NCBI GenBank assembly: GCA_016208495.1
Contig: JACQXX010000055.1
Location: forward strand, 1 to 64,000
DNA length: 64,000 bases
Source of the DNA: Acidobacteriota bacterium
GTDB taxonomy: Bacteria; Acidobacteriota; Blastocatellia; Chloracidobacteriales; Chloracidobacteriaceae
Reading direction: 5' to 3'
Positions 1 through 64,000 of this stretch are shown piece by piece (position 1 is the stretch's first letter; each line of letters opens with the position of its first letter). Both the position numbers and the translations under genes were made by a program. The notes beneath the pieces are model-generated. The model worked only from the letters and a program-made list of their open reading frames with translations. It did no database searches and had not been told where the DNA came from.

Positions 1-112
1 ACCCTGAACCCTGAACCCTGAACCCTGAACCCTGAACCCTGAACCCTGAACCCTGAACCCTGAACCCTGAACCCTGAACCCTGAACCCTGAACCCTGAAC
101 CCTGAACCCTGA
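1..112. repeat. Heptanucleotide tandem repeat (AACCCTG), about 16 copies
   Basis: The window opens inside a nearly perfect array of the 7-bp unit AACCCTG, so its left end is not seen. The same unit and its variant AACCCCG recur in several later spacers, so this is one locus of a dispersed family and not a chromosome end. No gene lies in it. Nothing further is recognised between the array and the first gene at 387. Confidence 0.97.
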
Positions 113-386
113 CCTTTGTTCTCATTCGTTCCCTGGTCAACACCAACTTTCTTCGATTCAACTGTCAAAAAAGGACCTGAATCCATCTGTGCGTTGACTC
201 AACTTCGCTTTTTTGTTATTCAAAGCGCGTCTTCTTATTTTCTCAGCCCGGGAAAACTTCAAAAATTCCACAACCGGAATTCCTTAAAGCGGCAGACCAC
301 CACACGAAACACCTTTGGCACCAGGGGTGTTGACTGAATTGTCCCTCCTTAGCCTTTGTGTCTGCCTATTTTGGAGAAACGATCTT

Positions 387-2810
387 ATGATGACTGTGAA
401 TCCAGCAGCATCCCGCCGATCTCACGCCCTGCGCTTCATTACCTGGTTTTTTATTCTTACTTGTTTGGGAATCGCCGGCTTTGGTTGGCGGGCTTCTTCG
501 GCTTCGTCGCCTGTGCCACGCCAGGATGCCGATACTCAGCCGCCGACGGTTGTGCTGCGGTCTCCGGTGGATGGCGAAGTTATTCGCTCCGGGCTCATTT
601 TCACAGTCGTGTGGCAGTCAACCGATAATGTCCGGGTTGATCAGCAAAATATTTCCTTTTCATCGGATGACGGATTGACCTTTGACCTCTCGATTGCCGC
701 AAACCTGGATGGGACCGTCACTCAGTTTGAATGGCGTGTCCCCTCGACCCTGCGCACCACGCGTGGGCGGGTTCGGGTTGAAGCCGTTGACGGTGCCGGA
801 AATCGCGGCAATGCCACCAGCGGGCGGGTGAGCGTGACGGGGTCGAGCGATCAACTACCGCCTTCGGTGGCGATTATTTCGCCTGACGGCGCCGACCCGT
901 CCAAGTCAATTTTCCCCAATGATGGCAAGGCCAATGATGCACCCAGCGTGAGCAAGCCGATCAAAATTGAATGGACTGCCGTGGACGAAACGGCACTGGC
1001 CAGCTTTGATATTGCCGCCACCCTGGTGCCTAAAACCGGACAAACCACCACCTTCCCGCTGGTGATTGCAACTGGTCTGGCTGGTGACCGCCGGTCGTTT
1101 GACTGGATTCCGGGGCCGACCGTGGTTTCCGAAACCGTTTCGTTGCGCATTACGGCTCGTGATACCTCAGGCAATACAGGTGAATCCATTACCCGCACCC
1201 CGTTTGCCATCCGTAACCGGCCAATTATCAAAGCCTTAGAGTATTTTTGCTCGACGGTGTTTATTTACGGCGACAATTTTACTTCGCGGACGCTGGTCAA
1301 CCTCAACAACAAAAATCTCTCGCCATTTAAAGACTTGATTGAGTTACAGCCGACACCGACGCCGGGTGACCCGCGTGGTTCACAGGTGCTTCGGGTAAAA
1401 GCGAAAAAGCAGCGCGGGAAGCGAGGCCGGTTTGATGACGCGATTGGGGCACCCAACACCGTTTTTGTGAGTGATATTGGGATTTTTTCGGCTCCGTTTT
1501 CCACGGTGGGTGATGGCCCCAGACCGCCGCGTATCCAGTTTAAAACCCCGGCTGGGGACTCGCTGTTCAAGTCAGGCGACGAAATCAACATTTCCTGGGA
1601 AGTTATCAACGATGATAAATGCCCGATCCAGCAGCAGGAACTTTCCTTTGCCCAGGGCAACCGAGGATTTGATATAGAGTGCGGTTTGACTGATCCAAAC
1701 CGACGTGACCTGCAAATTGCAGTCCTCGATGGCTCAGTCCGGAGCTTTACCTGGAAAGTGCCTCAGTTCTTCCCTGGATTTGGCCGACTAAAGTTAAAGG
1801 CGACCAGTGTTGAAGGAACTGGCGAAGCGATTATTGGCACAGGAAACCCACTCAATGAGCCAAGTCGGATTGACATTTCTGCTCCGATGGAAGGCGGTAC
1901 TTTAGTTGCGGATAGGGAAAAAGAAGCCATGATTAGCTGGAGTTATGTTGGTCCTTGTCCAACCTCTGGATTTTCACTCTCTTTTATCCCAGATGGGAGG
2001 CTCCCAATTCGTTTTGCCGAGGTTATCGGAGAAACTTCCTTTTCAGGCACATTGGGGCAATTTATTAGCTTTGCAAGAGAGGGAGTCGTTGGTTCCATTG
2101 AAGTAAGGACGTTAGATGGGGATGTCGCTGGTGTTGTTCGAAGCATCAAATTTGTTGAGGCTACACCAGATGGTGGTGGAGACTCACTCATTAGCAACAT
2201 CCAACTTCGTGTCCAGGGTTCAGACTGCGTTGGCGATAGTACCAACCTGGCCCTCAATGATACAGTGAACATTACCTGGATGGTTGGACAAGCCAATCAA
2301 CAAATTGCCTCATTTGCCTTAACCTTCAACAACGTGCCAATTCAAGTTTCTTCAAATGGAGCTCAACCAGCAGCAACTTGGACCATTCCATCAACGCCGA
2401 ACCTCTTAACATCCAATGGAGTGTTAAGAATTGAAGCGAGAGACCAGAACGGGACTGTACTTGGGCAAGGGACACGTTCTGGTCTCAACTTGAATTCTGT
2501 GGCTGTCAATGCAACCTCAAGCCCTTCCACGGTAGATAGTGGCGGAAAGGTTAGTGTTAGTGGGTGTGTTCGGGCGAAAATTGCCACTTTACCAAGAACG
2601 CTTGCAGTTCGGGTTTCATTCAGTTCAGGCTCAAGTCAATCACAAACCGTTTTGGGAAGTATTGTCAGTTTAAACTCACCCGCCTTTAATCTCGAACGGA
2701 CTCTTCCAGAGGATGCCCCATCTGGACCAGGTTTTTTGATCGTTGAAATTCGGAATGTAGAGAATACTCAAAGCTTTGGATTCGATATTGTTCCAATCCA
2801 AATTAGATGA
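387..2810 (+). CDS. Secreted multidomain Ig-like protein
   Basis: A protein of 807 aa. I place the start at the ATG at 387 because GGAG lies 10 nt upstream and the protein then begins with a basic stretch followed by a hydrophobic segment (residues about 15-32), a signal peptide. Longer reading from 315 adds only an implausible tail. The mature part is a chain of beta-sandwich-like units, each opening with a PP.V..SP.DG or similar phrase, as in bacterial Ig-like or HYR/fibronectin-like modules. Near residue 280 an IPT/TIG-like unit begins (YGDNFTSRTLVNLNNK). There is no catalytic motif and no clear C-terminal anchor. The probable role is an extracellular or surface adhesin-type protein. Base composition looks lower in GC from about 1780 to the end. 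Family assignment is by repeat style only. Confidence 0.75.
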   Translation: MMTVNPAASRRSHALRFITWFFILTCLGIAGFGWRASSASSPVPRQDADTQPPTVVLRSPVDGEVIRSGLIFTVVWQSTDNVRVDQQNISFSSDDGLTFDLSIAANLDGTVTQFEWRVPSTLRTTRGRVRVEAVDGAGNRGNATSGRVSVTGSSDQLPPSVAIISPDGADPSKSIFPNDGKANDAPSVSKPIKIEWTAVDETALASFDIAATLVPKTGQTTTFPLVIATGLAGDRRSFDWIPGPTVVSETVSLRITARDTSGNTGESITRTPFAIRNRPIIKALEYFCSTVFIYGDNFTSRTLVNLNNKNLSPFKDLIELQPTPTPGDPRGSQVLRVKAKKQRGKRGRFDDAIGAPNTVFVSDIGIFSAPFSTVGDGPRPPRIQFKTPAGDSLFKSGDEINISWEVINDDKCPIQQQELSFAQGNRGFDIECGLTDPNRRDLQIAVLDGSVRSFTWKVPQFFPGFGRLKLKATSVEGTGEAIIGTGNPLNEPSRIDISAPMEGGTLVADREKEAMISWSYVGPCPTSGFSLSFIPDGRLPIRFAEVIGETSFSGTLGQFISFAREGVVGSIEVRTLDGDVAGVVRSIKFVEATPDGGGDSLISNIQLRVQGSDCVGDSTNLALNDTVNITWMVGQANQQIASFALTFNNVPIQVSSNGAQPAATWTIPSTPNLLTSNGVLRIEARDQNGTVLGQGTRSGLNLNSVAVNATSSPSTVDSGGKVSVSGCVRAKIATLPRTLAVRVSFSSGSSQSQTVLGSIVSLNSPAFNLERTLPEDAPSGPGFLIVEIRNVENTQSFGFDIVPIQIR

Positions 2811-3515
2811 TTCAGGTAAATTTCGTGGTTAGTTGGTGTGGTATGTCTCCATCCCTTTCCAACACCGTAACACTCGCGTAACCCACTTCGCCTAAGGTCA
2901 CGCTCTTGTGCTTGAACGATCTTTCATATCTTCTCTTGACCAACCCTGGCCACGTTCTGTGGTTCGGGGTTGGTCAAAGCCGTCTCTGTGAAACCATGAA
3001 CTATGAACGATGAATCATGAATTCTGTATCTGATTGAATATCAAATACTTAGCTGATTCGTCGTTTACAGGCCGTCATTCATACTCTGGCATATTCTCAA
3101 TACTTTCTCGTCCACCACAGAGTGGAGTTTGAGGCAGAGTTTCGGTCGTGGGGCCGGACTTTGTCCTGGTCACAGATGAAGCGTGGCACCCATTCACCCG
3201 CGAAGTTGATTGGGAAACCTCGCTCATTGCTTTTGCCTGACGTATCTCAATTATGAAGGATGAGTTATGAATTATGAGATAGCTAAAACTATTTGGATCA
3301 AATAGATAGCCTCTTCATAATTCATAATTCATCCTTCATAATTCCTCATATCTCAATGCGGTGATGTCAGTTTGAACTCATCTTCTCAGCAGAAGCGGGA
3401 TGTCTGGTAAGTCATGGGGAATCAACCTGACGAACTACTGACTACTGACTCTCAACTGGCCTAACCCATTGATTCTTTTTGTGTTTTTGTGAATTGTAGT
3501 AACTGGGAGGTACAC
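2811..3515. other. 705-bp spacer with a foldback
   Basis: No convincing gene. The main structure is an inverted repeat: 28 bp at 3249-3276 matches the reverse complement of 3315-3342 with one mismatch, leaving a 38-nt centre. The arms are built of AATTATGA/GGATGA-type short units. Shorter repeats of the same style lie at 2990-3030 and 3433-3452. The receptor promoter must lie here, but I cannot pick out a good -35/-10 pair. Confidence 0.75.
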
Positions 3516-6500
3516 ATGTGGGAACTACTTAAACAAACCGGGACCCGAGTGGTCAGCGCCCTGGCGCTGACCCTGGTGGTCGTTGGTTGTATGACGACCG
3601 GTGCCTGGGCGCAGTCTCAGGCCAGTACCGGAAATATTTCAGGTCGGGTAGTTGACTCAACGGGAAGCGCCATTGCCGGCGCCACCATCAAAGTCACCAA
3701 CACCCAGACTGGACTCGAACAGACCGCAACAACGAACGAAGACGGCCTGTATCGGTTGGTGTTGCTGCCAACTGGGACCTACACCGTGACGGCGGAAGCC
3801 AGCGGCTTTGCGGCAGTGACGGCGGAAGGTGTGGTCGTGGTGGTCGGACGTCAAGCGGACGTGCCTTTGACCCTTGGCGCGCAAGGTGCCAGCGAAGTCA
3901 TCACGGTTTCAGCCGGTGCGATTCAGGTTCAAACCAGCCGCAGCGAAGCTGACGCGGTGCAGAACGAAATCGCGATTCAGAATCTGCCGATTCTGGGCCG
4001 CCGGTTTCAGGATTTCGTGACGCTGACTCCTTCAGCCCAGGTTGATTCTCAGCGCGGTCAGATTTCACTGGCCGGCCAGCGCGGGATCAATGCCAACATC
4101 GCCATTGACGGGGCCGACAACAACAACCCGTTTTTTGGTGGGTTGCGCGGCGGTGAACGTTCAAACTCAGCCTTTACCATTCCGCAGGAATCCATCAAGG
4201 AATTCCAGGTGGTGGCGGCGGGCTACTCAGCCGAATTCGGTCGTTCAACCGGCGGTCTGGTCAATGCTGTGACCAAATCAGGAACGAACGAATACCACGG
4301 CACGGCCTTTTACCTGTTGCGCCATAAAGAACTGGCCCGGTCCAATGAGTTCTTTGACACCATCAGGGTCGGGAATCCAACCAACCCGCGCGATGATATC
4401 GCCTTTGATTCAGTCCCGACCCTGCAGCAGTGGGGTGGTTCATTTGGTGGACCGATCATTCAAAACAAGGCGTTCTTCTTTGGGTCATATGAACAACAGC
4501 GGTTGCGCCAGCCACGGCGGGTGCTCTTCCCGCTGTTGCAGAACTTCATTCCGAATGCCAGCACCCAGGCCGGGTTTGATTTCTTTAAATCGCAGGAAGG
4601 CGCATTCCAGCAAACCAATGATGCGATTGCTCTTCTGGGGCGGTTTGACTATGAAGTCAACTCAAGCCATCGCTTCAATGTGCGCTATAACTACAGCAAC
4701 AATGATGCGCAAAACGCCATTGCCACCGGTGAAGCGTTGTTGCCAAACACCAACCGGGCGCTGACCAGCAACGGAACGGAAGGTGACCGGATCAACACCG
4801 TCGCCGGGCAGTTGACGAGCTTCTTGAACCCGACACTGGTCAACGAAATGCGGGCTCAGTACTCACGTGAGCGCCGGCCACGTATTGGTAATGCTGAAAT
4901 TCCAAGCTTTGACGTCGCAATTGGCAGCTTTGGCACCCGCAGCTTTGTTCCGACGACCCAGTTTGACTGGCGGTTTCAGCTCGCCGACAGCCTGACCTGG
5001 TCCAAAGGCAACCACACCTTCAAATTCGGTGGTGAATACAACCACACGTTTGTGGATCAGGATTTCGGCTTCAACCGGTTTGGGGTGTTTGGTTCACGAA
5101 CCTCAGACGTGACGTTGTTGCTGCAAACGATTTCGGGTGGCACGCCATCCGGCAACCGGTTTGACACCAGCAACGACCAGTACCGCATCCAGATTGGAAA
5201 CGGTCTGGTGAATTTCAGCACCAATGAAGTCGCCTTCTTTGGTCAGGATTCGTGGAAGATTCGGCCCAACTTCACGCTGAACTATGGATTGCGGTGGGAA
5301 GGTCAATTTAACCCAACCCCGTTTGCCGACAATACAGCGCTGATCAAGAAGGTGCAAAACATCCAGTTCCCACTCGGAAGCTTTGATCCGACCAAGATTC
5401 CGGATGCCACCAATCAGTGGGCGCCGCGCCTGGGCTTTGCCTGGGATCCATTCAATGACGGCAAATCGGTGATTCGGGCCTTCGGCGGTATTTATTATGC
5501 CCGGACTCCAGCGCTCTTGCTGGCGTCACCAATGAACAACTTCCGCGCCCAACCCGGTGACGTTTCCCTGTTGTTCCCGTTGTTTGTTGCTGGGAATCCC
5601 AACAACACGGTGTATAAGCAGTTTAAATTGATCGGGATTGACCTCAACAACTTCCCGCTTGATGGCCTGCCGCGTCTGACACCAGAGCAGGCACAGCAAA
5701 TTGCGACCGCCCTTGGATTGGCGGTTGATCCAACCCGTGGTGCGAGCGTCATTGGGGTGTCGCCAAACTTTGAAAACCCACGTGCCTATCAGGCAGGTAT
5801 CGGTTTTGAACGTGAAGTGGCCCAGGGCGTTACGTTCGGTGCTGACTTCCAGTATGTCAATACCGTCCATTTAGAGCGCAATGCCGACTTGAACATTCCG
5901 GCGCCAACCGTCCGTCCCAGCTCGGTTGATCCGGCCTTGCGTCCGTTCTATGACCTGCGCAACCGGCCACGCCCGGAACCAACCCTCAATCAAATTCAAA
6001 TCCGCGATTCGTCAGCCCGGTCACTGTATCGTGCGTTGACGTTGAGCTCCAAAGTTCAGCGCAAGTGGGGACAGGTCAACCTGTTCTACACGTTGAGCTT
6101 TAACTACTCGGATGACGACAACGAACGCAGCGCCGGCGGTGTGACCTATGCCGATAGCTTCAATCTGCAACCGGAATACAACTACAACGAGTTGGATCGC
6201 CGGCATCAGTTTGTGGCCAACCCGGTGATCTTCCTGCCGTTCGGCTTTGATGTGGCCAGCGCCGTGCGCCTCCAGTCCGGTACGCCGTTTGATGCGACTG
6301 CCGGAACGGACCTCAACGGTGACCTGGTCAATAACGACCGTCCATACAGCGGACCAAATCAGCCATTCCTTCGAAACCAGTTCCGCAACCTGCGCCGGTA
6401 CAACGTTGACCTGCGGGTCCAGAAGCACATCACTTTCCTGGAAACCCACAAGTTGACGTTCTCGGTTGAATTCTTCAACCTGTTTAATGCCATGAACTTG

Positions 6501-6695
6501 CAGTATGCCGGAGTCCAACGGCAGTTCTGCTCAGGCACCATCGGCAACGACTGCGGGTTCCGCGGACCAACCAACCTCAACTTCATGCAAGTGCGCGATC
6601 AAATCCCAACCTCACCAACGCTGGGTCGTTTGTTGACCGGGAACACCGTGTCAACTCCGTTCCAGATGCAGTTGGGCCTCCGCTATCAGTTCTAA
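3516..6695 (+). CDS. Oar-like TonB-dependent receptor
   Basis: An outer-membrane receptor of 1059 aa. The start at 3516 follows GGGAGG with 5-nt spacing, better than the ATG at 3489. A signal peptide ends near AWAQSQ (residue about 34). Next is a carboxypeptidase-regulatory-like beta domain (about residues 40-125, [20 protein letters not shown]), then a plug domain (about 130-240, with [15 protein letters not shown]), then a long beta-barrel rich in aromatic and Asn residues that ends in LGLRYQF, the terminal Phe typical of Bam substrates. In Acidobacteriota such Oar-like receptors are abundant and their ligands unknown. Neither a SusD partner nor a TonB gene is nearby. A terminator follows at 6747. 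Confidence 0.92.
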
Positions 6696-6746
6696 TTTGA
6701 ATGTTTTCCTTATCGGGGGAAATATCAAATTGTGCGTGAATGACAC

Positions 6747-6790
6747 AAGAGCGTCGTTTCCGGGGAACCAGAAGCGGCGCTCTTTTCTTT
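6747..6790 (+). terminator. Rho-independent terminator after the receptor gene
   Basis: A 10-bp stem with one G-T pair (6747-6756 with 6775-6784) has a loop of about 18 nt and a T-rich tract. It ends the receptor transcript 50 bp past its stop and sits just ahead of the phosphatase start. Confidence 0.8.
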
Positions 6791-6825
6791 GCTTGCCGCA
6801 ACTTCAAAAAAAGAAAGAAAAACGG

Positions 6826-8232
6826 ATGAAAAACCTACTGGTTGTTTTGTGTCTCTGTCTTGGTCTGGTCCCGGTATGTGCCCAACAAATTCTTCCCAAT
6901 CCCAAACCCTGGTTGCGATCAGGCCCAATGCTCGGCTATAGCGAATTAACGGAAACCGTCATCTGGCTGCAAACCATCCGGTCTGCCCGGGTTCAGATTC
7001 GGTTTTGGAAGCAGGGCCAGCCGGCTTCCTCACGGATGACTTCGGAAATCGAAACGACAGCGGCTGGTGACCATATTGCCCGATTTGTGATTTCTCAACT
7101 CGAATTTGGCACCAAATATGACTATGAAGTGTATTTAGATGGGTTGCGGGTGGATTTGCTCTATCAGACAACCTTCCAGACTCAGCGGATGTGGAAATGG
7201 CGAGGCGACCCGCCAGCCGTTCGGATTGCCATGGGGTCCTGTGCCTATATCAACGACCCGCCCTATGACCGCCCCGGCCAGGAATATGGCCGCAAAGTCC
7301 AAATTTTCACCAGTATCGCCGCCCTCCACCCGGATGCCATGCTCTGGCTTGGGGACAATACCTATTACCGTGAAGGCGACTGGGCAACTGAAGGCGGCAT
7401 GCGATATCGGTATGCCCACACGCGGGCCACGGCGGAAATGCAACCGCTGCTGGCCTCAACCCATAATTATGCGATCTGGGATGACCACGATTATGGGTCA
7501 AACGATGGGGACCGGAATTTTCGTGGGAAGGCGGTGTCATTGCAGATCTTTAAGGACTACTGGGCTAATCAAGCCTATGGGACACCCGAAACCCCTGGGG
7601 TCTTCAGCCGGTTTGAGTTTTCAGATATTGATTTTTTCTTTCTCGATGATCGCTATTACCGGGCGCCAAATAACTTTCCGGAAGGCCCTGACCAGGTCAT
7701 GTTTGGTGATGCCCAGATGAAATGGCTGATGGACGGGCTGACATCAAGCGAAGCCACGTTCAAGGTGATCGTCGGAGGCAACCAGATGATGAACAACCCA
7801 ACCCAGTTTGAGTCATTTAGCAAATACCCACAGGAAATGAACGGGTTCTTTGATTTCCTGCGCCGCGCCAAAATCAAAGGGGTTTTATTTATCTCTGGGG
7901 ATCGTCACCATACTGAACTGATCAAACGGGTCGAACCCGGCCTCTATCCACTCTATGACCTGACGGCCAGTCCGCTGACCTCTGGGAGCGGTCCGCATCC
8001 AGGTGAAGAAAATAACCCGCTTCGGGTGCCTGGAACCTGGGTTACTGAGCAGCAGAATTTCAGTGTGATGGAAGTGACCGGGACGAAAGATGAGCGCGTT
8101 ATGACGCTCAGGACACTTGACACCGAAGGAAAAGAGTTATGGAAATACACCATTTCAGCGGCTGAACTGGTTTTTCCACCTGATCCACCTCAGGGACACC
8201 GGAACACAAAGGACAAAAGGACAAAAAATTGA
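6826..8232 (+). CDS. PhoD-type alkaline phosphatase/phosphodiesterase, secreted
   Basis: A 468-aa metallophosphoesterase of the PhoD family. The ATG at 6826 begins a clear signal peptide (MKNLLVVLCLCLGLVPVCAQQ); the reading frame is open upstream, but that part overlaps the terminator. A small N-terminal beta domain is followed by the catalytic domain: GSCAY, WLGDNTYY, WDDHDYGSNDGD, GGNQMM and SGDRHHTEL are the metal-binding blocks of PhoD enzymes. These hydrolyse phosphomonoesters or phosphodiesters at the cell surface using Fe/Ca. The phosphate-regulation genes lie 25 kb away. The substrate is not deducible. Translation initiation may be weak, as only a short GG precedes the ATG. Confidence 0.9.
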   Translation: MKNLLVVLCLCLGLVPVCAQQILPNPKPWLRSGPMLGYSELTETVIWLQTIRSARVQIRFWKQGQPASSRMTSEIETTAAGDHIARFVISQLEFGTKYDYEVYLDGLRVDLLYQTTFQTQRMWKWRGDPPAVRIAMGSCAYINDPPYDRPGQEYGRKVQIFTSIAALHPDAMLWLGDNTYYREGDWATEGGMRYRYAHTRATAEMQPLLASTHNYAIWDDHDYGSNDGDRNFRGKAVSLQIFKDYWANQAYGTPETPGVFSRFEFSDIDFFFLDDRYYRAPNNFPEGPDQVMFGDAQMKWLMDGLTSSEATFKVIVGGNQMMNNPTQFESFSKYPQEMNGFFDFLRRAKIKGVLFISGDRHHTELIKRVEPGLYPLYDLTASPLTSGSGPHPGEENNPLRVPGTWVTEQQNFSVMEVTGTKDERVMTLRTLDTEGKELWKYTISAAELVFPPDPPQGHRNTKDKRTKN

Positions 8233-8311
8233 AAATTTTGAGCTTCAATCTCTGAGTCTTCACCCCTGAGCTCTGAGTTTTGACGGCTATTAAATCCAAT
8301 TTTCTGGAAAC

Positions 8312-8360
8312 AAACCGATGCTAGTGGAAGAGATTTCCACAGTGTCGGTTTCTTTTTTTT
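8312..8360 (+). terminator. Rho-independent terminator after the phosphatase
   Basis: A compound hairpin: AAACCGA (8312-8318) pairs with TCGGTTT (8345-8351) and an inner GTGGAA/TTCCAC stem stacks on it. A run of eight T follows at 8353-8360. The rest of the 8233-8661 spacer shows no gene; it must contain the promoter of the next receptor. Confidence 0.88.
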
Positions 8361-8661
8361 CAGAAAAATAGGAAAACAGCAAGTCATTGGAAAATTTGGA
8401 TTTTTTATTCAGATTTTTGGAAGATTTCCGGAAAGTGATTCATTTGAATAACTTCAAAAAACTGTCTTGGGAATTCTAAGTATTGAATTCAAAAGCCCTC
8501 CCTTCAAAGTCGGAAAGACTGGTTGGAACTGGCACGGGAGTTGCCGCTTTCAACGGGATATCTATGGCCAACAACCAATCCGGTTCTCATCGGTCATATC
8601 TCAAAGCGAACTGAACACAAAAAAAACTGTCGAAACACCTCACACTTGAAGGGAGAAGTTT

Positions 8662-11600
8662 ATGAATCCGACGAATCTGACACGCAGGTGTCTGAGTGTG
8701 TTTGTGCTGGTGAGTACGCTGCTTTGTTTACCAGTCCTGTTGGGAACAAGCTTTGCGGCTTCAGCGCAGACCACTGCAGGCCGCCTGGTGGTAACCGTCA
8801 AGGATCCAACTGACGCGGTTGTCGCCGGTGCGACAGTAACTGCCACCAATGAAGGGACAACACAATCGATCACCGTCACGACCAATGAAAAGGGCGTGGC
8901 GATTTTCCCGCAGTTGCTGGTTGCAACCTACACCGTGGTTGCTGAAGCAGAAGGATTCCAAAAGACGCAGACGGAAGGTCTGAAAATTGACGTCGGTCAG
9001 GAATATGGCGCCGTGTTGGTGCTCCAGCCTGGCGTCGCCGAAAACATCATCACCGTGACAGCGGGTGAAGCGCTGGTGCAGACCACCAACGCCGAACTGG
9101 CTTCAACCGTGAACCAGAAGCAAGTGCAGGAACTGCCGCTTGATGGTCGTAACCCGCTGGCGTTGATCCAGTTGCAGGCTGGTGTGAACCAGTCCGGGAA
9201 CACCACAACCGTCATCAATGGCTTCCGTACATCAACCTCAACCCTGACCCAGGATGGGATCAACATTCAGGACAACTTCATCCGCGCGAATGCGTTGGAC
9301 TTCTCGCCCAACCGGACGAGCGTTGCCCAGACGGCTGAATTCACCGTCATCACCCAGAACCCGGACGCCTCAGTCGCCGGTTCATCTTCGGTGCGTGGCG
9401 TGACCCCGTCAGGGACGAACGAACTCCACGGTTCGGTGTTTGAATACCACCGCAACGATGCTGTGGGCGCCAACACCTTCTTCAACAATGCCAACAAGGT
9501 TGAACGGCCAAAATTGATCCGGAATCAGTTTGGGTTCACGCTCAGCGGACCAGTCGTGATTCCAAAAGTCGTCAACGGCAAAGACAAACTGTTTTTCTTT
9601 GGTTTTTATGAAGGCTTCCGTGAACGCGCCGGGAACCCCAGCCTGATCACGACCTTGTTGCCCAATGCCCGCCAGGGTGTGTTTACCTATCGTGACAACC
9701 AGGGCCAGCAGCGCACGATCAACGTGCTCGGATTGCGCGACCTGTCAGCCGATCCATTTATGCAGAACATCATCTCCCGCCTGCCTGGTGCCAATACCAT
9801 TGAAGGTGGAGATGGACTCAACACGGCTGGGTTCCGTCTGAATCAGTCAGACTTCCGGAATCGCAACGTGGGCGGCGGACGTGTTGATTACAGCATCAAC
9901 GCCAGTCATCGTCTGGAAGGTATCTATAACTACACCAATGAAAAAGATGCCCGGACCGACATTGACAGCATCAACCAGATTCCAAAAGCCAGCACTGATT
10001 CAAATGTGAATTTTGCGGTTGGGGCGTGGAACTGGCAGGTCAACAACAACCTCAATAACGAAGTCCGCATCGGCGGCAACCGAAGCGCGGTGAACTTCAA
10101 CACGAGCGAAGATCCATTTGATTTCTTCACGGTGTCAAACCTGTTTACGGATCCGATTGTTCAGTTCCAGCCACAGGGCCGGACCACCACCGTGCTCAGC
10201 TTTATTGATAACGCCGCTTTTACCAAAGGCGACCACTTCATCCGTTTTGGTGGTCAGTTTGACCGGACGCGCGTGCGATCCTTCAACTTTGGCGGTGTCA
10301 CTCCAACCTTTGGGTTGGGTTTTAGCGCCAATGCTGAAATTGATGCCTTGACCTCACGCGATTTCCCAGGTGGGATTGATGCGTTCCAGTTGTCAATCGC
10401 CAATGGGTTGCTGGCTGACGTGGCTGGGGTGCTGGCCAATTCTGCCCGGACCTTTAACGTGTCGTCACAGAACTCAGGGTTTGTGCCTGGTGCGGGCGAA
10501 GTCCGCAACTTCCAAACCCGCTCCTATGCGTCCTATGTGACCGATTCATGGCGTGTTCACCCTCGCCTGACAGTCAATGCCGGTCTGCGATATGACTACT
10601 ACACACCGCTCCGCGAAGAAAACAACCTGGCCCTGTTGCCGGTGACCAATGGACGGGGTGCGATTGAAACGGTGCTCGATCCAAACGGCACCTATGATTT
10701 CGTGGATGGATTTTACAGCAGCCCGGACCGCAACAACTTTGCACCGAGCGTGAGCGTCGCCTGGGATATCCCAGGGTTGGGCCGTCAGACGGTGCTGCGT
10801 GGCGGTTACTCACTGACCTATGTCAACGACGAAATCATCCGTGCGGCTGACAACGCCGCCAGTGGAAACGATGGTTTGCAGGCTGGGGTCAGCAATACCG
10901 CAATCTTTGGATTTGTGAACCGAGATGCTTCAAACTTGATCGGTTCATCCCTGGCCACCCCTGAATTTAAAGTCCCACGTAGCTACCTGGACAACTTCAA
11001 TCTGGATCCAGCTTCGGCTGCGTTTTTGGTGGATCCAGAACTGGTGACCCCATACTACCATCAGTGGAACGTCAGCCTGGAACGTGAACTCAGTTCCAAC
11101 ATGAGCCTGGCGATTCGTTATGTTGGCAACCGCTCGGACAATCTGGTGCGCGGGATTGACTATAACCAGCTTGATGTCCGCTCCAACGGCTTTGCCGCAG
11201 ACGTGCTGCGGGCACGCAGCAATGGCTTCCTGGCATTGGCCCAAACCGGTCGGTTTGATCCCCGGTTTAACCCGAACATCGCGGGCAGCCAGCAACTGCT
11301 GGTGTTCCCGAACCTGACGGCTGGTGGCTTGCTGACCAACACCGGTACGATTCAGCCGCTGATTCAGCGTGGTGAAGCCGGTACGCTGGCTCAGGTCTAC
11401 TTTCTCAATGGATTGAATGGTTCAGTTCAATTCACGCCAAACCCGAACATTTTTGTGGCCGACGTGCTGCAAAATGATGGGTTCTCAAACTATCACTCAC
11501 TGCAAATCGAATTCCGCCGCCGCTTCTCACAGGGACTCCAGGTCCAGGCCAACTATGCCTGGGGCAAATCCTTGACGGATGTTGCGACGTCACCATCAGG

Positions 11601-12306
11601 CGGAAACGACAACCAGACCCGCTTTAGTCCATTTCTTGACAATGCACAGCCACAGTTGGAACGGTCACGGGCTGATTTTGATATTCCGCACACCTTCAAG
11701 ACCAACTTCCTGTATGAATTGCCGTTTGGCCCAGGGAAGAAATTCAACCCAGGAAACCGCATTCTGCGGAAATTTGTCGAAGGCTTCCAGGTGACCTCAA
11801 TCATCACCTATCAATCAGGAAACAACCTGTCATTCCTGTCAGGTCGTGGAACGCTCAACCGTGGTGGCCGCTCTGGCACCAACAACACGGCTGACACTTC
11901 ACTCACCAACGATCAACTCAAAGACCTGCTGGGCGTTTTCCAGAATGAACGCGGGATCTTCTTCATCAACCCATCCGTGATTGGTCGTGATGGTCGGGCG
12001 GTGGCGGCGGATGGAACTTCTCCATTTGCCGGTCAGGTGTTCTTCAATCCAAATGCGGGTTCAGTGGGCTCCCTCGAACGGTTGGCCTTTAATGGTCCAA
12101 GCCAGTTCTTTTGGGATTTCAGCGTGATCAAGCGCACCAGCATCACTGAATCAACCAATGTTGAATTCCGAGCTGAATTCTTCAACGTGCTCAACCGGAC
12201 CCAATTCTTCATTGGTAACCAGAACATCAACAGCACCAATTTTGGTCGCATCACCTCAACCTTTGACCCACGCGTGGTCCAGTTTGCGCTGAAGTTGAAT
12301 TTCTAA
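8662..12306 (+). CDS. Oar-like TonB-dependent receptor (second)
   Basis: A 1214-aa outer-membrane receptor. The ATG at 8662 follows AGGGAGAAG, a good ribosome-binding site. The signal peptide ends at SFAASAQT (about residue 35). It is followed by a carboxypeptidase-regulatory-like domain (about 38-120), a plug region (about 130-250, TSTSTLTQDGINIQDN) and a large barrel ending in FALKLNF. It is the same architecture as the receptor at 3516, but the two are clearly different in sequence, so this is not a recent duplication. The ligand is unknown. No adjacent lipoprotein or hydrolase suggests a substrate. Two hairpins follow the gene. Confidence 0.92.
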   Translation: MNPTNLTRRCLSVFVLVSTLLCLPVLLGTSFAASAQTTAGRLVVTVKDPTDAVVAGATVTATNEGTTQSITVTTNEKGVAIFPQLLVATYTVVAEAEGFQKTQTEGLKIDVGQEYGAVLVLQPGVAENIITVTAGEALVQTTNAELASTVNQKQVQELPLDGRNPLALIQLQAGVNQSGNTTTVINGFRTSTSTLTQDGINIQDNFIRANALDFSPNRTSVAQTAEFTVITQNPDASVAGSSSVRGVTPSGTNELHGSVFEYHRNDAVGANTFFNNANKVERPKLIRNQFGFTLSGPVVIPKVVNGKDKLFFFGFYEGFRERAGNPSLITTLLPNARQGVFTYRDNQGQQRTINVLGLRDLSADPFMQNIISRLPGANTIEGGDGLNTAGFRLNQSDFRNRNVGGGRVDYSINASHRLEGIYNYTNEKDARTDIDSINQIPKASTDSNVNFAVGAWNWQVNNNLNNEVRIGGNRSAVNFNTSEDPFDFFTVSNLFTDPIVQFQPQGRTTTVLSFIDNAAFTKGDHFIRFGGQFDRTRVRSFNFGGVTPTFGLGFSANAEIDALTSRDFPGGIDAFQLSIANGLLADVAGVLANSARTFNVSSQNSGFVPGAGEVRNFQTRSYASYVTDSWRVHPRLTVNAGLRYDYYTPLREENNLALLPVTNGRGAIETVLDPNGTYDFVDGFYSSPDRNNFAPSVSVAWDIPGLGRQTVLRGGYSLTYVNDEIIRAADNAASGNDGLQAGVSNTAIFGFVNRDASNLIGSSLATPEFKVPRSYLDNFNLDPASAAFLVDPELVTPYYHQWNVSLERELSSNMSLAIRYVGNRSDNLVRGIDYNQLDVRSNGFAADVLRARSNGFLALAQTGRFDPRFNPNIAGSQQLLVFPNLTAGGLLTNTGTIQPLIQRGEAGTLAQVYFLNGLNGSVQFTPNPNIFVADVLQNDGFSNYHSLQIEFRRRFSQGLQVQANYAWGKSLTDVATSPSGGNDNQTRFSPFLDNAQPQLERSRADFDIPHTFKTNFLYELPFGPGKKFNPGNRILRKFVEGFQVTSIITYQSGNNLSFLSGRGTLNRGGRSGTNNTADTSLTNDQLKDLLGVFQNERGIFFINPSVIGRDGRAVAADGTSPFAGQVFFNPNAGSVGSLERLAFNGPSQFFWDFSVIKRTSITESTNVEFRAEFFNVLNRTQFFIGNQNINSTNFGRITSTFDPRVVQFALKLNF

Positions 12307-12326
12307 TTGTGAGAGTTCAGGGTGAA

Positions 12327-12355
12327 GGCCCCTTGAGCCGATTGCTCAAGGGGCC
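12327..12355 (+). terminator. Strong hairpin just after the second receptor
   Basis: A perfect 12-bp GC-rich stem (12327-12338 with 12344-12355) has a 5-nt loop. It starts 21 bp after the stop codon and has no T tract, so it may stabilise the mRNA end or assist termination. Confidence 0.6.
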
Positions 12356-12443
12356 TGTGCCCTGATTCAACAATGGGACTACTGGAGAGGAAAAAAACCG
12401 AGAACATCAAAACAAAAATAACTTGTTGTCTCCAAAAAATGTG

Positions 12444-12477
12444 AAGCCCGTTGGTTTTCTCCAACGGGCTTTTTTTC
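12444..12477 (+). terminator. Rho-independent terminator
   Basis: A perfect 11-bp stem (12444-12454 with 12461-12471) has a 6-nt loop followed by a T run. It is the real end of the receptor transcript. Confidence 0.9.
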
Positions 12478-12562
12478 TGCTCCTATGGAAAGGATGATCT
12501 TTCTTTTGGGTTGATTTCTGTTCACGGGATGCCAAGAATAGGCGGGTTCCGGGTTTTCAGAA

Positions 12563-12749
12563 GGGATGAGGGATGAGGGATGAGGGATGAAAAAAATCAC
12601 CTTGTCACCTTGTCACCTTGTCATTTTGTCCGGGTTCCGGGTCTTCGATTTAGGTCCTTTTCGTCCTTTTCGTCCTTTTCGTCCTTTTCGTCCTTTTTGT
12701 CCTTTTCATTGTTTTCCCCAAACCCCGAACCCTGAACCCTGAACCCTCA
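12563..12749. repeat. Cluster of short tandem repeats before glpK
   Basis: Consecutive arrays: GGGATGA x4 (12563-12590), TCACCTTG units (8 bp, about 12597-12631), a GGGTTCCGGGTCTTCGATT phrase, GTCCTTTTC x6 (9 bp, 12654-12707), and AACCCCG/AACCCTG (12720-12749). The order phrase, then GTCCTTTTC, then AACCCTG is repeated in the spacer at 43606-43757, so the composite is itself a dispersed module. Confidence 0.93.
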
Positions 12750-12762
12750 ATGGTATTATCCT

Positions 12763-14265
12763 ATGAGTTCTCAAAAATACATTCTGGCACTTGATCAAGG
12801 CACAACCAGTTCCCGTGCGATTCTGTTTCATCAGCAAGGGCAACCGGTTGGAATATCACAGAGACCATTTGAGCAGATTTACCCAAAGCCGGGGTGGGTC
12901 GAGCACCATCCAGATGATATCTGGTCGTCCCAACTTGGAGCCGCCAGGGATTTGCTTCGTCACCATCATCTCACGGCAGCCGATATTGCTGCGATTGGGG
13001 TGACCAATCAGCGAGAAACAACAATTGTCTGGGATCGAAAAACGGGCCAGCCGATCCACAATGCGATTGTCTGGCAGTGCCGGCGCACGGCGGACCGATG
13101 CGACTCTCTCAGGCAAAGCCGCCACAGAGCACTGATTCAGGAAAAAACCGGGTTGATTGTGGACGCCTACTTTTCAGCCAGTAAACTTGAGTGGCTGCTT
13201 GATCACATTCCACAGGCCCGCCAACGAGCTGAAGCCGGAGACCTGCTCTTTGGCACGGTGGATAGCTGGTTGATCTGGAATTTGACCGGAGGCCGTGTTC
13301 ATGCCACAGATGTTTCCAATGCCAGTCGGACGATGCTCTTCAATATTCACACGGCGCAGTGGGACGACGAGCTCCTCAATCTCTTCAATATTCCGCGTGC
13401 GATTTTACCTGCGGTGGTGCCTTCAAGCCTGGTGATTGGGGAAACTGACCCACAGCTCTTTGGTGGAGGAATCCCGATCTCTGGCGTTGCCGGTGACCAG
13501 CAAGCCGCTCTGTTTGGTCAGATTTGCACCCATCCTGGACTGGCCAAAAACACCTATGGCACTGGTTGTTTTATGTTGATGAACACCGGGACCCAGGCCG
13601 TGACGTCAAACCATTCACTGCTGACAACGGTTGCCTGGAAATTAGGTGAATCCGGGGAATTGAACTATGCCCTGGAAGGAAGCGTGTTTATTGCTGGTGC
13701 CGTGATGCAGTGGCTTCGGGATGGCCTGCAAATCATTGGAAATGCGGCTGAATCAGATGCGGTAGCTCAAACTGTGACTGATACCGGCGGCGTGTATTTT
13801 GTACCGGCGTTTGTTGGGTTGGGTGCGCCATACTGGGACCAGCAAGCGCGTGGGACAATTACCGGATTGACCCGTGGTACCACCCGTGCCCATCTGGTTC
13901 GTGCCGGGTTGGAATCAATTGCCTACCAGACCCGCGATGTGCTGGAAGCCATGTCAGCCGATGCGGGAATTTCTTTTGCCCAGCTTCGGGTTGATGGTGG
14001 TGCCGCGTCCAATGATTTCCTGATGCAGTTCCAGGCTGATATGCTCAACGTTCCGGTCATTCGTCCAAAATCAACCGAGACTACTGCGGCTGGTGCAGCT
14101 TATCTGGCTGGACTGGCGGTTGAATACTGGTCTGACCTTGGGGAATTGCATTCGCTCTGGGAGAAGGATCGAATGTTTGAACCTTCACTGGCGACTGACG
14201 CTCGCGAGACCGCTTATTCGGCCTGGAAACAGGCGGTTGCTCGAACCTTAACTGAAAAACAATAG
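12763..14265 (+). CDS. glpK: Glycerol kinase
   Basis: A 500-aa FGGY-family kinase that phosphorylates glycerol with ATP to sn-glycerol 3-phosphate in the cytoplasm. The length is as expected for GlpK. The N-terminal ATP-binding segment [11 protein letters not shown] (about residues 10-20), [14 protein letters not shown] in the first domain, [10 protein letters not shown], and the C-terminal FGGY region with [17 protein letters not shown] are all present. No Shine-Dalgarno sequence is visible at the ATG, and the tandem-repeat cluster ends 13 bp before it. The next gene starts 12 bp after the stop, so the two are probably cotranscribed. No glpF or glpD lies in the window. Confidence 0.96.
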
Positions 14266-14277
14266 CAGGAACGATGT

Positions 14278-16377
14278 ATGTCTACTCAAACCAATGGATT
14301 GCGTGTGATCCACGCTGCCTGCCCTCACGACTGCCCTGACACCTGTGCCATTCAGGTGACCGTTGACGGTGAGCGGGCTACAAAAGTCGAAGCCAACCCG
14401 GATCATAGTTTCACCAATGGATTTTTATGCGCCAAGGTCTCGAAATACCTGGAGCGCGTCTATCACCCGGAACGGGTGGCCTTCCCGATGCGTCGTGTCG
14501 GGAAGAAAGGCGAAGGAAAATTTGAGCGGATTTCGTGGGACCAGGCCCTGACGGAAATTACCAGCCGTTGGAAAAACCTGATTGCCGAATATGGGCCACA
14601 ATCAATTTTGCCGTACAGCTATGCTGGAACGATGGGGCTGGTCCAGAGCCAGGGAATGGACCGCCGGTTCTTTCATCGGATGGGGGCCTCGCTCCTGGAT
14701 CGAACCATTTGCGCGACTGCTGGTTCGGTTGGATATCGGGCCACCAATGGCATCACGATGGGAACTGACCCGGAGAGTTTTTCACAGGCCAAATTGATTC
14801 TGATTTGGGGCAGCAACACCCTGACCTCGAATGTCCATCTCTGGCCGCAGATTCTGAAGGCTTCCAAAAATGGAGCGCGGGTTGTCACGATTGACCCTTA
14901 CAAAACCCGCACGGCAGCCGCTTCAACCGAACATCTGGCAATTATGCCGGGAACAGACGCCGCCCTGGCGCTTGGAATGATGAACGTTATCATCGCCGAG
15001 GGCCTGGAAGACCGTGAGTATGTTGAAAAGTACACGCTGGGGTTTGAACAACTCAAAGCCCGTGCTCAAGAGTATCCGCCTTCAAAAGTCGCCGAAATCA
15101 CCGGATTGCTGGAAGAGACGATTGTCCGCCTGGCCCGCGAATACGCCACCACGCGACCAGCAGCTATCCGGGTGAATTATGGCCTTCAGCGTCATTATGG
15201 TGGTGGAATGGCGATGCGAACGATTACCTGTCTTCCGGCCCTGGTTGGAGCCTGGCGTGATGTCGGCGGCGGGATTTTACTCAGTACGTCTGGAACGTTT
15301 CCGCTCAATTATCCGGCGCTTGAACGGCCTGACCTGATTCCGCCGGGAACACGCATGATCAATATGAGTCGGTTGGGCGAAGCACTGACCAACCGGGATG
15401 AATTTGGTCAGCCAGCCGGGTTTGACCCGCCGGTGAAGTCGGTTTATGTCTATAATTCGAACCCGGCAGCGGTGGCCCCTGATCAGGGGCAGGTGTTTGA
15501 AGGCTTCCGGCGGGAAGATCTGTTCACCGTGGTTCACGAGCAATTTTTCACCGACACCACTGACTTTGCCGATATTGTGCTACCCGCCACCACACAGTTA
15601 GAGCACTTTGACATTCACAAAGCCTATGGTCACCTGTACTTAATGATCAACGAGCCAGCGATTCCCGCCTATGCCGAAGCCCGGTGCAATTCAGATGTGT
15701 TTCGCGAACTGGCGACCCGGATGGGGTACACTGACGACTGTCTCCAGGAATCCGATGAACAACTGGCCGCACAGGTCATCACCTCCGACCATCCATTTCT
15801 GGAAGGTATTACCCTGGAACGACTGCGCCGCGAAGGTTTTGTGCGATTAAACATCCCCCAGCCGTTTTTGCCGTTTGCCAAAGGTGGGTTCCACACGCCC
15901 TCTGGAAAATGCGAATTTTATTCCGAAAGCCTTGAACGCCAGGGACATGATCCGTTGCCATCCTACACGCCGCCACGTGAAGATCGGTTGAGCAACCCGG
16001 TTTTGGCCGAACGCTTTCCGCTGGCACTGATTTCGCCTCCCGCCCATAACTTCTTGAACTCGACGTTTGTAAACCAGGAGTCGCTCAAGCGGGTTGAAAA
16101 AGAGCCCGTGGTCGAAATTCACCCGTGGGATGCCAGACTCCGCCAGATTGAGACCGGGATGATGGTCAAGGTCTTTAATGATCGGGGCGAGTTTCGCGTC
16201 CGGGTCAAGGTTACAGAGCGCACCCGACCGGGTGTGGCGATGGCGCCTGGTGTCTGGTGGGCCAAATTCAGCCCAGATGCCCGCAATGTCAATTACACGA
16301 CCTCTCAGGCGGTGACTGACATGGGTGAAGGTGCGACGTTTTATGACAATCTGGTTGAAGTTGCAGTGCTTGATTAG
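14278..16377 (+). CDS. Molybdopterin-dependent oxidoreductase, catalytic subunit
   Basis: A 699-aa member of the DMSO-reductase/formate-dehydrogenase superfamily. Cys15, Cys19, Cys23 and Cys51 form a typical N-terminal 4Fe-4S motif. Cys145, in DRTICATAGSVGY, aligns with the Mo/W-ligand Cys of formate dehydrogenases. The later blocks WGSNT, DPYKTRTA and a C-terminal dinucleotide-binding domain complete the family pattern. No twin-arginine signal is seen, so it should be cytoplasmic. There is no electron-transfer or membrane subunit beside it. It follows glpK by 12 bp with AGGA as the ribosome-binding site, an unusual pairing. The substrate cannot be read from the sequence. Confidence 0.9.
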   Translation: MSTQTNGLRVIHAACPHDCPDTCAIQVTVDGERATKVEANPDHSFTNGFLCAKVSKYLERVYHPERVAFPMRRVGKKGEGKFERISWDQALTEITSRWKNLIAEYGPQSILPYSYAGTMGLVQSQGMDRRFFHRMGASLLDRTICATAGSVGYRATNGITMGTDPESFSQAKLILIWGSNTLTSNVHLWPQILKASKNGARVVTIDPYKTRTAAASTEHLAIMPGTDAALALGMMNVIIAEGLEDREYVEKYTLGFEQLKARAQEYPPSKVAEITGLLEETIVRLAREYATTRPAAIRVNYGLQRHYGGGMAMRTITCLPALVGAWRDVGGGILLSTSGTFPLNYPALERPDLIPPGTRMINMSRLGEALTNRDEFGQPAGFDPPVKSVYVYNSNPAAVAPDQGQVFEGFRREDLFTVVHEQFFTDTTDFADIVLPATTQLEHFDIHKAYGHLYLMINEPAIPAYAEARCNSDVFRELATRMGYTDDCLQESDEQLAAQVITSDHPFLEGITLERLRREGFVRLNIPQPFLPFAKGGFHTPSGKCEFYSESLERQGHDPLPSYTPPREDRLSNPVLAERFPLALISPPAHNFLNSTFVNQESLKRVEKEPVVEIHPWDARLRQIETGMMVKVFNDRGEFRVRVKVTERTRPGVAMAPGVWWAKFSPDARNVNYTTSQAVTDMGEGATFYDNLVEVAVLD

Positions 16378-16388
16378 GAGCCTCATTT

Positions 16389-16464
16389 TTCACCACAGAG
16401 GATCACAGAGGATCACAGAGAAATTCAAAAAATGGCGTTGTCCTTCTGCGTCCTCTGTGGTGAA
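16389..16464. repeat. Foldback of CACAGAGGA-type repeats
   Basis: A 14-bp perfect inverted repeat (16389-16402 with 16451-16464) encloses further copies of GATCACAGAG. It lies between the oxidoreductase and the next gene and may form a stem in the mRNA. Confidence 0.75.
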
Positions 16465-16500
16465 GTTCTGATTGCCTACAAAAGCAAAGAACACTTGTGT

Positions 16501-16986
16501 ATGAAGCAATTAATACTCGGAATTCTGCTCACTTTGCTACCTGGGATCACTGGGGTGTTATCGGCTGGGCAATTGCAATATAAGGTCTATCACAACGCCC
16601 GCTTTGACTATTCGATTTCATATCCAGCAAAAATCTTGTTTCCACAGGGCGAAGCCACCAATGGCGACGGTCAGCGGTTTCTTTCAAAAGATGGGAAGGC
16701 GGAATTGATCGTCTATGGTAGCCACAACGCGCTTGACCAGACGCTCACGGACGTTTTTCTTGACGAGCAGCGCCGGACCGAAGCACATCCGCACCGCACA
16801 GTAACCTATAAACTGTTGAAAACTGACTGGTTCGTGGTTTCTGGTTTTGAAGATGAAACCATTTTTTACCAAAAAACCATGCTCAAACGTGGTATCTTCA
16901 AAACTTTTCGGATCACGTATCCCAAAACCCAAAAAAGCACCTTTGACCCCATCACGACTGTGATTGCGAAATCATTTCGAGGATGA
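16501..16986 (+). CDS. Small secreted protein of unknown function
   Basis: A 161-aa protein. The start at 16501 gives a clear signal peptide (MKQLILGILLTLLPGITGVLSAG); the frame stays open upstream to 16432, but that part lies in the foldback. The mature part begins YHNARFDYSISYP, a phrase seen in many small exported proteins of soil bacteria with a PsbP/Mog1-like fold. No catalytic motif is visible and the family is not firmly recognised. Confidence 0.72.
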   Translation: MKQLILGILLTLLPGITGVLSAGQLQYKVYHNARFDYSISYPAKILFPQGEATNGDGQRFLSKDGKAELIVYGSHNALDQTLTDVFLDEQRRTEAHPHRTVTYKLLKTDWFVVSGFEDETIFYQKTMLKRGIFKTFRITYPKTQKSTFDPITTVIAKSFRG

Positions 16987-17051
16987 GAAAACCGGGGCTG
17001 GGACCTGGAGCTGAGGGTTGGAAATTACAATCCTCAGAAAACCCTGAACCC

Positions 17052-17209
17052 CATAAGCGCCAGGATAAGAAACCTTGTGTCCTTTCCGTTGGTATTGAAT
17101 GACGCTCTTGTCGGGCTTGGGTTTCGTCCTGGCTGTGACCGTGGGCTTCGCACCACGGCTATTAAACGACGACCCTTCGGGCCTAAAACCCCTTATCCTG
17201 GCGCGTATG
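17052..17209. repeat. 158-bp foldback element
   Basis: The ends are 18-bp inverted repeats with one mismatch (17052-17069 with 17192-17209). Inside is a second hairpin around 17138-17158 (CCGTGG...CCACGG). No coding potential. It resembles the other terminal-inverted-repeat elements of the window in design, but its sequence is different. Confidence 0.7.
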
Positions 17210-17237
17210 CCCCTGACCCCTGACCCCTGACCCCTGA
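17210..17237. repeat. Heptanucleotide repeat (CCCCTGA) x4
   Basis: Four perfect 7-bp units directly adjoin the foldback element and end 18 bp before the next start codon. Confidence 0.93.
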
Positions 17238-17255
17238 AAAGAGGAATCCCCGTCA

Positions 17256-17666
17256 ATGTCCACACCTAAAAAAACTCCTCACCCGCATTTTGATGATCGT
17301 GGAGCGCTGAGCTGGCACACCAAACTGGCTGATGCCCTGGCGGAAGCCAAAGAAACTGGAAAGTTTGTGTTTATTGAGTTTGGCCGCTTTGCCTGTGGCA
17401 GTTGTTTTGCCCTGGTTGAAACAGTGCTTCCTCAGCCACCAATTGCGGCGGTGCTCAATGAACACTTTGTCTGTGTGGCGTCAGATTGTGACCATCCCGA
17501 GCCGGAAGTGATGCACATTGGACGGCAGCACATGCCGCACGCCCGGTCGCTCCCGTTTGTGCTCTATCTGGATTCAACCGGGAATTTTCTCTATGGCACC
17601 ACAGGTGGTCGTTCAGCCGAAGCCTTCAAAGCCGATCTCGATCACGTGTTGCAGAAAAAGAATTGA
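17256..17666 (+). CDS. Thioredoxin-fold protein with CGSC motif
   Basis: A 136-aa cytoplasmic protein with no signal peptide. FGRFACGSC places Cys47 and Cys50 as a CxxC pair after a beta strand (KFVFIEF), and SLPFVLYLD gives the cis-Pro element, so it has a thioredoxin fold of the DUF255/thioredoxin_7 type. The missing Trp before CGSC and the short length make a specialised thiol-disulfide role more likely than a general thioredoxin. The partner is unknown. The start follows GAGGAA with about 11-nt spacing. Confidence 0.82.
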   Translation: MSTPKKTPHPHFDDRGALSWHTKLADALAEAKETGKFVFIEFGRFACGSCFALVETVLPQPPIAAVLNEHFVCVASDCDHPEPEVMHIGRQHMPHARSLPFVLYLDSTGNFLYGTTGGRSAEAFKADLDHVLQKKN

Positions 17667-17826
17667 AAATCCTCGGGCTCAGGGCTTGGGGCAGAAGAAA
17701 TTGGGCAGAAGACTTCGGCTCAGGGTATTGAACCCAGTTTCTTCAGCCCCGAGCTTGCGAGTCTTCAGCCCCAAGCCCTCAGCCCTGGTTTTTTCAGCCC
17801 CAAGCCCTCAGCCCTGAGCCCTCACT
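17667..17826. repeat. Heptad repeat foldback (GGGCTCA / CAGCCCC family)
   Basis: GGGCTCAGGGCTTGGGG-type units on the left are answered by CAGCCCCAAGCCCTCAGCCCT units on the right, so the whole spacer can fold on itself. The same units recur in the spacers at 34944, 36163, 48361, 58009 and 62101. Confidence 0.88.
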
Positions 17827-17828
17827 GT

Positions 17829-19235
17829 ATGTCTTCTTTCAAATCGCTTTCGATCACCGGTTGGGGACGCTACCCGGTGGTAACTTCTGAAGTCTATCGG
17901 CCAGAGCGAGTTCGTGAAGTCTCAGCTATTCTGGCGGACCTGCACGACAAAGCCCTGATTGCACGGGGCTATGGTCGGAGCTATGGCGATGCCTCGCTCA
18001 ATTCCGGGAAACGTGTGATGGTGAGTGAGCGCCTCAACCGAATACTTGCCTTTGACGATCAAACCGGATTGCTCACATGTGAAGCCGGGGTACAATTGAA
18101 AGACATTCTGGACGTTTTTGTACCACGCGGCTGGTTTTTACCTGTCACGCCGGGAACAAAATTTCCAAGCCTTGGTGGCTCGTTTGCCTGTGATGTGCAC
18201 GGGAAAAACCATCACCGGGACGGCTCGATTTCGCGCCATACCCACGAAATCGAACTGATGCTGGCATCGGGTGACATTGTGCGCTGCACGCCGGCTGAAA
18301 ACAGCGAGTTGTTTTGGGCCACGGCTGGCGGAATGGGGCTGACGGGAATCCTGTTAACCGTGACTATCCAACTGCAGCGGATTGAATCAGCTTATATCAG
18401 CGTTGATTTTCGCAAGACTCGTGATTTGGCGGAAACCATGGACCTCTGCGAATCCGAAGACGACCGGTATCACTATGCAGTGTGCTGGATTGACTGTCTC
18501 GCGTCGGGGAAATCCATTGGGCGCAGCGTCCTGATGCACGGTGAACACGCTCGACGTGACCAGGTACCGGCGAAATTTGCGAAAGATCCACTCCGACTGC
18601 ACAAAAAAACAGCCTTAACCATCCCGATGGATTTTCCCGGCTGGGCAATCAATCCGCTTTCAGTTAAGTTGTTCAATTTCGGCTATTACCACAAACATCC
18701 GCAGAATAAGATGGGTGTCATTACTGACTACGATACCTATTTTTACCCGCTGGATTTTGTTCTGGAATGGAATCGGATTTATGGCCGACGGGGTTTCCTG
18801 CAATATCAATGCGTTTTTCCACTCGAAACCAGCCGCCAGGGAATGTTTAAGGTGCTTGAAATTTTGAGCCAGCAGCAAATCGCTTCGTTTCTGGCCGTGC
18901 TCAAACGCTTTGGCCCCCAGGAAGGCTTGCTCTCGTTTCCCATGCCAGGCTACACGCTGGCGCTTGATATTCCAATCAGCAATCAGCGCATGTTTGACAC
19001 CCTCAAACAGCTTGATGAACTGGTGGTGGCTGAAGGCGGGCGTATTTATCTGGGCAAAGATGCCCGGATGTCGGCGGCGCATCTGGCCAAAATGTATCCG
19101 AAACTTGACGAATGGAAGCGCATCAAGCATCAGGTAGACCCGGATGGTATTTTTTCATCCGATCTTTCCCGCCGCGTTGGCTTATGTGGAGTGCGGCGGC
19201 TTGACGCCGCTTTCGAGCAAGGACGGATACTTTGA
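17829..19235 (+). CDS. dprE1: DprE1-like FAD-dependent polyprenyl-phosphoribose oxidase
   Basis: A 468-aa VAO/FAD_binding_4 flavoprotein. The similarity to mycobacterial DprE1, as I recall it, runs over the whole length: ARGYGRSYGDASLN (FAD loop), PVTPGTKFPSLGG, CDVHGKNHHRDGS (FAD-binding region), ELFWATAGGMGLTG, FYPLDFVLEWNRIYG, GFLQYQ, LSFPMPGYTLALDIP and MYPKLDEW. DprE1 oxidises decaprenylphosphoryl-ribose to the 2-keto form, and DprE2 then reduces it to the arabinose donor. The position of the mycobacterial inhibitor-binding Cys appears to be Ala378 here. The last 16 or so residues (after SRRVGL) come from a palindromic repeat. The stop overlaps dprE2 by 4 bp. Confidence 0.88.
   Translation: MSSFKSLSITGWGRYPVVTSEVYRPERVREVSAILADLHDKALIARGYGRSYGDASLNSGKRVMVSERLNRILAFDDQTGLLTCEAGVQLKDILDVFVPRGWFLPVTPGTKFPSLGGSFACDVHGKNHHRDGSISRHTHEIELMLASGDIVRCTPAENSELFWATAGGMGLTGILLTVTIQLQRIESAYISVDFRKTRDLAETMDLCESEDDRYHYAVCWIDCLASGKSIGRSVLMHGEHARRDQVPAKFAKDPLRLHKKTALTIPMDFPGWAINPLSVKLFNFGYYHKHPQNKMGVITDYDTYFYPLDFVLEWNRIYGRRGFLQYQCVFPLETSRQGMFKVLEILSQQQIASFLAVLKRFGPQEGLLSFPMPGYTLALDIPISNQRMFDTLKQLDELVVAEGGRIYLGKDARMSAAHLAKMYPKLDEWKRIKHQVDPDGIFSSDLSRRVGLCGVRRLDAAFEQGRIL
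19188..19214. repeat. 27-bp palindromic repeat, copy 1, inside dprE1
   Basis: GGAGTGCGGCGGCTTGACGC continues to CCGCTTTC. GCGGCG pairs with CGCCGC around a GCTTGA loop. Copy 2 is at 29291-29317, where the middle of the stem is GTG/CAC in place of GCG/CGC. Copy 1 is translated as the C-terminal tail of the DprE1-like protein. Confidence 0.9.
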
Positions 19236-19990
19236 CTACCCAATCATCTCATAAAAGATACCTTATTTTAGGCGCTTCATCGGCGATGGCACGGGCTGTC
19301 GCTGAGGAACTGGCGCGCCGTGGAAATGCTCTCGATCTGGCTGGGCGTGATTTGGAGGACATGGAGCGAACCGCCGCTGATCTTGCGATCCGGTATGAGG
19401 TTCAAGCGAGGGCTATTTCATTTGACGCTCTGGATCTAAAATCCCATATATCTTTTGCTCAGAAGGTTCTGACTGAATCTGGCCCGACTCTGGAAGGGGT
19501 GATCCTGCTCTTTGGTACAATGACTGACCAAAAGGAAGCTGAACAGGATTTTCACCAGGCGGAAATGATGATTGCGGCAAATTATACTGGGGCGGCTTCA
19601 ATTCTTGGGTATTTTGCCAATGCGTTCGAAGCCCGCAACTCAGGGGTGATTGTCGGGGTGTCATCCGTGGCCGGAGATCGTGGTCGCCAGAGCAATTACA
19701 TCTATGGATCAGCCAAAGGCGCCTTGAGTCTGTATTTGCAGGGGTTGCGCAACCGGCTCTTTCACAGTGGTGTCCGCGTGATTACGGTGAAGCCGGGATT
19801 TGTTGACACTGCCATGACATACGGGTTAAAGCTCCCGCCAATTGTGGCGCCGCCGGGTCGGGTGGCCCGTGATATTTGCAAGGCGATTGATGGCCGGGCG
19901 GATGTGATCTACACGCCATTTTTCTGGCGCTACATCATGCTCATCATTCAGCACATTCCAGAATTTGTCTTTAAGCGATTAAAATTGTGA
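19232..19990 (+). CDS. dprE2: DprE2-like short-chain dehydrogenase
   Basis: A 252-aa SDR. The Rossmann motif is LILGASSAMARAVAEELARR and the catalytic region is VSSVAGDRGRQSNYIYGSAKG, with Ser, Tyr and Lys of the SDR triad. The C-terminal MTYGLKLPP...FWRYIMLIIQHIPEFVFKRL resembles mycobacterial DprE2. It should reduce the keto product of the upstream oxidase to a polyprenyl-phosphoarabinose. The start is TTG, overlapping the dprE1 stop by TTGA, so translation is probably coupled. The prenyl-phosphoribose synthase that makes the substrate is not in this window, and the final polymer is unknown. Confidence 0.88.
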   Translation: MTTQSSHKRYLILGASSAMARAVAEELARRGNALDLAGRDLEDMERTAADLAIRYEVQARAISFDALDLKSHISFAQKVLTESGPTLEGVILLFGTMTDQKEAEQDFHQAEMMIAANYTGAASILGYFANAFEARNSGVIVGVSSVAGDRGRQSNYIYGSAKGALSLYLQGLRNRLFHSGVRVITVKPGFVDTAMTYGLKLPPIVAPPGRVARDICKAIDGRADVIYTPFFWRYIMLIIQHIPEFVFKRLKL

Positions 19991-20003
19991 TGTAGCACCG
20001 CGA

Positions 20004-20450
20004 TTAGTCGCCCTGAATGGCCTCTTCGATCACTTCTTTGATCAAGGGCATTTTCTCGCGGGCTGTCTGAAAGGCAATTGCCCGTCCAGCCGCTTTCCAG
20101 CCAATCCAGGTCAAAGTGTCAGGCGCCCGAAACTCCATCCGGTTATACAGTTCAGTTGAATTCCCCTTCTGTTTTGTCAACTCCCACCGATCCTCTCCCA
20201 CCATGCGGCCTTCAAACGAACAGACCAGCAAAGCTGGGGTCTGAGTAATCACAACATAGGTAATTGGATCCAGGCCATGTTCGAGAAACTCAAATTGAAA
20301 TTTTGTTCCCGGCCCGGTTTTTCGCCTGGAAAGCAGCGTGACTTTGACTTCGGTTGGCGACCAAAGTTCAATCAGTTCCGGTTCAATCAGGTAGGGCATG
20401 ATCTGGTCCGGCAGGGCGCGAATGATGATGCGTTCTTCAAAAATATCCAT
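20004..20450 (-). CDS. SRPBCC-fold (START-like) protein
   Basis: A 148-aa protein starting MDIFEERIIIRA. I reject the longer frame up to 20597 because it runs through a repeat foldback. The pattern of an N-terminal strand, a helical IEPELIELWSP segment, antiparallel strands and a long C-terminal helix (GRAIAFQTAREKMPLIKEVIEEA) fits the polyketide-cyclase/SRPBCC family, which binds hydrophobic ligands. No ligand is inferable. It converges with dprE2 (13 bp between stops). Confidence 0.78.
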   Translation of the reverse strand: MDIFEERIIIRALPDQIMPYLIEPELIELWSPTEVKVTLLSRRKTGPGTKFQFEFLEHGLDPITYVVITQTPALLVCSFEGRMVGEDRWELTKQKGNSTELYNRMEFRAPDTLTWIGWKAAGRAIAFQTAREKMPLIKEVIEEAIQGD

Positions 20451-20469
20451 GATGGTGAGGGGGAAGGGG

Positions 20470-20642
20470 AAAAGAATGAAGAATTGAGAATGAAGAATTG
20501 AGAATGAAGAATTGAGAATGAAGAAAGTGGTTAGTGGTTTGGAATCAATGCTTTCGAAGGGCCAAGGACCAAGGATCAAGGACCAAAAACTAACCACTTT
20601 CTCAATTCTTCATTCTTCATTCTCAATTCTTCATTCTTCACT
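20470..20642. repeat. Composite heptad foldback with TTAGTGG / GAATGAAGAATTGA arms
   Basis: GAATGAAGAATTGA repeats (20474-20525) are mirrored by TCAATTCTTCATTC repeats (20602-20640). Inside are TTAGTGG, the phrase GAATCAATGCTTTCGAAG (20542-20559), CCAAGGA units and CTAACCAC. The same internal phrase occurs in spacers at 30096, 31664 and 40406. It occupies the region upstream of the SRPBCC gene and the 3' end of the next gene. Confidence 0.9.
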
Positions 20643-21054
20643 CTTTCTCTTTGGGTTTGAGAACTTTGATTTCAGTGAGTTGAGTTGGCAGGCTTTCGCG
20701 GTAATTGACTTCAAGCCGGGTTCCAGGCGTGAGGTCGGCCAGCGAGAGTTCTTTGCCGCGGGCGAGGAAAAAGCCCTTTTCCGTCGTGATTTTGGCCGAG
20801 CGAGAAACCTTGTAGGTCAGTTCTTCATTTGTGATTTCATCTTTGGCCTGAAAGGTATATTTCTCAGCGTTGACTGATTTGACAACCAATTTTGTTTTGA
20901 GGGTGCGCCGGACCTCAGGGGTCGTCCGTGGCAATTTGCCGATACCAACTGAACCCTGGGCATAAGCGGTGGAATTACTGAAGGCAAAAAAGAGGCTGCC
21001 CACCACAAGTGAAAACAGCACAGGTGTGAAAGAAATTCTCGGGAAATAAAACAT
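20638..21054 (-). CDS. Secreted small beta-rich protein, unknown
   Basis: A 138-aa protein with a signal peptide ending near STAYAQG (about residue 33). The mature part (KLVVKSVNAEKYTFQAKD...LADLTPGTRLEVNYRE) has the look of a small OB/S1-like barrel as in DUF5666-type exported proteins, with a Lys/Glu-rich end. The last few codons coincide with the edge of the repeat foldback. Function unknown. Confidence 0.72.
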   Translation of the reverse strand: MFYFPRISFTPVLFSLVVGSLFFAFSNSTAYAQGSVGIGKLPRTTPEVRRTLKTKLVVKSVNAEKYTFQAKDEITNEELTYKVSRSAKITTEKGFFLARGKELSLADLTPGTRLEVNYRESLPTQLTEIKVLKPKEKE

Positions 21055-21136
21055 ATGCTTCTGACTCCGAAGTGCGAAATGCTGAAAAGCGGGAAACAGG
21101 TTGGGTGCAGTTTCTGATTAAACCAAAAGAACCTGA

Positions 21137-21342
21137 AAGGTGACAAGGTGACTGGGTGACAAGATGACTGGGTGACAAGGTGAGTGGGTGACAAGGTGAG
21201 TGGGTGACAAAGTGAGTGGGTGACAAGGTGACCGGGTGAAGTAAGGGCGCTGTTGCTTTGAACCGCGTCCTCCTTCGAAAACCCCGAACCCCGAACCCCG
21301 AACCCCGAACCCCGAACCCCGAACCCCGAACCCCGAACCCCG
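21137..21342. repeat. 8-bp (GGTGACAA/GGTGACTG) and 7-bp (AACCCCG) tandem arrays
   Basis: About 100 bp of alternating 8-bp units (21139-21239) is followed by nine copies of AACCCCG (21280-21342). The second array ends 2 bp from the stop codon of the antiporter gene. Confidence 0.95.
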
Positions 21343-21343
21343 A

Positions 21344-22777
21344 TTACTTTATCAAGTCTTCCGGGGTAATGGAGCGATCCCACTCCCGCAGCAGGGTTTC
21401 GTCTTCACTTACACGTTGGGGATCGAGTTCTTTGGATTTAGCCAGTGCAAACCGGAAGGCAACTGGCCCAATTAACTGGAATATCGCAATGAGACCCAAC
21501 ATGATCGTTGACAGATTGTGCCCCCAGTTAGGAAAGGTTTGTTCGATCACCACGACAAAGCCAAGGGCGACTCCCGCCTGTGAAATAAGTCCAAGCCAGG
21601 CATATTTTTCGACACGAAGTGAAGATACTGATTGTCTGGATCCGATCCAGCACCCACAGTAAAGCGCAATCAGCCGAACCCCAACCATAATGAGGGCCAC
21701 AATCCAGACCGACTGCAAGGCTTCGATATTCATTTTGGCGCCGGCAACGCAAAAGAAAATTGCAAAAACTACTCCAAGTGTGTGCTCAATATTCTGAATG
21801 AATGTATCTCCCTGCCGGGTAAAGTTTTCAACATAAAATCCAGCGACCAGGCACAGCAGAATTCCATCGAGCTGGAGTGCTTTCGCTGTTTGATAGCAGA
21901 GTAACCCGATTCCAACGGTAAAAATAATCAGATCTGTTTTGATGTATTTCAAATAGATCGAAACGACAACCCCGACCAGAATCCCAATCAGGCTAGAGAT
22001 GACAATCTCCCATCCGAAGTGGGTGACAAAGGGAAGCATTTCAAACTGTTCTGTTTCTGATGTCAGGGCTTTGGCAATGGCAATTGTCAGGCTGAAAATC
22101 AGCACCACGATAATATCTTTGACCACGACCACGCCGAGTACAGTTTGGCTCACTGGGCCTTTGGATTGGTATTCATTTATCACGCCGATGACAACCGCCG
22201 GAGAGTTGACAATGATATAACCCGCAAGCAGTAACGTGATGGCCAATCTGAATGAAACAGGTGTTCCAGCCGTGAATGGGATATATGCTGTCAGAAACCA
22301 AAAGACGATGGCGCACCCACCAAACACACACAGCGTTTCGAAAATGCTGATATAGAGAACTGATTTCCAGCGTTCCCTGAGCGTGCGAAGCCGCAACTCG
22401 CCCCCAGCAATAAAGGCAATCAAGCTGAGCGCCAGGTTGTTGACCAGTCCTAATTCGGCCACCAGTGGTTCAGCTAAAAGATTGAAGCAATAGGGACCGC
22501 AAACAATCCCAATCAACATGTAAGAGGTGACGTGCGGTAACCCAAGAATGGCCAGAACAATGGATAAATTATGAGCCGCCAGTAAGATAAATCCAAGCGA
22601 GACAATGGCATAGCCGCCGAGGTTCTTATCAACTGTAAATATTCTCTCGGCTCGCAGATACCCCATTACAGCCACAATCAGCAAAATAAACCCAATCCGA
22701 GTCAAAATACCGTGCCAGGTTGGGGCAAGCTTCTCGTTCTGAAACTGAGCCAATTTCTGAAAAAATGAAACACTCAC
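21344..22777 (-). CDS. Cation:proton antiporter (CPA2/Kef-type membrane domain)
   Basis: A 477-aa integral membrane protein with about 12-13 hydrophobic segments. The GTG start at 22777 is supported by GAGGAGG upstream. Segments such as GLPHVTSYMLIGIVCGPYCF, LSLIAFIAGGELRLR, VNSPAVVIGVINEYQSKG and VVKDIIVVLIFSLTIA match the NhaA/CPA2 fold, including the ND/D-type ion-binding surroundings. There is no C-terminal TrkA-N domain. It probably exchanges Na+ or K+ for protons. It stands alone. The upstream spacer 22778-23024 holds nothing else recognised. Confidence 0.88.
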   Translation of the reverse strand: MSVSFFQKLAQFQNEKLAPTWHGILTRIGFILLIVAVMGYLRAERIFTVDKNLGGYAIVSLGFILLAAHNLSIVLAILGLPHVTSYMLIGIVCGPYCFNLLAEPLVAELGLVNNLALSLIAFIAGGELRLRTLRERWKSVLYISIFETLCVFGGCAIVFWFLTAYIPFTAGTPVSFRLAITLLLAGYIIVNSPAVVIGVINEYQSKGPVSQTVLGVVVVKDIIVVLIFSLTIAIAKALTSETEQFEMLPFVTHFGWEIVISSLIGILVGVVVSIYLKYIKTDLIIFTVGIGLLCYQTAKALQLDGILLCLVAGFYVENFTRQGDTFIQNIEHTLGVVFAIFFCVAGAKMNIEALQSVWIVALIMVGVRLIALYCGCWIGSRQSVSSLRVEKYAWLGLISQAGVALGFVVVIEQTFPNWGHNLSTIMLGLIAIFQLIGPVAFRFALAKSKELDPQRVSEDETLLREWDRSITPEDLIK

Positions 22778-23024
22778 TGTATGCCTCCTCAGGATGTCTG
22801 CGGTTTGAGTGGCCCAATGGAATGTGCTGAATTGATTGGTTGGGACGTGGTTGGGTGAGGGGTGTTGCTTGCTATCTAACCGATAGTCGCGAATTGCGCA
22901 ATACAGAGAAGCGTTTTTGCCTGTTGTTTTCCAAAGGTGTTGCTGGTTTGATAGCGGTTAAATATGGTCTGACCCTGAGTTCAGTTCCTTTCCTGTTTTT
23001 TCTTCAAATGGAGATTGGAAATTT

Positions 23025-23600
23025 ATGACGAAAAATCAACCACGCAAAAAAGCAGTACCATCAGTGCTTCAACTTAAAATCACGCTCCGTGGCAGCAAAC
23101 CACCGATCTGGCGGAGGGTTCAGGTGCTCAACAATATGACCTTCGCCGACCTCCATGACGTGATTCAGATTGTCATGAGATGGACTTACTCGCATTTACA
23201 CCAGTTTGTGGTGGCCAATGAATTTATTGGTTCCGTTGCGGAACTTGAGGATGACGTGCTGGATGAAGCGCGGATTAAACTCTCTGATTATATCAGCGGG
23301 GAAAAAGGAAAATTTCGCTATGAGTATGATTTCGGAGACAGATGGGATCATACCATTGAAGTTGAAAAGATCCTTCCGGTTGATCCAAACCAGTCATATC
23401 CACGGTGTATTGCCGGGAAGCGGGCTTGCCCGCCTGAAGATTGCGGAGGGATTTGGGGCTATGCCAACCTTCTTGAAATCCTGGCTGATCCAAACAACCC
23501 TGAACACGAGACTATGCGGGTATGGGTTGGTGATGAATTTGACCCGAATGAATTTGACCTGAAAGCCGTGGCCCAGGTATTTGGAGGCCAGGATCAGTAG
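23025..23600 (+). CDS. Plasmid pRiA4b ORF-3-like protein
   Basis: A 191-aa cytoplasmic protein. The core VLQLKITLRGSKPPIWRRVQ, then HDVIQIVMRWTYSHLHQF, YDFGDRWDH and the Cys-containing CIAGKRACPPEDCGG...YANLLEILADP, is the standard pRiA4b ORF-3 pattern. The biochemical role of this family is unknown; members occur on plasmids, in IS-related contexts and on chromosomes. The ATG at 23025 follows GGAG with about 10-nt spacing. It has no functional neighbours here. Confidence 0.9.
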   Translation: MTKNQPRKKAVPSVLQLKITLRGSKPPIWRRVQVLNNMTFADLHDVIQIVMRWTYSHLHQFVVANEFIGSVAELEDDVLDEARIKLSDYISGEKGKFRYEYDFGDRWDHTIEVEKILPVDPNQSYPRCIAGKRACPPEDCGGIWGYANLLEILADPNNPEHETMRVWVGDEFDPNEFDLKAVAQVFGGQDQ

Positions 23601-23673
23601 CGGGTTCCAGGCTCAAGGTTTGAATAAGCAAGCAGATGACCTATTCGAAAACCCTGAATCCGAAACCCTATTT

Positions 23674-23880
23674 TTTCACTGGGTCCACCGGGCAAGTTGT
23701 GGCACTATCGCGTAGCGCATTCATGTCACCTAATACTAATTAGAGTTCAGCGTATCGGGTTCAGAGTTTAGAAAATTACAATCATTTCAATGGTTTAGCC
23801 TTCTAGTAAATCGAGAATATGATTGCAAAATGGTATAACATCCAGCGCATTCGCTCCAGAATCATCTGTAACACATTGCC
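23674..23880 (-). pseudogene. Eroded fragment of a second tricorn protease gene
   Basis: Three stretches match the tricorn gene below in the same orientation and order. 23674-23699 resembles 24530-24555 (the very 3' end), 23697-23733 resembles 24924-24961, and 23839-23880 resembles 24962-25003, each at high identity by eye. About 370 bp is deleted between the first and second, and about 105 bp of unrelated AT-rich sequence is inserted between the second and third. No reading frame survives. This is the remnant of a tandem copy. Confidence 0.8.
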
Positions 23881-23935
23881 AGCGTTCGCAGGCAGTGATT
23901 TTTCTAAAGATCAGGTATAGAGAAAGGAAAGTGCA

Positions 23936-24301
23936 GTGGAAATAAATGAAAGATACTGGCTTGGAATGGGAGTTGGTATCGGTGTTGGATGTTTCCTTGG
24001 AGCCATTTTACTCGTTCCTACTTTGTACCTGGGAATAAGAGGTGAACTCAGTCTTGCCGCCATCTTCTTTCCAGGTTCGATTTTTGTCCTGTATTTCGCC
24101 ACATCCATGGCTTTTCTGGTTGCTGTTATTGTTGCGGTACTGCACTGGCCCTTGTATGGAGCAATTGTGGGTTTTGCGTGGGCGAAAGGAGGCCAGAGCC
24201 GGGCCGGGCTGTGGCTCCTGTTGATCCTGGTGTTGCAAGCTACTACGTCAATGATCACAGTTGCTGGAATCTTGCCCAAGCTGATTGACCCCGACAACTG
24301 A
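23936..24301 (+). CDS. Small membrane protein, unknown
   Basis: A 121-aa protein with a GTG start at 23936, preceded by AAAGGAAAG. It has three hydrophobic segments (about residues 8-32, 42-70 and 92-112), with an HWPLYGAIVGFAWAKGG loop. No known family is recognised. The following spacer 24302-24523 holds nothing recognised. Confidence 0.62.
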   Translation: MEINERYWLGMGVGIGVGCFLGAILLVPTLYLGIRGELSLAAIFFPGSIFVLYFATSMAFLVAVIVAVLHWPLYGAIVGFAWAKGGQSRAGLWLLLILVLQATTSMITVAGILPKLIDPDN

Positions 24302-24523
24302 AAGCGATGCGAGCCTCTGGCACTTCTGGATAAAGAGACACAGAGACAGCAGAAGAAACAACTGGTTCAAAAACAGTTTTCAAGAGGAATAATTCAGATT
24401 CAGAAAGGCCAATTTGATATCTTTCTCTTGAACGTCCACCTTGTTTCTTTATCTCCTATCTCTGGGTCTCAGCTATCCTGATCCTAAAAGTGATCAGAAG
24501 TTGGTATCCTGACACTTTGGGGT

Positions 24524-27500
24524 TTAGTTCTTCACTGGATCCGCCGGACGAGTTGGAAGCGCCGCCGGTCTGGTTTTCATTTCATTGAGGACTTCTTCAA
24601 TGGCCCGGTCAAGCTGGGCATCCTTGCCGTTGAATTCGTCCATTGGCGGGTTATCCACGACGATATCTGGGTCAACGCCGTGGCCTTCGATATGAAATTG
24701 ACCGGCCACATTAAACTGGCCGGAGGTCGGCATCGTGACATACCCACCATCAACCAGCGGTGTTTGCCCGTTGATGCCAACCACGCCACCCCAACTGCGT
24801 TTCCCGATCAATTTTCCAAGCTTGTATTGTCGAAACATCGCCGGGAAAATATCGCCGTCCGAGGCTGACAGCTCATTGAGGAGGCACACCAGCGGACCGG
24901 TAAAGACGCCAGTCGGATAGGTCGTTGTGGCACTATCACGTGGAGCATTCATCGCACCTAAAACCCGGCGCAATCGCTCCAGAATCATTTGTGACACGTT
25001 GCCGCCGCCGTTGTAGCGATCATCCACAATCAGTCCTTCTTTGCGAACCTGCGGATAATAGTACTTGACGAATTCATTCAACCCTTCGCCACCCATATTC
25101 GGAATGTGAATATAGCCCACGCGGCCATTGGTTTTTTGTTCGACATAGCGCCGATTGTTTTCAACCCAATTGAAGTACCGCAGATCAGTTTCACTTTCAA
25201 TCGTGCGGACCTTCACCTCGCGAGCCCCCTGCAACGTGGGCTGGGAATTGACTTTGAGGGTCACCACGATGCCGACTTTGTTTTCAAGCAAGGCGTAGGG
25301 ATTGGTTGGAACGCGAACCTCAGCTCCGTCAATGGCCAGAATGTAGTCGCCTTCTTTGACGTTGATGCCGGGCTCGGTCAATGGCGAGCGACGTTCTTCG
25401 CGCCAGTTTTCGCCCTGATAAATTTTCTTCAAGCGATACAGGCCATTCACGGTTTCAAATTCAGCGCCAAGGAGTCCAATGCCGACTTGTTTTTTCCGGG
25501 GGGCATCCCCGCCACCGACATAGGCGTGACCAACGTTCAATTCCGCGATCATTTCACCGATCAGGTAGGTCAAATCAGACCGATGCGAAACGTTGGGAAG
25601 CATGGCTCCATAACGGTCACGCATGGCCTTCCAATCCACGCCATGCATATTTCGTGAATAGAAGAAATCGCGTTCCAGACGCCAGGCTTCATTGAAAATT
25701 TGTTTCCATTCGGCCCGACGATCCAGTTTCATTTGGAGGCCATCCAGGTTGACCGCACCGTCCCCAGGTTTGGCCGGGCCTTTGGCATCAATCAAGAAGA
25801 GCCCGTTGCCAGCCCGGTAAATCAGTTTTTCACCGTCGGCGGAAAGGTCATAGCCGCCAACGGCGGCGATTTCGGTTTCCTTGCGCTTGTCGAGTTCAAA
25901 CATACGGAGCGTCGTGCGCTCAGTCGGTGCCCCGGTCATCTGGTAGTTGGGGAAGTTGATATAAAACACCCGGTTTTTGGCCGTCAGCAACCCGACATAA
26001 TTTCCTGGCGGCATGGGGAACCCTACCATCCGGTTTTGGATTCCATCCAGATCAATTTTGACATCTGGTACTTTGGGAGCTTCGGCTGGCTTGTCGCTGC
26101 TTTTGGCATCCGAGGGTTTGGCGTTGTCACCGATTTTGACTTCATCGCTTTCCGGCGCAAATGGTGACGGGGCATCTGCCTGGAGCGTGACCGCGAAAAT
26201 GCGTGAGGTACGCAGGTAGGCATAATTCCATTCAAAGGTGCCCACCGTGGCATTTAAATCACGGTTTGAGACAAAAAACAGATATTTCCCGGATGGATCA
26301 AACGCCGGGCTGCCGCTGTCAGTAAAGGCATCGGTGACCGGATAGGATTTGTTTTCCGCCAGTGAGTACAGATGAACAGTTGAAAAACCGTTGGAATTCC
26401 ATTCGCTGGCATCCGGGCGGGCATAGGAAATCCATTTGCTGTCCGGCGACCAGGTGTAGGCGCGAATCTCACCCGCTTTGGCCCTGTCAATCTGGGTGAT
26501 TTTTTTGGTGTCGAGATCAATGTAGTGCAGCGCCTGGGTGGCGTCTGAGAAAATGAGTTTCTTGCTATCTGGTGACCAGTATGGGCCGTAACGGGTCACA
26601 TTGCCGCCCGTGGTCACCTGAACCGCTGGTCCTGAGCCATCTTGCGGGATCACATAAATTTCATCTTCACCAGTGGCATCTGAAATATAGGCAATGGATT
26701 TTCCATCAGGCGACCAGGCTGCGTCTTTTTCACGTGAACCGGAGCTATTGGTCAAATTCCGGGTATTGCCCTTTTCGACTGGAATGGTAAACACCTCGCC
26801 CCGTGCCGTAATCACGGCGCGTTTGCCATCTGGTGACAGGCTGTAGTTTCCAATCAGGTTTCGTGGGTTGATAAACTCCGGTCGGGTCAATTTCCGGTCG
26901 TCGTTGAGTTCAATGGTCAGCTTGCGGGATTGCTCGGTTGCCAGATCAAGCAAGTGGATATACCCGGCATTTTCAAAGGCAATCGCGCCTTTGCCAAGCG
27001 ATGGAAATTTCACGTCATATTCAGTGAAACTGGTGAGCTTTTTCGTCGCTTTTGAAGTCAGGTCATACACAAACAGATTTGTCGTTTTGTCGCGGTCTGA
27101 CCAGAAATAGATTTTGTTGCCGCTCCACATCGGAAACACATCCTGAGCTTCGTTGTTGGTAATGTTTTCAAGCGCGCCGGTTTTCAAATCATAAATCCAG
27201 ACATCGTCAGCCTGACCGCCACGATAGCGCTTCCAGGTGCGGAACTCCCGGAACAACCGGTTATAGGCAATTTTCGAGCCATCCGGGGAAAACGAGGCAT
27301 AGCCACCGCGTGGCACGGGAAGTTGTTCCGGCAGGCCGCCTTCAAGACCAACCGTGTAGAGTTGTCCGGTCCAGGCATTGAGGCTGGTTCGTCGTGAACG
27401 AAACAAGACGCGCTTGCTGTCCGGCGTCCAGCCCAACACCAGATTATCCGGTCCCATGCGGTCCGGCAGGGCATCCATATCGAGACTGTACGTCAGCCGT

Positions 27501-27802
27501 TTGGGTTCGCCACCTGTGGCCGGCATCACATACACATCGCGATTGCCGTCATATTCGCCTGTAAAGGCAATATATTTTCCATCGGGAGAGAATTTTGGGA
27601 AGAGTTCCTGACCTTCGTCAGTGGTCAATCGGCGGGCAGGACCACCCTGGGTTGAGGCGATCCACAAATCGCCGGAGTACACAAAAACAACCTGATTCTG
27701 ATGTACATCAGGATATCGAAGCAGCCGTCCTTCTTCAGCGTGCACACAAAACGTGCCGGCTAAAAACAAGAACGCAAGCCAAACCAGACGTTTGCCAAGC
27801 AT
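24524..27802 (-). CDS. Tricorn-type protease with signal peptide (S41 family)
   Basis: A 1092-aa protein. The signal peptide (residues 1-22, ending VHAEE) makes it periplasmic, unlike the cytosolic archaeal tricorn. Residues about 25-330 and 330-560 hold PD40/WD-type beta-propeller blades (FSPDGKYIAFTG, WSPDGKSIAYISD), then a Pro/Lys/Ser-rich linker. A C1 helical domain, a PDZ domain (about 780-880) and the S41 core follow. His759 (GHAYVGGG), Ser981 (SASDGD) and Glu1039 (IEGHGVDPD) fit tricorn catalytic residues. It should degrade peptides. The start follows GGAGG. It is a single-gene unit next to a decayed copy of itself. Confidence 0.92.
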   Translation of the reverse strand: MLGKRLVWLAFLFLAGTFCVHAEEGRLLRYPDVHQNQVVFVYSGDLWIASTQGGPARRLTTDEGQELFPKFSPDGKYIAFTGEYDGNRDVYVMPATGGEPKRLTYSLDMDALPDRMGPDNLVLGWTPDSKRVLFRSRRTSLNAWTGQLYTVGLEGGLPEQLPVPRGGYASFSPDGSKIAYNRLFREFRTWKRYRGGQADDVWIYDLKTGALENITNNEAQDVFPMWSGNKIYFWSDRDKTTNLFVYDLTSKATKKLTSFTEYDVKFPSLGKGAIAFENAGYIHLLDLATEQSRKLTIELNDDRKLTRPEFINPRNLIGNYSLSPDGKRAVITARGEVFTIPVEKGNTRNLTNSSGSREKDAAWSPDGKSIAYISDATGEDEIYVIPQDGSGPAVQVTTGGNVTRYGPYWSPDSKKLIFSDATQALHYIDLDTKKITQIDRAKAGEIRAYTWSPDSKWISYARPDASEWNSNGFSTVHLYSLAENKSYPVTDAFTDSGSPAFDPSGKYLFFVSNRDLNATVGTFEWNYAYLRTSRIFAVTLQADAPSPFAPESDEVKIGDNAKPSDAKSSDKPAEAPKVPDVKIDLDGIQNRMVGFPMPPGNYVGLLTAKNRVFYINFPNYQMTGAPTERTTLRMFELDKRKETEIAAVGGYDLSADGEKLIYRAGNGLFLIDAKGPAKPGDGAVNLDGLQMKLDRRAEWKQIFNEAWRLERDFFYSRNMHGVDWKAMRDRYGAMLPNVSHRSDLTYLIGEMIAELNVGHAYVGGGDAPRKKQVGIGLLGAEFETVNGLYRLKKIYQGENWREERRSPLTEPGINVKEGDYILAIDGAEVRVPTNPYALLENKVGIVVTLKVNSQPTLQGAREVKVRTIESETDLRYFNWVENNRRYVEQKTNGRVGYIHIPNMGGEGLNEFVKYYYPQVRKEGLIVDDRYNGGGNVSQMILERLRRVLGAMNAPRDSATTTYPTGVFTGPLVCLLNELSASDGDIFPAMFRQYKLGKLIGKRSWGGVVGINGQTPLVDGGYVTMPTSGQFNVAGQFHIEGHGVDPDIVVDNPPMDEFNGKDAQLDRAIEEVLNEMKTRPAALPTRPADPVKN

Positions 27803-27868
27803 GAAGTAAAGCCTCCAGAAAAGAAAAATCTTCAGTTGTAAAATGCAGCGGTTATCAATTGTGAGAAA

Positions 27869-28103
27869 GCGAGTAGCGAGTAGCGAGTAGCGAGTAGTAC
27901 GTTACTACCTTTTACACCCACCAGAGCATTCTTGAAATATGCAATTGGAGAAAGTTTTATTCTTTAGCGTGAGCTAAGCAGATGGGATTTGCTTTATCTG
28001 AGGAATGCTATTCACTATTGTGTACTTGAACTCCTTGCTCCTCGCTCTTCTCATGATTGAGTGTGGGTTTGAACGACTCGCTACTCGCTACTCGCTCTTC
28101 TCA
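27869..28103. repeat. Inverted heptad arrays GCGAGTA ... CTACTCG
   Basis: GCGAGTA x4 (27869-27896) faces CGACTCG/CTACTCG units (28075-28095) across about 180 bp, and CTCGCTCTTCTC occurs twice. The arrays end 5 bp before the cysteine desulfurase start. The middle is AT-rich, with no gene seen. Confidence 0.85.
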
Positions 28104-28107
28104 ACCT

Positions 28108-29283
28108 ATGACCCCAAAAATTTATCTTGATAATGCAGCCACGACTGCCGTGGCCCCTGAAGTTGTCGAAGCGATGCTGCCGTATCTGACCCAGGCGTTT
28201 GGGAACGCATCATCAGTGCATTCATTTGGTCAGGAAGCCCGTGCGGCGATTGAGCGGGCAAGGCGGCAGGTCGCGATACTGATCGGTGCGGCTGAAAGTT
28301 CTGAAATCATCTTTTTAAGTGGTGGCACTGAAGCCAATAATCTGGCAATTCGGGGAATTGCGGAAAGTTATGGTAGACCCGGACAACATATCATTACCAC
28401 GGTTTTTGAACACCCTGCCGTGCTTGGCCCCTGTGCGGCACTGGAAAACCGAGGGTTTCGGGTGACGCGGCTTCCAGTGTATGAACATGGACTGATTCGG
28501 CTGGAGGATGTTCGGGCGGCACTCACCGATGACACCATTCTAATGACTATCATGATGGCCAATAATGAAGTCGGAACCCTGCAACCTGTTGCGGAGATTG
28601 GAAAACTGGTTCGCGAAGCACAGGAACACCGCCCTCACCTGTATTTCCATGTGGATGCCGTTCAGGCGGCTGGAAAAGTACCGATTGACGTGAAAGAACT
28701 CGGTGTGGATCTGCTCTCACTTTCAGGCCATAAAATCCATGCACCGAAAGGCGTTGGCGCGCTATACCTGCGAAAAGGCGTGCGACTCGCGGCTCAACAA
28801 CTGGGTGGTCATCACGAACGGGATCGCCGGGCCGGAACTGAAAACGTGGCCGGAATCGTCGCATGTGGGAAAGCTGCGGAACTGGCTTCCCGGCAAGCCG
28901 CTGAAATAACTGAAGTTACTTGCCTGCGTGATCATCTGGAACAATCTCTGATCGAAAAAATCCCTGGGCTTCAGGTCAATGGTGATCCCAATTCACGCCT
29001 GCCAAATCTGATCAATCTGAGCTTTGACACGATTGATGCCGAAAGTTTATTGATCGCGCTTGATTTAAAAGGAATTGCGGTTTCGACCGGGGCCGCCTGT
29101 TCGTCAGGATCAACCGAACCGAGCCACGTGTTGGCCGCGATGGGATTTTCCAGGGAACGGGTCCGGAGCAGCCTTCGATTCAGCCTGAGCCGCTACACGA
29201 CATCAGCGGAAATTGACCGCGTGATTGAAGTTTTGCCGGAACTTGTTGAACGTCAACGCCAAAAGGCGAGAGGTGCGAAGTAG
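28108..29283 (+). CDS. Cysteine desulfurase (NifS/IscS type)
   Basis: A 391-aa PLP enzyme that removes sulfur from cysteine for Fe-S clusters or thio-modified tRNA. The ATG at 28108 gives the canonical N-terminus IYLDNAATT. Lys209 (SGHKIHAPKG) binds PLP. Cys331 (STGAACSSGS) carries the persulfide, and the loop length is that of group I enzymes. No iscU, iscA or iscR follows, so it may serve tRNA thiolation or supply several pathways. The spacer upstream is a repeat foldback. The next gene starts 41 bp after the stop. Confidence 0.93.
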   Translation: MTPKIYLDNAATTAVAPEVVEAMLPYLTQAFGNASSVHSFGQEARAAIERARRQVAILIGAAESSEIIFLSGGTEANNLAIRGIAESYGRPGQHIITTVFEHPAVLGPCAALENRGFRVTRLPVYEHGLIRLEDVRAALTDDTILMTIMMANNEVGTLQPVAEIGKLVREAQEHRPHLYFHVDAVQAAGKVPIDVKELGVDLLSLSGHKIHAPKGVGALYLRKGVRLAAQQLGGHHERDRRAGTENVAGIVACGKAAELASRQAAEITEVTCLRDHLEQSLIEKIPGLQVNGDPNSRLPNLINLSFDTIDAESLLIALDLKGIAVSTGAACSSGSTEPSHVLAAMGFSRERVRSSLRFSLSRYTTSAEIDRVIEVLPELVERQRQKARGAK

Positions 29284-29290
29284 CAATGTT

Positions 29291-29317
29291 GGAGTGCGGT
29301 GGCTTGACACCGCTTTC
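29291..29317. repeat. 27-bp palindromic repeat, copy 2
   Basis: It matches copy 1 at 19188-19214 in 25 of 27 positions. The two differences fall on paired positions of the stem (C to T and G to A), so the hairpin is kept. It lies between the desulfurase stop and the next start. Confidence 0.9.
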
Positions 29318-29324
29318 ACAAACT

Positions 29325-29858
29325 ATGAAGAACTACTGGAAGATTATTGTTTTCAGCCTGATAGCCATTGTTGTGGTCGTTGTGGTCGTCGTGGCTGGAG
29401 CCGCCTATTATGCGACCGGGACACCGGTATATTCGCTCTATGTGCTTCGAAAAGCATTGCGCGAACAGGATCGTGACCAGTTTTATCATCATTTTGACGT
29501 TCGACGGGTCGTAGAACATACCGTGGAACAAAAAGTGAGCCCCACGATAAAAAGCTACCTGCCTCTGATGGGAAGGGACACCGCTTTGGATCTGGCCGAA
29601 TCCATTGTCCGCCGAAAAATTGACGAGCGTCTGGCACACCCTGAGTCAATTTCCTTTGGAAAAATGACGCTGGCTTCGATCAACCAGCAAGGCAAAACCG
29701 CTCAGGTCACATTGCGCAACCCAAAAGATGATTCAACCACGGTTGTCGGCATGGAGCAAATGAGTGACCGTCATTGGAAAATTGTTGAAATTGATCTTTC
29801 CCAGGCTGACGCCAGTGTCTCACCCGAAGAACTGCTTCAAGGAACAAGAAAGAATTGA
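29325..29858 (+). CDS. DUF2939-like membrane-anchored protein
   Basis: A 177-aa protein. I use the ATG at 29325 (MKNYWKIIVF); an upstream ATG at 29286 would make the palindromic repeat coding. One N-terminal membrane helix (about residues 5-28, Val-rich) is followed by a soluble domain. The phrase TPVYSLYVLRKALREQDRDQFYHHFDVRRV fits the DUF2939 pattern (xPxYxLxxLxxAxxxxDxxxFxxxxD). The function is unknown; the soluble part should face the periplasm. Confidence 0.72.
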   Translation: MKNYWKIIVFSLIAIVVVVVVVVAGAAYYATGTPVYSLYVLRKALREQDRDQFYHHFDVRRVVEHTVEQKVSPTIKSYLPLMGRDTALDLAESIVRRKIDERLAHPESISFGKMTLASINQQGKTAQVTLRNPKDDSTTVVGMEQMSDRHWKIVEIDLSQADASVSPEELLQGTRKN

Positions 29859-29886
29859 GAATGAAGTTAGTGGTTAGTGGTTAGTG

Positions 29887-30086
29887 ATGCCAGTTAAGGG
29901 TTGAAGTGGTGGTTGGTCCTCATCCCCGTTGGGATGGAGTAAGGTGAGCCGGTGGTCAGCGTGGCTTTGGACGCGCCACCACCGGATGTGGGTCATTTAC
30001 CAGGGCTCGCAGACTCGCCCTGGGCTACGAGCCGTCACCTACTTCGTAGGTTAAGAACCAAAACTGCTTCAACTCTTCATTCGCAT
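29887..30086. mobile_element. Foldback element copy A (about 200 bp, MITE-like)
   Basis: The ends ATGCCAGTTAAGGGTTGAA and TTCAACTCTTCATTCGCAT are imperfect inverted repeats. The body shares GGATGGAGTAAGGTGAGCCG, then GGTGGTCAGCGT, and CCTGGGCTACGAGCC with copy B at 31730-32001. No transposase. It is embedded in TTAGTGG (left) and CCACTAA (right) heptad arrays, with the phrase GAAATCAGTACTTTCGAAG at 30096. It fills the spacer upstream of the sensor kinase. Confidence 0.72.
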
Positions 30087-30173
30087 TAGTGGTTAGAAAT
30101 CAGTACTTTCGAAGAAGAACCAGGAACCAATTACTAACCACTAACCACTAACTTCATTCTCCTGGGTTTTCCT

Positions 30174-31643
30174 ATGTCCTGGTCTATCCGAACCAAACTC
30201 ACCCTCTGGTATTTGAGCATTGTCGGAGCGGCGCTGCTGATCCTGGGAGGTGTGCTCTATTTTTTCCTCTCACAAACATTTCTGAATCTGGTTGATTCAT
30301 CGCTTCAATTTCATGTTCAAGCCCTGGCGGCAAATGCCAGCGGTAACCCGACCGTGGAAAATGATACTGAGTTTGCTGAGTCACCGGCTGTTCCCGCATC
30401 CCCCGAATCTGGTGGGCTGGTGCTCCCGCCACAATTGATTCAGTTTGTAGATGAAACCGGAAATGTGTCGCAACAGGTGCTGGAGCAGTCAGAACAGACG
30501 TTGCTTGGCAAATCACCCTCCCGACCCCTTGGTAACTGGCGGCAGGCGGGTCGGCTTTCAACTCCGTATTTTGAAACGATTGAACTGGATCGCGGTCATC
30601 GCCTGCGATTGGCAACGTTGGCTGTTCGGAGCGAAGGCCAGTTGGAATTATTTATTACGGTTGGGCAGGAGCTAGATGGGTTGATCCGGCTCCAGAACAC
30701 GGTTTTAGAAGTTGTCGGCGTCAGTATCCCGATTATTCTGGTGTTGTTGGGGAGTGGTGGGTGGCTGCTTGTGAGGCAGACGCTCAGGCCGGTTGATCAG
30801 TTGACCCGTGCCGCTCAACGAATTGGGGAAGGGAACCTGCGGGAACTGGTTCAGACGCCGAAAACAGGCGATGAACTGGCGCGCCTGGCCGAAACATTTA
30901 ATCAGATGATCACCCGACTCAACGTTGCTTTTGAACGACAGCGTCAATTTACGGCGGATGCGTCACACGAATTTCGCACGCCGTTGGCGATTATGCGGAG
31001 CGAACTTGAACTTGCCTTGCAGCGAGAACGACCGGCGGAAGATTACCAGCAAACCCTTGAAAGCCTGCTTGAAGAAACTCGGCGATTAAACAAACTGGTT
31101 GATGATCTGTTGACACTGGCCAGATCAGATAGTGGCGAGCTGGCGTTGGAATCAAGTCCCATTGATTTGGGAGTGCTCTGTGAAGAAGTTATTGATGCCT
31201 TCACGCCGCTGGCGGAACTTCGCGAACAACAGTTACGCCGGATCGTGCCCGACGGAAAAGCCCTGGTTCCTGGAGACCGTCAGTGGTTACGGAGATTGCT
31301 CCTCAATTTGCTGGATAATGCCCTCAAATACACTCCTCCTGGTGGGCAAATCGAACTCAAGGTTGAGGTTATGCCTGAAGATACATTGCATCAACCACGG
31401 ATTCGGGTGGTGATTTGTGATACAGGACCTGGTATTCCAAAGGAAGATCGGGAACGAATCTTTGACCGGTTTTATCGTCATTGCCATACTGGAAGCAACG
31501 AACAAGGCGGGTTTGGATTAGGGTTGTCTATTTGTCGGTGGATTGCTCAAGCCCATCATGGAACCTTGAAATTATTGGAAAGTGAACACGGGGCGGTTTT
31601 CGAGGTAGTACTTCCAGGAATGAAGAACCCATCTAGTGGTTAG
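30174..31643 (+). CDS. Sensor histidine kinase (HAMP, HisKA, HATPase)
   Basis: A 489-aa inner-membrane kinase. Two transmembrane helices (about residues 10-35 and 175-200) enclose a periplasmic sensor region of about 140 aa with a Pro/Ser-rich stretch. A HAMP domain follows (about 200-250), then the H box with His265 (DASHEFRTPLAIM), the N box LLNLLDNALKYTPPGG, G1 CDTGPGIPKEDRERIF and G2 GGFGLGLSICRW. It resembles CusS/ArlS-type OmpR-partner kinases. No response regulator is adjacent; the nearest (33145) goes with the PhoR-like kinase. Foldback elements lie on both sides, so its partner may have been separated from it. Confidence 0.92.
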   Translation: MSWSIRTKLTLWYLSIVGAALLILGGVLYFFLSQTFLNLVDSSLQFHVQALAANASGNPTVENDTEFAESPAVPASPESGGLVLPPQLIQFVDETGNVSQQVLEQSEQTLLGKSPSRPLGNWRQAGRLSTPYFETIELDRGHRLRLATLAVRSEGQLELFITVGQELDGLIRLQNTVLEVVGVSIPIILVLLGSGGWLLVRQTLRPVDQLTRAAQRIGEGNLRELVQTPKTGDELARLAETFNQMITRLNVAFERQRQFTADASHEFRTPLAIMRSELELALQRERPAEDYQQTLESLLEETRRLNKLVDDLLTLARSDSGELALESSPIDLGVLCEEVIDAFTPLAELREQQLRRIVPDGKALVPGDRQWLRRLLLNLLDNALKYTPPGGQIELKVEVMPEDTLHQPRIRVVICDTGPGIPKEDRERIFDRFYRHCHTGSNEQGGFGLGLSICRWIAQAHHGTLKLLESEHGAVFEVVLPGMKNPSSG

Positions 31644-31729
31644 TGATTAGTGGTTAGTGGTTAGAAATCAATACCTTCCAAGAACCAAGAACCAAGAACC
31701 AAGAACCAAGAACCAACCACTAATCACTA

Positions 31730-32001
31730 ATGCCAGTGAAGGGTTGAAGTGTTTTTTGGTTTTCATCCTGAAGGGATGGAGTAAGGTGAGCCGGTGGTCA
31801 GCGTCGCTTTGGACGCGCCACCACCGGCTGCGGGTCATCTCCAATCCAAATTTCCCCGCCCGGCCAGCCGCCGCCGTAGGCGGCGGCTGGCCGGGCGGGG
31901 GTGAGGAGGCGACGTTTTCCCAGGGTTGCACCCTGGGCTACGAGCCTGCCACCCGCTTCGCGGGTTCAAATCCGCTCATTTTTTCAACTCTTCACTGGCA
32001 T
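31730..32001. mobile_element. Foldback element copy B (272 bp, MITE-like)
   Basis: The terminal inverted repeats ATGCCAGTGAAGGGTTGAA (31730-31748) and its complement (31983-32001) match with one mismatch. It has the same orientation and core as copy A, with about 70 bp more in the middle. It is flanked by TTAGTGG/AACCAAG arrays on the left and CCACTAA arrays on the right. No coding capacity. Confidence 0.78.
31854..31900. repeat. Perfect 22-bp hairpin nested in element B
   Basis: Positions 31854-31875 are the exact reverse complement of 31879-31900, with a GTA loop. The arms are almost pure G+C. Copy A lacks this stretch, so it is an insertion within the element. Confidence 0.95.
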
Positions 32002-32049
32002 CACTAACCACTAACCACTAACCACATTCTTCATTTGGTTTCCCGCTTC

Positions 32050-32067
32050 GTCACATGGATGTAACAG
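32050..32067 (-). promoter_or_regulatory. Possible Pho-box-like site
   Basis: On the minus strand CTGTTAC and ATGTGAC lie as direct half-sites 11 bp apart, the spacing of PhoB boxes (CTGTCAT halves). The match is partial and the orientation is opposite to phoU, 214 bp downstream. The call is tentative. Confidence 0.25.
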
Positions 32068-32228
32068 GACTTTCTTAGATTGCAACCAAAGTGCCCCACC
32101 ACAATTTTTTCGATCAGATCACTCACAACGAGCAGGCACGTGGCAATCCATCAGTTTGCAGGCTGGCAGGTTTGGAGGTTCGATTTTTAGGGTTCGGAAA
32201 GTGGTATTAGCCCAAGGCAGACACCCGG

Positions 32229-32244
32229 CCACTTTTGGTATACT
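32229..32244 (+). promoter_or_regulatory. Extended -10 promoter before phoU
   Basis: TGGTATACT provides a TG extension and TATACT (32239-32244), 37 bp upstream of the phoU start. No good -35 is seen, as is usual with extended -10 or activator-dependent promoters. Confidence 0.4.
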
Positions 32245-32280
32245 CTAAACAAATTTCTTTTTTGAGGATCCTCCCCCCCA

Positions 32281-32991
32281 ATGAATACCTACGTGACGCA
32301 AGCCGAATTAAACCAGTTGCGCGATAAGTTTCTTCTGTTTGGCGGCCAGGCTGAAGTGGCTATTGCCCAGGCCACGCAGGCACTTGTTCATCGAGATTCT
32401 GGACTGGCCCGACTGGTGATTGATGAAGATGACGAAATTGACACCATCGAATCCGAAATTGATCAGATGTGTGTTGACCTGTTGCGGTTTCGGAATTCTT
32501 CGGATGATGATTTACGGTTCATCGTGAGTATTGTCCGGGCGACACCAATGGTGGAAAGAATCGCCGATCATGCCGTCAATATCGCCCGGCATACGCTCAA
32601 GCTCAACAATGAGCCTCAACTCAAGCCCTATATTGATCTCCCCCGTATGGCTGACATCGTTCACCACATGCTGATTGATGCCCTGGATGCGATGGCCCAA
32701 CACGATGCGAAACGGGCGCGAAGTATCATTTTGAATGACAAGGAAGTTGATCGGCTCTATCGCCGCATTTTTGATGAACTCCTGCTGTTTATGTCTAACG
32801 ATGCTTCCTGTGTCGTCCGGGCGGCTGAACTGCTGTTTGTGATCAAGCATCTGGAGCGCATTGCCGACTATGTCACCAACATCTGTGAACAGGTGGTGTA
32901 TATGGTCGAAGGCAGCAACATCAAGCATTGCAATAATCTTCGACTCTCTGGGGATGAGTCGGAAAACAGCGGATTGAACCTGGCCTGGTAA
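32281..32991 (+). CDS. phoU: Phosphate signalling protein PhoU
   Basis: A 236-aa all-helical cytoplasmic protein with two PhoU repeats, each with a metal-binding E/DxxxD pattern (EIDTIESEIDQMC near residue 50; VDRLYRRIFDELL near 155; RIADHAVNIARH and RIADYVTNICEQ). The length is normal. PhoU links the Pst transporter to the PhoR/PhoB system and represses the regulon when phosphate is high. The response regulator starts about 150 bp downstream. No pst genes lie in this window. Confidence 0.93.
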   Translation: MNTYVTQAELNQLRDKFLLFGGQAEVAIAQATQALVHRDSGLARLVIDEDDEIDTIESEIDQMCVDLLRFRNSSDDDLRFIVSIVRATPMVERIADHAVNIARHTLKLNNEPQLKPYIDLPRMADIVHHMLIDALDAMAQHDAKRARSIILNDKEVDRLYRRIFDELLLFMSNDASCVVRAAELLFVIKHLERIADYVTNICEQVVYMVEGSNIKHCNNLRLSGDESENSGLNLAW

Positions 32992-33144
32992 GGGGGATGG
33001 CGACCAGGTTGGCGTGTGAATACCTGGAAAGCCTGGTGTTTTATGGGGTTTCAGGAAGTGAATTCACGGCTTGTTGTGTTTGCCGACAACCATCGTAGCC
33101 GCAGATAACCCCCCAATCAGCCAGTTGTAATTTTGGAAGTACCT

Positions 33145-33849
33145 ATGAAAAAAAACATTGTTGTCATTGAAGATGACCTGGATATAGCTCAATCCATTCG
33201 GTATAACCTGGAACGAGAAGGCGGGTTTCAGGTACGAATTGCTTCAACCGGGGAAACCGGGTTACGGAGCGTGCTGGAGCATCCACCCAGCCTGATCATT
33301 CTCGACATCAACCTGCCTTTGATGAACGGCTTTGAAATCTGCCGCCGGTTGCGCCGCGAAGAAACGACCTCCCAAATTCCAATCATTATGTTGACAGCCC
33401 GCATGGACGAAACCGACAAGGTGCATGGGCTCAGTCTTGGGGCGGATGATTACATCACCAAACCATTCAGTGTCCGTGAGTTGATCGCCCGTGTCTATGC
33501 CGTCTTACGCCGAAGCGAAGGTGAATCCACCGCACCAGTCTACGACGATGGAACGCTCTTTATTGATTACGCGCATTTCATTGTCCGGTGTAGTGGACAG
33601 GAAGTTAATTTGACACGCAAGGAATTTGGATTGTTGAAGTTGCTGGCTCAAAGCAAAGGTCGTGTCCTGACGCGTGAATATCTGTTGGATCGCGTCTGGG
33701 GGATTGACTACGACGGCGAAACCCGAACCCTGGATGTTCACATCCGACGGTTGCGACAAAAGCTGGGCATTGAAGGCTATATTGAAACGGCAGTTGGGAT
33801 TGGCTATCGCTTTGTTGAAGTTCGCAAGCCAATCGTCGCCGCAACCTGA
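33145..33849 (+). CDS. phoB: PhoB-like response regulator (OmpR family)
   Basis: A 234-aa protein. The ATG at 33145 has GGAAG 6 nt upstream; a TTG at 33133 is the alternative. The receiver domain (about 1-120) has acidic residues IEDD, phospho-acceptor Asp54 (LIILDINLPLMNG) and Lys in ITKPFSV. The C-terminal winged helix (about 135-230) includes LTRKEFGLLKLLAQSKGRVL and RTLDVHIRRLRQKL. Between phoU and a PAS kinase, it is the likely PhoB. The symbol rests on context. Confidence 0.9.
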   Translation: MKKNIVVIEDDLDIAQSIRYNLEREGGFQVRIASTGETGLRSVLEHPPSLIILDINLPLMNGFEICRRLRREETTSQIPIIMLTARMDETDKVHGLSLGADDYITKPFSVRELIARVYAVLRRSEGESTAPVYDDGTLFIDYAHFIVRCSGQEVNLTRKEFGLLKLLAQSKGRVLTREYLLDRVWGIDYDGETRTLDVHIRRLRQKLGIEGYIETAVGIGYRFVEVRKPIVAAT

Positions 33850-33872
33850 TTTCCCACCCACCCACACCTATC

Positions 33873-34943
33873 ATGGAATCGCCACCAAACCAGTATTCAC
33901 CAGCCTTAATGCAGGCGGTGCTCGGGTCACTTCGCGAAGGCATTCTGGTTATTGACCAGGATACCAATATTGTTCTCTATAACCAGGCGGCCTCTGAGAT
34001 TTTTAAACTCCGGTTGCAGGATGCGTCCGGGCGGCTCCTCCGCCTGGTTGATGCCACCCGCAACAAAACCATTCATCAGGGGTTTCGCAAGGTTCTTCAG
34101 GATGGCACCCCGTTTGAAGGTGAAGTCGAATTTCTCAACAGCCAGACCCGCACATATAGCTTTCGAGCAACTCCACTGTTATTAGCCCCAGGAAATACAG
34201 TAAACGGCGCCATTGGTGTATTTTCCGATATTTCCCAGTTGGTGAAATTAGAACGTGTCCGACGCGAATTTTTTGCCAATCTGTCACACGAACTGCGCAC
34301 TCCGTTGACTTCCATTCTGGTGTATGTGGAAACACTCCTCGATGGGGCGATTTATGACATTGATTACAATGTCGAGTTTCTTCAGATCATCAACAAGCAC
34401 GGCAAACGCATGTTGAATCTGGTCAAAGATATTGCCGATCTTTCGGCGATTGAAGGTGGCGAGGTTTCAATTACATTGACGGATGTTGATCTCAAAGCTT
34501 TTGTCGAAAATCTGGCCACACTGGTTTCCGCCGAAGTTGAGGAACAAAATTTGACGTTCACCAACGCTGTACCTGCCGGTATTCGAGTCTTTGCCGATAC
34601 CAAAAGCCTGGAACAAGTTCTGATGAATCTCATTGTGAATGCCATCCGGTTTAATCGTCCGAAAGGAAGCATCACCCTGAGTGCCCGGTTGGAAGACCCG
34701 GAGCATGTGGTCATCACTGTGAAGGATACCGGGATTGGGATGGACGCCCACCATCTGCCCAGGATTTTTGAGCGCCTGTACCGGGTTGATAAATCACGTT
34801 CACAGGAAACTGGTGGTACGGGGCTGGGGCTGGCAATTGTGAAACACCTGGTTCACACCAACCATGGCGACATCTCGGTCGAAAGCACTCCCAACGAAGG
34901 AACTTCATTTCATATCAAGTTGTTGTGCCCGCCACAGGCGTGA
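33873..34943 (+). CDS. phoR: PhoR-like PAS sensor histidine kinase
   Basis: A 356-aa protein with no transmembrane segment. A PAS domain (about residues 10-125, REGILVIDQDTNIVLYNQAA) is followed by HisKA with His139 (ANLSHELRTPLTSIL), the N box MNLIVNAIRFNRPKGS, KDTGIGMDAHHLPRIFERLYR, and GTGLGLAIVKHLVHTNHG. This is the PhoR architecture without the membrane anchor, so it may act as a soluble kinase. It starts 23 bp after the regulator gene with no visible Shine-Dalgarno sequence, which suggests cotranscription and coupling. Confidence 0.9.
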   Translation: MESPPNQYSPALMQAVLGSLREGILVIDQDTNIVLYNQAASEIFKLRLQDASGRLLRLVDATRNKTIHQGFRKVLQDGTPFEGEVEFLNSQTRTYSFRATPLLLAPGNTVNGAIGVFSDISQLVKLERVRREFFANLSHELRTPLTSILVYVETLLDGAIYDIDYNVEFLQIINKHGKRMLNLVKDIADLSAIEGGEVSITLTDVDLKAFVENLATLVSAEVEEQNLTFTNAVPAGIRVFADTKSLEQVLMNLIVNAIRFNRPKGSITLSARLEDPEHVVITVKDTGIGMDAHHLPRIFERLYRVDKSRSQETGGTGLGLAIVKHLVHTNHGDISVESTPNEGTSFHIKLLCPPQA

Positions 34944-35080
34944 AGAATTGAGAATGAAGAATGAAGAAAGTGCTGGTGCTTTTTCGAAAAGTTTATTCTT
35001 CAGTCCGAGTTCTTCAGCCTGAGTTCTTCAGCCCCAAGCCCCAAGCCCTGGTTTTTTCAGCCCGCTTTCTTCAGCCCCAA
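34944..35080. repeat. Heptad repeats (GAATGAAGAATTGA; TTCAGCCCCAAGCCC)
   Basis: GAATGAA units after the kinase stop give way to TTCAGCC/CCAAGCC units. It is the same family as the spacers at 17667 and 20470. No gene. Confidence 0.85.
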
Positions 35081-35084
35081 CCAT

Positions 35085-35126
35085 GAAAAAAGGCTGTGTG
35101 AGTCGCTCATCGCGTTCACACAGCCT
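35085..35126 (-). terminator. Rho-independent terminator (minus strand)
   Basis: Read on the minus strand, an 11-bp stem (35126-35116 with 35101-35091) is followed by a run of T (A run 35085-35092 on the plus strand). It terminates transcription coming from the zinc-ribbon gene and the unassigned stretch beyond it. Confidence 0.85.
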
Positions 35127-35339
35127 ATGGCTGCAATATCATTTCTGCACGCCTCTCCCTTCAATAGAGTTAACTTGCACCACGTAGCCTTGATGAACCC
35201 CTTAGGAGAAGAACCCCGTGTTCGACCTGGACCCATTGTGCCTTTTGATTACCTTGGCGTGCCCGCTTGTAAAGATCGGTGGGTGAACTGCAAAAGAATG
35301 TCACCCGAGTTGAGAGGAGAACGGTTAACCTGGGCAGGT
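35127..35339 (-). ncRNA. Possible structured RNA, weakly 6S-like
   Basis: This 213-nt stretch between the zinc-ribbon stop and the terminator has no plausible gene and none of the tandem repeats found in other spacers. It contains a perfect GGGTGA/TCACCC hairpin (35281-35306). CCTCTC/GAGAGG could close a span of about 166 nt. On the minus strand, ACAAGCGGGC in the 5' half and AAGGGGTTCATCAAGGCTAC in the 3' half recall conserved parts of 6S RNA. No fold was computed. It could equally be an ordinary 3' UTR. Confidence 0.28.
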
Positions 35340-35705
35340 TTATGCCGCAGGATGGGTGGCTAACTGCGCAACTGGGGTCAGTTCGACCGGTTGCATCTTC
35401 AAAAAACAGTCACGGCAATAAACGGGACGGCCCTGCGTTGGCAGGAAGGGAACCGTCGTTTTGACACTGCATTGAGCACATTCGACCGCCACCTGAATCC
35501 GAGGACGGCTACCATCGGTGCTCATGGCGGAAAGCAAGGCATTAAAGCGTTCGTTTTTCTTGATTTTGCAACACTTGCAGCGTTTGGGGGTATTTTTCAG
35601 TCCTTTATCCGCAAAAAACAATTGCTCACCAGCCGTAAATACAAAATCACTTCCACATTCGACGCACTGAATTGATTTATCTTCGTACTCTTTGATCTCT
35701 TCCAT
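35340..35705 (-). CDS. Zinc-ribbon protein of the CxxC-x17-CxxC type
   Basis: A 121-aa protein with two zinc-binding units. The N-terminal one is CVECGSDFVFTAGEQ with CKCCK (about residues 14-46), as in the probable zinc-ribbon family. The second is ECAQC, 17 residues, then YCRDC (about 76-101), the CxxC-x17-CxxC domain common in Acidobacteriota and Chloroflexi. The role is unknown; nucleic-acid or protein binding is usual for such domains. It stands alone, probably transcribed from the promoter-like site at 35954-35982, and it shares the downstream terminator. Confidence 0.85.
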   Translation of the reverse strand: MEEIKEYEDKSIQCVECGSDFVFTAGEQLFFADKGLKNTPKRCKCCKIKKNERFNALLSAMSTDGSRPRIQVAVECAQCSVKTTVPFLPTQGRPVYCRDCFLKMQPVELTPVAQLATHPAA

Positions 35706-35941
35706 AATGTTCTTCGACTCCTCTAATGACTATAAGGCGCTTTTGCTCACACGATAAGTGCAGAGCAGGGTGTAGACACGTGCAAACGGGCAGACTTCGT
35801 CCCCGGATCGCCATCTGAAACCTGTCTGAAAACAAAAAACAGGCAGACCTCGACCGAAGCATTCAGACCCCCGTCTGAATACCTTTCCGATTCCCCCTGG
35901 CTCGATTTGTGTTGGATTACTAAAGAGTGAAAAGGTGTCTG

Positions 35942-35982
35942 TTGACAATCATTTATGTATCCGAAGTTAAAGTGATTGTCAA
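35942..35982 (-). promoter_or_regulatory. Promoter-like site with a 10-bp inverted repeat
   Basis: TTGACAATCA (35942-35951) and TGATTGTCAA (35973-35982) form a perfect inverted repeat. On the minus strand TTGACA (35982-35977) is followed 17 nt later by TACATA, a fair sigma-70 promoter pointing to the zinc-ribbon gene. The palindrome could also be an operator. Nothing else is recognised in 35706-36160. Confidence 0.4.
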
Positions 35983-36162
35983 GCATTTTGTCTGGCGCTT
36001 TTCCCTGGTTTGACCTGTCATGGGCCGCAACTAATTGATTTTTCAATAAGAAAGAGGCTGTGAAGAGTAACGCCTTTTTTTCTCGATATTTAGTCTTGAT
36101 GACCTAGTGTAACACTTGAGATTTGAAGAAAAATGAATTTTTCTAGTGTTCTGAACTAAAAA

Positions 36163-36262
36163 AACCAGGGCTTGGGGCTTGGGGCAAAGGAAGGGATGAA
36201 GGATGAGGGATGAAATAAAACCAATTCTTCAGCCCGAAGTTTTCAGCCCTGAGCCTGAGGAC
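36163..36262. repeat. Heptad repeats (GGGCTTG, GGATGA, CAGCCC units)
   Basis: Short arrays of the same families as elsewhere: CAGGGCTTGGGGCTTGGGG on the left, GGATGA units, and CAGCCCTGAGCC on the right. Confidence 0.8.
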
Positions 36263-36275
36263 TGAGACATCATGA

Positions 36276-36590
36276 AACTCCGTTGCGGAAAGGTCGGTTT
36301 TCGCCCGGATGGGCGGTGGAAAGTAGCCGGTGGGCAACCTGCTTTGAGGCGCACCCTCCGGAATCCAAGCCCCGGCAGGTTCGCGCCCGGATGGGCGCTG
36401 GATCAAAATCTCAACGGGTTTACAGAATTGAGAATATCTGACCGGCACAATTTTCCAGCGCCCATCCGGGCGCGAACAGAATCAGACCGAAGATCCGGTG
36501 GTGTGCCCAAAGCGGCAAACCACCGGCTACTCTCCGTCGCCCATCCGGGCGGAAACTGTCAAGCTCAAGCAACCTTTCTGCAACGGAGTT
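36276..36590. mobile_element. 315-bp foldback element (MITE-like)
   Basis: The terminal inverted repeats are 19 bp with one mismatch (36276-36294 with 36572-36590). Almost the whole element is self-complementary: CGCCCGGATGGGCG and CGCCCATCCGGGCG blocks pair, as do AGTAGCCGGTGG and CCACCGGCTACT. It can form one long cruciform or RNA stem. No transposase and no obvious target duplication. The rest of the spacer to 36790 shows nothing. Confidence 0.75.
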
Positions 36591-36790
36591 CCGCCCTTCT
36601 TTAGGTTTGACGTGCCTTGAATTTGGTAGGCATAATGAAGCCGGCAATTCACCATTGCGACTCAAGCTCAATTGCAACTGATCTGTTCTGATTCACAGTC
36701 AATCAACCTGTTGAACAATCTGGGTTTATCAACAACTGACAACTGACAACAAACCAGGATCATTTCAACCCAACACAGTATCATCCGCTT

Positions 36791-37273
36791 ATGGAATATT
36801 TATGGGTGGTTTGGGCACTTCTGGCCGTCGCCTTTATTGTGGCTGAGATCTTTACCACAGGGTTTGTGCTGCTCTGGTTTGGAATTGGGGCGATTCTGGC
36901 TGCGCTCCTGGCACTGGCAGGAGTTGGTGGTCTTGGGTTGCAAACCCTTGTTTTCTTATTTACCTCCATTGTCTTGACGGCAGCTTCGCGCACGATCTTT
37001 TTGAAATATCTGGTTACGGATACTGATCGCTCTTCGCTCAGAGTTGGCACGGGTAGTTTACCTGGCCAGCGTGGAGTGGTGGTGACGCCCAGTCAGGGGG
37101 CCCTCAGAGAAGGGGAAATCAAGGTCTACGGCTCGATTTGGAAGGCGATCCCTGAAGAGGACATTGATCTCCTCCAGGAAGGTGAAGAGGTCGAGATTGC
37201 TCGTGTGGACGGCAATAGTCTCTATGTGCGCAAGCCCCGTCGTGAACCATCGTGGCGCGAGTTGGAAAAATAA
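36791..37273 (+). CDS. NfeD-like membrane protein
   Basis: A 160-aa short NfeD protein. Two or three hydrophobic helices (about residues 3-75) are followed by a C-terminal OB-fold (about 90-150, GQRGVVVTPSQGALREGEIKVYG...EEVEIARVDGNSLYVRKP). These proteins form a conserved pair with SPFH/stomatin proteins, and the SPFH gene follows by 62 bp. The pair is thought to organise membrane microdomains. The protease domain of long NfeD proteins is absent. Confidence 0.88.
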   Translation: MEYLWVVWALLAVAFIVAEIFTTGFVLLWFGIGAILAALLALAGVGGLGLQTLVFLFTSIVLTAASRTIFLKYLVTDTDRSSLRVGTGSLPGQRGVVVTPSQGALREGEIKVYGSIWKAIPEEDIDLLQEGEEVEIARVDGNSLYVRKPRREPSWRELEK

Positions 37274-37335
37274 ACTCTGCTCAAAACAGATAAGCCTTTG
37301 CTTGGTGAAAGGTACATCTGAAAGGGGGATTTCTC

Positions 37336-38361
37336 ATGGAAGGACTGCTTCTGTTTTTCCTCGCAATTATTGTCATTGGCATTTTGGTAACTCTTGCTAA
37401 GTCAGTATATATCGTCCCGCAGATGAGTGTGATGATCATTGAGCGGTTGGGAACATTCCAAAAGCTGGCTGATAGTGGTCTGCATCTGGTCATGCCGTTT
37501 ATCGAACGACCTCGGGGGATGTACTGGGCGGGATTCCGACCTGGAGTGACACTGATTGATTTGCGCGAACAATTCACCGATCTCCCCATGCAGCCCGTCA
37601 TCACTCGCGACAACGTCACCGTTGGGGTTGATTCAGTGATTTACTGGCAGGTGACCGACCCGGTCAAAGCCGTATATGAAGTCGCGGATTTGACCGGCGG
37701 CATTATGCAGCTCACCACCACGGCCTTGCGCAATGTGATGGGAGAAATGGATCTGGATCATACCCTTTCATCGCGTGACACCATCAATAACCGGCTGCGC
37801 ATGGTAATGGACGATGCCACCCACAAATGGGGCGTCAAAGTGACACGGGTGGAAGTCCGCAATATCAATCCGCCAGATGATGTCCGCATCACCATGGAAA
37901 AACAAATGACGGCTGAACGAAACCGGCGTGCCGTTGTGCTCCAGGCCGAAGGTGAAAAACAGGCGGCCATTACCCGTGCCGAAGGTGAGAAACAGGCGTC
38001 AATTACCCGCGCTGAAGGCGACAAACAAATGCAGATTCTACGGGCTGAAGGGGCCGCCCAGGCCCGGTTGCGTGCGGTTGAAGCCGAAGCCGAGGCGTTA
38101 CGTCAGGTGGCGAGTGCCCTGGGCGGTCAGTCAAACCCGGCGCAATATCTGATTATGGGGCGCTATATCGAATCCCTGCGTGAAATGTCAGCCGGTCAAA
38201 ACAGCAAAGTCATCTTTATGCCGGTTGAGACATCACAGTTGTTTTCCTCAATCGGTGCCTTTAAAGAACTGTTTCAAGAGACTCAGCCACAAGAAGGAAC
38301 AGCTATTCCTACCCAGCAAATTTTGCCTCCGGCGCGGACCAAGCAACTGGTTGAGCGATAA
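37336..38361 (+). CDS. SPFH/Band 7 stomatin-like protein (slipin)
   Basis: A 341-aa protein. The N-terminal membrane anchor (MEGLLLFFLAIIVIGILVTL) is followed by the SPFH domain (YIVPQMSVMIIERLGTF...FTDLPMQPVITRDNVTVGVD). A helical region follows with near-identical 11-residue repeats of RAEGEKQA (about residues 205-245) that form a coiled coil. The SD is AAAGGGGG. Slipins oligomerise at the membrane and work with the NfeD partner encoded just upstream. Confidence 0.93.
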   Translation: MEGLLLFFLAIIVIGILVTLAKSVYIVPQMSVMIIERLGTFQKLADSGLHLVMPFIERPRGMYWAGFRPGVTLIDLREQFTDLPMQPVITRDNVTVGVDSVIYWQVTDPVKAVYEVADLTGGIMQLTTTALRNVMGEMDLDHTLSSRDTINNRLRMVMDDATHKWGVKVTRVEVRNINPPDDVRITMEKQMTAERNRRAVVLQAEGEKQAAITRAEGEKQASITRAEGDKQMQILRAEGAAQARLRAVEAEAEALRQVASALGGQSNPAQYLIMGRYIESLREMSAGQNSKVIFMPVETSQLFSSIGAFKELFQETQPQEGTAIPTQQILPPARTKQLVER

Positions 38362-38426
38362 GTTGGGACATGAGTTGAAATGGGCACATCCCTGGTGTGT
38401 TCGTCTGTTAAATGTGGGGTATCGTT

Positions 38427-40355
38427 ATGTCGAAATCATTTCTTCGCTGGTCATTGTGGGGAATTGTCCTGGTGAGTCTGCTGGCGCTGGCTTCAGATCG
38501 AGGACAGTTGGCCGCTGCCGATAAGCTTCCGTTTGCCCGCCTGATGCCACGTGGCGCACTGGCCTATGTTCAAACAAAAGATTTGGCCGGATTGCTCAAA
38601 ACCTGGCAGGATTCCAAGACCAAAGAGAACTATTTCAACTCACCCAGCTATCGGGCATTTACCCAATCGCGGCTCTATCTTGAACTCCAGGAACGACTTC
38701 GGGAGTTTGAACAGGGTGCCGGGATTGAGTTTACCGAAGATCAGGCCATTTCAATGGCTGGCGGTCAATCGGCGGCAACGCTGTACGATATGGGAAAGGT
38801 CGAGCTGGTTTACATCAGTGAACTTCCGCTTGCCCAGGCCACGGCGACGATGCTCTTTAAACAATCGCCTCGATTTGATTCGCATCGGCGCGGCAACTTT
38901 GAATACTTTGTCCAGGAGCTGGCAACCGACGGTGGACGGTTGCGGCAGGGATTGTGTTTCTCGGCTTCTGATGGGAAGTTGATCCTTACCACCACTGAGC
39001 CACTGATGCAGCGGACGCTGGATAATTTGATCAACCGAAATGCCACCGATGCCACGGATCATCTGGCCGTCAGTATGTCGCCCGTGCTGGCGGTTGCCCA
39101 GGATTTTACGCCGCACGATATGACGCTCTGGGTTGATGCACCGCGTCTGCGCGACCAGCGGTTTTTCGGCACGTACTGGGTTCAAGGGAAGCAAGCCAAC
39201 TTGAGTCAGGTGAACACCAGTCTGGCCGACCTTGAGTTTGCTTCTGGAGGCATCTGGGAGCGGCGTTGGGTGGTGCTGGCAGATGAGGCTGCGAAACAAT
39301 CTGCACCTCAAACTGGAGCCGTTAACCTGGTTGGATTGTTGCAGTTTGTCCCGGATGAGACGCAGTCAGTTTCTGCCTCAGCGGTTACTTCAGCCACTCA
39401 GCAAGCCCAACTCACCACACATCTGGCAAAGTTGATCTTCCCACCGCTTCGACCACCGATTGAACCCTCAAATCTGTCATTTTCTCCGTCAAGTTATTCT
39501 GAAGAGTCAAATTCGTCTGATGCCAACCAGCTTGAGCGGTATCGGTTTCTGGACCAGCGATTTGATCAGGACGTTGATGACCCGGCTTCAACATTGACCG
39601 GAACCAAAGCCAAATTGACGGTTCCCTCCTTCCAGCAGCAGCTTGACAGTCAGTTTGAAAAAGACCTGGCTGAGATCCTGAACCGGGCTAAACCGACAAG
39701 TTTTGTTCAACTTGGGAATGTAAAGCCGGAAAGCAGTGGTGGGCCCTTTATGCAAATCAACCAGGCGATTGTGGTGGAGTGTGGCAGTTCCTTTGACGCT
39801 TCGCGGTTTGAGGCCGCCGCGCTTCAGGTTTTGGGTGGCCGACTGGTCGTGCCTGGAACAGCCGCCTCATTTCAGTGGAAGGCGCTTGCCAATGGGGTGC
39901 GGGTGCCTCCAACCGATCTGGTGCAACAGGGTGGGGCTTATCAACAGGTGGGGAATTATGTGATTTTTGCCAGCCGGCCTGAGTTCTGTGCCGCAATTGC
40001 CGCTAAATTCCAGGCGAAGAGCCAGCCGGCACTGCTCCCTGAGACCAAAACGGCTGACCGGTTTGCCATTGTTCGACTTGGTGCTGGTCGTGAAGCCTAC
40101 CGCCGCTTGATGCAGCAGCTTGAGTTTGTGCCATCAGATACTGCGACCGAAATGGGAGATGAAGAGACCGGAGACGTCGCCAGCGGACCAAATCCGTTTT
40201 TCAGTTCAAATTTGAATTCGCTGATCAATGTGGCCGGGTATGTGGAAGACATCACCCTGGAATCCAACCAAAAGGACCGGGCGCTGACCGAAGTGATTCG
40301 CTATCGGTTCTCACCAGCGGCACCGCCTGCACCCAAAGTGAAACCAAAGGGATAA
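38427..40355 (+). CDS. Large exported protein, unknown (DUF3352-like)
   Basis: A 642-aa protein. The start at 38427 gives MSKSFLRWSLWGIVLVSLLALASDR, a signal peptide ending near AAADKL; an ATG 15 bp upstream is the alternative. The opening LPFARLMPRGALAYVQTKDLAGLLKTW resembles exported DUF3352-type proteins, which start by describing a bulky two-lobed fold. No catalytic motif and no membrane segment in the rest. Low-complexity Ser/Asn stretch near residue 360. It follows the slipin gene by 65 bp, so cotranscription is possible. Confidence 0.7.
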   Translation: MSKSFLRWSLWGIVLVSLLALASDRGQLAAADKLPFARLMPRGALAYVQTKDLAGLLKTWQDSKTKENYFNSPSYRAFTQSRLYLELQERLREFEQGAGIEFTEDQAISMAGGQSAATLYDMGKVELVYISELPLAQATATMLFKQSPRFDSHRRGNFEYFVQELATDGGRLRQGLCFSASDGKLILTTTEPLMQRTLDNLINRNATDATDHLAVSMSPVLAVAQDFTPHDMTLWVDAPRLRDQRFFGTYWVQGKQANLSQVNTSLADLEFASGGIWERRWVVLADEAAKQSAPQTGAVNLVGLLQFVPDETQSVSASAVTSATQQAQLTTHLAKLIFPPLRPPIEPSNLSFSPSSYSEESNSSDANQLERYRFLDQRFDQDVDDPASTLTGTKAKLTVPSFQQQLDSQFEKDLAEILNRAKPTSFVQLGNVKPESSGGPFMQINQAIVVECGSSFDASRFEAAALQVLGGRLVVPGTAASFQWKALANGVRVPPTDLVQQGGAYQQVGNYVIFASRPEFCAAIAAKFQAKSQPALLPETKTADRFAIVRLGAGREAYRRLMQQLEFVPSDTATEMGDEETGDVASGPNPFFSSNLNSLINVAGYVEDITLESNQKDRALTEVIRYRFSPAAPPAPKVKPKG

Positions 40356-40357
40356 TG

Positions 40358-40527
40358 AAGAATGAAGAATGAAGAGAATCCCTAGTGGTTAGTGGTTAGT
40401 GGTTAGAAATCAATACTTTCGAAGAAACACCAAAAACCAGGAACCAATTTTTTCTTAATTCTTAAGTACCTTACCGAAAATTTCCAGACATTTTAACCAC
40501 GGAAACCACGGAAACCACGGAAAAAAA
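40358..40527. repeat. Heptad and 9-bp repeats
   Basis: GAATGAA units (40358-40375), TAGTGGT array (40383-40405), the phrase GAAATCAATACTTTCGAAG (40406-40424), ACCAGGAACC units, then CCACGGAAA x3 (about 40497-40523). They lie between two convergent genes. Confidence 0.88.
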
Positions 40528-40575
40528 TCAAGCACTTACCAAATCCAATATCTCAGGAAACTTATGACAAGGTAC

Positions 40576-41475
40576 TTAATTCTTGAGCGGCTGGGTTGCC
40601 GGCAGATCAATCTGCAGGGTAAAGCTACACAGGTAAATTGGCTCACCCGGAGTTACTTCAGCCCGCTTATCAGTTTGAACTTCTTTTCCGCCAATAATCA
40701 CCGGGTTGCGGCCTAAACAGGTGATATAAAACCTGCCATCGTCAGTGCGCTCTAATTCCAGGTGTGAGCGGCTAATCTCCATATCTCCAGTCAACCGAAC
40801 ATCTTCTTGTGATCCACGCCCAATTCCGACTTTAGTTTTATAACACGGAGTTGATGACTGGTGGTGTCCGGCGTGGAGCACCGTGATTGAAAAAAGCGCT
40901 GTCCGAGGACGGACAACCGTGGCTTCATCATCCACCAACCCAGCCGGTTGTCCTCGGGGCTTGACTACGGTGGCACCTTCATCGAGGGCGTCGGTTTTTG
41001 GAATAGTCGGGGAAGGCGGTGCTGGTGCCGGTTTCGGTGGTGTCCGAGGTTTGACCTGGGTCATTTCCGGAGTTGAATCCCAGACGGGCTGGACGCGAAA
41101 TTTCCCCTTTTCCAGATTTGGATCAACTCGCAATTCAAGCGCGATGGTTTGAGTTTGGAGCCGACCACTTCCGACCAGTTCGCGAGCCCGTTCGGCAATC
41201 ACGGTGTGCAGGCCACGTTCGAACCCACGGCGTTTTTCGCCTTGCCAGTCGGCATCATCTTCCTTGCTCAAAAACACGATGTATTCCGGTGGAATGTAGG
41301 TTGGTTCCCCCGGCGGCGTAAACATCTCAGCCTGCATGACTTCTTCGATGCCACGCGCCACCGTGACCAGGAATTCTTCCCACCGGCTTGGTGCCCGGCG
41401 TTTCTCTGCTACCTCGACGTCTTCTTCATCGTCAATCCAGCCACGCAATTTGCCAATGATGTCTTTGAATGCCAT
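40576..41475 (-). CDS. FhaA-like protein: DUF3662 plus FHA domain
   Basis: A 299-aa cytoplasmic protein. The N-terminal FhaA_N/DUF3662 domain (about residues 25-135) is followed by a Pro-rich linker and a C-terminal FHA domain (about 197-290) with GIGRG (218-222), ISRSHLEL and RNPVIIGG, which together read phosphothreonine. The linker carries two near-identical acidic motifs, DEGATVVKPR (Thr169) and DDEATVVRPR (Thr186), which look like kinase sites able to bind the protein's own FHA domain. In actinobacteria FhaA works with Ser/Thr kinases; no kinase lies here. Monocistronic. Confidence 0.9.
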   Translation of the reverse strand: MAFKDIIGKLRGWIDDEEDVEVAEKRRAPSRWEEFLVTVARGIEEVMQAEMFTPPGEPTYIPPEYIVFLSKEDDADWQGEKRRGFERGLHTVIAERARELVGSGRLQTQTIALELRVDPNLEKGKFRVQPVWDSTPEMTQVKPRTPPKPAPAPPSPTIPKTDALDEGATVVKPRGQPAGLVDDEATVVRPRTALFSITVLHAGHHQSSTPCYKTKVGIGRGSQEDVRLTGDMEISRSHLELERTDDGRFYITCLGRNPVIIGGKEVQTDKRAEVTPGEPIYLCSFTLQIDLPATQPLKN

Positions 41476-41692
41476 AGGTTTTTCGAGTGAGTCAGTTGAT
41501 ATTCGTTGGTGGTCAATGATCAGGAGTCAGGAAGTTCCCATGATTCCAAACCAGTGCTTCTTTGTACAAGCAATTTTTCTATGTTGCTGGATTATAAGCT
41601 TTGAACTGCTACACTGAGAAATATTCACCGGTTGAAAATTTGTACAACTTTGTAATATATTGTCTTGGCCAGAAATCAGAGAGGTGATCTGT

Positions 41693-42373
41693 ATGTCCAT
41701 TCTCGCCCACAAAGAACCTGCGGAAATAATCTACCCAGAAAGTGATGGGAAACCAATGGCCGAAAACGATGTGCAATATCGGTGGATTGTCACGATCAAG
41801 GAAAACCTCAATGCGATGCTGCCCGATTATGTCGCCAGCGATTTGTTTTGGTATCCGGTTGAGGCGAATTCTTACATCGTCCAGGCTCCAGATGTCATGG
41901 TTGCATTCGGACGCCCCAAAGGAGACCGGGGAAGCTATCGTCAATGGGAAGAAAATAACGTTGCCCCAGCCGTTGTGTTTGAGATCCTTTCGCCGAGCAA
42001 TACTTACCTTGAGATGCAGAAAAAGCGATTGTTTTATGAGCAGTATGGAGTTGAGGAATATTATGTCTACAATCCACAGGGAAATGTGCTCGAAGTCTGG
42101 GTTCGACGTGATAACCGGCTTCATTTGCAGCCAAACCCTGACGGTTGGGTGAGTCCACGGTTGGGGATCCGATTTGAGGTAAATCACCCGCAACTTGTTT
42201 TGTACCGACCAGATGGCGAACGGTTTTTGACGGTTCAGGAACTTTTTCTTGAGCGTGATCAAGCCCGACACGAGAAAGAACAGGCGGTTCAGATGGCTGA
42301 AACTGAACGACAACGGGCTGAGCTATTAGCTGAACGACTGCGCGCGTTAGGTGTTGATCCTGATCAAATGTGA
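41693..42373 (+). CDS. Uma2/DUF820-family putative endonuclease
   Basis: A 226-aa protein with the PD-(D/E)xK-like Uma2 fold. The ATG at 41693 follows GAGGTGAT. The core YIVQAPDVMVAFGRPKGDR, APAVVFEILSPSN and KKRLFYEQYGVEEYYVYNP carries the family Asp, Glu and Lys positions. A Glu/Arg-rich coiled coil closes the protein (about 185-226). Uma2 proteins are very common in cyanobacteria, Chloroflexi and Acidobacteriota. A nuclease role is predicted and not proven. No defence genes adjoin it. Confidence 0.88.
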   Translation: MSILAHKEPAEIIYPESDGKPMAENDVQYRWIVTIKENLNAMLPDYVASDLFWYPVEANSYIVQAPDVMVAFGRPKGDRGSYRQWEENNVAPAVVFEILSPSNTYLEMQKKRLFYEQYGVEEYYVYNPQGNVLEVWVRRDNRLHLQPNPDGWVSPRLGIRFEVNHPQLVLYRPDGERFLTVQELFLERDQARHEKEQAVQMAETERQRAELLAERLRALGVDPDQM

Positions 42374-42424
42374 GGCACTGGTCCTAAAAGGAATGTTATT
42401 CAGTGGTTTTTTTTACTGTCTAAC

Positions 42425-43594
42425 TTATTCATATAAAAGAAATTCCCGCCGCAGTTCAATAAACGTTTCCACTTCATCCTGCCACGTCGCGCTGATTTCT
42501 TCCCAGGGAAGATTGGCTTCAATTTGCTGTCGGAGCGTGTTGTTTCCCACGATGATGTCAAAGGCGCACTTGTCAAAAACATACTCGTAGGGCGATTGTC
42601 GCCACGCAAAGTGTTCCGGATAAAAGCGATGCAGGGCTTTGAGGATTTCAACTGCAATCTGAAACGACCGCAAGCTGGCCCGATTCTGAATGTGAATCTG
42701 CAGTCCACCGCAGATTTCACCAACAAATTTGTGAAACGTCGGCTGGAAAAACATCGGGCGGAAGTAAGCACCGGCCAACCCCAGCGAATTCAGATGGTCA
42801 GTGAGTTGATACGGATCAATAAACGGCGCTCCAATGATTTCAAAGGGGCGGGTTGTGCCACGACCTTCAGAAACATTGGTGCCTTCAAACATCACCATAC
42901 CTGGGTAAACCGTTGCTGTATCAAGGGTTGGCATATTGGGGGAGGGCATCACCCACGGCTGCCAGGTTTTATCAATCCAGAGTGTTCGATTCCAACCAGC
43001 CATTTCAGAGACATAGAGTTCACACCCAATGTTGCCGATGTGGTTAAAGAGTCGTGCCAGTTCTCCAATCGTCATGCCGTGGCGCATGGGAATCGGATAC
43101 ATCCCGACAAATGAGGCGTAGGCTGGATCCAGGATTGGTCCTTCGAGGTCGCGTCCATTGATTGGGTTGGGGCGGTCAAGGACGACAAAGGGAATTCCTT
43201 TTTCCTTCGCGGTTTCCATGGCCAGGGCCATGGTGTAGATAAACGTATAGACCCGCGTGCCGACATCCTGAACGTCAAACACCAGAACATCTACATTCTC
43301 AAGCATTTCCGGTGTTGGTTTGCGCGCTTTCCCATACAGACTATAGACCGGAGCACCAATTCGGCTGTCTTTCGGCCAGCCTTCCCATTCGATCATGTTG
43401 TCCTGGGTTTCACCACGAATACCGTGTTGGGGGCCAAACAGCGCCGTAAGTTCAAATTCCGGGCGGGCGTGAAAGAGGTCAGCCGCGTGCTGGTAACACA
43501 GGTCAACCGACGCCGGATGGACAATCAATCCAACGCGTTTTCCACGCAACCAGTCCAGATGATGGTCAAAAATTCGTTCAAGTCCAGTTTGCAT
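42425..43594 (-). CDS. DUF1343/NamZ-like exo-N-acetylmuramidase
   Basis: A 389-aa protein of the DUF1343 family, which includes NamZ, an exo-beta-N-acetylmuramidase of peptidoglycan recycling. Characteristic blocks are GLIVHPASVD, FGPQHGIRGETQDNM, DVLVFDVQDVGTRVYTFIYT, LDRPNPING, YPIPMRHGMTIGELA and FEGTNVSEGRGTTRPFE. No signal peptide is seen at the chosen ATG, so it may act in the cytoplasm, or export may use another route. The neighbours do not suggest a recycling operon. Confidence 0.9.
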   Translation of the reverse strand: MQTGLERIFDHHLDWLRGKRVGLIVHPASVDLCYQHAADLFHARPEFELTALFGPQHGIRGETQDNMIEWEGWPKDSRIGAPVYSLYGKARKPTPEMLENVDVLVFDVQDVGTRVYTFIYTMALAMETAKEKGIPFVVLDRPNPINGRDLEGPILDPAYASFVGMYPIPMRHGMTIGELARLFNHIGNIGCELYVSEMAGWNRTLWIDKTWQPWVMPSPNMPTLDTATVYPGMVMFEGTNVSEGRGTTRPFEIIGAPFIDPYQLTDHLNSLGLAGAYFRPMFFQPTFHKFVGEICGGLQIHIQNRASLRSFQIAVEILKALHRFYPEHFAWRQSPYEYVFDKCAFDIIVGNNTLRQQIEANLPWEEISATWQDEVETFIELRREFLLYE

Positions 43595-43605
43595 AAGAGT
43601 TAGGG

Positions 43606-43757
43606 TTCCGGGTTCGGGGTTCCGGGTTCCGGGTTCGGGGTTCGGGGTTCGGGGTTCCGGGTCTTCGATTTTAGGTCTTTTTTGTCCTTTTCGTCCTTTT
43701 GGTTGTTTTTCCAGAACTCTGTTTTCAAACCCTGAACCCCGAAACCCCGAACCCTGT
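43606..43757. repeat. Composite repeat module (GGGTTCG, GTCCTTTTC, AACCCCG)
   Basis: GGGTTCC/GGGTTCG heptads (43606-43660) run into GGGTCTTCGATTTTAGGTC, GTCCTTTTC units and AACCCTG/AACCCCG units. It parallels 12632-12749 in order and sequence. It ends at the ThyX-like stop codon. Confidence 0.9.
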
Positions 43758-45328
43758 TAAAACACTCGCTGGTATTCGTCAAGGTCCAGTTTCCACACCC
43801 GCACGCCACAGAAGCGATCACCTTCCGGGCAGATTGGTTTAGAGCGGGCCTGAAGCCGCTGGGTACAGGGAGGCAGCAGGTGCGAGCCGATGTGTGGGTT
43901 GACTTGCCGGACCTGTCGGGCTTCTTCAACCGATGCGCGCCAGATTTCTTCCTGAGCCAGATAACACAGCCGCATCCGGTGTTTGTGATGGAGGTTGGCG
44001 AGGTCAGAAGATTCCGTAAAGCGCACGGAAACTGCATTTGGGAGCAGATAGAGGGCAAATTCGTCTGAGACGCCGTGAGCTTTGAGTTGGTGGATTCGTT
44101 CCCACGAGCGCGCCATCGTGTCGTGATAAAACTGTTCGATATGGGGTTCCTGTTTGATGAGTTCCGGGGTGATGTAATCAGGTTCACCCGTGAAGTGTGC
44201 TGCCAGGACTGGTCGTGAGGCTGGGGTCATCCGGTGGCGTTGATCCTGAGAATCCGCCGTGTGGCTCAATTTTTTGCGGAACGTGTAATGCGGATGAACC
44301 AGTGTCCGGCCAAGTTTCGACATTGTCGCCAGGTTGAGTGATTCGCCAAGCAACCGATTTTGAGTCGGGCTCAGCACCAGTTCAATTGCATCGCTATCAT
44401 TCAGGACTGAGGATGGAAGGCCGAGCACTTCACGGACGGATGCGGCTAAAATACTCTCATTATTGGGCTTGTAATCAATGAGTTTGGCCGTGTATCCATC
44501 CAGGCTCTGATCAAATTCGGTCAAAAACTGCTGGCGAGATGCCGATTGAGTGGCTGTGTGGTGGCTTTCGAAGAATTGAAATTCAGGTGTCTCTTCCAGT
44601 GGAATCGGTTCTTCGAGCACAGTTTTATAGAGCGGGTCGTGGGCCAGGAGCGCCTGAACCATCGCCGTGGCCACTTCGCGTTGTTCGGTCGGAGCATCAA
44701 ATTGCTCGCAGAGCCGGTAATAGCGTAGTAGCGTGATGCCGCTGACGGTGTGGTACATGTAGGCAAATGTCGCCACCGGAAGCACATAGCGGGCGGCTTC
44801 CAACGCGCGTTTGCGGAGCTTGGCCTGGATTTTTTTGTCAGCCGTGTTGTGCTTGGTAAACAGCTTGTTGTACTCGCGGGCCACTACCGGCATCAGGAGT
44901 TCGGTCAGGTGCTCATAGGCGGCCATCTGTTCGTCAATCGCCGTGGTGTACCGCGTGAGTGCTTCACCTGTCAGCGCCGGAATGGCAAATGATCCGGGTT
45001 TGACGGCGACATAGCGCTGGCTGACTTGCTCGCTGTTGTAAAAAGGATGCGAATGCAAAAAGCTCCAGATGAACTGGCGCGAAATATTGACCATCGCAAA
45101 CTGAAAATGAGCGTGCTGATAGGTCGTATGGTGGCCAGCCTGATAGATGCTCTGGGCAAGCGGCTCAAACCCTGAGGTAATGTCTTCGTCCCGGATAATC
45201 CCTTTGCTTGAATAACAGGTCCGTGCCGTAGCCACCACGTTTTTGAATGGTGTCGGAAATGCTTTTTCCAGGCTGACTGCCGGAGCTGGCGAGAGAAAAG
45301 CCGAAGTACGTTGGGAAACTGGGTGCAT
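43757..45328 (-). CDS. Double-length ThyX-like flavin-dependent thymidylate synthase
   Basis: A 523-aa protein, twice the usual ThyX length, made of two ThyX-like halves. The first half (about 20-240) keeps SEQVSQRY (residues 99-106) but has HSH where ThyX has RHR. The second half (about 290-470) has RHR (364-366) and the C-terminal LPNAVSVRFTESSDLANLHHK...EEIWR block, but not the NExSxRY part. Together they contain one split ThyX signature. ThyX makes dTMP from dUMP with FAD and methylene-folate. A C-terminal tail has three Cys (PPC, KPIC, RFC), possibly metal-binding. A GTG start at 45361 is possible. Confidence 0.85.
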   Translation of the reverse strand: MHPVSQRTSAFLSPAPAVSLEKAFPTPFKNVVATARTCYSSKGIIRDEDITSGFEPLAQSIYQAGHHTTYQHAHFQFAMVNISRQFIWSFLHSHPFYNSEQVSQRYVAVKPGSFAIPALTGEALTRYTTAIDEQMAAYEHLTELLMPVVAREYNKLFTKHNTADKKIQAKLRKRALEAARYVLPVATFAYMYHTVSGITLLRYYRLCEQFDAPTEQREVATAMVQALLAHDPLYKTVLEEPIPLEETPEFQFFESHHTATQSASRQQFLTEFDQSLDGYTAKLIDYKPNNESILAASVREVLGLPSSVLNDSDAIELVLSPTQNRLLGESLNLATMSKLGRTLVHPHYTFRKKLSHTADSQDQRHRMTPASRPVLAAHFTGEPDYITPELIKQEPHIEQFYHDTMARSWERIHQLKAHGVSDEFALYLLPNAVSVRFTESSDLANLHHKHRMRLCYLAQEEIWRASVEEARQVRQVNPHIGSHLLPPCTQRLQARSKPICPEGDRFCGVRVWKLDLDEYQRVF

Positions 45329-45437
45329 AAAAACCGAATGGAGGTGCTTGTTGTCGCGCACCTGGCAATCCGAGGGATGGTAGAGGTTCTAAATGATTGG
45401 AGGAAAATGGCTTAAATAGTTTTTAGATAAATATTTC

Positions 45438-45513
45438 CTGGGAGCACCGGCATCTTGCCGGCACTAAATGATTAATTTCTAATCAGTTGCCGGCAGGATG
45501 CCGGCGCTCCCAG
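45438..45513. repeat. REP-like palindrome (GGGAGC-CCGGCAT-TGCCGGC)
   Basis: A 26-bp arm (45438-45463) and its near-perfect complement (45488-45513) are separated by 24 AT-rich bases. Each arm contains a smaller palindrome (CCGGCAT..TGCCGG). It lies 8 bp beyond the stop of the following minus-strand gene and could end its transcript. Confidence 0.88.
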
Positions 45514-45520
45514 TCTGGTA

Positions 45521-46060
45521 TCAATCGCCATTGTCATAGATCGCCTGCATTTTACGGATGTTGGCGTCTGGAAACTGACCCGTTGCTCTGACGCGAGCCA
45601 GCATCTTTTCAGCTTCAGCCTGAGTTTTCCCTCCGTACACTGCCAGAAAGTTGTACTCAGCGTTCACGTTTGTGTAACCGGTGAGAAACTCAGAACATCC
45701 ATAGCGAGAAGCAAACACTTTGCGATCTTGAAAGAGCCGCTGTACCCGTTGACGTTCGTCTTCTTTGAAATACCCAGCACAGGGTTTATCGCTTCCAGGG
45801 CCGTCATCAGGCTCAGCTTTGATGCTCTTGAGCAAAATTGCAAAAAAAGGCGCTGAATAGTAAGCCGTCTGCCACTTCAGGTTTTTCGGAAGCGGGAATG
45901 CCAGATCCCACGGGTCGAACCTTCCTCCTCCCGTTGGACAGAGTGCATCCGGTTGGCTGCACACGGCAGCACCGGTTTGAACGCTTCCCTGAGACAATCC
46001 AATCCCGATTGTGGTCATCAGCAAAAAAACTCCGCCTGCCCAGGATGATCGAAATCTCAT
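45521..46060 (-). CDS. Secreted protein, unknown
   Basis: A 179-aa protein with an N-terminal signal peptide (residues 1-25). Four or five Cys in the mature part (CSQPDALC, KPCAGYF, YGCSEF) suggest disulfides. The end, VYGGKTQAEAEKMLARVRATGQFPDANIRKMQ, has the look of a SPOR-type peptidoglycan-binding repeat, but the match is weak. Function unknown. Confidence 0.68.
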   Translation of the reverse strand: MRFRSSWAGGVFLLMTTIGIGLSQGSVQTGAAVCSQPDALCPTGGGRFDPWDLAFPLPKNLKWQTAYYSAPFFAILLKSIKAEPDDGPGSDKPCAGYFKEDERQRVQRLFQDRKVFASRYGCSEFLTGYTNVNAEYNFLAVYGGKTQAEAEKMLARVRATGQFPDANIRKMQAIYDNGD

Positions 46061-46147
46061 CGGTGCCTCCAGAAGTTTATTGATGGAAAATTCTTTTGAG
46101 GTAACAGTTACAGAATGAACAGGCTGTTGCTGATATCGTGTCGGAGG

Positions 46148-46522
46148 TCAATAAGCCACTTCGTAGGATGCCGACGTGTTTGGCGTTTCCCAGGCCCGAA
46201 CTTTACAGACTTTGTAGCGGTCAGTATTGATCTGGGCAGCCACCTCGTGCAGCACAAACACCGCAATGTTTTCGGTTGATGGGTTCATTTCGTTGGCAAA
46301 CGGCGGTAAATCATTCAGGTACTTGTGATCCAGGTATTCCATGACTTTTTGCGTGGCTGCCCGGACATCACGAAAGTCCACCAGCATGTGTTTATCGTCA
46401 AGTTTTGGGCCACGCACGTGAACTTCAATGCGCCAGTTATGGCCGTGGAGCGGTTCGGCATTTTCTTCACCACGCAATCGGTGCGCGGCTGAAAAAGAAG
46501 CCTCGATAATTACTTCAAACAT
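46148..46522 (-). CDS. 6-pyruvoyltetrahydropterin synthase family (PTPS-III-like)
   Basis: A 124-aa T-fold enzyme. The zinc ligands are His14, His26 and His28 (SAAHRL, LHGHNW). QueD and classical PTPS have a catalytic Cys four residues before HGH (CxxxHGH). Here there is no Cys, and Glu23 gives ExxHGH (EPLHGH), the motif I recall for PTPS-III. PTPS-III enzymes cleave dihydroneopterin triphosphate to 6-hydroxymethyl-dihydropterin and replace FolB in folate synthesis. I therefore prefer a folate role over queuosine. No queC or queE adjoins it. The 287-bp spacer upstream holds nothing else seen. Confidence 0.86.
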   Translation of the reverse strand: MFEVIIEASFSAAHRLRGEENAEPLHGHNWRIEVHVRGPKLDDKHMLVDFRDVRAATQKVMEYLDHKYLNDLPPFANEMNPSTENIAVFVLHEVAAQINTDRYKVCKVRAWETPNTSASYEVAY

Positions 46523-46809
46523 AGATGCTTATAATTCCGCAGAAAAATGCAGTGCGGTTGAGTGATTTGGATGGAATGTGAGCTTGATTGAACTCGGAAA
46601 CGGGTACAATAATGAAAATTCACTCGAAAGTCTATCCACTGCGGTTTTCCCGGCGAACCCTGGTGGCTTGAAACCGTTATGGCAGTTGTCTTTGGCAACG
46701 CCTCACATTTGACTTGTTTCACATTCATTCCAATTGAATATTGACCCATCACGAGCCTTGAGGCTTGGTGTTGCAGGACTATCCAACTTCGAGGAGAAAA
46801 CAAAAAGCT

Positions 46810-48360
46810 ATGAGTTCTGATCGCAAAATACTTCGACAAACCCTTCATGGCGTTCTGGCTCTCATTCTGGTTTTTGCCGGAGTGGTGAGCTATCACATGG
46901 TAACCACCCGGGCAGGAAATGGGGCTCACTTCAAAAGCAGCAGCCTCTTTTCAGTTGGTGCCCAGTCGCCCTCCGATCTTCCGCCGATCAATTCTCCAAC
47001 CGAGCTTTCAAATGTTTTTCGAACCGTCAGCCGACGCTTAAAGCCGGCGGTCGTGAGTTTGAATGTCACGGAAAAAGTTGATACGGCTTCGATGTTTCGG
47101 TTCGGGAAAAACCATCCGGCGATTCCTGGATTTCCTGATCTTGATGAAGATGGCGCCCAACCGCTGCGCCGGGGCACCGGTTCTGGTTTTATCGTGAGTG
47201 AAGACGGCTACATCATCACCAACAACCATGTGGTCGGCAAAGCTGAGAAAATTGAAGTTCGGCTCTCTGATGGCAAAACGTACACGGCAAAGCTCATCGG
47301 CGCTGATGCCAACACGGATGTTGCCGTCATCAAAATCAACCCGAAAGAATCGTTACCACACGTTGCGCTCAGTTCACCTGAAGAAGAAGCCGCCAAAGTC
47401 AATAGCATGGAGCAGGGCGACTGGGTGATTGCGATAGGCTCTCCATTTGGTTTAGAGCAGACCATTACGGCGGGCATTGTCAGTGCCACCGGACGTGATT
47501 TACCACAAGGTTCACAATACAGCCGCTATATTCAAACCGATGCGTCAATCAATCCTGGCAACTCAGGCGGACCATTGATCAATTTGCGCGGTGAAGTGAT
47601 TGGCATGAACACGATGATTTTTACTGAGTCTGGTGGAAATCAAGGGGTCGGGTTTGCCATTCCGTCTGATTTGGTAACCAAGATTGCCCGGAAACTCATG
47701 ACCACAGGCCGTGTCCAGCGCGGCTGGCTGGGGGTGAGTCTCTATCCGCGCGTCCTGACAGAGGACGAAGCAAAAGCCATTGGATTACCTGATGCCGAAG
47801 GGGCGTTGATTCAGGATCTGGTGGCGGACAATTCACCCGCTGCTCAAGCTGGTCTCAAGTCAGGCGATTTTATTGTTGAATTTAATGGAAAGCCGATTAA
47901 GTCTGGGCGTGATTTAACCAGTCAGGTGGCCGATGCCGAAGTCGGTCGTGACGTTGAGGTCAAGTTCCTGCGTGACGGAAAAGAACAATCGGCCAAAGTG
48001 AAACTGGCTGAACGTCCGGATGATGACCAGATGGCGCGTGGGATCACACCTGATTCCCCAGGGAAGGAAGCCAAACTTGGCGTTTCTTCAACGCCTGTGA
48101 CCGCTGAAATGGCGCAACAAATGAAGTTGCGGATTGCCAACGGTGCTTTGATTCAATCGGTCACTCCGGGGAGCCCGGCTGATGAAAGTGGATTACAGCG
48201 CGGAGATGTTGTTCACACGATCAATCGCCAACCAGTGGCCAATACTGACGACCTGATCCGAATTGTGAAAGAACTCCCTGCCAGCAGCACCGCCGTGCTC
48301 CAGGTGGAGCGAGTGGTTGGTGGACGCGCCACCATGTTGTTTTTGACGGTGAACTTTTAA
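46810..48360 (+). CDS. degP: HtrA/DegP-type periplasmic serine protease
   Basis: A 516-aa envelope protease. The ATG at 46810 is preceded by GAGGAG and begins a membrane or signal segment (about residues 15-33). The trypsin-like domain has His140 (NNHVV), Asp170 (NTDVAVI) and Ser252 (NPGNSGGPL). Two PDZ domains follow (about 305-395 and 415-510; PDAEGALIQDLVADNSPAAQAGL and the second SPADESGL). It degrades or chaperones misfolded exported proteins. The gene stands alone and divergent from the PTPS gene. Confidence 0.94.
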   Translation: MSSDRKILRQTLHGVLALILVFAGVVSYHMVTTRAGNGAHFKSSSLFSVGAQSPSDLPPINSPTELSNVFRTVSRRLKPAVVSLNVTEKVDTASMFRFGKNHPAIPGFPDLDEDGAQPLRRGTGSGFIVSEDGYIITNNHVVGKAEKIEVRLSDGKTYTAKLIGADANTDVAVIKINPKESLPHVALSSPEEEAAKVNSMEQGDWVIAIGSPFGLEQTITAGIVSATGRDLPQGSQYSRYIQTDASINPGNSGGPLINLRGEVIGMNTMIFTESGGNQGVGFAIPSDLVTKIARKLMTTGRVQRGWLGVSLYPRVLTEDEAKAIGLPDAEGALIQDLVADNSPAAQAGLKSGDFIVEFNGKPIKSGRDLTSQVADAEVGRDVEVKFLRDGKEQSAKVKLAERPDDDQMARGITPDSPGKEAKLGVSSTPVTAEMAQQMKLRIANGALIQSVTPGSPADESGLQRGDVVHTINRQPVANTDDLIRIVKELPASSTAVLQVERVVGGRATMLFLTVNF

Positions 48361-48472
48361 AACCAGGGCTGAAAACTTCGGGCTTGGGGCTGAGGGCTGA
48401 GGGCTGAAGAAAACGGGCTTGGGGCTGAAGAACCGGGTTTCATACCCTCAGCCCCAAGCCCCATCCCTCTCT
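48361..48472. repeat. Heptad foldback (GGGCTGA / CAGCCCC)
   Basis: The spacer is filled by GGGCTGA/GGGCTTG units facing TCAGCCCCAAGCCCC. It abuts the stop of degP and the start of the next gene. Confidence 0.88.
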
Positions 48473-49222
48473 ATGGCCGAACTCAAAATCATCGAACACA
48501 CTGGCTATCTGGTTTTGCGGTTGACTGGGAATGAGGGGTTGCATCGCCTGGAACTCCAAACCCTGGAAGCCCTGCATCACCACACCAAGCTCTGGCAGTT
48601 GAGAACGGATCTGGCCGCCGTTGTCATAACTGGCGTGCCTGCCCGGTCGTTTGCGGTTGGCGCCAGTATCCGCGAATTACAGCACGTAACACCTGAAAAT
48701 GCGCCCTCCTATGCCACTCTGGGCCAATCCCTTTTTCGCCGAATGCGCGAATCTTCACAGCTTTATATTGCGGCGATTGATGGGTTTTGTCTGGGAGGTG
48801 GGCTGGATCTGGCACTGGCCTGTGATATTCGACTGGCAACGGATCGGTCCCAATTTGCCCACCCTGGCGCCAAATTGGGGATCATCACTGGATTTGGGGG
48901 AACCTCACGGTTACCGCAAACAATTGGTGAAACAGCGGCGAGCCGAATTCTGGCGGCGGCTGAAACGATAAGCGGGCAAACCGCTTTGGCGTGGGGGTTG
49001 GTTAACCAGCTTTACTCTTCGGCGGAAATTTTGGACCGTGCCTGTGCCATGGCTGAAACGATTGCTGTCAGTCCATCCAATTTCGCGGCCATGGCCAAAG
49101 AACTGGCATACCAGGTGGCGCATCTTCCAGTGCCGCAGGCAAATGTGGCTGAAGCCCGAACCTGGGACCTCTGGCGAGCGGAGGCAGCTTTTAGCCGAAG
49201 ACAGAAACCGGGCCGAAGTTGA
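48473..49222 (+). CDS. Enoyl-CoA hydratase/isomerase family protein
   Basis: A 249-aa crotonase-fold protein. The ATG at 48473 leaves out an upstream open stretch that lies in the repeats. Oxyanion-hole segments are FAVGASIREL (in place of the usual FxAGxD) and DGFCLGGGLDLALACDIRLA. GTSRLPQTIG follows. The catalytic Glu of hydratases at ETAASRILAA is not clearly in register, so the exact reaction is open. No other beta-oxidation gene is near. No Shine-Dalgarno sequence is evident. Confidence 0.88.
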   Translation: MAELKIIEHTGYLVLRLTGNEGLHRLELQTLEALHHHTKLWQLRTDLAAVVITGVPARSFAVGASIRELQHVTPENAPSYATLGQSLFRRMRESSQLYIAAIDGFCLGGGLDLALACDIRLATDRSQFAHPGAKLGIITGFGGTSRLPQTIGETAASRILAAAETISGQTALAWGLVNQLYSSAEILDRACAMAETIAVSPSNFAAMAKELAYQVAHLPVPQANVAEARTWDLWRAEAAFSRRQKPGRS

Positions 49223-49247
49223 TTCACTTCGGCCCGGTTTGTTTTTG
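49207..49247 (+). terminator. Rho-independent terminator overlapping the stop codon
   Basis: A 15-bp perfect stem (49207-49221 with 49228-49242) with a 6-nt loop and a T-rich tail. It includes the last codons and stop of the crotonase gene. Confidence 0.92.
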
Positions 49248-49276
49248 GGAAAAATCAAACTGACTCAAATCTGACT

Positions 49277-50476
49277 TTAATCAAGCCCGGTTGGCAAGCG
49301 ATGTGGAATATCTCTCAAATCATGGACTTCGTCATCGCTGAGGAGTTTGCCGGCCTCATCAAATGGCCAGTAGCGATACACCGCCTTGCCATAGATATAC
49401 ATCTCCGGAACTGATCCCCACGACCGGCTATCGTTGCTCGCATCACGATTATCACCCATCACAAAGTAGTGATATGGCTCAACTTCCCAGGTCCGATTGA
49501 AAATTCCGTTTTTAGTAAATTCAGCCGAAAGATAAGGTTCTGAGACCAGTTTGCCATTGATATAGAGTTTCCCACCCAGCAATTTGAGTTCATCCCCAGG
49601 CAATCCAATGACACGCTTGATAAATGACTTCTCTGGATCCATCGGGTACCAAAACACCACAATATCGCCGCGTTCAATTGGTTCCAGTTTATAGATAAAT
49701 TTATTGATAAAAATACGTTGTCCGTCGTGCAGGTGAGGCAGCATGCTGGTGCCTTCAACCTTCACCGGCTGAAGCACATAGCAGAAAATGACCACAATCG
49801 CGGCAATGGCAAAAAGCAGGTCGCGGCTCAGGAGAATGCCTTCACGAATCCAGTGACGAGCCCGGTCCGGAGTTGTCAACCCAACTCCGGTTACCAGCCG
49901 GTCAAACACCCCTGCTGGCTCGGTTGAGCGGACCGGATTGGGAATCGTGACGGTAATTTGCTCGTCATCTTCAACCAGTAATCCCGATTGTGGATGAAAA
50001 CGGTCAACGGTATAAATCGGACGGTAGAGTCGGCTGAGTGGGGGAGGTTCTTCGGATACCACTGTTTTGGAGACGGGGTGAGGGAAGAGATCATCTGAAA
50101 GGGTCGCAGGTGGATCTTCTGCAAACGATGAGGCCAGAACTGCCTCAGATGCGGGTTGTTCAACTTCGGTGACCACCTCGGTTGATGGTTCACCGTGAAC
50201 CACTGTCTCTACCTTGGCTGGCTGATGATCCTCAGTCTCAAGTGTCGGTACGAGATCCACCATTTCCGTGACTGGAACGGTTTCACGATCTGCCTGAACT
50301 TCAATGACTTCCTTGGTCGCTTCAACAGCAGGCAATGGATGAGCCATCACCTGAAGTTCCGAATCAGCCATTTCATTGATGACAGGTTCGGTTCGCAGCA
50401 CCAGTGGGAGAGAGTCTTCAACTGGGTGGCTTTTTTCTTGGGGTTCCCACGTAAGTGACAGTTCCTGGTCTTGCAT
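49277..50476 (-). CDS. lepB: Signal peptidase I with long N-terminal extension
   Basis: A 399-aa type I signal peptidase. The catalytic part starts with a membrane helix (about 218-238, LLFAIAAIVVIFCYVLQPVK). Nucleophile Ser244 (EGTSMLPHL), Lys287 (SFIKRVIGLPGD) and the GDNRDASNDSRSWG box follow. Only one membrane helix is seen. The first 200 or so residues are an acidic Glu/Val/Pro/Thr-rich extension with no fold recognised. It should lie in the cytoplasm. This doubles the usual length. No upstream partner gene. Confidence 0.94.
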   Translation of the reverse strand: MQDQELSLTWEPQEKSHPVEDSLPLVLRTEPVINEMADSELQVMAHPLPAVEATKEVIEVQADRETVPVTEMVDLVPTLETEDHQPAKVETVVHGEPSTEVVTEVEQPASEAVLASSFAEDPPATLSDDLFPHPVSKTVVSEEPPPLSRLYRPIYTVDRFHPQSGLLVEDDEQITVTIPNPVRSTEPAGVFDRLVTGVGLTTPDRARHWIREGILLSRDLLFAIAAIVVIFCYVLQPVKVEGTSMLPHLHDGQRIFINKFIYKLEPIERGDIVVFWYPMDPEKSFIKRVIGLPGDELKLLGGKLYINGKLVSEPYLSAEFTKNGIFNRTWEVEPYHYFVMGDNRDASNDSRSWGSVPEMYIYGKAVYRYWPFDEAGKLLSDDEVHDLRDIPHRLPTGLD

Positions 50477-50618
50477 AGTTGGTTATGACTCGAAGATATG
50501 GTTTTCAAACATCAATCTTCTTGATCGGTCCTCGCTTCGTCAAAATTTAAGCTTGTATGGTGTGCCGGGAAAGATGCACGGTTGAGTGTTCACTATACTT
50601 GATCCTGGCAAAAAATGT

Positions 50619-52040
50619 TTATTTTGCTTCAGGTTGTGGCGCTGATGGTTTTGCCGTTGAGGTTGATGATGGTGACACGACCTCGACGGTACCGAGAGCC
50701 CGGAGTTTTTCAGCCAGCTCTGGCTTTCCACCCTGTACCACGACCAGCAGTTGTTTTCCACCCAGGCAGTCCAGATACGGCTGAAGATCCGCAACTGGCA
50801 GTGCCTGGAGTTGTTGTGGCCATTCCGCCAGTGACCGGCGACCAATCTGATAGCGCTCCATGTCAATCAGAAGATTGGCAATGCTCGCATTGCTTTGAAA
50901 ATTCATCTGATAGTCTTTGAGAACTGCTTCTTTTGCAGTGTTCAATGTGTCGGCTGGAAGCGGTGGTTCCCGGAGATTTTTCAGGGTTTTTTGCAATGTT
51001 TCAATGGTCGAAACCACCTGGTCAGGCGAGGCGGTCAACCGAACCATCCAGGGGCTATCTGGGAGGTGGCGGGTTTCAGCCAGGGCTGCATCCGGTGACC
51101 ATTGTGTTTTCAAGAGTTTGTCAACCAACTTCCAGTGCAGCAAACCATTAAATGTTGATCCCGTAAAGGCGCCGGCCCGAATTTGAACCTGAGATTGGGT
51201 CGGGTTGGGATGAAAAACAATTTTCGTGCCTTGAAATTCATTGGGAGGGAGAAACGTGTAGGGCGCCGGTTTGCCTTTAATCCAAACTCCAAAGCTTTGA
51301 CGAGCCGAGCGCAGAATTTGCGCCATGGTGACATCGCCAACGATCACCAGGGCCGCATTATTTGACAGGTAATGCCGTTTATGGAAATCAATCACATCAA
51401 ACCGGGAAATGCTGCGCAGACTTTCAGGTGTGCCGTCAAGCACATGGTGATAGGGATGTCCGCCATACAGGTCCTGGGCAAAGCGAGCGTCAGCCTGATC
51501 CTGAGGAGATGACGTTTCGCGAGCTGCGATCTGAGCTTGTTTGATTTTATTGAATTCATCTTCTGAAAAACTGGGGAGCGTGACCAGCCGACCCAGAATT
51601 TCAATCAAGGTGGTCACATTGCGAGCCGGGCCCGTGATGGTCAGTCGGGTGTCATCCCAACTGGTGGCAATGGATATCTGACCGCCGACACTTTCAAGCT
51701 CATCCTTGAGCTGAATGACCGTTACGGGTGATCCATCCCGGTTTTTTGATCCAGCGAGCAGGCTTTGGGCCGTCAGTGCCGCCAATCCGGCTTTCCCAGC
51801 CCGATCAAAGGTGGCTCCGATTTTAACCAGAGCCGTAATTGTGACCTGACTTTTGCCAGGACGCGATGCCACAACAATCGGTAAGTCATTTAACAATAAC
51901 TCACGCTGGGTCACTGGAATCGGGTCTGAGGAAGGGGCTTCTGGCTGGGGGGCCGATTGGGCCGATGCGGAAGCTGCACCGCTGAACACCACCACCAGGA
52001 TCAAAACCAGACGTGCGAGAAACTTCTGTAAGTGAAACAA
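50619..52040 (-). CDS. M16-family peptidase homologue without the zinc motif
   Basis: A 473-aa exported protein. The TTG start at 52040 has AAGGAG 7 nt upstream. The signal peptide ends near ASASAQS. Two M16 lobes are visible: NDLPIVVASRPGKSQVTITALVKIGATFDRAGKAGLAAL... and the second from about residue 200 (YHHVLDGTPESLRSISRFDVIDFHKRHYLSNNAALVIVGDV). The site of the HxxEH motif reads GLAALTAQSLLAGS, so it cannot bind zinc that way. Such proteins usually pair with an active M16 subunit; none is adjacent. A role as inactive partner is inferred. Confidence 0.88.
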   Translation of the reverse strand: MFHLQKFLARLVLILVVVFSGAASASAQSAPQPEAPSSDPIPVTQRELLLNDLPIVVASRPGKSQVTITALVKIGATFDRAGKAGLAALTAQSLLAGSKNRDGSPVTVIQLKDELESVGGQISIATSWDDTRLTITGPARNVTTLIEILGRLVTLPSFSEDEFNKIKQAQIAARETSSPQDQADARFAQDLYGGHPYHHVLDGTPESLRSISRFDVIDFHKRHYLSNNAALVIVGDVTMAQILRSARQSFGVWIKGKPAPYTFLPPNEFQGTKIVFHPNPTQSQVQIRAGAFTGSTFNGLLHWKLVDKLLKTQWSPDAALAETRHLPDSPWMVRLTASPDQVVSTIETLQKTLKNLREPPLPADTLNTAKEAVLKDYQMNFQSNASIANLLIDMERYQIGRRSLAEWPQQLQALPVADLQPYLDCLGGKQLLVVVQGGKPELAEKLRALGTVEVVSPSSTSTAKPSAPQPEAK

Positions 52041-52251
52041 TCTATAACTCCTTAACGTTTAGGGCGGGGTTGATTTCCGGCCTGTAGAGGGCCTGATCCT
52101 CCAAAGTCTAACGATGAAAAAAGAGAAGCGTCAACTCATGTTTTATGATACTCTGGACGAACGCTCCTCTAACTCTCTTCTCTCTCAACGAATTTCCTCT
52201 TCAGTCGTCAACTTCAAGGTTTGAAGAGACAGGTCTGTGTGAGTTTTAGCT

Positions 52252-52944
52252 ATGTTTTGCCCAAACTGTGGGACTGAACCGCAGCTTGCAGATCAAAAAT
52301 TTTGCAAGATTTGTGGGACAAACTTAATGGTTGTTTCACAGGCACTCCGAACACCGCCTCAGGTCACTTCGGCTCCTGTCTCGCCCTATGGCGGGATGCC
52401 AGGAAATGCACCGGGTTTGCCTCTCTATCCATCACCGCCAGTGGCGCCGCATACCAATCCAATGGGACCGATTCCACTTGCCAATCTCTCCTCATTGCCC
52501 TTTGTTGAAGAAGAACTGAAACGTCAAAAATTGCGAAAACTTGGCTGGATGATGGTTGGCGGTGGCCTGCTATTTGCCATCTTTTTAGATACCTTGGGTG
52601 ATGCCATTGCGCATATCATTAACCCGCTTGGGCGGGCAATTTCAGCTTTGGATGGAATTGGGGCGTTGATTTGTCTGGCGGGGATTTTTCTGGTGCTATA
52701 TACCCGATTTATTTTGAAACCAGCCCAAATGCCGCCAGTGATTGTGGTTCAATCGCCGCAGATGACTGGAAATTTGAATCCCAATCAGGTTCCCCAGGCA
52801 GGTCCAGGTCCAGTCAGGGCGCAACCTGGACAACTCCCGCCGGCATCGGTTGATTCATACTTTTACCAGTCACCAAGCGTCACGGAGCATACCACACATC
52901 AGCTTAAAGTGCCGTATCCATCATCTCCACGAGATACTCAGTAA
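52252..52944 (+). CDS. Zinc-ribbon membrane protein, paralogue 1
   Basis: A 230-aa protein. The N-terminal zinc ribbon is MFCPNCGTEPQLADQKFCKICG (CxxC, 13 residues, CxxC). A Pro/Gly-rich linker follows, then two membrane helices (about 98-120 and 133-155) and a short tail ending TEHTTHQLKVPYPSS. It shares the whole layout with the next gene, 73 bp downstream. Function unknown. Confidence 0.8.
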   Translation: MFCPNCGTEPQLADQKFCKICGTNLMVVSQALRTPPQVTSAPVSPYGGMPGNAPGLPLYPSPPVAPHTNPMGPIPLANLSSLPFVEEELKRQKLRKLGWMMVGGGLLFAIFLDTLGDAIAHIINPLGRAISALDGIGALICLAGIFLVLYTRFILKPAQMPPVIVVQSPQMTGNLNPNQVPQAGPGPVRAQPGQLPPASVDSYFYQSPSVTEHTTHQLKVPYPSSPRDTQ

Positions 52945-53017
52945 GTGATGGAACCTTTCAGATCATATTTTCAAGTCCAAATGCGTGCGGATTACTTGAT
53001 GGAATCAGAGGTTTTTT

Positions 53018-53686
53018 ATGTACTGCCCGAACTGTGGAACCCAACCTCAGCTTGCTGATCAAAAGTTTTGTAAAACCTGTGGTACCAACCTGAGTATGGT
53101 TTCTCAAGTGCTCAGTGCTCCGGGGCCGGGGCCAGGTGTTCCAGCCCCCTACATGCCGGCGCCACCACCATCAGCGATGATGATTCCCAATCAAGTCGCC
53201 ATGGCGCCGACAACTTCCCCCAACTTTCCACAGGCCACGGTCCATCAACCGATTTCCTTGACTGAAATTCCATCACTTCCTTACATGGAGCAGGAGCGAG
53301 CCCGCCAAAAGCTCATGAAAATTGCCTGGGCTCTGACACTTGGCGGCCCTTTTTTGATTCCGACACTGGCCATTCTGGGAGAGTTTATGTTTGATACAGG
53401 TGAACTGGCTCTCTTGGGAATCCCTGTTTTTTTATTTGGGATATTTTTGCTGCTCTATACCAAGATTGCGTTGCGGAAGCCCGATTTACCTCAGGTGATT
53501 GTGATTCAACAAGGGAACCCAACTCAGGAAATGACCCCGTCTCCAGTGTCGGTGGTTCCCGGCGGGATGAATCATCAATTGCCGGCTGGCGCTTCAACGC
53601 CGCTTTATACACCGGGCATGTTTACTGAGCACACCACTCAGCATCTTCAAGTCCCATATTCCCAGCCCCAACGAAATACCAAATAA
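53018..53686 (+). CDS. Zinc-ribbon membrane protein, paralogue 2
   Basis: A 222-aa tandem duplicate of the preceding gene. The zinc ribbon is nearly identical (CPNCGTQPQLADQKFCKTCG), the linker is divergent, two membrane helices occupy about 108-130 and 135-155, and the closing motif TEHTTQHLQVPY is the same. The conserved ends and diverged middle suggest that the ribbon and the tail are the functional parts. The start follows AGAGG. The tRNA gene lies 100 bp downstream. Confidence 0.8.
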   Translation: MYCPNCGTQPQLADQKFCKTCGTNLSMVSQVLSAPGPGPGVPAPYMPAPPPSAMMIPNQVAMAPTTSPNFPQATVHQPISLTEIPSLPYMEQERARQKLMKIAWALTLGGPFLIPTLAILGEFMFDTGELALLGIPVFLFGIFLLLYTKIALRKPDLPQVIVIQQGNPTQEMTPSPVSVVPGGMNHQLPAGASTPLYTPGMFTEHTTQHLQVPYSQPQRNTK

Positions 53687-53739
53687 GGGAATCAAGCCAG
53701 AAGGTCGTGCTGGTGGGTAGGGACGGGCTGATTTTTTGA

Positions 53740-53768
53740 TTGACGGCCTGAAGTCCCTTTGGTACTAT
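53740..53768 (+). promoter_or_regulatory. Sigma-70 promoter of tRNA-Val
   Basis: TTGACG (53740-53745), 17-bp spacer, TACTAT (53763-53768). The tRNA begins 17 bp after the -10 box, which fits a start of transcription shortly upstream. Confidence 0.75.
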
Positions 53769-53785
53769 GCGCGTCCTTCACTCAT

Positions 53786-53862
53786 GGGCGGTTAGTCTCA
53801 GTTGGTAGAGCGCTCGCTTCACACGCGAGAGGTCACAGGTTCGAGTCCTGTACCGCCCACCA
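53786..53862 (+). tRNA. tRNA-Val (CAC)
   Basis: The acceptor arms GGGCGGT and ACCGCCC pair perfectly. The D arm (GTTGGTAGAGC), anticodon stem CTCGC/GCGAG with loop TTCACAC (anticodon CAC) and T arm (CAGGTTCGAGTCCTG) are all normal. CCA is encoded (53860-53862). It reads GTG codons. Confidence 0.97.
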
Positions 53863-54159
53863 CACCCATCCTTCTCCTGGTTGTAGTCTCCCCGTTGACC
53901 ACTTCTCAATCGCGTTGATTACCCGCTTGAACATCACCTTTCGGGCAATTTCTTTGCCACTGCTTTTTCCCTGAAAGTCTTTCTTTTTTCCTCCAAAAAA
54001 ACGAACTCAATATTCTTAACCTCCCTGATACCAGCGGGTTGGAATACTTTGCTTGCGCTCCACCAGTATCAACCTTACTATCCAGGACTGAACCCCCTTT
54101 ACACTTTTGGCTGATTGAAGTGGCTAAAAGCTTCTTGAATAGTAGTTTGGAGAGAAAGC

Positions 54160-54792
54160 ATGAGTGCAAAAATAGATAGTCCGCACAGTTACTCAACCGT
54201 TGAATTTGTTGCTGAAGCAAACCTGCCGACGGAAATGGGTACGTTTCGGATCGCTGGCTTCCGAAGCCTGATCAGTGACGAAGAATTTGTTGTTTTATTG
54301 AAAGGAAACCCGACCCCTCATCAAGCCAGCCTGGTGCGCATTCACTCGCAATGCCTGACGGGCGATGTGTTTCATTCGATCAAATGCGATTGTGGCCGCC
54401 AATTAAAACGGGCCATGGAAATGATCGCTGAAGCTGGCCATGGCGCCATTGTGTATCAACACCAGGAAGGTCGCGGCATTGGAATTTTGAACAAGATTCG
54501 CGCGTACGCCCTTCAGGATCAAGGCGCCGACACTATCGAAGCCAACGTCCAGTTGGGGCTTGAAGTTGATTCCCGCGAATATTCCCAATGTGCTGAAATC
54601 CTGAAACAGCTTGGATTTCACCAGATTCGCCTGATGTCAAATAACCCGCAGAAAATCAATGCGTTGCGGAGATTTGGCCTGCAAGTCGTCGAACGTGTTC
54701 CGATTGAAGTTGCTTCTGAACCGGGTGCCCCGGCTGTGAATTACCTCAAGACCAAAAAAGAAAAAATGGGCCATTTGTTGAACTTGGTTTAA
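54160..54792 (+). CDS. ribA: GTP cyclohydrolase II
   Basis: A 210-aa enzyme opening the imidazole ring of GTP in riboflavin synthesis. Zinc ligands are Cys65, Cys76 and Cys78 ([18 protein letters not shown]). [13 protein letters not shown] and [12 protein letters not shown] complete the active site. It is the stand-alone form, without the DHBP-synthase domain of RibBA. The SD is GGAGAGAAAG. moaA follows by 20 bp. The 297-bp spacer upstream has no FMN riboswitch motif that I can see. Confidence 0.95.
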
Positions 54793-54812
54793 ACCACGAC
54801 CTGTGATTGCCT

Positions 54813-55856
54813 ATGCTCCGTCCACTGCCAGTGCTCAATTCTACTTCAGCGACCCAAGCCCGGTCTGGCATCCTCCGGGATAGCCATGGGCGGGTTATCC
54901 ATGATGTGCGCATCTCCGTGACCGACCGGTGTAATTTTCGATGTACCTACTGTATGCCGTCGGAGGGACTGGCCTGGAAGCCCAAGTCTGAAATCCTGTC
55001 GTTTGAGGAAATTCTCGAACTGGCTTCGATTCTGGTGGAACTTGGAATTACCAAGATTCGAGTGACTGGTGGGGAAGCGCTCTTGCGCCGTGGGGTGGTC
55101 AACCTCATTCAAGATTTGGCCAAACTCAAGCCAATCGAAGATCTGGCTTTGACCACCAATGGGTTCTTTTTGAAAGAATTTACCCCTGATCTGGTCCGAG
55201 CCGGTCTCAAGCGAGTCACCATCAGCCTCGATTCACTCAATCCCAAGGGATTTCAATCCCTGACCAAAGTCAATGCACTGCCCCGCGTCCTTGAAGCCAT
55301 AGATGTTGCCCAACGGGCTGGACTCTCACCAGTGAAGGTCAACGCGGTACTCATTCGGGGCTTTAATGATGGTGAAATCGAAAATTTTGCCGTTTTTGCC
55401 CGTGAGTGGGGCATCTCCGTGCGCTTTATCGAATACATGCCGCTCGATGGGCCTGGCGAATGGGATCGAACAAAAGTGGTCCCAGGACAGGAAGTTTATC
55501 AACGGATCCACACCCGATTTCCGCTGATTGCATTGCCAGGACAAGATGCCAGCGAAACGGCTCGACGGTTTCGATTTGCAGATGGTTCCCAGGGTGAAAT
55601 CGGAATCATTGCTCCGGTTACTGAACCCTTCTGCGGCGCCTGCAGCCGGATCCGATTAACCGCTGACGGAAAACTTCGCACTTGCCTTTTTTCGCTGACT
55701 GAGTATGACTTACGCGCACCATTACGTCGCGGGGCAACCCGTCAGGAATTGATTGAACTCATTCGCGAAGCGGTTCGGCTCAAAGAAGCCGGCCATCGGA
55801 TTAACCAACCGGATTTTGTACCACCAGACCGGACGATGTCCTGTATTGGTGGCTAG
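54813..55856 (+). CDS. moaA: GTP 3',8-cyclase MoaA
   Basis: A 347-aa radical-SAM enzyme that starts molybdenum-cofactor synthesis from GTP. The first cluster uses Cys40, Cys44 and Cys47 (CNFRCTYCMPSEG). The second uses the C-terminal FCGACSRIRLTADGKLRTC. The protein ends in Gly-Gly as MoaA does. I use the ATG at 54813; a TTG at 54807 is the alternative. Both it and ribA consume GTP. The cofactor could serve the oxidoreductase at 14278. No other moa genes adjoin it. Confidence 0.95.
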   Translation: MLRPLPVLNSTSATQARSGILRDSHGRVIHDVRISVTDRCNFRCTYCMPSEGLAWKPKSEILSFEEILELASILVELGITKIRVTGGEALLRRGVVNLIQDLAKLKPIEDLALTTNGFFLKEFTPDLVRAGLKRVTISLDSLNPKGFQSLTKVNALPRVLEAIDVAQRAGLSPVKVNAVLIRGFNDGEIENFAVFAREWGISVRFIEYMPLDGPGEWDRTKVVPGQEVYQRIHTRFPLIALPGQDASETARRFRFADGSQGEIGIIAPVTEPFCGACSRIRLTADGKLRTCLFSLTEYDLRAPLRRGATRQELIELIREAVRLKEAGHRINQPDFVPPDRTMSCIGG

Positions 55857-55882
55857 CCTGGGCAATTTTTTGGAGGGGGATT

Positions 55883-56194
55883 ATGGCTCAAACGGTCGGT
55901 GAGATTTTTAAGACAATGAAAAGCGCCTATAAAAAGGGCGCTTTCAAAGAAGAAAAGTCATTTTATTTTTCGCTTGGCGATGAGAAGTGGACCGTCACTC
56001 TGGGTCCCAAGAAATGTGTTGTCGAAGCCGGGAAAACCATTGAGCAGGCTGATTGCGTGCTCAAAACATCACCGGAACTCTTTGTCAAAATGTGGAATCG
56101 CGAACACACGCCAGGGATGGGCGATTTTATGTCAGGGCGCGTCAAGTCAAATGATCCGAGTGCCTTGAAAGCATTCCTGGAAGCGTTTGACTAA
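55883..56194 (+). CDS. SCP2 sterol-binding-domain protein
   Basis: A 103-aa single-domain protein with the SCP2 fold: an N-terminal helix, FYFSLGDEKWTVTLGPKKCVVEAG, DCVLKTSPELFVKMWNRE and the closing DPSALKAFLEAF. It binds lipid-like molecules in the cytoplasm. A strong SD (GGAGGGGG) precedes the ATG, 26 bp after moaA, so it is probably in the same transcript. Confidence 0.88.
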   Translation: MAQTVGEIFKTMKSAYKKGAFKEEKSFYFSLGDEKWTVTLGPKKCVVEAGKTIEQADCVLKTSPELFVKMWNREHTPGMGDFMSGRVKSNDPSALKAFLEAFD

Positions 56195-56377
56195 AGCAAC
56201 CTCCTGCAAGTTCAAAACCTCTCTTCACTTCTTCTTAAAGTATTCCAAAGTTTATTGCCAGTTCTGGACCAAAGAGCGGGTCACCGGGTTGAACACAGAA
56301 CCTGGGAGGATTTCCTTGTTACTCACTCGCTCTTTGATCCTGTTCGATTATGTTTCATTTATCTGTCTGGGGACTTT

Positions 56378-57160
56378 ATGTATAGAACGCGTGCTTTTTC
56401 TTTCTTCCTCTGTTTGGGCGTAGTCGCTGTTTTGGTGGGCGTACCATCTGATCGTTCAACTGTTTTAGCCCAAAAAGGACGTCGTCCACCCAAGAAAGCG
56501 GTCAGTGAGCCTTCATCTCCGATTGCTGGGAAGGAAATTCAAATCACATTGACCGATGGCGGGCAAATCACTGGTAAATTTGTCAAAATTGATTCCCGTG
56601 AGCTGACCTATGAAAATGCGGTAGGCGATAAAATTCCAGTGGCGATTGAACGCATTGCCATTTTGGCCATTGGCGAACCACCCAAACCAAAAATTGATTT
56701 CAGTTTTATAAGTGATGCAGAATCAGCTATTTCAGTGGTGGCAAAATTGTCAGCGCTGACTGATGCCACGGGGGACCAGGCGCTGACTTATCGTGAATAC
56801 ACTCAGAAGGTGACTGAAGCCAAGGTGGCGGTTGAATCGTTCATTGCCAAACATTCTGAATTTTCCGAGCAACAATCGCTCTTTACGGCCATGCGGAAAA
56901 TTACTGACAGCTATGAAATGGTCTCACCGATTTGGGCCATGCGCATTGGTGCCGATCAACGAAAATCACTATCGGGTGAGTCTCCTGAAATGGTACTGGT
57001 GCTGAATACCTATCCGGAGTTGAAATTGACCGAATACAACCGTGAGGGGCGGTATCCAACCGATAAAGTCGTAGCCTGGGTTTGGTCCCAAATTCCAACT
57101 CAGATTCAGTCGGTAAGATCACAGATCAGACAGTTGCGAGGTTCGCTGGAGGGAAGTTAA
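56378..57160 (+). CDS. Secreted protein, unknown
   Basis: A 260-aa protein. The start at 56378 follows GGGGA and begins a signal peptide ending near STVLAQKG (residue about 34). After a basic linker, a small beta domain (EIQITLTDGGQITGKFVKIDSRELTYENAVGDKIPV) looks like an Sm-like or SH3-like barrel. A helical region of about 150 aa follows. No family is recognised. The frame is open upstream, but that part has no SD. Confidence 0.72.
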   Translation: MYRTRAFSFFLCLGVVAVLVGVPSDRSTVLAQKGRRPPKKAVSEPSSPIAGKEIQITLTDGGQITGKFVKIDSRELTYENAVGDKIPVAIERIAILAIGEPPKPKIDFSFISDAESAISVVAKLSALTDATGDQALTYREYTQKVTEAKVAVESFIAKHSEFSEQQSLFTAMRKITDSYEMVSPIWAMRIGADQRKSLSGESPEMVLVLNTYPELKLTEYNREGRYPTDKVVAWVWSQIPTQIQSVRSQIRQLRGSLEGS

Positions 57161-57376
57161 GTCTAAATTTTTCAATATTTTGAATGTTCAATAATTCAAC
57201 TGGAAAAATATCGAAAAAAAATGGAGCAGATTTGGAACTTTTCAAGGTTAGTCGCGTTTGAGAGGGTGACGTGAAAAGTTGCTGCCCAAACACCTGACGC
57301 AGACCCTTTCTGGTGAATGATGTTTCGGCTTCTTCTGTTCTCGGCATAGTGTACATTCCTCCTCTCTCAAGTGGTT

Positions 57377-57416
57377 CCGCGGCAAGATGTGATTCCTTGC
57401 CGCGGCTTTTTATTTT
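57377..57416 (+). terminator. Rho-independent terminator
   Basis: A 10-bp perfect GC-rich stem (57377-57386 with 57396-57405) and a T-rich tail. It lies 217 bp beyond the last plus-strand gene. The intervening 57161-57376 has no gene that I can support. Confidence 0.88.
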
Positions 57417-57436
57417 TGGAGGAATATTTATTCAGC

Positions 57437-57988
57437 TTAATTCTTGAGTTGGGTCAGATACTGTGGCGGCACGGTTTCAACCAGCCAAACCCCATTGGCT
57501 GAGCAGAAAAAAACAAATCCATCTTGATACATCACTTCGGCGGCGACTTCAAAGACCACCGGTTTCCCGTGCCGACTGCCAACCAGCCGGGCGGTTTCAA
57601 TCCCGGCTGAGAGATGCACGTGGTGGCGATTCATTTTCAAAAGTCCATCTCGGAGAATCAGTTCAACCGTTCGGTGGCCCGTGCCGTGGTACAAAACTGA
57701 CGGTGGAACAACCGGCTCAAGTTGTAGTTCCACTTCGACACTATGCCCCTGATTGGCCCGGATCCGCGTGCCGGTGTCATCAAAAGCAAACCGTTGTTTA
57801 TTGTTCGTGGCCACGATCTCATCAAGTTGCTCGCGGGTGATGACCATCTGATTGCGAGCACAGGCGGCGAGCAGGGTTTCGACATCAACCCAACCGCCAG
57901 ATGCCAAAACCAGTCCGAGTTGCTCTGGGGTATGCCGCAGGTGTTTGCTCAAATATTTGCTGAGTCGGGTACGTTGTTTTTCATCCAT
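57437..57988 (-). CDS. kptA: RNA 2'-phosphotransferase KptA/Tpt1
   Basis: A 183-aa enzyme that moves an internal RNA 2'-phosphate to NAD+. The family blocks are all present: SKHLRHTP (about 14-21), IRANQGHSV (76-84), LYHGTGH (99-105), RHHVHLS (121-127) and the C-terminal VFFCSANGVWLVETVPPQYL. The length is normal. In bacteria the RNA substrate is unclear because no 2'-phosphate-forming ligase is usually known; NAD-linked ADP-ribosylation activities have been reported for the family. It stands alone. Confidence 0.94.
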   Translation of the reverse strand: MDEKQRTRLSKYLSKHLRHTPEQLGLVLASGGWVDVETLLAACARNQMVITREQLDEIVATNNKQRFAFDDTGTRIRANQGHSVEVELQLEPVVPPSVLYHGTGHRTVELILRDGLLKMNRHHVHLSAGIETARLVGSRHGKPVVFEVAAEVMYQDGFVFFCSANGVWLVETVPPQYLTQLKN

Positions 57989-58008
57989 GGTGTGTTGTGA
58001 TTCGGTGG

Positions 58009-58140
58009 GGCGGAAGACATCGGGCGGAAGAAAACGGGCGGAAGAAAACGGGCGGAAGAATTAGGTTTCTTTCATCCCTCATCCCTTCAATTGCCCCAAG
58101 CCCTCAGCCTGACTTCTTCAGCTCCTGTCCTCGGCCTGTA
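58009..58140. repeat. GGGCGGAAGA repeats and heptad units
   Basis: GGGCGGAAGA(AAAC) units repeat four times (about 58009-58060), followed by CATCCC units and CAAGCCCTCAGCC units. It lies upstream of kptA. Confidence 0.85.
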
Positions 58141-58160
58141 GTCGTTGAGTTGGGATCACA

Positions 58161-58619
58161 TCAAAAAAACTTCTGATAGGTTACGCCATCAAGCGCATCT
58201 TCGTAATATCGCGGCATGATATATCCAAATTGATATCCAATTGCCTCATAAAAAGCCCGTCCCTTTTGGTTTAGGGTCGGAGTGTCTACATAAATCCCGC
58301 GTGCCTTTTTCTCTTGAGCAAATTCTTCAGCACGTTTGACAAGTTGTGAGGCTACGCCTTGACGTTGATGGCTCAAATCCACTGCCAGTCCCTGGATTTG
58401 GGCAAGTCGGTTCCATTCATAGAACTGAACATAAACGAAGCCAATTGCGGTTTGCTCAACCATTGCCAGATAAACCCCAAAAAAATCAGGTATTTGGGAA
58501 AAAGCTTCAGCATTTTTTTCAGCCGCAACAATGTACTGCTCAGCCCAGCCGATCCCTTCAAGAATAGAGCGGATGGTTGCTTGATGACTGGAGGTGTAAT
58601 CAGTGATGGTAATGGTCAT
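58161..58619 (-). CDS. GNAT-family N-acetyltransferase
   Basis: A 152-aa protein. I use the ATG at 58619 (MTITITDYTSSHQ). Strand beta-4 LAQIQGLAVDLSHQRQGVASQL holds the acetyl-CoA pyrophosphate loop (Q/RxxGxA), and NQKGRAFYEAIGYQ is the conserved end region. The substrate is unknown. A longer start at 58658 is possible. Confidence 0.85.
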   Translation of the reverse strand: MTITITDYTSSHQATIRSILEGIGWAEQYIVAAEKNAEAFSQIPDFFGVYLAMVEQTAIGFVYVQFYEWNRLAQIQGLAVDLSHQRQGVASQLVKRAEEFAQEKKARGIYVDTPTLNQKGRAFYEAIGYQFGYIMPRYYEDALDGVTYQKFF

Positions 58620-58732
58620 AATCGTTGATGTTCTGCCTGCGGCTAAAGCTGACAGCATGCAGAATGCTTGTATTCACAAGATCCATTTATATCAATACCT
58701 TAGATTCTGATGTACCTTCTCATTCATACTGA

Positions 58733-59851
58733 TCAAGCCAGAACTTTCTCGGCTTCCGGCTGATTGCGCTGAATTGGCTGATAGAGCGTGTCACGCTCAA
58801 CCGGAATCAGACCAGCATCTTTAATCAATTGAACAATCTCATTTTTCGTGGTCTGGCATTGGGTTTCGCCGTCGAGTGAATAGGTCGCTACCAGGGGGCC
58901 GCCGCCCGAGACCGTTCCATCCATGTCATTCGCACCAAAATGGAGCGCAATCTGGGCCGTTTGACGACCTAGCATGACCCAATAGGCTTTGATGTGGTCA
59001 AAGTTATCGAGCATCAACCGCGAGACGGCAATCGTCTTCAAACTATCAACCGGAGTTGGTCCTGGTAAGTGTGAGAGTTCGGTATCTTTCGGGAAAAATG
59101 CCAGTGGAATAAAGCACTGGAACCCACCAGTTTCATCTTGCAGCGCCCGGAGCCGGAGCATATGGTCAACCCGGTCTGCATACGATTCAATATGGCCATA
59201 GAGCATCGTGGCATTAGAGCGAAGTCCGGCTTGATGGACTTCTTTAGAAAAATCCAGCCAGCGCTGGCTCCCACATTTGTGTTTGCAGATTTGTTTTCGA
59301 ACTGGTTCGGCAAAGATTTCAGCGCCGCCACCTGGGCAGGAATCCAATCCAGCTTCAACCAGGCGATCAATCACTTCGCGTGGGGACAGGCGTGTGATCC
59401 GGCGAAAGTGATCCAGCTCGACCATGGTAAACGCTTTTAAATGAATGCTGGGAAATTCAGCCTTCAGTCCTCGGAGCAGATCCAAATAATATTCAAATGA
59501 GAGAGTTGGGTGCAGTCCACCAACAATGTGAAGTTCCGTAATCCCAGCTTCAAAGGACGGACGGATTTCCCGAACTGCCTGCTCAATTGTATAGGTATAG
59601 GCTTCCGGGTCGTTTGGCTTTCGGTAAAACGAGCAGAAAGTACAATCCCAGTAACAAACATTGGTCGGATTCAAGTGCCGATTGACGTTATAAAACACGA
59701 CCTGCCCGTGCCGTTTGCGCCGACCTGAATCAGCCAGTTGTCCAAGCCAGGCAAGATGATCAGTTTCAAAGAGGGCCACACCGTCTTCGAGCGTCAAGCG
59801 TTCGCCAGCATGCACTTTTTCAGCAATGCGAGTCAGGGTTGCATTCACCAT
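58733..59851 (-). CDS. mqnE: Aminodeoxyfutalosine synthase MqnE
   Basis: A 372-aa radical-SAM enzyme of the futalosine route to menaquinone. The cluster Cys66, Cys70 and Cys73 lie in NPTNVCYWDCTFCSF. ELHIVGGLHPTLSFEYYLDL, PGGGAEIF, SNATMLYGHIE, DETGGFQCFIPLAF and LDNFDHIKAYWVMLGR are MqnE and not MqnC or CofH features. It joins 3-(1-carboxyvinyl)oxybenzoate to adenosyl radical. The C-terminal motif after DGTVSG differs from the usual VEE.I.HMAGA. No other mqn gene is in the window. Confidence 0.92.
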   Translation of the reverse strand: MVNATLTRIAEKVHAGERLTLEDGVALFETDHLAWLGQLADSGRRKRHGQVVFYNVNRHLNPTNVCYWDCTFCSFYRKPNDPEAYTYTIEQAVREIRPSFEAGITELHIVGGLHPTLSFEYYLDLLRGLKAEFPSIHLKAFTMVELDHFRRITRLSPREVIDRLVEAGLDSCPGGGAEIFAEPVRKQICKHKCGSQRWLDFSKEVHQAGLRSNATMLYGHIESYADRVDHMLRLRALQDETGGFQCFIPLAFFPKDTELSHLPGPTPVDSLKTIAVSRLMLDNFDHIKAYWVMLGRQTAQIALHFGANDMDGTVSGGGPLVATYSLDGETQCQTTKNEIVQLIKDAGLIPVERDTLYQPIQRNQPEAEKVLA

Positions 59852-60150
59852 AAGGCAAAATTTCTCTTTACTCTTTCAAAATGAGATGAATCTGGGCTGT
59901 GAGGAAGGTTTGAAAAGAACCACTTCAGCCCGGTTAGGGAAAAAAGAAGCTGCATCTTAGTCTGATCTGAATCACGACAGCAATCTGAATTCGGCGAGTC
60001 GTCTCCGCAGGCTTCGAGAACTGAAAATCACTGACCTGCTTGACGAAGGCTTCACAAGTGCAATAGGCTCCACACCCTGATGTCCTCTTCAGCCTGAGTC
60101 CTTGCCAGTCAAAATCCACATTTATTTCGAAGCAGAGATTCTAAAACCTC

Positions 60151-62100
60151 ATGGCACGAAGCATATTCAAATCGAAACAGGCTCGACTGTTTCGGCGGTG
60201 GTTTCTTGAAGGCGCGCGTGATGTTTCATCCAAACCACATCACGACGGGGCTCCTCATCCTCATCCAACTCATCCCTGGTGGCAGGTCATGTGTTTGACC
60301 GGTGTGGATTATTTTTCCACACTTGGGTACCAGCCCAGCATTGCGTTTGTGGCGGCCAATGTGTTGTCCCCACTTGCAACCCTGGTTCTGGTCGCACTGA
60401 CCATCTTTGGAGCGCTTCCAATTTACAGCCGGGTGGCGGCTGAAAGTCCCAATGGACAGGGAAGTATTTCAATGCTTGAAGACCTCCTCCCACGCTGGCG
60501 GGGGAAAGTCTTCGTTTTGTGTTTGCTTGGATTTGCGGCCACTGATTTTGTCATTACGATCACCCTTTCAGCGGCTGATGCCACGGCTCACCTCCTTGAA
60601 AATCCGTTTGCCCCACACTGGCTTGAAGGCCATCAGGTCGCTGTGACCTTTGCCTTGTTGTTGATGCTGGGAGCTATTTTTTTAAAGGGGTTCAAGGAAG
60701 CTATCGGATTAGCCGTCTTCCTGGTTGCGGTGTACCTTGTCCTGAATGTCATTGTTATTGCACGCGGGTGTATTGAAATCTTTAACCACCCCCACTACAT
60801 CAGTTCTTGGAAGTTCGCTCTTTCAAGCGGTGAATATCAAGGGAACCCTCTGGTGATTATCGGGCTGGCGTTACTGGTATTTCCAAAACTGGCCCTTGGC
60901 CTGTCGGGATTTGAAACTGGAGTGGCGGTGATGCCGCTGGTTCAAGGTGACCCTTCAGACACGCATGACCAACCTGCTGGGCGAATTCGCAATGCCCGCC
61001 ATTTATTGCGGACCGCTGCGCTGATTATGAGCGTGATGTTGATCGGCAGCAGTTTTGTGACGACGTTGCTGATCCCTCATGAGGCATTTCAAACCGGTGG
61101 GGAAGCCAGTGGACGGGCTCTGGCTTATCTGGCCCATAAGTATTTTGGAAAAGGATTTGGCACAACCTATGACCTGAGCACCATGGCTATTTTGTGGTTT
61201 GCCGGAGCCTCCGCTCTGGCTGGGTTGCTCAACCTGGTGCCGCGCTATTTACCGCGTTTTGGAATGGCGCCTGAATGGGCCAAAGCCAATCGCCCGCTGG
61301 TTGTCGTTTTTACGGTGATCACGCTTACTGTAACCTGGATCTTCAATGCGGATGTTGAATCCCAGGGCGGTGCTTACGCAACTGGTGTGTTGGTGCTGAT
61401 GACCTCGGCGGCGGTGGCCGTGACCCTTTCGGTGTGGAAAGCCGGCTGGCGGCGATATGCTTTCCTGGCGATTACACTGGTGTTTGCCTATACCACGATT
61501 CAAAACATTCATGAGCGCCCGGAAGGGCTGAAAATTGCCTCGTTGTTTATCATTTCAATTGTTTTTACTTCGTTGATTTCACGGGCTTTACGGTCAACTG
61601 AACTGCGGATTCATAAAGTCAAATTCGATGAAACCGCCCAGCGGTTTTTGAAAGAGGTCGCCAAGGGAACGGTTCGGATTGTGACAAATCGCCCAGACCA
61701 GGGTACGGCTGAAGAATATGACAAGAAAGAGCGCGAAGCTCGCAATACCCACCACATTCCCAAAGGTGACCCGTTGCTGTTACTTGAAGTAAAAATCAGT
61801 GACGCCTCAGAATTTACCGATGATTTGCTTGAAGTGAGAGGTCTTCAGGTTGGACGCCATCGAGTCATTCGTTGTGAAAGCCCAGCGGTGCCAAATGCGA
61901 TTGCCGCCGTGTTACTCCATGTGCGCGATACCACTGGTCAAATTCCCCACGTTTACTTCGGCTGGACCGAGGGCAATCCGGTGGTCTATGTCTTGAAATA
62001 CATTGCACTTGGGGAAGGAGATACCGCACCTGTAACCCGTGAAGTATTGCGTCAGGCAATTACTGATCCAGATGACCGGCCCCGAGTCCATGTGGGGTGA
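60151..62100 (+). CDS. APC-superfamily amino-acid/polyamine-type permease
   Basis: A 649-aa membrane protein with about 12 helices between residues 45 and 480. The N-terminal half has [19 protein letters not shown], the helix-1 unwound region typical of APC transporters, then [15 protein letters not shown] soluble C-terminal region of about 150 aa follows the last helix, an extension found in related acidobacterial and actinobacterial permeases. The substrate is unknown. The 299-bp spacer upstream holds nothing recognised. Confidence 0.88.
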
Positions 62101-62225
62101 TCGAAAGACCTCGGGCTGAAGAAAGCGGGCTGAAGACCTCGGGTTCAGGGTATGAAACCCATTTTCTTCAGCCCTGAGCCCTGGTTTTTTCAGCCCCAAG
62201 CCCGATGTCTTCCGCCCCAACTCAT
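62101..62225. repeat. Heptad foldback (GGGCTGAAGA / TCTTCAGCCC)
   Basis: GGGCTGAAGA units on the left face TCTTCAGCCCTGAGCCC units on the right. They fill the gap between two convergent genes and could terminate both. Confidence 0.88.
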
Positions 62226-62230
62226 GGTTC

Positions 62231-63826
62231 TCACAATGAAAAGAATTGCCTGATTTTATCCAGCATCAATTGTGAGCGGTCTGTAACCTGTTTGGCGACT
62301 TCGATCTCTGAAATTCTTGTTCTCAATTGTTCAATTTCCAGTTGCCGGTTTACCACCACCCGGCTCATCTCTTCAGCCAGTGTCGGGTGCTTTTTCAGAA
62401 TCTCCCGAAATGCGGCGTGTCCCATGACATAGACCTCAACCTGGGTAATGGCAATAACTGTGGCCACTCGGGGCTCGCCGGTCAAGAGTGATATTTCTCC
62501 AAAGTATTCACCTGCCTGAATTTGTTTGATTTCCTGGTTATCCATTTGAATGCTCACCAGGCCGGAGTTGATGATATAGAAGTCTTCACCTGGCTCACCC
62601 TGGCGAAGAATGATTTCAGTTGGAGCATAAATTTGCTTTTGGACATTGGCCGCCAGTTCATGGCGATCTTCCTCACTGAGTAAGTCAAGGAATGGGATTG
62701 AGTTGAGATGGCGTTGAACGGTTCGAATTTCGACTTCACGAAAGTATGAATGTGATTCCTGGTCAATCCGGTGAAGCTGAATGGTGCTGGTGCCATACGG
62801 GTGATCAACGTCGGCTCGTTCCAGAGCGTACCAGATGCGGTCGCGGACATTTCCGTCAATAATGTCGCGGCGATGAAACGCGGTAATGAAGAAGCGAACC
62901 CAGTATTCAACCATCCCCGACTCCAGAAAGCGATAAGTAACCACACTTGGGGCCGGGTCCGTCAGGACTTCCGGGATCTCGGGGAGTATTTTGAGAATGG
63001 CTTCGTGGACTTTGCGTGGAGGAATGCGATAAGGCACTAAAATATAGATGTTGCGGCGGGCGACGTTCGTCGGTTTGGTGTAATTGAGAATTGAATTTTT
63101 GGCCAGAACCCCGTTGGGAATCGTCACTTCAACCCGATCAAGGGTAATCATTTTTGTGGCACGCCAGTTAATTTCAGTGACCTCTCCGAGTGGCTCATGT
63201 CCGTCAAGTTGAACCCAATCTCCGACATCAAATGGTTCTTGAATCTGAAGGGTGATCCCCGCCACCAAATTCCCAAGTGTTTCCTGGAGTGCAAACCCAA
63301 TCACGGCTGTCAACAAAGCCGATGTGACCAGCAATGACCCGAGTTGGACCCCGGATACTTTCATCGTGACCAGCACGACGGCGACATATACCAATCCTTG
63401 GAAAATATCGCCGATAATTTTTGGTGTGGTTTGTGAAAATCGGGAGACAAACAGGGCTTCATAGAAAAATAAAAAACCAAGACGGCCCAGGCTGGTGAGG
63501 AGCAAAAAAATTGCGGTTATTTCCAGTATATTTTCAAGGCGGGCAAAGGCTGGGCGGGGTTCAAAGAACATATGGACCAGCACCAGCACGACATGGGCTG
63601 CCAGACAAAGAAGCGGAAACCGCAAACTGATTCGTCTGGTGGGAGGAAGCAGAAACCGGAGCACCACCAGAAGCAGCACCCCGGTGATCACTCCAATGTT
63701 GCTGAGTAACCCTTCACCGTCGATCAAAAACCGAATCAACCGGTGATCGAACGTCTCTTCTTGAAAAAAAGCAAAAGTTGACGGCGACCATTTAAAATTT
63801 TGAAAGTGAAGGGCTGGAATGATCAT
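62231..63826 (-). CDS. MscS-family channel with cyclic-nucleotide-binding domain
   Basis: A 531-aa membrane protein. I use the ATG at 63826, which overlaps the upstream gene's stop by ATGA; a GTG at 63898 is possible. Four or so helices lie at about 35-185, and the pore-lining helix and MscS beta domain (GSLLVTSALLTAVIGFALQE, PFDVGDWVQLDGHEPLGEV, ITLDRVEVTIPNG) follow. The C-terminal cNMP domain (about 385-500) has GEYFGEISLLTGEPRVATV, the phosphate-binding cassette with Arg. This is the bCNG-type architecture: ligand-gated, little or no mechanosensitivity. Confidence 0.93.
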   Translation of the reverse strand: MIIPALHFQNFKWSPSTFAFFQEETFDHRLIRFLIDGEGLLSNIGVITGVLLLVVLRFLLPPTRRISLRFPLLCLAAHVVLVLVHMFFEPRPAFARLENILEITAIFLLLTSLGRLGFLFFYEALFVSRFSQTTPKIIGDIFQGLVYVAVVLVTMKVSGVQLGSLLVTSALLTAVIGFALQETLGNLVAGITLQIQEPFDVGDWVQLDGHEPLGEVTEINWRATKMITLDRVEVTIPNGVLAKNSILNYTKPTNVARRNIYILVPYRIPPRKVHEAILKILPEIPEVLTDPAPSVVTYRFLESGMVEYWVRFFITAFHRRDIIDGNVRDRIWYALERADVDHPYGTSTIQLHRIDQESHSYFREVEIRTVQRHLNSIPFLDLLSEEDRHELAANVQKQIYAPTEIILRQGEPGEDFYIINSGLVSIQMDNQEIKQIQAGEYFGEISLLTGEPRVATVIAITQVEVYVMGHAAFREILKKHPTLAEEMSRVVVNRQLEIEQLRTRISEIEVAKQVTDRSQLMLDKIRQFFSL

Positions 63827-63999
63827 GGGTCTGGATCCTGATTTGGAATGCTGAACACATAGGGAAATAAATTGATCTGATTTGACAGAAACAACCACCA
63901 GTTCAAGCCCTGAGCCAGGGGAACTACAAATTCTTCAATAATTTCACTGCTGCCAAAGACGAAGCGATATTTGAACCTCTGACACCATTTCGAGTCTGA
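63823..63999 (-). CDS. 3' end of an upstream gene, cut by the window edge
   Basis: A minus-strand frame is open from the window edge to TGA at 63825-63823, 58 codons plus stop. It includes FKYRFVFGSSEIIEEFVVPL and ends IPNQDPDP. Its stop overlaps the channel start as ATGA, which supports a real gene translated together with the channel. Too short to assign. Confidence 0.5.
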   Translation of the reverse strand, partial: SDSKWCQRFKYRFVFGSSEIIEEFVVPLAQGLNWWLFLSNQINLFPYVFSIPNQDPDP

Positions 64000-64000
64000 A

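Follow-up and report, generated by a model that had tools for sequence, protein, structure and literature searches.

The PTPS-family gene in the window, by which we mean the whole 64,000-nucleotide stretch of the Acidobacteriota contig analysed here, very probably encodes a PTPS-III enzyme that bypasses dihydroneopterin aldolase (FolB) in folate synthesis and that descends from a hybrid PTPS carrying both a Cys and a Glu. Described directly are its motif, conservation and phylogeny and the presence or absence of genes, from which reaction, substrate and order of events are predicted; the Glu-assisted cleavage chemistry is transferred by analogy from published PTPS-III studies. The biochemistry of PTPS-III and of the PTPS-I/III hybrids is already published, and the occurrence in Acidobacteria is expected from the literature. 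What is added here is that the whole sampled class lacks FolB, together with the probable hybrid ancestry and an apparent family-wide division of labour between two PTPS proteins.

Sequence motif and family assignment

The protein, which starts with MFEVIIEASFSAAHRLRGEENAEPLHGHNWRIEV..., matched the Pfam PTPS profile PF01242 over its full length (126.4 bits, cut-off 22.4; coordinates in Table 1). PTPS proteins are divided by motif into PTPS-I (CxxxHGH), PTPS-II (CxxxxxHGH) and PTPS-III (ExxHGH), the latter being placed in folate synthesis, and CExxHGH hybrids exist which are able to serve folate and queuosine alike (PMC5041015). In the window protein the motif reads N21-A22-E23-P24-L25-H26-G27-H28, hence Glu23 lies three residues before His26 and Ala22 takes the position of the QueD cysteine, four residues before it. 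The first-pass annotation had pointed to the missing catalytic Cys and to Glu23, both of which are evident in the sequence, and had taken ExxHGH as the signature of PTPS-III, in agreement with the published definition. The QueD/PTPS-I motif is absent, with Ala at the Cys position; PTPS-II, i.e. the tetrahydrobiopterin type, was rejected because no Cys precedes HGH; and the hybrid motif is also lacking, the Cys being gone in all ten genomes of the family, though the ancestry lies within the hybrid clade. In the alignment the other active-site motifs are retained (AAH14, HGH, LDH and, at the C-terminus, WET). The fold is taken as settled, since sequence relatives with solved structures exist; one relative in the PDB, Pyrococcus PH0634, carries Glu at the equivalent place (EDVHGH).

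Table 1. Location of the PTPS gene and its motif codons in the window
Feature	Position	Strand	Basis
Probable PTPS-III gene (PTPS family), predicted FolB replacement	46148..46522	(-)	ATG start, 124 aa; PF01242 126.4 bits; ExxHGH without Cys; tree
Glu23 codon GAA, predicted catalytic residue (ExxHGH)	46454..46456	(-)	Sequence; kept in 10/10 family genomes
Ala22 codon GCC, position of QueD catalytic Cys	46457..46459	(-)	Sequence; alignment with E. coli QueD
His26-Gly27-His28 codons, zinc-binding HGH motif	46439..46447	(-)	Sequence; invariant in alignment

Within the family (f1) the former Cys position is occupied by A, P or G and the Glu is fixed in 10/10 genomes, hence ExxHGH is no chance motif. 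These observations also bear on the idea of a paralogue that decays or became inactive after the Cys loss. The loss of the canonical nucleophile would fit such a fate, but the gene is intact in all ten family genomes with 60-75% identity across genera, its Glu and His residues and the rest of the active-site motifs are conserved, and the homologue searches gave no second candidate to fill the folB step. Accordingly, a dead paralogue was rejected, its likelihood being next to nil.

Folate and queuosine genes of the source genome

The source genome (8.4 Mb in 177 contigs, 99% completeness, 0% contamination) contains exactly two PTPS genes according to our genome search. A second, Cys-containing QueD had been raised as a point to check by the first-pass annotation, and it exists: locus L001 (C59:29230-29589) displays HKCARLHGHSF, thus the canonical QueD motif CARLHGH, and reached 105.1 bits on the NCBI QueD equivalog model TIGR03367, above the cut-off of 89.25, whereas the window protein stays just under it with 86.5 bits. 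The queuosine branch, in which queC was also found, has its own QueD in L001, which looks normal.

The prediction that the genome lacks folB held as well. Its profile PF02152 gave no match in the source genome, while the identical search was positive in 10 of 14 control genomes; the absence refers to homologues matched by PF02152. Since folE, folK and folP (over the cut-off) were all found, folate synthesis has its whole pterin branch except the FolB step. PTPS-III membership was judged from the PTPS family (COG0720/PF01242), the ExxHGH motif and a folB-less genome with the remaining pterin-branch genes, and each of these was found; every sequence-testable feature of the window protein fits PTPS-III.

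Distribution of FolB and Glu-type PTPS

Literature data already list Acidobacteria among the phyla with folB missing from many genomes (PMC4674097). In the class of the source organism FolB was found in none of the 78 sampled genomes, FolK in 72 of them. All 10 genomes of the window's family combine a Cys-type QueD with a Cys-less Glu-type PTPS, the 35 genomes of f3 possess a single Cys+Glu PTPS each, and the four of f64 a Cys+Glu PTPS and a second Cys-type one; f2 mostly has a Cys+Glu PTPS plus a Cys-type, f66 mostly a Cys+Glu PTPS. One PTPS, L043 (Blastocatellia bacterium, Acidobacteriota), is identical to that on G051:C25 and was counted once.

In the phylum sample, FolB was found in 39/149 and PTPS in 147/149 genomes. 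Among the fetched proteins of phylum sample and class genomes, ExxHGH occurred in 0/22 folB-containing genomes, for 21 of which every PTPS match was fetched. It occurred in 88 of 115 genomes without folB, a slight undercount since a Glu-type genome with CENPHGH (G036, locus L030) was left out; no Glu-type was found in the other 27, some of which had further PTPS genes among the unfetched. A hand count of labels by family gave 16 families with folB and no Glu-type PTPS versus 17 in which a Glu-type PTPS occurs without folB; the two were combined in no family. Both the genome and the family counts are phylogenetically non-independent.

Natural controls exist in f66. G162 (L129) and G185 (L107) encode proteins of the Cys+Glu clade which kept the Cys and lost the Glu (CANLHGH). 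Both genomes are also without folB, no DHPS (FolP) over the cut-off was found in either, and G162 has no FolK, G185 a weak one. Their weak FolP matches, situated in open frames of approximately 1,240-1,260 residues, resemble the pterin-binding domain found in methionine synthase. Hence, the Glu was lost where folate synthesis appears to be lost. For G123, no PTPS, FolB, FolK or FolP over the cut-off was found. Counter-cases are provided by f67 (G157, G160, G171, G173, G182), f4 (G163, G176) and f68 (G179), in which FolK is present and neither FolB nor a Glu-type PTPS was found; their PTPS loci (L143-L145, L147-L151) carry CRNLHGH or CKNLHGH, and FolP was found in all tested genomes (G157, G163, G179). 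As f67, f68 and most of f4 lack both, the absence of folB alone is no proof of a bypass. These families must either use another route to 6-hydroxymethyldihydropterin or have a FolB too divergent for the model.

Two further observations concern hybrid PTPS genes. In Omnitrophota, Cys+Glu hybrids (L054, L058, L060) lie directly before queC and queE, an adjacency in keeping with a function of the hybrids in queuosine synthesis. G158 contains two Cys+Glu copies approximately 2 kb apart, at C9:136694-137450 (L119) and C9:139044-139400 (L084); one copy has an in-frame TAA, so that the pair reflects either a recent duplication with one copy decaying or a faulty assembly.

Phylogeny and probable hybrid ancestry

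In a midpoint-rooted tree of 115 rows and 125 columns, in which many deep forks are unresolved, the window protein groups with the Cys-less proteins of its own family (SH-aLRT 99). The next sisters of this group, within a class clade (98), are Cys+Glu proteins from its own order (96). L001 falls together with E. coli QueD (97), and the window protein lies outside that clade.

The warning that QueD would be a wrong annotation is thereby borne out, and QueD identity was rejected on the missing Cys, the score under the equivalog cut-off, the separate clade and the real QueD elsewhere in the genome. It could still be argued that the protein acts as 6-carboxytetrahydropterin synthase in queuosine synthesis with the Cys loss being compensated, given its closeness to the QueD model, the descent from Cys-containing hybrids and the queC in the genome. 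However, the canonical QueD is present in the source genome as in all 10 family genomes, and the folB step would stay unfilled, which makes this reading highly improbable.

The simplest reading of the tree, which refines the first-pass annotation together with the class-wide lack of folB, would be an ancestral Cys+Glu protein and a single loss of the Cys in f1, after which this position drifted to A, P or G and the Glu remained unchanged. Since f2 genomes keep a Cys+Glu protein beside a QueD, both forms can coexist, and the tree alone is silent on whether the Cys loss preceded or followed the arrival of the separate QueD. The ten family genomes without this Cys, each with a separate QueD, suggest that an enzyme of two pathways was divided into two in this lineage. 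We therefore regard subfunctionalisation as likely: the bifunctional Cys+Glu PTPS would have lost its Cys once in a family ancestor with a dedicated QueD, and a neighbouring lineage that apparently gave up folate synthesis would have lost its Glu. If true, the two catalytic residues are independently dispensable, depending on the pathway still served.

Genomic neighbourhood

No operon with folate genes was found at the window gene, the sole folate-related neighbour being a ThyX-like gene. It encodes 534 aa with two Thy1 stretches (43757-45361, minus strand), and a 179-aa open reading frame of unassigned function (45521-46060) lies between it and the PTPS gene. In G051 a ThyX-like gene is located directly downstream of the PTPS gene; this neighbourhood is shared by just two genera. 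The other neighbours (HtrA, a hypothetical protein, NamZ) are unrelated, and gene context is uninformative on function.

Predicted function and implications

In the proposed pathway, FolE would convert GTP to 7,8-dihydroneopterin triphosphate. The PTPS fold would hold zinc by His14, His26 and His28, and Glu23, in place of the QueD/PTPS cysteine, would promote cleavage of the C6 side chain to 6-hydroxymethyl-7,8-dihydropterin, which FolK and then FolP could consume, so that FolB is bypassed. The hybrid ancestor (PTPS-I/III) probably worked in the folate and the queuosine pathway alike; next to a dedicated Cys-type QueD, loss of the Cys may have left a folate-only enzyme.

Alternatively, 6-hydroxymethyldihydropterin could be made from dihydroneopterin monophosphate (or dihydroneopterin) instead of the triphosphate. 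The primary PTPS-III paper reportedly found that the bacterial proteins use the triphosphate, and although the sequence cannot separate the substrates, we consider this alternative very unlikely. It has been suggested for some archaeal members, where the PTPS-III substrate might be the monophosphate (PMC5041015), and the Glu of Pyrococcus PH0634 is in the same place.

Acceptance of the PTPS-III assignment corrects a likely QueD annotation and explains the missing folB in the source genome and most of the class. It opens no new kind of system. The Cys+Glu, Glu only and Cys only forms make a clean natural series for testing how, within a single fold, folate and queuosine chemistry is shared out between two residues.

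Comparison with known systems

The closest match is PTPS-III itself (COG0720 with ExxHGH, from Plasmodium falciparum and various bacteria), described as a FolB replacement (PMC3223725; PMC4674097). Fold family, ExxHGH and the lack of the QueD cysteine are common to both, the window genome is likewise folB-less with folE, folK and folP, and no difference appeared in the sequence features compared; the putative descent from a Cys+Glu hybrid sets the window lineage apart. The PTPS-I/III hybrids (CExxHGH, in the sister families CENLHGH) are the nearest relatives in the class, with the same Glu and the same surrounding residues, but the window protein is without the Cys and is accompanied by a dedicated QueD in the same genome. 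With QueD/PTPS-I (CxxxHGH) the protein shares fold family and zinc histidines at approximately 28-30% identity to both E. coli QueD and the QueD of its own genome, whereas it differs in Cys, equivalog score and clade. Finally, FolB, which is absent from the window genome, would deliver the same product to FolK as predicted for the window protein, but it belongs to a separate Pfam family, and its predicted substrate is the dephosphorylated pterin and not the triphosphate.
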